Below the pieces are notes generated by a model. That model worked only from the letters and a program-made list of their open reading frames with translations, did not search any database and had not been told where the DNA came from. A stretch of DNA of 32,641 bases from Bacillota bacterium. Its GTDB lineage: Bacteria > Bacillota > Clostridia > Saccharofermentanales > DTU023. Location: the NCBI GenBank assembly GCA_023622515.1, contig JAMNZB010000021.1, positions 1 through 32,641 on the forward strand, given 5' to 3'. Below are positions 1 through 32,641 of this stretch, piece after piece (the first letter of the stretch is position 1; every line of letters starts with the position of its first letter). Made by a program: the position numbers and the translations under genes.

Positions 1-19
1 TATCCTACTTTTCTAAGCT

Positions 20-3000
20 TTATTTCTCAAAGCCCTCGTAGGAAGCTAAGCGTTTGTAGCTGTCATATCTCTCTTGGGCAGCTTCGCTAGCCTTATCAAA
101 GATAGCCTCTACCTCTTCCGCACTATATTTTGTCCGTAAGGAGGTGTAGCGTACTTCTTTGTTCAGGAACTCACGATACTCACGCTTCGGCTCTTTGGAA
201 TCTAGGGTAAAGGGATTTTTACCTTCTTCCTTAAGGGCCGGATTATAGCGGTAGAGATGCCAGTAGCCTGTTTCAACAGCATCTTTTTCCCGTTGTTGTG
301 AAATAGCCAATCCGCCACCGCGAATACCATGGTTAATACAGGGCGCATAAGCAATAACGATAGAGGGGCCGGGCCAGGCTTCTGCTTCACGTAAGGCACG
401 TAAAGTCTGGGCTTGGTTCGCTCCCATAGCTATTTGGGCTACATAAACATAACCATAGGTCATAATCATAGCCCCAAGGTCTTTTTTCTTGACGGGCTTA
501 CCGCCGGCAGCAAATTCTGCGATAGCCCCAAGCGGTGTCGCTTTAGAGGCTTGTCCCCCGGTATTGGAGTAGACTTCTGTATCCAGGACTAAAACATTAA
601 TATCTTCACCGCTTGCCATGACGTGGTCAAGACCGCCATAACCGATGTCGTAAGCCCAGCCGTCCCCGCCAATAATCCAGGAAGAGCGTTTTACCAGGTA
701 ATCTTTGTATTGAAGAACCTTTGCGGCTAAATCTTTACCCTCACCCTTATAGGCTTCAACAAGAGCAATTAAGTCGTTTGAGAGCTTCAGCGTATTTTCA
801 TTATCGAGATAGCCTTCAAGCCAAGCATCGATAGCGGCATTCAGTTCTGCCTCTGTCGAGACTTTTCGCAGGTCTTCTACATAGGACTTAACACGCTTAC
901 GTAACTGTTTTGCGCCCATATGCATACCCAGACCATGCTCAGCGGCATCTTCAAAGAGGGAGTTGGCCCAAGCAGGACCATGACCATCTTGGTTATAGGT
1001 ATATGGTGTGGAGGGGGCGGAACCGCCGTAAATTGAAGAACAGCCTGTAGCATTGGAAATTTGCATACGGTCTCCGAAGAGTTGGGTGACAAGCTTGACG
1101 TAGGGGGTTTCACCACATCCGGCACAAGCACCGGAGAAGCAGAAGAGGGGCTCCTCAAATTGAGAACCCTTAACCGATGCTTTACCCATGGGATTCTCTT
1201 TCTTCTCAACAGTTTGTAAGAAATTCCAATTATTTTCTTGGGCGTGATTTTCTTCAAGAGGCTTCATATCCAGAGCTTTTACCGGGCAAACATTGGCACA
1301 GGAACCGCAACCGGTACAGTCTAAGGCTGAGCATTGGATAGCATATTTATATTGGCTATAAGGTTTCATGCCATCTTTGAGGGGTAGACTTTCGGGAGCT
1401 TTCCCTGCTTCTTCCTCATTCAATAAGAAGGGGCGAATAGCAGCATGAGGGCAAACATAGGAACATTGGTTGCATTGGATACACTTCTCAGAATTCCAAA
1501 CAGGAATGTTTACGGCAATCCCACGTTTTTCATATTCTGTGGTACCGGCTAACATATGACCGTCTTCGTAGCCCACAAAGGCGGAAACAGGAAGATCATC
1601 ACCTCGTTGGGCGTTAATGACATCAGCAATATTTCCTACAAAATCAGGAACCTCACGTAATTCTTTTACTTCAAGTTCTGCTTGCTTCCATGCTTCCGGA
1701 ACATTGATCTTTTTGAAACTTTCAACACCGGCTTCGACTGCCCGGTAGTTCATGTTAACAATCTCTTCACCCTTGTCCCCGTAAGAAGCAACAATGGCTT
1801 CTTTCATGTATTTAATCGCATCGTCAACAGGAATGACTTTTGTGATGGCAAAGAAGGCCGCTTGACATATGGTATTAATTCTTGAACCCAGGCCAATTTG
1901 GGCAGCCAAGTCAACCGCATTTATGGTATAGAAATTAATATCATTCTCGGCCAAGTAACGTTTCATTGAACCGGGCAAGCGTTCCTCTAATTCCTCTTCC
2001 GTCCAAACAGTATTCAGGAGGAAGGAACCGCCCTTCTTCAAGGGGGAAAGCATTTCATACTTATCGACATAACTTTGGTTGTGGCAGGCAATAAAGTCAG
2101 CACGGTCAACCAGGTAGGGAGCACGAATGGGGTCATTACCGAAACGTAAATCGGATACTGTTACCCCGCCGGATTTTTTGGAGTCATAGCTAAAGTAAGC
2201 TTGGGCGTACATGTCAGTATGATCACCAATAATCTTGATGGAGTTTTTGTTTGCCCCAACCGTTCCGTCAGAGCCAAGGCCCCAGAAACGACAAGCCACG
2301 GTGCTATCTGCAGCAATATCAATAGCCGGAGTTTTATCCAAAGAGAGACCGGTTACATCATCAACTATACCAACAGTGAATTCTTCTTTCGGCTCTTTCT
2401 TGCTCAATTCAGCAAAGACAGATACGATTTGGTCAGGAGTTGTATTTTTGGAAGAAAGCCCATAGCGACCACCAATGATAGAAGGTTTGTCCTCTACGTC
2501 TTTAAAGGCGTTAACGACATCCAGATAGAGGGGTTCACCGGCAGCACCCGGTTCTTTCGTACGGTCAAGAACAGCAATACTTTTTACGCTCTTAGGAATA
2601 GCGGCAAGCAATTTTTCATTAACAAAGGGACGATATAAGCGAACATTGATAACAGCGACTTTTTCACCCTTGCTATTTAAATAATCAACAACTTCAGAGG
2701 CTGTTTCAAAAACAGAGCCCATGCAAATAATGAGTCTTTCAGCATCTTCTGCTCCATGGTAATCAAACAATTGATAGTTATTCCCTGTGAGCTTATTAAT
2801 TTCTCCGAGATACTCTTCAACAATAGCCGGCAAAGCATTATAGAAAGGATTGGATGCTTCACGAGCTTGGAAGAAAACATCGGGGTTTTGAGCACTGCCA
2901 CGCATCATAGGATTGGTAGGCGACAAGGAACGCTCTCTGAATTTCTCAACCTCTTCTCTGTCAACCAGCTTGGCTAAGTCATCATAGTCAAGAACAGCTA

Positions 3001-3553
3001 TCTTTTGAATCTCATGTGAAGTACGGAAACCGTCAAAGAAATGTAAAAAGGGTACCCGACCTTTAATTGCCGCCAGGTGGGCTACTGCTGCCATATCATG
3101 GGCTTCTTGCACACTATTTGAGGATAAGAGGGCGAAACCGGTTTGGCGGGCAGCCATAACGTCAGAATGGTCACCAAAAATAGACAGAGCATGCGTTGCG
3201 ACCGTTCTTGCACTAACATGGAATACGCCCGGCAATAACTCACCGGCAATTTTATACATGTTAGGGATTTTTAATAACAGACCTTGCGAAGCGGTGAAGG
3301 TGGTGGTTAAGGAGCCTGTTCCCAGTGAACCGTGAACAAAACCGGCTGCACCTGCTTCAGATTGCATTTCAACAACATTTACTGTTTGGCCGAAAATATT
3401 TTTACGGCCTTCTTGTGCCCATTGGTCAACACTATCCGCCATGGGCGATGAGGGGGTAATTGGGTAAATACCGGCTACCTCGGTAAAGGCATATGCGGCC
3501 TGCGCACAAGCGGTATTACCGTCCATCATCAAATACTTTTTCTCTTTTGACAT
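20..3553 (-). CDS. nifJ: Pyruvate:ferredoxin (flavodoxin) oxidoreductase
   Basis: This 1177-residue protein has the full length of single-chain PFOR. It oxidatively decarboxylates pyruvate with CoA to acetyl-CoA and CO2 and passes electrons to ferredoxin or flavodoxin in the cytoplasm. The N-terminal pyrimidine-binding domain starts at MDGNTACAQAAYAF and contains YPITPSSPMAD. Two ferredoxin-type 4Fe-4S motifs follow, CIQCNQCSYVCP near residue 690 and CTGCGSCANVCP near 744. The proximal-cluster cysteines are CAGC near 806 and the late cysteine in APCINHG near 1071. The thiamine-diphosphate site is GDGWAYDIGYGGLDH near 961. The start is supported by AAAGGAG about seven bases upstream. It lies 148 bases downstream of pgk-tpi on the same strand, which suits a fermentative anaerobe. 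Nothing is missing, so the assignment is firm. Confidence 0.97.
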   Translation of the reverse strand: MSKEKKYLMMDGNTACAQAAYAFTEVAGIYPITPSSPMADSVDQWAQEGRKNIFGQTVNVVEMQSEAGAAGFVHGSLGTGSLTTTFTASQGLLLKIPNMYKIAGELLPGVFHVSARTVATHALSIFGDHSDVMAARQTGFALLSSNSVQEAHDMAAVAHLAAIKGRVPFLHFFDGFRTSHEIQKIAVLDYDDLAKLVDREEVEKFRERSLSPTNPMMRGSAQNPDVFFQAREASNPFYNALPAIVEEYLGEINKLTGNNYQLFDYHGAEDAERLIICMGSVFETASEVVDYLNSKGEKVAVINVRLYRPFVNEKLLAAIPKSVKSIAVLDRTKEPGAAGEPLYLDVVNAFKDVEDKPSIIGGRYGLSSKNTTPDQIVSVFAELSKKEPKEEFTVGIVDDVTGLSLDKTPAIDIAADSTVACRFWGLGSDGTVGANKNSIKIIGDHTDMYAQAYFSYDSKKSGGVTVSDLRFGNDPIRAPYLVDRADFIACHNQSYVDKYEMLSPLKKGGSFLLNTVWTEEELEERLPGSMKRYLAENDINFYTINAVDLAAQIGLGSRINTICQAAFFAITKVIPVDDAIKYMKEAIVASYGDKGEEIVNMNYRAVEAGVESFKKINVPEAWKQAELEVKELREVPDFVGNIADVINAQRGDDLPVSAFVGYEDGHMLAGTTEYEKRGIAVNIPVWNSEKCIQCNQCSYVCPHAAIRPFLLNEEEAGKAPESLPLKDGMKPYSQYKYAIQCSALDCTGCGSCANVCPVKALDMKPLEENHAQENNWNFLQTVEKKENPMGKASVKGSQFEEPLFCFSGACAGCGETPYVKLVTQLFGDRMQISNATGCSSIYGGSAPSTPYTYNQDGHGPAWANSLFEDAAEHGLGMHMGAKQLRKRVKSYVEDLRKVSTEAELNAAIDAWLEGYLDNENTLKLSNDLIALVEAYKGEGKDLAAKVLQYKDYLVKRSSWIIGGDGWAYDIGYGGLDHVMASGEDINVLVLDTEVYSNTGGQASKATPLGAIAEFAAGGKPVKKKDLGAMIMTYGYVYVAQIAMGANQAQTLRALREAEAWPGPSIVIAYAPCINHGIRGGGLAISQQREKDAVETGYWHLYRYNPALKEEGKNPFTLDSKEPKREYREFLNKEVRYTSLRTKYSAEEVEAIFDKASEAAQERYDSYKRLASYEGFEK

Positions 3554-3625
3554 CTTTCTCTCCTTTGTTCGATTATACAGAACAGCGTATTCGCCGATTC
3601 TTTCGATTGTTAAGTCGCTCTCTTA

Positions 3626-3654
3626 AGTATATCATACCAGGCTGAATTTTTAAC
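3626..3654 (-). promoter_or_regulatory. Possible nifJ promoter
   Basis: On the minus strand a GTTAAA-like -35 is followed after 17 bases by TATACT as -10, about 75 bases before the nifJ start. The -10 is good and the -35 is weak. A perfect TATAAT also exists at 3572-3577, but it would leave almost no leader ahead of the ribosome binding site. Inference from consensus only. Confidence 0.3.
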
Positions 3655-3701
3655 GAAAAATCGAATAAAAAAGCTTGTTTCCAGCACTTCAGCGCTCATT
3701 T

Positions 3702-5642
3702 TTATGCTTTTGCAATAGCCATGAATGCTTCACTGTCAAGGGAGGCTCCGCCAACCAATGCGCCGTCAATATTCTTTTGAGCAAATAGCTCTTTAGCATT
3801 AACAGGCTGAACCGATCCACCGTATAAAATTTTCATCCGACCGGCCACTTCTTTGCCGGCATACTTCTCACAAAGTGTACGAATAAAGGCACATACCTCT
3901 TCCGCTTGTTCCGGTGTCGCTGTCTTTCCTGTACCGATGGCCCAAATTGGTTCATAGGCAAGGATAATGAAGGGGAGGTCCTTTTCAGGAAGATTATTAA
4001 GAGCCGCAGCAACTTGCTTTTCGACCTTGGCAAAAGTTTCTCCTGCCTCACGCTCTTCAAGACTTTCTCCGATACAGACAATTGGACGCAAACCGAAAGA
4101 ACGGGCAGCCTCTATCTTTTGACGAATCAGCTCATCTGTTTCAGCAAAAAACTTTCTCCGCTCAGAATGTCCGAGGATGACATGGTAGACCCCCATAGCA
4201 GCCAAAAATTGCGGGGAAACCTCTCCGGTATAGGCCCCTTTTTCAGCGAAATGACAGTTTTGTGCGGCAACTTTTATTTTGCTATTACCGGTAAGCTTAA
4301 GCAAGTCCGCCAAAGCCGTGAAGGGTGGGGCAATTAGGACATCATGAACGAATTCATGCTCTAGGACAAGGAGTGCTTCCAACAACTTTCTTCCAGCCTT
4401 GGGAGATCCTAAGTTCATTTTCCAGTTACCGGCTAGCAGTTTTTTTTTCACTTGGTCTTCAAGGTTATCAATGCCCGGTAAACTCTTGCCTTCTAAAAAC
4501 TCAAGAGAAGCACCGCCGCCTGTTGAAACATGGGTAATTTTTTCAGTCAGGCCAAAACTCTCTACAGCTGCAGCCGAATCACCACCACCGACAATACTTA
4601 TTGTATCGGCCTCTGCCAGGGCCTTAGCTATGCTTTCCGTGCCTTTTGCAAAGGAAGGAAATTCGAAAACACCCATCGGACCGTTCCACACAACCGTTCC
4701 GGATGAAGCAATTAGCTCGCTGTAGGTCTCTTGAGTTTTCGGACCGATATCCATGCCCATAAAGCCGGCCCCAATTTCTTCACTGACAATGGCCTCAGCA
4801 TCAGCAGAAAATTCTTTGGCGACAAGATGATCTTCAGGCAAATAAAAGGCTACATTCTTTTTCTCCGCCTTCTCTAACAGCTCCTTAGCCAGGGCAAGTT
4901 TATCATCTTCTACCAAGGAAATGCCGACCTCCTTTCCCTTTGCTTTCAAGAAAGTATAGGCCATGGCTCCCCCAATCAGAAGATTGTCTACTTTATTCAA
5001 GAGGTTTTCAATAACTGAAATTTTATCTGAAACTTTCGCCCCGCCCAGTATGGCTGTAAAGGGGCGCTCCGGATTGGCTAAAGCTTTGCCCATTACCGCT
5101 ATTTCTTTTTCGATTAAGAAACCGGATACGGCAGGGAGAAAGTTAGCTACACCCCAGGTAGAGGCATGAGCCCTATGAGCTGTTCCGAAGGCATCATTCA
5201 CATAGATTTCCGCCATGGAGGCTAGTTCTCTTGCAAAGCCTGGATCATTCGCTTCTTCCTCCTTGTGGAAGCGTAAATTTTCAAGCAGGAGCACTTGTCC
5301 TGTTGCCAGCTCTTTTGCCTTTCTTTTTGCATCTTCCCCGATGACGTCTTGAGCAAAGAGAATGGGCCGGCCAAGCAATTCTTCCAGACGCTCAGCCACA
5401 GGCTTAAGGCTAAATTCTTCTTGGTAGCCCACACCCTTGGGCCGTCCAAGATGAGACATTAAGATTAATTTTCCGCCCTTATCCAAGATATAGCGAATTG
5501 TGGGCAGGGCTCCTCGAATACGTTTATCATCGCTTATTATTCCGCTTTTTTTATCCAGTGGCACATTAAAGTCAACTCGGCAAAGTAGTCTTTTGCCTTC
5601 TATTTCAATATCTCTTACCGTCTTTTTTGCTAATTGTTCCAT
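3702..5642 (-). CDS. pgk-tpi: Bifunctional phosphoglycerate kinase / triosephosphate isomerase fusion
   Basis: This 646-residue protein joins two complete glycolytic enzymes. Residues 1 to about 395 are phosphoglycerate kinase: RVDFNVPLD near 22, HLGRPKG near 64, GGAKVSDKI near 200, [10 protein letters not shown] near 350 and [11 protein letters not shown] near 372. Residues 402-646 are triosephosphate isomerase with all catalytic residues: Lys408 in NWKMN, His492 in GHSERR and Glu564 in [10 protein letters not shown]. The junction is three lysines, residues 399-401, encoded by nine consecutive A. The start has AAAGGAACCAT ahead of ATG. A covalent Pgk-Tim enzyme is known from Thermotoga maritima, where a free Pgk was also isolated; most bacteria keep two genes. 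No separate tpi lies in this window. nifJ follows on the same strand. Function is certain. Whether the fusion is the only product is open. Confidence 0.97.
4440..4448 (-). other. A9 slippery run at the Pgk/Tpi domain junction
   Basis: On the coding strand the junction reads GTG AAA AAA AAA CTG, codons 398-402, so nine A lie in a row. One A fewer leads to TAG after AAC TGC. One A more, or a -1 ribosomal slip, leads to TAA after ACT GCT AGC CGG. Either event gives a stand-alone Pgk of about 400-405 residues. The run also contains the classic -1 heptamer A AAA AAA in the correct phase. The sequence is directly seen; slippage itself is inferred. Confidence 0.6.
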
Positions 5643-5746
5643 ATGGTTCCTTTCCTCATTATCTACCTGTTCCTTATCTGCACCTCTCTGTTTTTGACAG
5701 TTCGGTCACATAGGGAACAGCAAATACTTCTTCCTGCTTGATAGCA

Positions 5747-5774
5747 CTGAAAGATGATACAATCCTATTATAAT
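5747..5774 (+). promoter_or_regulatory. Putative promoter for the glycosyltransferase-PHP pair
   Basis: CTGAAA (4 of 6 matches to a sigma-A -35) is followed after 16 bases by a perfect TATAAT at 5769-5774, which is 67 bases before the next plus-strand ATG. The same spot contains TATTATAATA, which also reads as TATAAT on the minus strand, so a divergent pgk-tpi promoter could overlap it. The gap 5643-5841 holds no gene. Confidence 0.4.
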
Positions 5775-5841
5775 ACAAGCGATTATATACTTCACAGGAA
5801 TTGTCTGCCGGCAATTTCTGCGAAAAATCAAGGAGCGATCA

Positions 5842-6828
5842 ATGAAAAAAATAACCGTGCTGCTCCCAGCCTTTAACGAAGCCGCGCAAATTCCCCATAC
5901 CGTCCGTGAACTCGAGAAGCATATTCCAAAGGCCTACGACTACCGCCTCCTCTTCATCGATGACGGCTCGACGGATGAGACTTGGAAGATCTTAGAGGAA
6001 CTCGCAAGTAATAACCCACGTATTGAGGGGCTACGCTTTTCCCGCAACTTCGGCAAAGAAGCGGCCCTGATTGCCGGCCTGGCCGAAGCTGAGGCTGATG
6101 CCGTAATTATTATGGATTGTGACTTGCAACATCCCCCTCGCTATATTCCGGAAATGCTTTCTTTATGGGAAAGCGGTTTTGACATTGTTGATGGCGTAAA
6201 AGAAGAACGGCAAACAGAATCAAAATCTTCACGAGGGGCAGCTAATCTTTTTTACGCCCTGTTTGCCGGTTTAAGCAATATCGACTTGAAGAATGCTTCT
6301 GACTTTAAGTTGCTTGATAAAAAGGTCGTTGATGTCTTAAAACAAATGCCGGAACAGGTCAGTTTTTTTCGCGCACAAGCGGAGTGGGTTGGCTTTCCCA
6401 GAACCAGTATGCCTTTTAGCGTAGATGAAAGAAAATACGGGGAAGGCAAATGGTCGCTAAAAAGTTTAATGAAGCTGGCTATCCAAGGGATAACCGCCTA
6501 CTCCAATAAGCCGCTGGCTATTTTCTTCCTCTTAGCTGCTCTCTTGCTTGTTATCACTATTTTCTTCGGTCTTGCCATGCTCTTCAGTCCTGCCGGAACC
6601 GCCTATGAAGCAGATTTTGCTCTTGCTTCCCTATTAAACAATATGGAACGGCTTATCTTTCTCCTACTCCTTATAGCAGCCCTTATTTTCGGGGGACTGG
6701 GAATTTTAAGCTTGTACCTGGCTAGAATCTATCAGGAAGTTATGCGGCGGCCACGTTACATTATTGCTGGACGTCTTACTAAAGCAGACCGCCAGCCGGA
6801 AAAAAGAGAAGAAAAATATGAATCCTAA
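5842..6828 (+). CDS. Family 2 glycosyltransferase, polyprenyl-phosphate sugar transferase type
   Basis: A 328-residue DPM1/GtrB-like glycosyltransferase. The N-terminal GT-A domain opens with KITVLLPAFNE, has DDGS at residues 40-43 for nucleotide-sugar binding, and the metal-binding D92-x-D94 in MDCDLQHPP. After about residue 224 come two hydrophobic segments (roughly 225-250 and 270-297), then a short basic cytoplasmic tail. This is the layout of enzymes that move glucose or another sugar from a nucleotide donor to undecaprenyl phosphate at the inner membrane face, for later use in cell-wall or teichoic-acid decoration. The ribosome binding site AAGGAG lies seven bases before ATG. Its last eleven bases overlap the start of the PHP gene, so the two are co-translated. 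The exact sugar cannot be read from the sequence. Confidence 0.88.
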   Translation: MKKITVLLPAFNEAAQIPHTVRELEKHIPKAYDYRLLFIDDGSTDETWKILEELASNNPRIEGLRFSRNFGKEAALIAGLAEAEADAVIIMDCDLQHPPRYIPEMLSLWESGFDIVDGVKEERQTESKSSRGAANLFYALFAGLSNIDLKNASDFKLLDKKVVDVLKQMPEQVSFFRAQAEWVGFPRTSMPFSVDERKYGEGKWSLKSLMKLAIQGITAYSNKPLAIFFLLAALLLVITIFFGLAMLFSPAGTAYEADFALASLLNNMERLIFLLLLIAALIFGGLGILSLYLARIYQEVMRRPRYIIAGRLTKADRQPEKREEKYES

Positions 6829-7699
6829 GTCCTCTCTGGCCGCTCTTATCGATAAAGAAACACGTCTTGGCGGCGTTGATTTTCACTTACACAGCATCTA
6901 TTCGGACGGCAGTGCAAGCCCTCGTGAAATAGTAGAAATGGCCCGTGCAGCAAACTTACGTGCTTTTTCCTTAACAGACCACGACTCTGTTCGAGGCAAT
7001 CACCTCATACAGGAAGAACTTTTACATTTGGAAAGATCCGGCTCTCATCCCCTGCCTCGTTTTATCCCGGGCCTTGAGCTCTCCCTCTATTTCCGGCAAG
7101 AAGAAATACACCTCCTTGTTTATTTTGCTGACGGACTATCCTTGGAAAAAATTAAAGTTTTCTTGCGCCGGACAGGCCATTCCCGCGAGCAGAGAAATCG
7201 GCAGATGCTTCACCGCCTAAACAACTTAGGCATTCCTATAAGCTATGAAAACCTGGATGCTATGGCGGAAAATAAACCGGGCCGGGTTCACATGGCCTTA
7301 TGGCTTATCCGTCATGGCTATGCTCTTGATGTTGATGATGCTTTTTCCAAGTATCTCGGGCGGGATGGCAAAGCCTATATTCCCCGTGAGCGCCATCCTG
7401 TTGAAGCGGCCTTTGCTTTTTTAAAGTCCTTAGATGTTGCTACTTTCCTGGCCCATCCTCAGGAATATTCTTGGGGCCGGGATAAAGAACTCGTCTTTTC
7501 TTATTTTCAAGAGCTTAAGGGCATGGGGCTTGATGGTGTAGAGGTCTTTCACAGTGAGGTCGGCAAAGAAGAACGCGACCTGTACTTTTCGGCAAGCGAA
7601 AAATTATCCCTCTACCTCGCAGCCGGAAGTGATTGGCATGGTAAAAATAAAGAGAACCGCCCACATTATACAGGCGATTCTCTCTTCATCAGTTATTGA
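6818..7699 (+). CDS. PHP-domain phosphoesterase, RNase AM/TrpH-like
   Basis: A 293-residue protein with a polymerase-and-histidinol-phosphatase (PHP) metal site: H23-x-H25 in VDFHLHSIYSDGS, T53-D54-H55-D56, a Glu near 87 in PGLELS, AHPQEY in the centre and GSDWHG near the C-terminus. The order and length fit the TrpH/YciV group (3',5'-nucleoside bisphosphate phosphatase or 5'-3' exoribonuclease RNase AM). I chose ATG 6818, preceded by AAAAGAGAAG, because the protein then begins just ahead of the conserved domain; an upstream in-frame start at 6764 lies deep inside the glycosyltransferase. The 11-base overlap indicates translational coupling to it. It ends seven bases from the convergent VanW gene. 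Substrate is inferred from family only. Confidence 0.85.
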   Translation: MNPKSSLAALIDKETRLGGVDFHLHSIYSDGSASPREIVEMARAANLRAFSLTDHDSVRGNHLIQEELLHLERSGSHPLPRFIPGLELSLYFRQEEIHLLVYFADGLSLEKIKVFLRRTGHSREQRNRQMLHRLNNLGIPISYENLDAMAENKPGRVHMALWLIRHGYALDVDDAFSKYLGRDGKAYIPRERHPVEAAFAFLKSLDVATFLAHPQEYSWGRDKELVFSYFQELKGMGLDGVEVFHSEVGKEERDLYFSASEKLSLYLAAGSDWHGKNKENRPHYTGDSLFISY

Positions 7700-7706
7700 A
7701 GTCAAA

Positions 7707-9395
7707 CTAACCTCCTATGGGAGGAGGGCTCGTTGGGCGTGCTGTTTCACCTTCTTTCGTTCGATAGACAGGAATCAAGCTGCCGTCCGGAGCTTCTTCA
7801 TAGTAGATGATTTCTGCAGCTTCTCCGGAACTGGGATCCGTCTTGTCCGCATCTTTTTTGTTCACATAAACTACACCTTCAAATCCGGGATAGGTATGGT
7901 CATACAATAGTTCCGACTTTAGCAGTTGCCCGCTTGTACCATAAAAGTTACGGTATACCTTGACATGGCGGTTTGGTCTTGGAGCTACTTTTACCTCTGT
8001 CGTGTCAGCCGGAATATCATCATTCTGCTCTTCGATAGGTTCTTTATCGAGTTTTATTTGCTCGAGCTCTTCGACATATAAATCAATCTTGGCGTTATCG
8101 GGATTAGCCGGGCCATAGAAGGAAAAGCTGAGAGTCGCTCCGTCAAAATATGCGGTAATAACATAGGGGTAGTCGCTGGTATTCGTAAAGACAAGGTCAG
8201 ACCAATCGGAAACCATGCAGTCGGTGCCGATTGGTGTGTAATTAACCGGTGTAGAGTGGAAATTGTGCACATCAATACGCATATTAGCACGAACGGCAGC
8301 AATATAGAGGGTCGTGCTGGGTTGGCAGAGACCACCGCCGACACCCAGACTGTCATTGCCATATTGGTCTTGTACACCGGCAGCGACAAAGCCGTTGGCC
8401 TGTGTCATAGGGCCGATTGTTTGATGAAAGGAAAAGCTTTCGCCCGGATTGATGATTGTTCCGTGGATACGGTCAGCAGCCAGTTTTACATTCAAATTTC
8501 TTGCTTCGGAATAGGACATGATTGGTGTGGAAGCTGAGTCAACAAAACCTAAAAGCTCATTCAACTCTTTTGCTGTCTTCCCTGCCTCTGAGATTTTTAC
8601 GTCAAGCTTTATTTCTTTGGTAAATTCTTTCTTAGTGAGAGCATCGCGAATCTGACGTTCTAATTTATCCTCGCCAAGTAGCTCTCTCTCTTCTCTTTCG
8701 TCTTCAAAAACAAATTCGCCGGTCTCAAAATTAAAATCAATAGCCCTGGCCTCACCGCCATCTTGGTTGACCTCATCTTTTAGCTTGGCAAATCCGATTT
8801 GGAAAGCACTTTCATCAATACGGAAGGCATCATTTAAAATTACTTTTCGGCCAAAAATCTTCCGGCTCTCCTTTATGGCCTCTTCCATTATGGCGTCAAT
8901 ATCAAGGCGAAGCCCCAGGTCATAAGGGGTCATCCGCAAAACATCATCTTTATTATCGGAATATATAAAGCTGTAGCTGCCCAAATTTTTTAACAAGTTT
9001 TCTTCGCTATTTTCAATGGTGCGCACAGCCTCTGCATAGGTCTTCCCACCAAGGTCAGCACTCTTGTAGCGAATCCCTTGCGCTATTTCACCCTCCGGGG
9101 CTGCTTTGGCTTCCCCGGCAGGCTCAAGACAAGTCAGGCAGGCTTCCAGCTGGTAGAGCCTGGTATAGCGTTGATAGGCATAAACACTAAAGCCTAAGGC
9201 GATAACAAGGAGTAGGAGCAGAACCGCCAAGGTAATTTTGCTGCGGCGGGCGTACTTAATTTCCCTTGCTTGCTTATTGTCTCTCTTTTTCGCCTGACTA
9301 ACCGGAACATTTGTTTTTTTTGCCTTAGTCTGCCTACTTAGTTTGCTTTGTTTAGTCTGTTTATTTTTTTTCCTTCTATCAACATTCTTTTTCAT
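7707..9395 (-). CDS. VanW family protein with N-terminal membrane anchor
   Basis: A 562-residue envelope protein. The first 50 residues are very rich in Lys and Arg, and a single membrane span follows (about 53-76), so the rest should be outside. The middle (about 100-275) resembles the putative peptidoglycan-binding domain often found before VanW. The VanW domain spans about 290-430, with NPGESFSFHQTIGP, GVGGGLCQPSTTLY and NFHSTPVNYTPIGTD. The C-terminus is Pro-rich. VanW was first seen in vancomycin-resistance clusters, but its biochemical role is not established, and nothing here indicates resistance. The ATG overlaps the stop of the upstream NlpC/P60 gene by one base (TAATG), so the two are translationally coupled and probably act together at the wall. 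A CCTCC/GGAGG hairpin sits at the very 3' end (7710-7723). Confidence 0.9.
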   Translation of the reverse strand: MKKNVDRRKKNKQTKQSKLSRQTKAKKTNVPVSQAKKRDNKQAREIKYARRSKITLAVLLLLLVIALGFSVYAYQRYTRLYQLEACLTCLEPAGEAKAAPEGEIAQGIRYKSADLGGKTYAEAVRTIENSEENLLKNLGSYSFIYSDNKDDVLRMTPYDLGLRLDIDAIMEEAIKESRKIFGRKVILNDAFRIDESAFQIGFAKLKDEVNQDGGEARAIDFNFETGEFVFEDEREERELLGEDKLERQIRDALTKKEFTKEIKLDVKISEAGKTAKELNELLGFVDSASTPIMSYSEARNLNVKLAADRIHGTIINPGESFSFHQTIGPMTQANGFVAAGVQDQYGNDSLGVGGGLCQPSTTLYIAAVRANMRIDVHNFHSTPVNYTPIGTDCMVSDWSDLVFTNTSDYPYVITAYFDGATLSFSFYGPANPDNAKIDLYVEELEQIKLDKEPIEEQNDDIPADTTEVKVAPRPNRHVKVYRNFYGTSGQLLKSELLYDHTYPGFEGVVYVNKKDADKTDPSSGEAAEIIYYEEAPDGSLIPVYRTKEGETARPTSPPPIGG

Positions 9396-11275
9396 TAGTA
9401 GAGAATCCTTCTTACTTGTGCGATACGTGCGGCCCAGAAGTCAAGATTGAGACTATCAACAACTACACCCGTCGCCTCTGTTCCGGCATGAACCATTTGT
9501 CCACCTCCGATATAGATGCCGACATGGTATACATCAGTTCCTGCTCCGAAGAAAACGAGATCCCCGGGAATCAGGCTACTATAATCCTTATAGCCAAAGG
9601 GTACGGAAATGCCTTCATAAACTTGGTCATAGGTAGAACGACCAATATAAACACCCTGCAAGGAGTAAATATATTGGGCAAAACCGGAACAGTCAAAGCT
9701 GTTCGGGCCCGCAGTGGCATATACATAAGGATAGCCCACATACTGTAAGGCGGTGTTCGCAACGGCTGATCCACCGGCAAGATTGGCCGTGTTTTGTGGA
9801 ATTTCCGCCGCAATATATTGAACTTCTTCGTGAACAACCTGCTCCGTCAACTCTTCAGGAGCAATCTGCTCAGTTGTTAAAAAGTCACCGTGGACATAGG
9901 CTACCTCTCCGTCATACCACTGAATTTGGAACCAACCGCCCGTGTAGCCAATGGCTTCGCACCAGTCACCATAGAGCATCGTACCAATAATTTCCCCGGC
10001 AGTGCTGGGCGTTTTACGGATATTAACACCGGAAAATTCAGAATAGAGGATTCCATAATAGGGTTCGAATTCACTATCCTGATATGTTGGTTGAACAACA
10101 ATTTGCTCCTCAACAACTTGTGCCGTCGGAACATAGTTATAGGACAAAAGGTTGGTGTATATATACCCTTCAAAGCCGTCACTCAGTCTAACACGGGACC
10201 AGCTGCCATTTGTCTCAATTTCATAAACGACCTCCCCGGCATGAACTTCACGGAGAATCTCTGCATCAAGGGCGGCATTCATACGAACATTAACGACATC
10301 ACCATAGACATAGGCTTGAACCTGCGTCGGGTAAAAGCCTCCGGCTACCGCAGGATTATGGCTTGTCGGTGCTGTTGTCGGCGCCACTGTCGGGGCCACT
10401 GTCGGCACTATGGTCGGAGTGGTTTCAAGAGAAAGGCTGTCACTTGGGGTCGCCGTCTGCTCGATAAGGGCTTCCGTGCTCGCGATTGTAGGTTGGGCCG
10501 CTCCTATTTCCTCCCTTGTCTCAAGTGAAAGTGTTGGCAGGTTTGATATTTGAGCCGTTTCCGATTCGCCGGTTTCCAGCTGGCTGGCCTGGGCGACCTC
10601 TATCCATTCTGAGGGAGTAACGATATTTTGCTCCGCTGCAGCAGAAGGGGAACGCCAAATCAGACGCTCCGGATTGTCAACAATCTTGGGTTCGCTCTGT
10701 TCTCCCGGAGGAATCCCCGCACCGGTTTGAATTAAGCTCTCCAGATAAACTTTATTCACCATACGGACAAGCTTTTCACGCTCTTCTTCCTGTTCTTCCG
10801 ACTCGCCGGCGGAACTTTCTATAGCAGCTTCTTCCGTCTCTACTACTTCAGGAGTGAGCATGCGGGTAGCCACAGGTAAGGTGTTGATTTCCATTTGTAT
10901 AGGCTTGCCCTTTGGCATGTTAATAATCAAGAGGACCAAAACAACCATCAAAGAAACAGCAACCAACGGTAAGACAAATAAAAGAATTCTTTTGCCCAAG
11001 GAAGGCTTTATCTTTTTTGCTTCTTCTTGTTCTCCGGCAAATACAGGCCTATTTGTAGCCTTGTTTAGAAGCTCACCTGTAGCATAGTCCTGTTTTCCGG
11101 TATTCGTCTTCTTACTCCCTCCTGCGAGAGGCTCTGCCATCGGCCTGGGCGGAATGGTCTTCTGCAAATCTTGACGTGCTTTTACCGGCTTACCGGGAAC
11201 AGGAGGGCGCCTAAAAGAGGGCTCGTCTGTTTTCCCCTTAACTTTATCTCTATTTTTATTTTTCTTAAATCGCAT
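9395..11275 (-). CDS. SH3-domain NlpC/P60 cell-wall hydrolase, membrane-anchored
   Basis: A 626-residue protein. A basic, Pro-rich cytoplasmic N-terminus is followed by one membrane span (about 97-117), a long acidic and Thr/Ser-rich linker with four or more PT-x-x repeats (PTIVPTVAPTVAP), and two bacterial SH3 domains (about 310-365 with VNVRMNAALDAEI, and 395-455 with GVNIRKTPSTAGEI). The C-terminal NlpC/P60 domain has catalytic Cys in FDCSGFAQYIY, His in YHVGIYIGGG and a third polar residue in MVHAG. Such enzymes cut peptide stems of peptidoglycan. I chose ATG 11275 because GGAG lies seven bases upstream; a TTG at 11317 would add 14 residues behind a poly-G that sits too close. It forms an operon with the VanW gene. 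Confidence 0.92.
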   Translation of the reverse strand: MRFKKNKNRDKVKGKTDEPSFRRPPVPGKPVKARQDLQKTIPPRPMAEPLAGGSKKTNTGKQDYATGELLNKATNRPVFAGEQEEAKKIKPSLGKRILLFVLPLVAVSLMVVLVLLIINMPKGKPIQMEINTLPVATRMLTPEVVETEEAAIESSAGESEEQEEEREKLVRMVNKVYLESLIQTGAGIPPGEQSEPKIVDNPERLIWRSPSAAAEQNIVTPSEWIEVAQASQLETGESETAQISNLPTLSLETREEIGAAQPTIASTEALIEQTATPSDSLSLETTPTIVPTVAPTVAPTTAPTSHNPAVAGGFYPTQVQAYVYGDVVNVRMNAALDAEILREVHAGEVVYEIETNGSWSRVRLSDGFEGYIYTNLLSYNYVPTAQVVEEQIVVQPTYQDSEFEPYYGILYSEFSGVNIRKTPSTAGEIIGTMLYGDWCEAIGYTGGWFQIQWYDGEVAYVHGDFLTTEQIAPEELTEQVVHEEVQYIAAEIPQNTANLAGGSAVANTALQYVGYPYVYATAGPNSFDCSGFAQYIYSLQGVYIGRSTYDQVYEGISVPFGYKDYSSLIPGDLVFFGAGTDVYHVGIYIGGGQMVHAGTEATGVVVDSLNLDFWAARIAQVRRILY

Positions 11276-11414
11276 ATTTTTGCTCCAATCACCATGAGAA
11301 GCTTTTACAGCACACAAAAGCCCCCCTATAATGGTCTTTTCATTTTACCGTTTCAGCTTGCTTTCGTCTAGCTTGCTATATTTCATGTTGATTGCAATTT
11401 TGCAAATAATGTTA

Positions 11415-11445
11415 ATTATACAAAAAGAAAGACCCTCATTTTCAA
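11415..11445 (-). promoter_or_regulatory. Possible promoter of the NlpC/P60-VanW operon
   Basis: On the minus strand TTGAAA is followed after 19 bases by a perfect TATAAT (11415-11420), 140 bases ahead of the ATG at 11275. The spacing is longer than the ideal 17, so this is a candidate only. Two TTGCAA palindromes lie just downstream, around 11391-11404. Confidence 0.35.
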
Positions 11446-11520
11446 CAAGGTTCAAGCGGTTTCACCAGAGAACTTTTACAGCCCCTCGCCGGAGCTTAGA
11501 AGCAACTTTCTGCAGAATAG

Positions 11521-11775
11521 TTAATTTTTGCATGAGGAGATTTTTTCTCTTGACCTTTTCCTTTTTAGTTTTCGGACAACAAAAGCGACAGTAATTACAA
11601 GAAGTAGCAGGATAATTGGCGGGAGCACACTAATCGGCGGCGTTAAGCCGGGCGAAACGTTTTTCAATAACTTGCTTGTTTTCACTTGTAATGCCGGCTC
11701 CATCCCAGACAACAAAAGAAGTATTATTAACGAGAAACATAGCCGAGCGTAATAGTAGGGCCAGCAAAACGTCAT
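11521..11775 (-). CDS. Overlapping frame for a possible small membrane protein (uncertain)
   Basis: This 84-residue frame overlaps the previous one in the +1 phase. It reads as a coherent type I membrane protein: a signal-peptide-like core (LCFSLIILLLLSG, near residues 12-24), a short outer segment, a membrane span (PPIILLLLVITVAFVV) and a strongly basic tail (RKLKRKRSREK). Its own ATG at 11775 has no good ribosome binding site. Either it is reached by frameshift from the well-initiated frame above, or the two frames are halves of one gene broken by an indel, or the frame is chance. I cannot decide between these from the sequence. Confidence 0.28.
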   Translation of the reverse strand: MTFCWPYYYARLCFSLIILLLLSGMEPALQVKTSKLLKNVSPGLTPPISVLPPIILLLLVITVAFVVRKLKRKRSREKISSCKN

Positions 11776-11836
11776 TTTGTGAAAGGCCCTTGATATTTCG
11801 TAAAGTTTTTAAATTATCCCGCATTGAGGACATCAT
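11630..11836 (-). CDS. Small hypothetical protein with XRE-like helix-turn-helix features
   Basis: A 68-residue frame starting at tandem ATGs (11836 or 11833). The ribosome binding site AAAGGAGG is four to seven bases upstream, and a consensus-like promoter lies at 11865-11893. The N-terminal part, LKTLRNIKGLSQNDVLLAL, resembles the first two helices of XRE/Cro-type DNA-binding domains, and FVVWDGAGITSENKQVIEK could be the third and fourth helices (compare the usual W-x-x-G pattern). The stretch between them is unusually hydrophobic (LLLRSAMFLVNN), so the domain is divergent or has been damaged. Two palindromic operator candidates sit directly upstream, which would suit autoregulation. A second coherent frame overlaps its 3' half. 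I do not recognise a specific family. Confidence 0.5.
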   Translation of the reverse strand: MMSSMRDNLKTLRNIKGLSQNDVLLALLLRSAMFLVNNTSFVVWDGAGITSENKQVIEKRFARLNAAD

Positions 11837-11864
11837 GTTGCCTCCTTTGCCTTTAGCTAAACTT

Positions 11865-11893
11865 AGAATAAGGACCGCTATTTTACAAGTCAA
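11865..11893 (-). promoter_or_regulatory. Promoter of the small XRE-like gene
   Basis: On the minus strand TTGACT (5 of 6) is followed after exactly 17 bases by TATTCT (4 of 6). The expected transcription start, near 11858, is about 22 bases before the ATG and leaves room for the AAAGGAGG site. Both the position and the spacing support it. Confidence 0.55.
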
Positions 11894-11942
11894 GCAACAT
11901 TCCGTTGCCGGGCTTGTTTCATTACTTGCAACAATTTGTTGC
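11894..11942 (-). promoter_or_regulatory. Two copies of a GCAAC-N5-GTTGC operator candidate
   Basis: Two 15-base dyads lie side by side: GCAACATTCCGTTGC at 11894-11908, abutting the -35 of the small gene, and GCAACAATTTGTTGC at 11928-11942. They share 12 of 15 bases, and both have the same GCAAC and GTTGC arms. Their centres are 34 bases apart, a little over three helical turns. This is the usual look of a duplicated binding site for a dimeric regulator. The regulator is unknown; the adjacent XRE-like protein is the first candidate. Confidence 0.5.
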
Positions 11943-11975
11943 TACAGTATAAAACAGGAAATGACAAAGTTAAAA

Positions 11976-12008
11976 CCCCACCGCCGGATTTTTTATCTGG
12001 CGATGGGG
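11976..12008 (-). terminator. Rho-independent terminator of ilvE
   Basis: A 13-base stem (CCCCATCGCCAGA pairing with the 3' arm, two positions being G-T) closes a seven-base loop. On the minus strand it is followed by TTTT. It begins about 93 bases after the ilvE stop. The plus strand also has a T-rich tail, so it may work in both directions. Confidence 0.75.
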
Positions 12009-12100
12009 ATTTTATAATCTGACATCCGGACAAAGTTTCTTTGCTCAAAGCCTGAGCATCAAAGCAGCTGGCTATGAGAGCAAATTCCGGCATCCAGCAA

Positions 12101-13117
12101 CTAATCTACTTCCACGACCCAGCCATGAGGATCTTCCAGGTCACCGTATTGAATACCAACAAGATATTCATAGAGGGCCTTCGTTTTTGGGCCTACTTCC
12201 GTTTCCGAGTAAAAGACATGCTTTTTGCCTTCGTGTGTGAGCGATCCTATCGGAGAAATAACGGCCGCTGTTCCACAGGCACCGGCTTCTTTATATAGGT
12301 CCAACTTATCAATATAGACATCCTCCTCCGCAGTTTCCATGCCTAAATCTTCTGCTGCCTGCAGGAGAGATAGCTTTGTAATGGACTCTAAAATCGAGCT
12401 GCTTTGCGGTGTAACAAAGCGATCATCATGCGTAATCGCAAAAAAGTTTGCTGCCCCCGCTTCATCAATTTTTGTATGAGTTAAGGGGTCAAGGTAAACA
12501 CAGTCAGCATACCCTGCATCGGCAGCCTCTTTATGGGGCCATAAGCTGGCGGAGTAGTTTCCACCACATTTTGCTTGGCCTGTGCCGTAAGCAGCCGCAC
12601 GGTCATATTTTGTTGTCACTACATCAATCGGGGTCATGCCGCCCTTAAAGTAGGCACCAACAGGAGAGACAAAAACAGCAAAGAGATATTCCTTAGCAGG
12701 GGCTACACCCAGATTCTCGCCTATCCCAATCTGCATCGGCCGAATGTAGAGAGAGCCACCTGTACCATAAGGCGGTATATATTCTTCATTCGCTTTGACA
12801 ACTTTTTTTACGGCTTCAATGTATTGCTCTTCAGGAAATTCCGGCATAAGTAGCCGCCTTGCTGTACGCTGAAGACGTCTGGCATTCATTTCAGGACGGA
12901 AAAGTAGAATACGCCCGTCTTTTGCTCGATAGGCTTTCATCCCTTCAAATCCTTGCTGCCCATAATGCAAGGACGGCGAAGAAATATTGATGGTGATTTC
13001 ATCATCCTCAACGAGATTCCCCTCATCCCATTCACCATCCTTCCAATAGGAAAGATAGAGTGCATTTGTTTTGCGATATTTAAATCCCAGTTCATTCCAA
13101 TTTAATTCTTCTTTCAT
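12101..13117 (-). CDS. ilvE: Branched-chain amino acid aminotransferase
   Basis: A 338-residue class IV PLP aminotransferase that interconverts Leu, Ile and Val with their 2-oxo acids using glutamate/2-oxoglutarate. Diagnostic parts are SLHYGQQGFEGMKAYR near residue 53, RRLQRTARRLLMP, and the PLP-lysine segment GTGQAKCGGNYSAS, with the lysine near 182. EAGAANFFAI and SSSILESITKLSL follow. Length and motifs match the long (IlvE type II, eukaryote-like) group. I chose ATG 13117 because a perfect AAAGGAGG lies seven bases upstream; an upstream in-frame start at 13195 would add 26 unrelated residues. It stands alone with its own terminator. No T-box antiterminator motif was found in the upstream gap. 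Confidence 0.95.
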   Translation of the reverse strand: MKEELNWNELGFKYRKTNALYLSYWKDGEWDEGNLVEDDEITINISSPSLHYGQQGFEGMKAYRAKDGRILLFRPEMNARRLQRTARRLLMPEFPEEQYIEAVKKVVKANEEYIPPYGTGGSLYIRPMQIGIGENLGVAPAKEYLFAVFVSPVGAYFKGGMTPIDVVTTKYDRAAAYGTGQAKCGGNYSASLWPHKEAADAGYADCVYLDPLTHTKIDEAGAANFFAITHDDRFVTPQSSSILESITKLSLLQAAEDLGMETAEEDVYIDKLDLYKEAGACGTAAVISPIGSLTHEGKKHVFYSETEVGPKTKALYEYLVGIQYGDLEDPHGWVVEVD

Positions 13118-13464
13118 ATGTACCTCCTTTAGTTTATGAATCTGCCGTATTTTTCCGCCTGTTTTTACGGTTATCTTAGAAATTAATGCTAACATAAGGA
13201 ATATAAGAGAACAAGTTTTTTCGTATTAAAACACTTTTTATAGGTTAAATATGCAGCAAATGCTTTGCTTTCTCCCTTGATTAAGCCTAAAACTTCTAAT
13301 GTAAAAACTGTAATATTAATCCCGGTTATTTCTATACAACAGGTATTTTGCCGCTGCTGCTATTTAGCAATTCCGGATAAAACTCTCTAAGATTAGTCTT
13401 ACAAAAGGAAACAAGCTATAAAAGCAGCTCTTTTCTACCAGGAAAATTAGACCGATTGTTTTTC

Positions 13465-13479
13465 TTCTTCATTGAAGAA
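13465..13479 (+). promoter_or_regulatory. Dyad overlapping the trkA -35
   Basis: TTCTTCA-T-TGAAGAA is a perfect 7+7 palindrome around one central base. Its right arm includes the -35 hexamer TTGAAG, and a second dyad, TTGAA-GAA-TTCAA, overlaps it. Position over the -35 suggests a repressor site for the potassium-uptake operon. This is inference from symmetry and position. Confidence 0.4.
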
Positions 13480-13500
13480 TTCAAGATAAAAGCGTAAAAT
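13472..13500 (+). promoter_or_regulatory. Putative trkA-trkH promoter
   Basis: TTGAAG (4 of 6) and TAAAAT (5 of 6) are separated by exactly 17 bases, 37 bases ahead of the trkA ATG. It reads as a typical sigma-A promoter. Confidence 0.55.
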
Positions 13501-13537
13501 ATCTAGAAATCTTATTAATAATTTTACCGGAGGCCTT

Positions 13538-14902
13538 ATGCAAATCATAGTCGGAGGAGGCGGGAAAGTAGGAAGTTCTCTTGCCCATGAGTTAAGCCAT
13601 GAGGGACATAATGTTTTACTTATTGATGTAAATCAAAGCGCTATCAATAAGGTTATTGAGCTGAATGATGTTAATTCTATGATTGGCAGTATCACTTCGA
13701 TTGACTTACAAAAGAAAGCCGGAGTTGCTGCTTGTGATGTTTTTGTTGCTGTAACCAATTCAGATGAGGTCAATATCACCGCAGCCATTATAGCTAAAAA
13801 CTTAGGCGCCAAACACACTATTGCCCGTGTCCGCGATACTGAATACGCCTCCCACATAGGCTTCATGCGGAATAGCCTCGGTATATCCTATCTGGTAAAC
13901 CCTGAGTACGAAACGGCCCGACATCTTGGCGCTATGTTGCAGTTTCCCGCTGCCTATGCTCTGGAACGTTTTATAAGCGGCAATGTTGTGATGATGGAAG
14001 GAGAAATTGCCCAAGGAAGTTTTTTGAACGGAGTAAATTTGATTGAATTTAGAAAAAAATTTCCTTCACTAATTATTACAGCTGTTGCACGCGGCGAAGA
14101 TATTAGCATCCCCTCCGGTACATTTGTGCTCAAATCTGAAGACCGTATCCTAGTAACCGGCCTAATGAAAGATTTACAGAATCTTTATGCTCAATTCCCC
14201 GAATCAAAAAATCACTTTAAGAATATCCTTATCGTCGGGGGAGGAAGAATTACCTACTATCTTCTGCGTTATTTGCAAAAATCTAAAATTCGCATTGACC
14301 TTGTAGAAATAAACGAAAGCAGGGCAAATGAACTTGCGGGGGAATTTCCTGAAATTCGCGTGGTTATCGGTGATGGGACTGAGCACCTTGTGCTGGATGA
14401 ACTCCACCATGACGAACTGAACCTGCTTCTCGCCCTTACCGGCATGGATGAACAAAATATTATGATCAGCCTTTATGCCTTATCGAAGAAAATCCCTCGA
14501 ATTATGACCAAGGTAAACCGTACCGACTTGCTGCCTCTCCTTGCCGGCTTTGACTTGCAAACAACTGTGACCCCACATCTCATTGCTTGCGAGGGCATCA
14601 TGCGTTATATTCGCGCTAGAGGTAATACTCGTAATTCTCAAATCGAGGCCTTATATCGTTTGATGAATAATAGGGTGCTGGCCATTGAGTTCAATGTCCC
14701 TAAAGACAGTAAACTTATTGATACCCCCATTAAAGACTTAGAATTTCGAAACGAAAGCCTCATTGCCTTCATTTTCCGCGAAGGCAAAGTAATTTTCCCC
14801 CACGGCAGCAGTGAGTTGAAACCCCATGATCGAGTTGCTATCATGACAAAAGACTTAGATATAACCAGTCTAGATGACGCTATTGCTTTTCGCCAGAAAT
14901 AA
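13538..14902 (+). CDS. trkA: Trk potassium uptake regulatory NAD-binding subunit
   Basis: A 454-residue peripheral membrane protein that binds nucleotide and gates the TrkH channel. It has two tandem RCK units. The first begins with MQIIVGGGGKVGSSLA, a Rossmann GxGxxG site at residues 7-12, with the acidic Asp of LLIDVN closing the nucleotide pocket, followed by an RCK_C domain. The second begins with NILIVGGGRITYYLL near residue 228, with LVEIN and GDGTEHLVL, followed by another RCK_C. Duplicated length matches the two-unit TrkA form. GGAGG lies five to six bases before ATG. trkH follows after 36 bases, in the same operon. Confidence 0.96.
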   Translation: MQIIVGGGGKVGSSLAHELSHEGHNVLLIDVNQSAINKVIELNDVNSMIGSITSIDLQKKAGVAACDVFVAVTNSDEVNITAAIIAKNLGAKHTIARVRDTEYASHIGFMRNSLGISYLVNPEYETARHLGAMLQFPAAYALERFISGNVVMMEGEIAQGSFLNGVNLIEFRKKFPSLIITAVARGEDISIPSGTFVLKSEDRILVTGLMKDLQNLYAQFPESKNHFKNILIVGGGRITYYLLRYLQKSKIRIDLVEINESRANELAGEFPEIRVVIGDGTEHLVLDELHHDELNLLLALTGMDEQNIMISLYALSKKIPRIMTKVNRTDLLPLLAGFDLQTTVTPHLIACEGIMRYIRARGNTRNSQIEALYRLMNNRVLAIEFNVPKDSKLIDTPIKDLEFRNESLIAFIFREGKVIFPHGSSELKPHDRVAIMTKDLDITSLDDAIAFRQK

Positions 14903-14938
14903 GTCTGGTGAAGCCGGCAACAACATAAGGATTTACAT

Positions 14939-16420
14939 ATGAACGAAAAAATGCATCGTTACATTCTCGGCCGAGTCTTATTGATTGAAGGGGCCTTACT
15001 CCTTGTTCCACTTTTTATCAGCCTCATCTTTCGGGAGGGGAGCCGCATCTTTATCGCATACTTGTTAAGCGCCGCAATTACAGCCCTGAGCGGCTTGCTT
15101 TTATGTTACAAAAAACCGGAAATTACAAAACTCTATACAAGGGATGGGCTAATCATCGTTACTTTAATTTGGTTTAACTTCTCGTTTTTTGGGGCCCTCC
15201 CCTTTGTTTTTTCCGGAGATATCCCCTATTTCTGGGATGCTTTTTTTGAGACCGTCTCAGGCTTTACAACAACCGGCGCTTCAATCCTACAAGCCGCCTC
15301 AACAATAAGCAAAGCCGGTATTTTTTGGAAGTCGTTTACCCATCTAATCGGTGGTATGGGGGTACTTGTCTTTGCCTTGGCTATCTTTCCCGGTTTAGGC
15401 GCAGATTCACAGCATATCATGAAAGCAGAAGTGCCCGGCCCCACTTTCGGCAAATTGAACAGCCGTATAAAGGATACCGCCAAAAGACTATATAAAATTT
15501 ACCTAGTTATGACAGGCTGCCTTGTCCTTATTCTTATCATGGCCGGTATGAATGTCTTCGACGCCTTGATTCACGCCATGAGTACGGCAGGAACAGGTGG
15601 TTTTTCCAGCCAAGACCTCAGTATTGCTTACTATAACAACCCCCTGATTGAAATCATACTCACCGTAGGCATGCTGCTTTTTGCCATAAATTTTAACCTC
15701 TACCACTATCTCTTAGTTAGCAAAGGAAAGGAGCGGCTTCGTAGTGAAGAATTACACTGGTTTTTGGGCATTGTTCTTGCCGTCACCCTGCTGATGGCAG
15801 TTAATATTGCCCCTCAGTACCACACAGAGGGACAACCTCTTCTACTGGCATTTAAAGATAGTTTTTTTACAACATCGTCCATTATTTCTACTACCGGTTT
15901 TGCTACTGCCGACTTTAATTGTTGGCCTGTCTTTTCCAAATACCTTATTCTTCTCCTGATGTGCTTCGGGGGAATGGCCGGATCCACAGCCGGCGGCTTA
16001 AAAACTTCACGGGTTGCTATGCTGATTAAGTCAGCTATCCAGGGGATAAAGTCTTCACGTGACCCGAAAAGGGCCGTTCCACTGCGTTTTGAGTTTAAAA
16101 TGGTAGCCAATGACGAGTTGCTTAAACTCTTCCATTACTTTCTCGTTTATGTTCTTTTCTTTACCGGCGCAATTCTTCTTATTTCACTGGATCAATTTAA
16201 CTTCAGCGAATCTTTTTCAGCCGTTGCCTCCTGCTTTAACAATGTCGGCCCCGGACTCGGACGCCTGGGACCACGAGGGAGTTATATCGACTTCTCTCCC
16301 TTTAGCAAAATTGTTCTAAGCATCTGCATGATTGCCGGCCGCCTGGAAATTTATCCGGTTCTTATGCTCTTACACACGCCATCTTTTAAGCGGGAAAAAT
16401 ACAGAAAGATTAGAAAGTAA
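14939..16420 (+). CDS. trkH: Trk potassium transporter, pore-forming subunit
   Basis: A 493-residue integral membrane protein of the TrkH/KtrB superfamily, which carries K+ inward with TrkA. Four pore loops are visible: SGFTTTGASI, STAGTGGFSS, STTGFATADF and NNVGPGLGRLG. These supply the selectivity-filter glycines. HLIGGMGVLVFAL and GGMAGSTAGGLKTSR (the conserved basic gate region) are family hallmarks. AAGGA precedes ATG by eight bases. The C-terminus KYRKIRK is basic and cytoplasmic. It closes the trkA-trkH operon and converges on the V-ATPase operon. Confidence 0.95.
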   Translation: MNEKMHRYILGRVLLIEGALLLVPLFISLIFREGSRIFIAYLLSAAITALSGLLLCYKKPEITKLYTRDGLIIVTLIWFNFSFFGALPFVFSGDIPYFWDAFFETVSGFTTTGASILQAASTISKAGIFWKSFTHLIGGMGVLVFALAIFPGLGADSQHIMKAEVPGPTFGKLNSRIKDTAKRLYKIYLVMTGCLVLILIMAGMNVFDALIHAMSTAGTGGFSSQDLSIAYYNNPLIEIILTVGMLLFAINFNLYHYLLVSKGKERLRSEELHWFLGIVLAVTLLMAVNIAPQYHTEGQPLLLAFKDSFFTTSSIISTTGFATADFNCWPVFSKYLILLLMCFGGMAGSTAGGLKTSRVAMLIKSAIQGIKSSRDPKRAVPLRFEFKMVANDELLKLFHYFLVYVLFFTGAILLISLDQFNFSESFSAVASCFNNVGPGLGRLGPRGSYIDFSPFSKIVLSICMIAGRLEIYPVLMLLHTPSFKREKYRKIRK

Positions 16421-16423
16421 ATG

Positions 16424-16493
16424 CTTTTGCTTACAGGCTAATCACCGGTAAATTATGGATGCCGAACCCTCAAATGCCGGCTATAAGCAAAAG
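16424..16493 (+). promoter_or_regulatory. Long-range stem-loop after trkH, overlapping the terminator arm
   Basis: CTTTTGCTTA at 16424-16433 is perfectly complementary to TAAGCAAAAG at 16484-16493, with a 50-base internal region that contains short CCGG pairings. The right arm shares AAAAG (16489-16493) with the next hairpin, so the two cannot form together. Such a layout resembles an attenuator, but here it lies between two convergent gene ends. Function unknown. Confidence 0.4.
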
Positions 16494-16535
16494 GTGCAGA
16501 AATATTGGGAAAGACCCGGATATCTCGCACCTTTT
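16489..16535. terminator. Bidirectional terminator between trkH and the V-ATPase operon
   Basis: AAAAGGTGC and GCACCTTTT form a nine-base stem with a 29-base interior that itself contains TTGGG/CCCGG. On the plus strand the tail is TTTTATTT, and on the minus strand TTTTGC. It can serve trkH and, in the other direction, the last V-ATPase gene, whose stop is about 57 bases away. Confidence 0.6.
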
Positions 16536-16591
16536 ATTTACTGTTTTAAGCTATACTTCACAATGTTTCTTGTGCCTTAGCTTATTTGCCT

Positions 16592-17254
16592 TTAAATCGA
16601 CCCCTCTTTGGCAATCATGTCTTTTACCTTCATGAGCCTGGTGATTGTGGCCCGCTCATTTTCATCCAGCTTCATCCGAATGTATTTGATCGTTTCTTCC
16701 AAGTCGGGAATTGTCCTGTATTCCAGCGCATTAACACGCCTTCTTGTACTCTCAATATCCTCGGCCAGCAACTGGCAGACTTTTTCAACTTCTGCCAATT
16801 CAAGCAGGACATCCATAATTTCATTCAAACGTTGAATAGCCTCATCGAGTGCAACTGTAGTCTGGGCATAACCATAGGCTTGCCCTTCCTCATCAGAGCT
16901 ATCTTCAAAATTAGGATGGGGAACACGCACAAATTTGATTTCCGGAACACGCACACTCATCATGTTCTTTTCGCGAACCTTGGCCTGTAAGGAAAACTTA
17001 GAAAAAGAGACAGCCTGCTCCAAGCGCTCAGGACTCATCACGGCTGAGGCCAGCATAAAGTCCCTGAAACTTTGGGCCAATTCTTCTTCTACACGCTTGC
17101 GAAGCTCTTGGTTATGCCTTATGGCAGTGATAAAACGGCGCATTAACTCATCCTGCTTATCTTTCAAGAGCTTGTGCCCTCTCTTCGATGTTTCCAGGCG
17201 ACCTAGCAAATCTTGCAGGACCATCCTGGTGGGACTTACGTTAAGTCTTGCCAT
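16592..17254 (-). CDS. atpD: V-type ATPase subunit D (central stalk)
   Basis: A 220-residue protein that forms the coiled-coil rotor shaft linking A3B3 catalysis to the membrane ring. The start, [20 protein letters not shown], is the classic subunit D N-terminus, which begins the long helix inside the catalytic head. A heptad-rich region continues to about residue 80 and returns from about 140 to 210 ([20 protein letters not shown]), giving the expected antiparallel hairpin. GAGGTG precedes ATG, and the gene starts one base after the subunit B stop. It is the last gene of the operon. Confidence 0.95.
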
Positions 17255-17255
17255 C

Positions 17256-18668
17256 TTATTTCACCTCATCTTCTTTTACATTTGCTTCTTGGTCTTCTCC
17301 GCGGTACATGAATTCATCGACCAGCTCATCACGAATCCGGTTGAGTTCCTCACGGGGTAAGATGCGGAGCAGGTCCCAACCGAGATCAAGTGTTTCTATG
17401 ATGCCTCTATCTGTGGTAAAGCCTTGATCAACATAGCGCATATCAAATTCCCTGCTAAATTTGGCAAAGGCCTTATCCGCATCGCTCAAGGCTGTTTCGC
17501 CAAGAATTGTCGCCAGCTCAGAGGCTTGTCTTCCTCTTGCAACCCCGGCATAAATTTGGTTCATAGTGGCAGCATGGTCTTTTCTTGTTTTGCCCTCACC
17601 AATGCCTTTATCTTTGAGACGGGAAAGTGATGGTAAAACATTGATAGGCGGCTCGATATTTCTGTTCTCGAGTTCTCTGGAGAGGATAATCTGTCCTTCT
17701 GTAATATAACCTGTTAAGTCAGGAATGGGGTGGGTGATGTCGTCTTCCGGCATGGTAAGAATCGGAATTTGTGTAATCGATCCTTTGCTACCGCGGATTC
17801 GTCCTGCCCGCTCATAAATCTGTGAAAGGTCTGTATAAAGATAGCCGGGATAGCCACGGCGGCCGGGAACTTCTTTACGAGCTGCGGAAACTTCACGGAG
17901 AGCATCCGCGTAGTTGGTCATATCGGTTAAAATAACTAAGACGTGCATGTCTTTTTCAAAAGCCAGATACTCCGCTGCGGTAAGGGCCAGTCTTGGTGTT
18001 GAAATTCGCTCAATACTGGGATCATCCGCCAGATTGATAAAGAGAACCGCACGGTCTAAGGCACCGCTTTCCCTAAAGTCATTTGTGAAGTAGGCAGCTT
18101 CCTCAAAGGTAATTCCCATGGCCGCAAAGATGACCGCAAAACGCTCATCACTGCCAAGTACTTTGGCCTGGCGGGCAATTTGTGCCGCAAGTTGGTTATG
18201 GGGCATACCTGAACCGGAAAATATAGGTAGTTTTTGTCCGCGTACCAGCGTATTCAAGCCATCAATAACCGAAACTCCGGTTTGAATAAATTCAGCAGGA
18301 TATTCTCGGGCATAGGGGTTAATCGGAAGCCCGTTAACATCGCGGTACTCATCAGCAATAATTTTCGGACCGCCGTCTATAGGCCGGCCGATACCGTCAA
18401 AAACACGCCCGATCATACTTTCTGAGACACCGAATTCTTGCGGGCGACCGGTAAAGCGAACAGTCGTGTCGCGAATATTGATACCGGTTGTCCCTTCAAA
18501 AATTTGTACCAGGGCATATCCTTCGCCAACCTCCAGAACCTTACCACGACGGGTTTCACCGTTTTGTAGACGAACGTCTACAAGTTCCTCATATTTAACC
18601 CCTTCCACCTCAGTGACCAAAATCAGGGGGCCGGAAATCTCTCGTATGGTTTGATATTCTTTAATCAT
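17256..18668 (-). CDS. atpB: V-type ATPase subunit B (non-catalytic)
   Basis: A 470-residue regulatory nucleotide-binding subunit that alternates with subunit A in the hexameric head. The N-terminal barrel begins [18 protein letters not shown]. The degenerate P-loop is [18 protein letters not shown] near residue 150, lacking the Walker lysine as in all V-type B subunits. [18 protein letters not shown] and [12 protein letters not shown] follow. Its ATG directly abuts the subunit A stop, and the ribosome binding site GGAGGG lies inside the end of A, so translation is coupled. Family length is normal. Confidence 0.97.
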
Positions 18669-20417
18669 TTAGCCCTCCCTCTTCTCGAGTAATCTTTCAA
18701 ACTCATCGTTAATATCTTCATGAATTGCCTCAATTTCCGCCAGGCGGTCTTCCTCAACATAACGCATGCGGGAAATTTTCCCGTTGACCTTCAAAGAGCT
18801 GATCTCCGAGAGATAAGCCCCCTTATCCAATGCCTTTTGGGCTTTATCATAGAAGGCTAAAATAATAGAAAGCATGGCGTTTTGTTTTGCCGCTGAACAA
18901 TAGGTATCCACTTCATCAAAAGCATTTTGTTGGAGGAAGTCCTCTCTAAGTGATTTTGCCGTGAATAGTTTTAGCTGGTCTTCATCGGAAAGTGAGTCTT
19001 GTCCAACCAGGCGGACGATTTCTTGCAACTGTTCTTCTTCCTGTAAAAGGCGCATGGCCATTTTCCGTTTATCTGAGAATCCTTCGAACATACCATCCAT
19101 GTAGCTATCAATTTTTGTTTGATAGAGTGAATAGGAGGTGAGCCAGTTAATTGCCGGGAAGTGCCTGGCATGGGATAAAGCATAGTCCAGTCCCCAGAAT
19201 ACCTTGACAATACGCAGGGTTGACTGGGTAACCGGCTCAGAAAGGTCGCCGCCCGGAGGCGAAACAGCGCCGATAATACTAAGCGAACCTTCACGGTTAT
19301 CTTGGCCTAAACATTTTACCAGGCCGGCGCGTTCATAGAAATCTGCAACACGCGAAGAGAGGTAGGCAGGGTAGCCTTCATCCCCGGGCATCTCTTCAAG
19401 ACGACCGCTCATTTCACGCATGGCCTCCGCCCACCTTGAGGTGGAGTCCGCCATCAAGGCAACAGAGTAGCCCATGTCCCTGAAAAACTCAGCAATGGTA
19501 ACACCTGTATAAACCGAAGCCTCCCGTGCCGCAACAGGCATATTTGACGTATTGGCTATGAGAACAACTTTGTTCATCAGGGGTTTGCCCGTATTGGGAT
19601 CTTCGAGTTCCGGGAATTCCATGAGAACGTCTGTCATTTCATTCCCCCGCTCTCCACAACCAACATAAACAATAACATCGGCATCCGCCCATTTTGCAAG
19701 TTGGTGCTGGATAACCGTTTTACCTGAGCCGAAAGGACCCGGAATAGCCGCCGTTCCCCCTTTAGCAACGGGGAAAAAGGAGTCTATGACCCGTTGTCCG
19801 GTAATTAACGGAGCAATTGGATCGATTTTATTCGTGTAGGGCCTGCCCTTACGAACCGGCCATTTTTGCAACATGTTTATTTCCTGACCGGCAATCACCG
19901 CAATCGTTTCCTCAACGGTAAAAGAACCGGATTCAATGCGTTCAAGCTTTCCGGAAATTCCGGGGGGAACCATAATCCTGGTTTCAATAATATCGGTTTC
20001 TTGTACCGTACCAAGAATATCCCCTGCGACAAGCTCTGTACCGACTTCGGCTACAGGCTTAAAATCCCATTTTTTCTCTCTATCAATAGCCGGTGCCGTA
20101 ACTCCCTTGCCTAAAAAGGCTCCGGATAAATCCGCAAGTTTACTGAGCGGACGTTGAATACCATCATAAAATTGGCCTATTAGGCCCGGCCCTAACTCTA
20201 CCGAAAGCGGCATGTTTGTTGTTACCACTTCCTCCCCCGGTCCGATACCGGTTGTTTCTTCGTACACCTGAATGGATGCCTTATCATCATGCATTTCAAT
20301 AACTTCACCGATCAGTCTGTCTGCCGAGACTTCTACGACGTCGTATATTTTTGCATCATCCATATTTATTGCTTCGACCAAAGGTCCTGATACCTTTGTA
20401 ATTATGCCCTTTTTCAA
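18669..20417 (-). CDS. atpA: V-type ATPase subunit A (catalytic)
   Basis: A 582-residue catalytic subunit. Walker A is [17 protein letters not shown] near residue 226. The Walker B-adjacent segment is [28 protein letters not shown], shown here only in part: [13 protein letters not shown]. The non-homologous region typical of V/A-type A subunits, lacking in F-type beta, lies about residues 110-190. The initiation codon is TTG: GAGG sits six bases upstream of it and the protein begins [14 protein letters not shown], as expected for the family. Subunit F precedes it by 31 bases and B follows with no gap. It may synthesise or hydrolyse ATP depending on the ion gradient. Confidence 0.97.
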
Positions 20418-20448
20418 TGAAGACCTCGCTTTCTTTCCCTCGCAGAAA

Positions 20449-20760
20449 TTACTTCAAAATATTATGCCCGACGGCTTTTTCTACTCGTTTTTGGATGGCC
20501 TCCATGCCAATACCTAAACTACCTTGCCGGTCCGGGATAAAAATAATCGCCGGAAGTATCTTTTCTGCATACCGTCGAATTGTATCCGGAACTTGCTCTG
20601 CCATACGCTCCGTAATATATATTACCGCAGCCTCTTCTCTTGCCAGCTTATCTATTGCATTACGAATCTGGTCAGAGGTTTCCGGCGTGTGCACTTCAAG
20701 TCCTAAGGCACGAAACCCTAACACCGATTCTCTGTCTCCTATAACTGCAACCTTATGCAT
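20449..20760 (-). CDS. atpF: V-type ATPase subunit F
   Basis: A 103-residue central-stalk protein that docks on subunit [21 protein letters not shown] is the standard beginning, and the Rossmann-like alternation ends in [16 protein letters not shown] and [13 protein letters not shown] chose ATG 20760, preceded six bases upstream by AGGAAG; a GTG at 20775 would add five residues with a ribosome binding site that is too close. It sits between C and A, as in other Firmicute V-ATPase operons. Confidence 0.92.
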
Positions 20761-20789
20761 CTCTTGCTTCCTCACTTCCTTATCTCACA

Positions 20790-21800
20790 CTAATCAACAA
20801 CCCGTAATCGCTTACGCCTTTGCTTTGTGCTAAGGCCACTTTGAAGAGCTATTAACAAGGTACGCAGATTTTGAATTTCAAGTGTTCTTTTGATGTAATA
20901 GGCCAAAAGAACTTCCGGTCCAAAGGTGAGACGATTTGCCCTATCGGCAAATTCTAAGCTCTGTACATCCTTCGCTTTTTCAAGGATACCGATATCTTCT
21001 TCCACAAGAGCTTTTTCCCAAGCCTTACTGATGGCATCACTTGCGCCATGCATAACAAGGTTACGTGCGCTAGGTAAATCCGGACGATGATAGGCTTTAA
21101 GAAGTTCTGTATGACTGATTTTTCCCCCTTCAATTAGGGCAAGTTCCAACCAATCCACCGCTTTTCTTGACCGCTTCATACGAAGAAAAATCAGAAGATT
21201 GACAAAATCAATCTGTTCTACTATCCAGTCCAGAAGTAAATCTGACCGGAGGCTTCGAACAAGTTCGAGCTTTTCTCTATATAGAGCCTTATCAAGAAGT
21301 GCTTCAACCCGCTCCGGATCACCGTATGCAGCCAAATCCTTTTGCACTTCGAAAAGAACTAACTCTTCTCCTTCTGCCTTAAGATTTTCCTGCGGATGTC
21401 GCAGCAGGCTTTCAAGCCATTTAATATCTTGTCCATCCACGTCTACAAGCAAATGCTCCAAATCTTGCCCCAGTAGAACTATTTTTATCAAAACTTTTAA
21501 GTTGTGGTAGATATCTTCGAGAGAAATCAGCCTCAAAATCGGACTTCCCTCAGCAACATCACCTAGTTCCCGCCGTAAACGCCCGGCCTCTGCTTGCAAA
21601 CTTTCTTCCGGCGAAGTATATCCGTCATCCAGACGGCTACCGTAGGCACTTTCTTGTAAAAGCTTCCTCGCTTCTTCGTAAGTTTCCGCTTGTAAAAATT
21701 GCGCCCTTTCCGCCCTGCTCAGCAGGCGTTTTTCGAATAGTCGAACGCGTGTTGAGGCATAGGCGTAATCTTCCGGTTTTTTAAATATCTTTTTCGCCAT
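20790..21800 (-). CDS. atpC: V-type ATPase subunit C (d-type connector)
   Basis: A 336-residue helical protein that couples the central stalk to the K ring. It matches the V/A-type subunit C family in length and in the start KKPEDYAYASTRVRLFEKRLL. A regularly repeated three-lobe helical pattern follows, with SLEDIYHNLKVLIKI near 115 and RTLLIALQSGLSTKQRRKRL at the end. Two ATGs adjoin (21803 and 21800); GAGG is six bases from the second, which I prefer. Six to nine bases separate it from the end of E. Confidence 0.9.
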   Translation of the reverse strand: MAKKIFKKPEDYAYASTRVRLFEKRLLSRAERAQFLQAETYEEARKLLQESAYGSRLDDGYTSPEESLQAEAGRLRRELGDVAEGSPILRLISLEDIYHNLKVLIKIVLLGQDLEHLLVDVDGQDIKWLESLLRHPQENLKAEGEELVLFEVQKDLAAYGDPERVEALLDKALYREKLELVRSLRSDLLLDWIVEQIDFVNLLIFLRMKRSRKAVDWLELALIEGGKISHTELLKAYHRPDLPSARNLVMHGASDAISKAWEKALVEEDIGILEKAKDVQSLEFADRANRLTFGPEVLLAYYIKRTLEIQNLRTLLIALQSGLSTKQRRKRLRVVD

Positions 21801-21809
21801 CATCCACCT

Positions 21810-22358
21810 CTATGTTTCTTGCATCAAGGCAATAATTTTATGCTCTAATTCATCACGCTGGTAGTCAAGAATCTCTATATAATCATACTTTTCACTGACG
21901 CCACCGCGTTTTAAAGCAAAACCAACCTTCATTCTTGCATCATATTCCACAGGAATGTCATCGGGAAGCTGTATATTTCTTCCCACAGGAAGGACTAAAA
22001 CATCACCGGTTTCCGGACGATACGTTTCTAGACGTTTTTGAATTAAACCGGAAAGTTCCTCATCACTCATTTGTAACAGTTTTTCTTTTGCCTTATCCAA
22101 TACGGTCGTCAAAAGTTCTTGTTGTGCCGCAAGCACAGTATCTCTCGCCTTGAGCTCAGCTCCGGCTATAATCTGCTCATGCAAAGAGCCGGCCTTATCT
22201 TTTGCGTAGGCAATTTGCCGTTTAATTTCTTCCTCAACCTGATTCTGTACTCTTGCCAAATATGCTTCGTTTTCTCTCCTTGCCTTGTCGAGGACCGCCT
22301 CCGCTTCATCTTGAGCTTCTAGCATTATTTTATTCTTAATGTTATCCAAATTTGACAT
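21810..22358 (-). CDS. atpE: V-type ATPase subunit E (peripheral stalk)
   Basis: A 182-residue stator protein. The N-terminal 100 residues are a long charged helix with many Glu, Lys and Ala (LEAQDEAEAVLDKARRENEA) that pairs with subunit G/H as a right-handed coiled coil. The C-terminal globular part contains DVLVLPVGRNIQLPDDI and GVSEKYDYIEILDYQRDELE. I chose ATG 22358 because GAGG is six bases upstream; ATG 22364 directly abuts that GAGG. It follows the K gene by 26 bases. Confidence 0.9.
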   Translation of the reverse strand: MSNLDNIKNKIMLEAQDEAEAVLDKARRENEAYLARVQNQVEEEIKRQIAYAKDKAGSLHEQIIAGAELKARDTVLAAQQELLTTVLDKAKEKLLQMSDEELSGLIQKRLETYRPETGDVLVLPVGRNIQLPDDIPVEYDARMKVGFALKRGGVSEKYDYIEILDYQRDELEHKIIALMQET

Positions 22359-22384
22359 AGTCATCCTCGATTTCTATATGCAGA

Positions 22385-22861
<477 letters not shown>

Positions 22862-22887
22862 TTAGAACTTAATTTTCTATTTCTTAT

Positions 22888-22906
22888 AATTTAGCAAGGC
22901 TAAATT
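22888..22906 (-). promoter_or_regulatory. Perfect hairpin in the I-K intercistronic gap
   Basis: AATTTAGC and GCTAAATT form eight perfect pairs around a three-base loop, about 29 bases ahead of the K ribosome binding site. No T-run follows, so it is not a standard terminator. It could protect the downstream mRNA from decay or mark a processing site. Confidence 0.45.
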
Positions 22907-22915
22907 TATAAAACC

Positions 22916-22949
22916 ATGTGTATCAAACTGTGTACCAACTGTGTACCAT
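22916..22949 (-). repeat. Three 11-nt repeats ahead of subunit K
   Basis: On the plus strand the units are ATGTGTATCAA (22916-22926), CTGTGTACCAA (22928-22938) and CTGTGTACCAT (22939-22949). Units two and three are tandem, and the first is separated by one extra A. The near-11 spacing puts each copy on one face of DNA. Neither an IS nor a known element is recognised. Confidence 0.5.
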
Positions 22950-22981
22950 TACTTCTTCTGTTTCTTATATATCAACACATC

Positions 22982-24934
22982 CTATTGCACATCAACATAT
23001 TCACTCTCTGCCCGGAATTTTTTGAAAGGGATACCACCGCCTTCAAAAAACTTCCCGAAAAACTCTACGTAAATCAAGCGCAAGGAGTGAACATAGGCCG
23101 AAAGGCCGGATAAGAAGATATTAAAGGGGTGGAATATCAAAATGATGACCAGGGCAAGCAGGGTGCCGGGAAGGCTACCTGCGAGCATACCGGCAATCAT
23201 GTTTACCGCATAGCCGATAAAGCCGCCGGACATGGCAAGGGCAGCAAGACGGGCATAGGAAACAATGTCACCAATCCACGATGATGCCCCATACACGTTA
23301 TAGAGCCCCCAGGCAAAACGGGCGAAACCTTTTTCATCGCGGGCCGAGAAAAGGAGAACAAGAAGCAAGCCGGCTATAGCAAAGACAGCGGCTACTTTAC
23401 TACCGAACTCACCAATACCCAGGTTCGCTCCGAAGAGAACAAGGCCGAAGCCGATAACCGCCATAAACCAGCTGACCACATCAGCAACCAGTGCTAGATA
23501 ATCCTTATCCCGAATGGTCATATAACCTTTCATGCCCAAGGCGAAAAAGAGCATGACCACACCGAATATCAGAGAAAAGAATAGGATTTCATCTGTTTGT
23601 TCTGTCGGACTAATAATCCCCGGTATGGAAAGGGCAAAGAAACTACCAAAGAGACCACCAATAATCGTTGAGGGAACACCCAGGATTTGGAAAAACCGCA
23701 TGGTTCTCCTTGTTGACTCTTTAAGATTGAATAATTTCAGGGCCAAGCTGCTTAGCAGAAGCAAAACAAGACCATACCCCATATCGCCAAGCATAATACC
23801 AAAACAGACGGCATACCAGGGCATGACAACACCGGTCGGATCAATCTCATCATAGCGGGGGGTGGCGAAGGTCTGGACAACATCCTCAAAAGGTTCGACC
23901 AAGGCATTATTCTTCAGAAGAACAGGAACTTCTTCCACCTCTGCATCATCTCGCTCTACACTCTCTATTTGCAGATCATAGGGCTGACTTAAAGTTTTGG
24001 CTAGAAGTTCTGCAAATTCCTCTTTGCGTTCCAGGGGCACATATAGTTTTAATAAAAACACATGCCGGCCACTAATAAAGTTTTCCCGGGCAAGAAATTG
24101 TACTTCCTTGTTCCGTAACCATTCCGCCTTCAGCTTAATGTCACCGAGGCTGCTTTCAGAAATTTTCTGTAAATTAGCTTGTAGCTGTTGATTTTCTGCT
24201 TCCAGCTCAAGAATTCTCTGCTCATAGTCTTTTATCAACTCAGAGGGGGTCTTCTCTTTTGCCATACTTTTCGCTGTGTAGCCTGATTGACGCAAAAGAT
24301 CTTGAATTTCTGCTGCTTCTGTATCAGTAAATAGCAACAAGAAATACAGGCATTTATCATCACCGGCAAGAATTTCTAAAAAACTTTCCTCTGTCTTAGC
24401 CAGTTCCCGGCGGAAACTGTCTTCTGCTCTTTTCGAAATGGTACCCAGGGCATACTGCACAGTTTTTAAGGCGTCAAGATCAGCAAGTGAAACATCCAAT
24501 TTGCCATATGGAAAGAGAGTATCTTTTTGTTCCCGCAGCATAGATATTTCATCTTTATTTTTCTCAATCTTTCTCGTTACTCTGCGAATCTCGTCGCAGA
24601 CAGCCGTAACATCCAATTTTTTTGCTCGCTCTTCAAATTCTTCAAAAGAAATTTTCGGAAGACCGGAATTTAAGCTAGCCAACAGCCCTTGCGGAGGCAT
24701 ACTCTCTTCTACACTAGCAACAGCAAGCTCAAGACGGTCAATCTCTTCACGAACAGCTGTTTGCTCAAGCTGTACTTCGTCTGTACAGAGAAGATTTTCG
24801 TATTCCTCTGCAGAAAACTCTTTATCAACCTCAACAAAGTGAACATCTCCCATTGTTTGGAGGGCTTTCAGTAAACCTGTCTTTTCTTCCGTAAAAGCCG
24901 TTAGCTTAGCACGGGCCATCTTAACTATTGCCAT
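22982..24934 (-). CDS. atpI: V-type ATPase subunit I (membrane stator, a-type)
   Basis: A 650-residue protein. The first half (about 1-330) is cytoplasmic and largely coiled coil, binding the peripheral stalks. The C-terminal half has about eight membrane spans and carries the ion half-channels, with PWYAVCFGIMLGDMGYGLVL near 375, GGLFGSFF, SYARLAALAMSGGFIGYAVN near 555 and SLRLIYVEFFGKFFEGGG near 630, which are strongly conserved in the family. The essential Arg is in the YARLAAL segment. The start MAIVKM is the usual N-terminus. The gene overlaps the preceding stalk gene by 14 bases. Confidence 0.96.
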   Translation of the reverse strand: MAIVKMARAKLTAFTEEKTGLLKALQTMGDVHFVEVDKEFSAEEYENLLCTDEVQLEQTAVREEIDRLELAVASVEESMPPQGLLASLNSGLPKISFEEFEERAKKLDVTAVCDEIRRVTRKIEKNKDEISMLREQKDTLFPYGKLDVSLADLDALKTVQYALGTISKRAEDSFRRELAKTEESFLEILAGDDKCLYFLLLFTDTEAAEIQDLLRQSGYTAKSMAKEKTPSELIKDYEQRILELEAENQQLQANLQKISESSLGDIKLKAEWLRNKEVQFLARENFISGRHVFLLKLYVPLERKEEFAELLAKTLSQPYDLQIESVERDDAEVEEVPVLLKNNALVEPFEDVVQTFATPRYDEIDPTGVVMPWYAVCFGIMLGDMGYGLVLLLLSSLALKLFNLKESTRRTMRFFQILGVPSTIIGGLFGSFFALSIPGIISPTEQTDEILFFSLIFGVVMLFFALGMKGYMTIRDKDYLALVADVVSWFMAVIGFGLVLFGANLGIGEFGSKVAAVFAIAGLLLVLLFSARDEKGFARFAWGLYNVYGASSWIGDIVSYARLAALAMSGGFIGYAVNMIAGMLAGSLPGTLLALVIILIFHPFNIFLSGLSAYVHSLRLIYVEFFGKFFEGGGIPFKKFRAESEYVDVQ

Positions 24935-25244
24935 ACTGCTTCACCACTTTCACAACATAGTCCACCGCTTTCTCTAAACGGGCGGCTTCTACTTCTTGAA
25001 AAACAGCTGCCTTCTCTTTTGCCTCAAGCAAAAGAGGACTGGCCTGCTCTTCGGCGCTCGCCTGTGCAGCTTGAAGGATAGAATCGATCTCTTGATTGGC
25101 TTTGCACCACAAGTCATCACTGAGCCTAGCTGCTTCCGCTTCCAGACTTTTTGAATCAGCTTCTGCTTTCACGTGGGCATCTTTTAAAAGCTCTGCGGCT
25201 TTCTGTTCAACTTCAAAAATTGCCCTTATCGCTTCTTTTGCCAT
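24921..25244 (-). CDS. V-type ATPase small stalk subunit (G/H type)
   Basis: A 107-residue, almost entirely helical, charged protein: MAKEAIRAIFEVEQKAAELL, then Ala/Glu/Lys-rich heptads to the end. This fits the peripheral-stalk partner of subunit E (called G, H or NtpF in different species). It is the first gene of the operon and overlaps subunit I by 14 bases. GAGGGGAGAGG precedes ATG. Sequence conservation in this family is low, so assignment rests on operon position, size and coiled-coil character. Confidence 0.82.
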   Translation of the reverse strand: MAKEAIRAIFEVEQKAAELLKDAHVKAEADSKSLEAEAARLSDDLWCKANQEIDSILQAAQASAEEQASPLLLEAKEKAAVFQEVEAARLEKAVDYVVKVVKQYGNS

Positions 25245-25283
25245 AAACCTCTCCCCTCTATTAATATTATGAATAATTTTGAA

Positions 25284-25296
25284 TAATACTGTATTA
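25284..25296. promoter_or_regulatory. Dyad downstream of the V-ATPase promoter
   Basis: TAATAC-T-GTATTA is a perfect 6+6 palindrome in the V-ATPase leader, close to the expected transcription start. The surrounding stretch repeats GAATAAT and is very AT-rich, so symmetry by chance is possible. Confidence 0.3.
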
Positions 25297-25312
25297 ATAA
25301 CCGCATTGGTGA

Positions 25313-25341
25313 ATATTATTGCTATACGTCAATAATTGTAA
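25313..25341 (-). promoter_or_regulatory. Putative V-ATPase operon promoter
   Basis: On the minus strand TTACAA (4 of 6) is followed after exactly 17 bases by TAATAT (4 of 6), 69 bases before the first gene's ATG. The rest of the 250-base gap (25342-25494) holds no gene and no clear terminator for the MATE gene. Confidence 0.45.
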
Positions 25342-25494
25342 CATGATTCTCCCTTTATCGCACCATTAACTATCTATTATTTAAGAAAAATTTGTTAAAA
25401 ATGGATAAATCGAGTACCTCTTGCGCCGGTAGAACAAGGGAGAGAACTTGCTTGCTGCTTCTTGCGAGAGCTATCCGGCCAATGCATTCAAGGC

Positions 25495-26880
25495 TTATAT
25501 TGTTTCTGCTTCCTCCTTCATGCCGGTTTGCCTATCCATCCGTAATTCCTTGCGCCATTTACCAAAAAAGAAGAAACTAGCTGAAATGCTCGTACCGATA
25601 ACCCAGCCTATGGGGTAGGAAAAGTAAAGATACTCTTTACCAAAATTAGCTGCCAGATAGTAGGCAATAGGAACTCTTGTTCCCAACAAGGATAGCAGAC
25701 TGGAAATAAGCGGAATATTAGCTTGCCCCGCTCCACGCAGCATACCGTTAAAGGTAAAGAGGAAGGCTAAAATAAAGTAAAAGGGTAAGATTGTCCGCAA
25801 ATAAATATGACCGGCCTCAATCATGGCCGAATCATCACCAAATAAGCGTAGCAGATAGGGAATCAGCGGATAGGTTACAAGGGCCGTTGCCAGGGCAATA
25901 CCTGCCGTTAATAGCAGAGAGCTTTTCAGCCCCTCTTGGACACGATGAAATTTATTGGCCCCGATATTTTGACCGGTATATGTAGTCGTTGCATTAGCAA
26001 AGGACTGAATCGGTAAAAATACCAAGAGGTCAATTTTATTGGCACTGTTAAAACCGGCCATGAAAGCCGAGCCGTAACTATTAATCAAGGACATCATGGC
26101 CATACTGCCAATGGAAAACATAGCATTTTGCAGGGAGCCCGGAATACCTAGGCGGAGGGCTTCTTTAAAAATATCCTTATGGAAAGGCATATTCTTAAAA
26201 TCGATTTTCATAAAATCATAGCGTTTGTTGATAATCAGAATCCCCAGAATCCAACTTAAGCTTTGGGCAATAATAGTCGCCAGGGCTGCCCCCCGTACCC
26301 CCATCCCTAGAGGGCCAACAAAAAGAAGGTCCAAGCCCAGATTAACAAAAGTGGATAGAATCAAAAGTTTTAATGAAGTAATGCTGTCGCCTAAACCCTG
26401 TAAAAATCCGGCATTGGCATTGTAGCCGATGGCAGCAAAGGCTCCAAAAAATACGACCTGCATATACTGCTCGGCAAGCACTAAGGTACCATCATCAGGC
26501 ACATTCAGAAACTCGAGGACATGGCCGACTGAAAAGATACCGATAAGGGAAAGGGGGATGACAATCGTAAAGCTGAACCTGTAGATTGTGCTGAAGATCA
26601 TATTGACTCGGTCATATCTCCTTGCCCCTACCGCTTGCGAAACCATAATAGTGGAAGCCATACCCAGGCCCATGAAGAGGGCAAACATGATGACCATGAA
26701 GGGAAATCCGGCACCAACGGCAGCTAAGGCCTTGGTTCCCAAGAGACGCCCAACAATAATACTGTCAGCAGTATTATAAAATTGTTGAAATATATTACCT
26801 AGAAGAAGGGGGATGGCAAAGGTCACCATTTTCTTCATGGGATGTCCTGTAGTCATATCTACGGCATGATTACTTCTCAT
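25495..26880 (-). CDS. MATE family multidrug/cation antiporter
   Basis: A 461-residue membrane protein with about twelve spans in two homologous halves. It uses an H+ or Na+ gradient to expel cationic or organic compounds. The signature region PLLLGNIFQQFYNTADSIIVG (cited in part: NIFQQFYNTADS, near residue 30) belongs to the NorM/DinF-like group typical of Clostridia. ALAAVGAGFPFM follows, and the second half repeats the pattern with NAMFSIGSMAMMSLINSYG. AGGAG lies eight bases before ATG. Substrate cannot be read from sequence. It precedes the V-ATPase operon on the same strand but has its own promoter. Confidence 0.92.
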   Translation of the reverse strand: MRSNHAVDMTTGHPMKKMVTFAIPLLLGNIFQQFYNTADSIIVGRLLGTKALAAVGAGFPFMVIMFALFMGLGMASTIMVSQAVGARRYDRVNMIFSTIYRFSFTIVIPLSLIGIFSVGHVLEFLNVPDDGTLVLAEQYMQVVFFGAFAAIGYNANAGFLQGLGDSITSLKLLILSTFVNLGLDLLFVGPLGMGVRGAALATIIAQSLSWILGILIINKRYDFMKIDFKNMPFHKDIFKEALRLGIPGSLQNAMFSIGSMAMMSLINSYGSAFMAGFNSANKIDLLVFLPIQSFANATTTYTGQNIGANKFHRVQEGLKSSLLLTAGIALATALVTYPLIPYLLRLFGDDSAMIEAGHIYLRTILPFYFILAFLFTFNGMLRGAGQANIPLISSLLSLLGTRVPIAYYLAANFGKEYLYFSYPIGWVIGTSISASFFFFGKWRKELRMDRQTGMKEEAETI

Positions 26881-26909
26881 ACATATCTCTCCTAACGTCG
26901 CGTTTTTTT

Positions 26910-26938
26910 AGTATAAGGCTAAAGCAGATTATTGGCAA
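26910..26938 (-). promoter_or_regulatory. Promoter of the MATE gene
   Basis: TTGCCA (5 of 6) and TATACT (5 of 6) are separated by exactly 17 bases on the minus strand, 30 bases ahead of the ATG. This is one of the best promoter matches in the window. Confidence 0.65.
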
Positions 26939-27066
26939 AGTTTTCTATCTTCTCGCTCACCGGAACTTATTGGGGTATTATAAGAACAGCGCCTTATTTT
27001 AGAGTGATTATTTTACCGAAATAAGCTACTTTCTTACTCTTAACCTGTCAAAAGGGGAGGTAATCA

Positions 27067-27306
27067 ATGGCAGAAGCAATTAAAAAAATCGACTTGCACG
27101 GTCTGACAACCTACCAAACTGAAATCGTTATAGAAGATGCCCTCCGGCAATCTTGGGGAGTTTATATTATTCGCCTCATCCACGGATATCATGGCGGGAC
27201 CGCCTTGCGTGACTTCATTTATAAGACTTATGAAAAAGATCCCCGCATCCTTCGCTTGGAGCGAATTAGTCCCGGAACTACTGACCTGCACCTGAAAGAG
27301 CTATAA
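27067..27306 (+). CDS. Small stand-alone Smr-domain protein
   Basis: A 79-residue protein that is almost entirely a Smr (small MutS-related) domain. It has the D9-L-H11-G12 motif near the start and IIRLIHGYHGGTALRDFI near residues 34-51, matching the second conserved HG-x-G-x-G-x-L block, here changed to HG-x-H-G-G-T-A-L. Smr domains act as nicking or RNA-cleaving nucleases in several proteins, and the role of short free versions is not established. GGGGAGG lies seven bases before ATG. It is transcribed alone or reads toward the LysR gene 260 bases away. Confidence 0.85.
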   Translation: MAEAIKKIDLHGLTTYQTEIVIEDALRQSWGVYIIRLIHGYHGGTALRDFIYKTYEKDPRILRLERISPGTTDLHLKEL

Positions 27307-27354
27307 GGCTTGCGGCTAACTCGATATTTTTTAACATGGGGCCGGAGGCTCTTG

Positions 27355-27377
27355 TATCATAATCTGTTTTTATGATA
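27355..27377. promoter_or_regulatory. Perfect inverted repeat upstream of the LysR gene
   Basis: TATCATAA and TTATGATA are perfect inverted arms around TCTGTTT, about 190 bases before the regulator. The size and symmetry fit a regulator binding site, but it is far from the promoter, and it could also form a weak stem in the Smr transcript. Confidence 0.35.
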
Positions 27378-27508
27378 ATAAAATTTCTCGCCAAGCCCTA
27401 GCCGGTTTAATTTTCAAGCCCGTATTTTCAGGGATTCCCCACATATATTGTCGCTTTTAATTTCTTAACCCGCTTTTTACATTCTATTTTATCAATCGTT
27501 TTTGAGTA

Positions 27509-27537
27509 TTAACTATTTGGGGAATATAAGGTATACT
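27509..27537 (+). promoter_or_regulatory. Putative promoter of the LysR gene
   Basis: TTAACT (4 of 6), 17 bases and TATACT (5 of 6) lie immediately ahead of the ribosome binding site AAAGGAG at 27549-27555. The leader would be only a few bases long. Confidence 0.45.
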
Positions 27538-27566
27538 GAAGGCGGAATAAAGGAGTGTGTAATGAA

Positions 27567-28472
27567 GTGATTAATATTACCTTAAAGCAACTTGAAGTAT
27601 TTGTTGCCATTGTGGAAACAGGTAGTTTTACAAAAGCTGCCAATCGGCTGTACATGGCCCAGTCTACTGTTAGCGGTCACATCCGGACACTGGAGAAGGA
27701 ACTGAGTGTTCTTTTGTTTCGCAGAGATTCCAAACGCAATATTCAGGTTACTGAGATGGGCAGAAGAATTTACAAAGGGGCTCTAGACATACTTGAGCGT
27801 TGCAGGCAATTAGAGGACGATATACTAATCGATAAAACGAATGAGCTAACTTTAGGTGCCTCAACAGTTCCTGCGAGTTGCATTTTACCTCGTATCATAA
27901 CCGGCTTTGCCCAACGTTTTCCCCAGGCACGCTTTACGGTTAAAAGGGGAGATAGCGGCGAAATGCACCAGATGCTGTCTGAAGGGGAGCTTCAGTTGGC
28001 CATTGTTGGATCAAATATACAGCATCATGCCTTTCATTATGACAAGATTACTGAAGACTATACCGTATTAATTGCACCCGCAAGAGAACCCTACACAAGC
28101 TATAAAAAACAAAACGTTTACGGGAATGAGCTCCTCACCCACCCCCTTTTATTTCGCGAATCCGGCTCCGGTACACAAAAGGTTGTCGATGACTACCTCG
28201 CCCACATCGGCATGGAAAAAAGCAAACTTAACATTATAGGGCGCTTTGATAATTCAGATGCTATCATTGACATGGTGAGCTGCGGGCTCGGTCTTGCCTT
28301 GATTTCCGAGATGCTCGTTGACGCCAATATTAATCGCAACAGAATCATCAAATTCGATTTAGAAAAAGATTCTTCTGTTGCTTCTCGTGCCTACTATATG
28401 CTTAGCCGTAAGAACTTTGACTACTCCGATTTACATAGGGCCTTCATGAATTATATTAAGGAACAGGCATAA
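27567..28472 (+). CDS. LysR-family transcriptional regulator
   Basis: A 301-residue regulator. The N-terminal winged helix-turn-helix is LKQLEVFVAIVETGSFTKAA, then AQSTVSGHIRTLEKEL, with recognition helix near residues 30-50. The effector-binding domain starts near 90 with LTLGASTVPASCILPRIITG and ends near 295, with DMVSCGLGLALISEML as the usual dimer-adjacent segment. The effector-domain start resembles the CysL/CbbR-like group, but the ligand is unknown. The start is uncertain: AAAGGAG is ideally placed for ATG 27562, but that frame stops after two codons (ATG AAG TGA). GTG 27567 gives MINITLKQLEVF, and GTG 27555 lies inside the ribosome binding site. I prefer GTG 27567. Confidence 0.9.
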   Translation: MINITLKQLEVFVAIVETGSFTKAANRLYMAQSTVSGHIRTLEKELSVLLFRRDSKRNIQVTEMGRRIYKGALDILERCRQLEDDILIDKTNELTLGASTVPASCILPRIITGFAQRFPQARFTVKRGDSGEMHQMLSEGELQLAIVGSNIQHHAFHYDKITEDYTVLIAPAREPYTSYKKQNVYGNELLTHPLLFRESGSGTQKVVDDYLAHIGMEKSKLNIIGRFDNSDAIIDMVSCGLGLALISEMLVDANINRNRIIKFDLEKDSSVASRAYYMLSRKNFDYSDLHRAFMNYIKEQA

Positions 28473-28591
28473 CAAGCTCCTAACCGGATATTTCCTCCAG
28501 CCTGCTTATTTTCCACTGAGGGCGGTCTTCCCCCTTGCCTAAAACAGAAAAACTTTACACTAATTTTACCTTTTCCTAGCTACTTTCTTTC

Positions 28592-28621
28592 TTTTCAGCC
28601 CGGATAAAAACAGAGTATAAT
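28592..28621 (+). promoter_or_regulatory. Putative promoter of the first HisJ-like gene
   Basis: A perfect TATAAT at 28616-28621 is preceded after 18 bases by TTTTCA, a weak -35, 42 bases ahead of the ATG. No other feature is seen in the gap 28473-28663. Confidence 0.4.
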
Positions 28622-28663
28622 AAACGAGTTCTTAGAGTTTGAAAGGAAAGAGTTAAAATAAAC

Positions 28664-29524
28664 ATGTACGTTGATAGTCATAATCATGTAAGAAATTGGT
28701 CGCAAGATGCCACACAATCCCTTGAAGAGTTGTATCGTGGCTATAAGCAAAAAGGTATTTACGGCATCGGCTTGTCTGACCACTACGACATTGGCAATTA
28801 TACAGGGGATACAGAATGGATTTTTGATATAGGAGATTACATTGCTACTTTTTCTCCCTACAAGCGAAGTTTAACAGAGGCTAGAAGAGAGGCTGAAGAA
28901 AGTGGTTTTTTCCGGCCTGCTTTTTTCTTAGGTCTGGAACTCGGGTATTTGCAAGATCATATAGAAGGCTTACAGGGGGTTGTCTCTACCCCCGGGCTCG
29001 ACTATTTTATTCTATCTATACACGAAATTTATGGAAAAAATCCCTATGATTTCTTTGAGGAAATATTTGCAAAACCACAAAAACAAGTCTACGAGCAATA
29101 TCTTGAGCTTTGCCTTCAAGCTGTTCAGGATTTTCCCAATGCCTCTATTTTAGGGCATTATGATTTCATCTCCCGCTATGCTCCGCAAAGGGAAAGTAAA
29201 ATGAACTACAGCTGCTTGGCAGACCACTTCGATAGCTTATTTCAAGCTATGATTGAAGAAGGAATCGCTCTGGAAATCAATACCGGAACGGTCCGGCAGT
29301 TCGTGAAGAAAGACTTATCTCTTGAGGATGCCCTGCCCGATCCACAGCTCATAAGGCGTTATTTGGATTTGGGCGGAGAACTGATAACCCTCTCTGCCGA
29401 TGCCCACCATGTGAGCCATCATGGACAATATATTAAAGAGACTATCTCCTTCTTGCACCGGCAAGGAGTACGTAGGCTGGCATATTTTCATAAGCACCAA
29501 GCTCATACGACGCCCATTCAATAG
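28664..29524 (+). CDS. HisJ-like PHP-domain phosphatase, copy 1
   Basis: A 286-residue metal-dependent phosphoesterase of the histidinol-phosphatase (HisJ/HisK) group. Metal ligands are visible in order: H6-x-H8 in DSHNH, D39-H40 in SDHYDIG, E92 in GLELGYL, H120 in LSIHEI, H165-x-D167 in GHYDF, E204 in LEINTGT and D247-x-H249 in SADAHH. GGAAAG precedes ATG by about 12 bases. No other histidine-biosynthesis gene occurs in the window. A second copy follows 80 bases downstream. The true substrate may therefore be another small phosphate ester. The fold and metal site are sure; the histidinol-phosphate role is only possible. Confidence 0.85.
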   Translation: MYVDSHNHVRNWSQDATQSLEELYRGYKQKGIYGIGLSDHYDIGNYTGDTEWIFDIGDYIATFSPYKRSLTEARREAEESGFFRPAFFLGLELGYLQDHIEGLQGVVSTPGLDYFILSIHEIYGKNPYDFFEEIFAKPQKQVYEQYLELCLQAVQDFPNASILGHYDFISRYAPQRESKMNYSCLADHFDSLFQAMIEEGIALEINTGTVRQFVKKDLSLEDALPDPQLIRRYLDLGGELITLSADAHHVSHHGQYIKETISFLHRQGVRRLAYFHKHQAHTTPIQ

Positions 29525-29538
29525 GCTTACTGATTCGC

Positions 29539-29554
29539 TTGAAGGCCTCTTCAA
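29539..29554. promoter_or_regulatory. Inverted repeat between the two HisJ-like genes
   Basis: TTGAAG-GCCT-CTTCAA is a perfect six-base dyad 15 bases after the first gene's stop. It has no T-run. It may be a weak stem in the shared transcript or a regulatory site for the second copy, ahead of a TACAAT-like -10 near 29567. Confidence 0.35.
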
Positions 29555-29604
29555 AATTAAATAGTGTACAATAGGTACAGCATTAAAGAATATGAGGAAT
29601 TGTT

Positions 29605-30447
29605 ATGTTTATCGATAGTCACAATCATATTACCCCTTGGTCACGCGATGCCCTTCAATCACGTGAAGAACTGGTCACTTCGGCAAAGAACAATGGGCTT
29701 TGGGGTGTCGGTATTTCCGACCATTATGACATTGGAAGCTATACTCCGGACGGTTTAGAATGGGTTTTCGATATCAGGGACTATTTGCAAAGCTTTGTCC
29801 CCTACAAGAAAACACTGTCAGAGGCTAGGAAAAGTGATGAACTAAGCTTTGCAGTAGGTATTGAGCTCGGCTACTTACCGGAATATGAGGACCGCTTGAA
29901 AGCAATCATGGAAGAAAAAGATTTTGATTATTTTATTTTCTCCCTGCATTGTATCGATGGCGCCTGCCCCGGCGACGCCGGCCATAATTTTTACACAGGC
30001 AGCTTGCAGGAAGACCATGAAAGGGCTCTGGAGGCATCTATCAAAGGACTTACACAATTTCCCGATGTGCATATTTTTGCTCATTTTGACTACACAAGTC
30101 GCTATGCCCCGGAGCGTAAAAGCAAAATGCTCTACAAAGATTTCCCCGACCATTTTGACAGACTTTTTTCCCTCCTTATTGAGGAAGGCATTGCCCTGGA
30201 GATTAACACGGGAACGATTGATTATTTGCGAAGGCGGGGCTACGAAGGGCTAGCGGTCTTCCCTGACGAGGAAATAATTAAGCGCTTTTTAGACCTGGGT
30301 GGCGAGCTCCTGACTATCAGCTCTGACACTCATGGCCCTATCCATCATCAGAGACCGATAAGGGAGACGCTTGAGTTTTTGCGCTACTGCGGTGTGAAAA
30401 GACTCGCTTATTTTGAAAATCAAAAAGCCTATACACACCCTATTTAA
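29605..30447 (+). CDS. HisJ-like PHP-domain phosphatase, copy 2
   Basis: A 280-residue paralogue of the upstream gene, with the same ligands: H6-x-H8, D39-H40, E87, H115, H160-x-D162, LEINTGT and SSDTH. The opening 45 residues are especially alike: both have DSHNH, WS-x-DA, QS-x-EEL, SDHYDIG and EW-x-FDI-x-DY. Copies diverge in the middle, where this one has an acidic, Gly-rich CIDGACPGDAGHNFY loop instead of the first copy's EIYGKNPYDF. They are a local tandem duplication that has had time to specialise. GAGGAATTGTT precedes ATG. Confidence 0.85.
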   Translation: MFIDSHNHITPWSRDALQSREELVTSAKNNGLWGVGISDHYDIGSYTPDGLEWVFDIRDYLQSFVPYKKTLSEARKSDELSFAVGIELGYLPEYEDRLKAIMEEKDFDYFIFSLHCIDGACPGDAGHNFYTGSLQEDHERALEASIKGLTQFPDVHIFAHFDYTSRYAPERKSKMLYKDFPDHFDRLFSLLIEEGIALEINTGTIDYLRRRGYEGLAVFPDEEIIKRFLDLGGELLTISSDTHGPIHHQRPIRETLEFLRYCGVKRLAYFENQKAYTHPI

Positions 30448-30478
30448 AAAACTGTACTTAGCCGTATTTTTCGAACGA

Positions 30479-30880
30479 CTAGCCCTGAAATGTAAAAAGA
30501 AGATTGAAAAGGATAGCCCCGAAAAGAAAATATGCACCTGCTATAAGCAGCGGCCAGACAGGTGTTTTCTTTTGCTTTTGCGATTCTCTGTAAGCTCCGA
30601 AATCAAGTGTTTTCTCATCTTTACGCAAGAAGGGAAACCGTTCTTTTAAGATGTAAAAGGCATATTTCAATCCGTCAAATTGTCCATCTCGGGCAATATA
30701 GGCTAATAGGCCCAGGCCAAGAAGGAGGACAGCCGGAACAAAAAAACCATCCGCCAAAATATGAAAAATTTGCCGGAGCGTTTTTTCTTCAATAAAGAGC
30801 CCTCTTGCCTTCATATGGAGAAGAAGGAAGAGGTGCCCTAATATCATATTAATAAGAAAAATTTTGTTTTCTTGTTTCAC
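30479..30880 (-). CDS. Small DUF3899-like membrane protein
   Basis: A 133-residue protein with about three hydrophobic segments: residues 6-22, about 45-65 (FFVPAVLLLGLGLLAYIA) and about 110-131. A soluble, charged loop follows GQFDGLKYAFYILKERF, which matches my memory of the DUF3899 family in Firmicutes; function there is unknown. The start is GTG 30880, behind AGGGG six bases upstream. It begins 31 bases after the oppF stop on the same strand and is probably the last gene of that operon, converging on the HisJ-like genes. Confidence 0.7.
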   Translation of the reverse strand: MKQENKIFLINMILGHLFLLLHMKARGLFIEEKTLRQIFHILADGFFVPAVLLLGLGLLAYIARDGQFDGLKYAFYILKERFPFLRKDEKTLDFGAYRESQKQKKTPVWPLLIAGAYFLFGAILFNLLFTFQG

Positions 30881-30911
30881 ACTTGCCCCTAAATATCACC
30901 GCCGTAGAAAG

Positions 30912-32096
30912 CTAGCGACCGGAATCAATGGCCTTAATTTCATTGAGGTATTGTTGTTTTTCAGCCTCATTACAGTAGACAAAGTGACCCGGAATGACCT
31001 CTTGTAAACGCGGTTTATCAAAAGCATACTGATGCGCCGTAACAGGATTGTAGTCAATCCGCTGACGCACACTTTCAAAGCGGGGGTCAGGTCTGGGAAT
31101 CGCCGATAAAAGCGATTTTGTATAAGGATGTAAGGGATGTAAAAACAACTCGTCAGAGCTGCAAAGCTCAACAATTTTCCCAAAATACATGACCGCAATA
31201 CGGTCTGAGAAATACTTTACAACGGATAGGTTATGCGCGATAAAGAGGATGGTTAAATCCATTTCCTTCCGCAGCTGGTCAAGGAGATTTAAGACTTGAG
31301 CCTGGACGGAAACATCCAGGGCCGAGACCGGTTCATCCGCAATAATAAAATCCGGTTCCATGATAACAGCACGGGCAATACCGATTCGCTGGCGCTGGCC
31401 ACCGGAGAACTCGTGCGGATAGCGGTTGGCGTGTTGCCGCACAAGACCAACCTTTTCCAAGGCTTCATTCACCTTGTTCGTGATGAATTCATTGTCTTTA
31501 ACCCCTTGTATAATTAACCCTTCGGCAATTATTTCGCGAACGGTCATCCGCGGGTTAATTGAAGAAATGGGGTCTTGAAAGATCATCTGCATACGAGACA
31601 TATCTTCAACAGTCGGATTCGCCGCCGGACAAGAATTGACAAACTCTTCATAATCTTTTTGGAATTCAGCAAATTCGAGGTCTTCTTTGGCAATCTGATC
31701 GTTAAACTTTTTACGAATCTCGTCTGCCTCATCCGGCTTGGCAATAAGCATCTCGTCACGGATAACAGCCAAATCTTCTTTGGTCTTTTTGCTTCGTCCT
31801 TTAATGTCCTTGTAGACCATCTTCTTCTGGCTTGCCCCGTTATAGATGGGCTTGCCATTGAATTCCATATAGCCACCGGTCGGTTCATAGAGACCAATCA
31901 AAGAACGGCCAAGCGTTGTTTTTCCACAGCCGGACTCCCCAACAAGGCCAAATACTTCACCGCGCTTAATGTCAAAACTGACATCATCAACGGCGCGGAC
32001 ATTCCCTCCGCGAACAGGGAAGTACTGCCTCAAACGTTCAATTTTTACGATAGAATCGTTATCGTTTCTATTTTCGTTATGCACATCATTTGTCAT
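30912..32096 (-). CDS. oppF: Oligopeptide ABC transporter ATP-binding protein OppF, with insertion
   Basis: A 394-residue cytoplasmic ATPase that powers an oligopeptide/dipeptide importer with OppD. Walker A is GESGCGKTT, the Q-loop is MIFQDP, the signature is FSGGQRQR, Walker B is IIADEP with [10 protein letters not shown], and the H-loop is LFIAHNLS. The C-terminal OppF region has [12 protein letters not shown] and ends with GHFVYC. Between Walker A and the Q-loop there are about 115 residues instead of the usual 45 or so. The extra 65-70 residues are highly charged and helical ([19 protein letters not shown] and later). I chose ATG 32096, with GAGGA eight bases upstream; GTG 32117 and ATG 32114 are in frame further up and would overlap oppD. 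Confidence 0.92.
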
Positions 32097-32106
32097 AGTT
32101 GTTTCC

Positions 32107-32641
32107 TCATACATCACAGCCTACCCCCCCTAAATTTTCTTGATTTTCTTGCATTTTCAGACTGCGCCTAATACGCTCTGTAACAATGGCAGGAGGCTTA
32201 ATTTTCGGAGCATCGGGATGGAGCAACCAAGTGGCCGCAAAGTGGGTATCAGAGATTTGGAACATGGGTGGCTCCTCCTCAAAATCAATCGCCAAGGCGT
32301 AGTGATTCCGCTCAGCAAAGGCATCCCCTTTGGGCGGCAGTAACATGTTAGGCGGCACACCCGGAATAGGCTCCAAATCTTCCTTGGTTTCTAAGTCCGG
32401 CATCGAGGCAAGAAGGGCCCAAGTATAGGGATGGACCGGTTCATAGAAGATTTCTTCAGCCGTTCCCATTTCAACAATCTTGCCGGCATACATAACAGCA
32501 ACCCGGTCTGCCATATGGGCAACAACCCCCAGGTCATGCGTAATGAAAATAATAGAGATGCCTCTTTCTTCTTTCAGCTTATTGATGAGATCCAGGATTT
32601 GTGCCTGAATTGTCACGTCAAGGGCAGTTGTCGGCTCATCA
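32107..32641 (-). CDS. oppD: Oligopeptide ABC transporter ATP-binding protein OppD, C-terminal part
   Basis: The gene runs off the window, so its N-terminus, Walker A and signature are missing. The visible 178 residues begin inside Walker B and the D-loop ([14 protein letters not shown]), then [20 protein letters not shown] with the H-loop histidine, and the C-terminal oligopeptide-transporter tail with [14 protein letters not shown] and [16 protein letters not shown] typical OppD Cys before Trp in the C-terminal tail is Thr here (HFAATWLL). It precedes oppF by eleven bases. The last codons cross a G7 run without consequence for the core. Confidence 0.9.

Follow-up and report, generated by a model that had tools for sequence, protein, structure and literature searches.

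The question raised by this locus is whether two palindromes lying ahead of a gene for a 68-residue protein form an operator and, if so, what kind of protein would bind it. Both palindromes were located in the window, that is, the whole stretch of 32,641 nucleotides analysed, as exact GCAAC-N5-GTTGC matches with identical GCAAC and GTTGC arms, separated by 34 bases from start to start, as had been described in an earlier, sequence-only reading of the locus; the gap between them is 19 bases. The dyads sit between a terminator-like hairpin (12014-11971) and the small minus-strand ORF (11836-11633). The arrangement of two identical-arm dyads in a close array beside candidate promoters, the latter recognised as consensus matches, is that expected of a Cro/CI-type paired operator. 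Folded as RNA or DNA, the dyads give short hairpins; the strong one in this region is the terminator-like structure, which was not flagged by a terminator scan.

Coordinates of the paired dyads and of the features surrounding them in the window.
Feature	Position	Strand	Basis
Dyad 1, GCAACATTCCGTTGC	11894..11908	.	exact match
Dyad 2, GCAACAATTTGTTGC, perfect 15-base palindrome	11928..11942	.	exact match
Candidate promoter P2 (described in the earlier reading), TTGACT-17-TATTCT	11865..11893	-	consensus match 9/12
Candidate promoter P1, TTAACT-16-TATACT	11946..11973	-	consensus match 9/12
Hairpin resembling a terminator, downstream of the aminotransferase gene; shares bases with the -35 of P1	11971..12014	-	fold, DNA parameters
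AGGAGG ribosome-binding site	11841..11846	-	read from sequence
Gene for the 68-residue orphan protein; stop codon 11630-11632	11633..11836	-	ORF, codon score

When the window was shuffled 100 times with its dinucleotides preserved, the pattern GCAAC-N5-GTTGC was matched 0.02 times on average, and two matches were obtained in 0/100. The organism's own assembly of 2,014,194 bases (2.0 Mb, rated 90% complete) contains 2 copies, both at 11894-11942; since there is no other exact copy, the switch would be a local one and not a regulon. The probability that two randomly placed sites fall within 50 bases of each other is ~5e-5, and a close pair (gap 10-30) was found in only 1 of 391 genomes of the class, the genome under study. 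Single copies in 38 genomes of the family numbered 49 versus 48 for the reversed control pattern, which is the level expected by chance, and the dyad is therefore no family-wide regulon motif. Inspection of single sites covered 23 of the 47 outside the organism's own genome, one per genome, and placed 19 of the 23 inside ORFs of at least 150 residues, two (L006 and L008) upstream of an XRE ORF and two (L026 and L027) at what we take to be the start of a MutS-like gene. The frequency check in genome and family proposed with the earlier reading thus came out above chance for the pair and at chance for the single sites; it is the close pairing that departs from randomness.

A scan of viral contigs for close GCAAC-N5-GTTGC pairs yielded 52 stretches. 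In 30 of these an XRE ORF begins no more than 400 bases from the pair, a count that leans towards these loci because the XRE profile derives from 20 proteins picked at the viral dyad loci themselves; Pfam HTH_3 was matched independently by all 20 of the 20 profile proteins sampled. When positions were drawn at random in the same loci, 200 draws placed on average 3.6 of the 52, and never more than 9, near the start of an XRE ORF. When the stretches were grouped by sequence, 15 of 35 clusters had an XRE ORF near the pair, as did 10 of the 19 clusters with a spacing of 33-36 bases. This spacing was the commonest, with 32 of the 52 stretches and 22 of those accompanied by an XRE ORF, and the 34 bases of the window fall within it. 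In 18 stretches a pair of XRE ORFs points away from the dyads in opposite directions, as in repressor/Cro switches; in 22 of the 52 no XRE ORF starts within the 400 bases, and several of these 22 resemble repeats or G+C-rich DNA by eye. These results show that GCAAC-N5-GTTGC pairs of similar spacing are found repeatedly next to XRE genes in phages and in phage-like islands. The connection with XRE-type regulators drawn in the sequence-only reading is upheld by these counts, and its statement that the site is not recognised has to be given up, the site being of a recurrent phage operator type.

The pairs found across the viral loci (L109-L160) are likely operators of XRE switches, and GTAAC half-sites appear in related switches. 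Literature searches combining the half-sites with repressor, operator or phage returned no paper on this operator among the matches listed; the half-sites are present in primers in the matched part of PMC4634304. For spellings of the dyad or promoter the matches listed hold only TTGACAGCAAC, and their titles concern other subjects.

The closest known systems are the divergent switches of CI/Cro type (XRE, HTH_3) found in temperate phages and phage-like elements (for example L111, L125, L133 and L141), which share with the window paired GCAAC-N5-GTTGC dyads, often 33-36 bases apart, beside promoters. In the phage switches, however, the dyads stand between two complete, divergent XRE genes (the 18 stretches above), whereas in the window no typical XRE gene is adjacent and the single gene there is an orphan in which no recognition helix can be recognised. 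The register differs as well, in that a phage dyad often follows TTGACA (abutting it with zero or one base between in 22 of the 52 stretches) whereas the -35 of the window stands on the other side of the dyad; TTGACA followed by exactly one base and a dyad was found at 1 of 175 loci. When four of the viral switches were compared with named phages by blastn, two gave no match and two gave partial matches. One (L177) of five named phage regions inspected contains two GTAAC-type dyads, and the intergenic stretch examined in each of the other four contains no dyad within two mismatches of GCAAC-N5-GTTGC. The one with the dyads, the region of the Cro-like gene of Latilactobacillus phage TMW 1.2272 P1 (OQ240260), resembles the window in its paired 15-base dyads with N5 centres, there located between divergent XRE-type genes, but the half-site is GTAAC instead of GCAAC (GTAAC-N5-GTTAC twice) and the dyads are 56 bases apart.

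A divergent XRE pair is also present in the same organism on contig C34 at ~103.95-104.54 kb (L163), where GTAACTTAAAGTTAC precedes the probable start of one of the two genes. GTAAC-N5-GTTAC occurs there once exactly, with a one-mismatch copy in addition between the two genes. It differs from the window by one base in each arm and by its full XRE domains, and it is not linked to the window locus. This pair is apparently the phage-like switch of the organism's own genome (G000). Exact GCAAC-N5-GTTGC was found in none of the loci of the 14 XRE matches in this genome, and a single one-mismatch copy in 1 of the 14. Two genomes from another genus of the family have a GCAAC-type dyad ~50 bases ahead of an XRE ORF; they count as one observation because the whole region is nearly identical.

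The 68-residue ORF is taken as a real gene on the basis of its codon usage and ribosome-binding site. Its codon score is 0.168 per codon, compared with 0.13 to 0.25 for the 20 genes of the window on which the codon model was trained and which were scored with the same model, and AGGAGG stands 4 and 7 bases ahead of two consecutive ATG codons. An overlapping minus-strand ORF in another frame (11521-11775) scored -0.094, which marks it as non-coding; its translation closes with a hydrophobic run and then basic residues, resembling a membrane anchor.

Residues 3-23 of the small protein scored 7.7 bits against the XRE profile, a value reached by none of 1998 scored shuffles, the next best of the 176 ORFs of the window scoring 2.1. 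In hhalign, residues 3-24 were aligned to the profile with a probability of 34. The region corresponds to XRE helix 1 and the start of helix 2 (L..LR...GLSQ.DV), and the alignments stop short of the turn and the recognition helix. No Pfam or NCBIfam family, HTH_3 included, matches the protein at E up to 1. The PHROGs search gave two insignificant matches, one to PHROG 37353 (E 0.058, function unknown) and the second, over residues 1-23, to a transcriptional-regulator family (E 0.12). A single-sequence structure model of low confidence (62.5) has a continuous helix at residues 20-38 versus the helix-turn-helix of an XRE domain; a PDB fold search with this model gave 9 matches when E was allowed up to 10, and none at E 0.001. 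The adjacent gene would thus encode an orphan protein whose start (residues 3-24) resembles that of XRE proteins. Beyond this resemblance, the proposal that the protein is an XRE repressor is not supported. A frameshifted XRE gene was considered and rejected: no recognition helix can be read in the other frames past residue 23, and the ORF at 11521-11775 is non-coding.

Relatives of the small protein were sought widely. Among 188 genomes of the order only the protein itself was recovered at E 0.01; phages and plasmids gave none at E 10, scans of genome contigs and of viral contigs gave none, and the genus and family genome sets contained no convincing relative. The search of the genomes with the nearest aminotransferase genes, run without a positive control, gave 0/14. 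Six weak matches in the 391 class genomes (E 0.0056-0.032) were rejected as wrong frames, stop-containing stretches or pieces of larger proteins, one of them (L108) being a larger protein with an XRE-like start. Two further weak matches (L004, E 0.016, and L005, E 0.083) were dropped as relatives, judged on ORF lists alone.

Two candidate promoters of equal score could direct transcription of the small gene. The earlier reading had placed dyad 1 in contact with the -35 of a 17-spaced promoter; this promoter (P2) is present and its -35 adjoins dyad 1 directly, yet as a 9/12 match it belongs to a set of promoter-like matches in 11250-13600 (8, compared with a shuffle mean of 5.1 and sd of 2.8) that is not clearly above shuffles. 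P1, absent from that reading, ends 3 bases before dyad 2. With the start point assumed 7 bases past the -10, dyad 2 spans about -3 to +12 of P1, and the dyad centres lie near -43 and -77 of P2, upstream of its -35. A blocking repressor does not usually sit upstream of -35, helix-turn-helix proteins near -43 can contact RNA polymerase, and lambda repressor sits roughly just upstream of -35 when it activates its own promoter. The layout of an autoregulated repressor, which had been proposed with P2 in mind, is therefore not supported by the dyad positions relative to P2, but dyad 2 would cover the start point of P1.

The dyads are probably a phage-style paired operator of the Cro/CI (XRE) kind that controls the 68-residue gene and is bound by an XRE-type protein. 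The proposal of a paired operator at the small gene's promoter is supported by the non-randomness of the pair and by its 34-base spacing. We infer that each 15-base palindrome would bind one dimer of a helix-turn-helix protein and that the pair, 34 bases apart, would control how active the gene's promoter or promoters are. Binding may repress P1, where dyad 2 over the start point has the place of a blocking repressor, and/or may act on P2 from upstream, where dyad 1 is just upstream of the -35. Candidates for the binder are the small protein, an XRE protein encoded on the chromosome, and a regulator belonging to an element that was lost or is missing from the assembly.

The first of these binders corresponds to autoregulation, in which the 68-residue protein would be a much diverged Cro-like protein that binds both dyads and shuts its own promoter, a special case of the paired XRE operator. 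The dyad pair is local to the small gene, and the XRE profile score unequalled by shuffles, the hhalign alignment and the PHROGs match to a regulator family all point this way; against it, the XRE match ends ahead of the recognition helix and has a probability of only 34 in hhalign, Pfam and NCBIfam supply no family, and the low-confidence model with its continuous helix has no PDB match at E 0.001. Autoregulation is accordingly a possible but rather doubtful special case. It is unlikely that another regulator, for example of the MarR, TetR or CRP type, binds the dyads and activates the small gene from upstream: the dyad centres relative to P2 are at activator-like positions under the assumed start point, but the sole association found for the paired dyad is with XRE genes, and the uniqueness of the pair in the genome speaks against a global regulator. 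That the dyads are two functionless look-alike palindromes is highly improbable, for although single sites are at chance frequency in the family and, where inspected, mostly inside long ORFs, and the promoters are not clearly above chance, the shuffles never gave two matches, two random sites would rarely lie this close and the pair is unique among the 391 genomes.

The probable paired operator, read as a phage-style element, is located in a segment that sets this lineage apart from two sister species. In these sisters only ~280 and ~365 bases separate the orthologue of the gene at 9395-11317 from the start of the counterpart of the gene that begins at 13538 in the window, the distances and the orthology of the latter gene having been read from sequence. 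The window's positions 11318-13537 (~2.2 kb), which comprise the aminotransferase gene, the dyads and the small gene, are absent at the same place in both sister species; from the short gap there, the ~2.2 kb are specific to this lineage or were lost in both sisters. Identity between the aminotransferase and those of its own family does not exceed 40%, but it reaches 78% with one from a Tissierellia bin, which suggests that its gene was acquired by transfer. The dyad was sought at 14 loci of the nearest aminotransferase genes and found at 0/14. Overall, the locus appears to combine a commonplace type of switch with an uncommon setting that is specific to the lineage. A more far-reaching reading, quite unlikely at present, is that the small protein represents a new minimal DNA-binding family in which the XRE start was kept and the recognition helix and C-terminal half were replaced, and which would regulate its own gene via a paired operator of phage style that reached the chromosome with the lineage-specific segment.

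The gain for the window itself would be modest. If the preferred reading of a paired XRE operator is true, an orphan gene on the chromosome makes use of a paired operator of phage type, and the GCAAC-N5-GTTGC dyad is tied to a recognisable class of XRE switches. Such a link between dyad and XRE genes would aid the reading of similar sites and invites a comparison of half-sites with recognition helices, which looks feasible.
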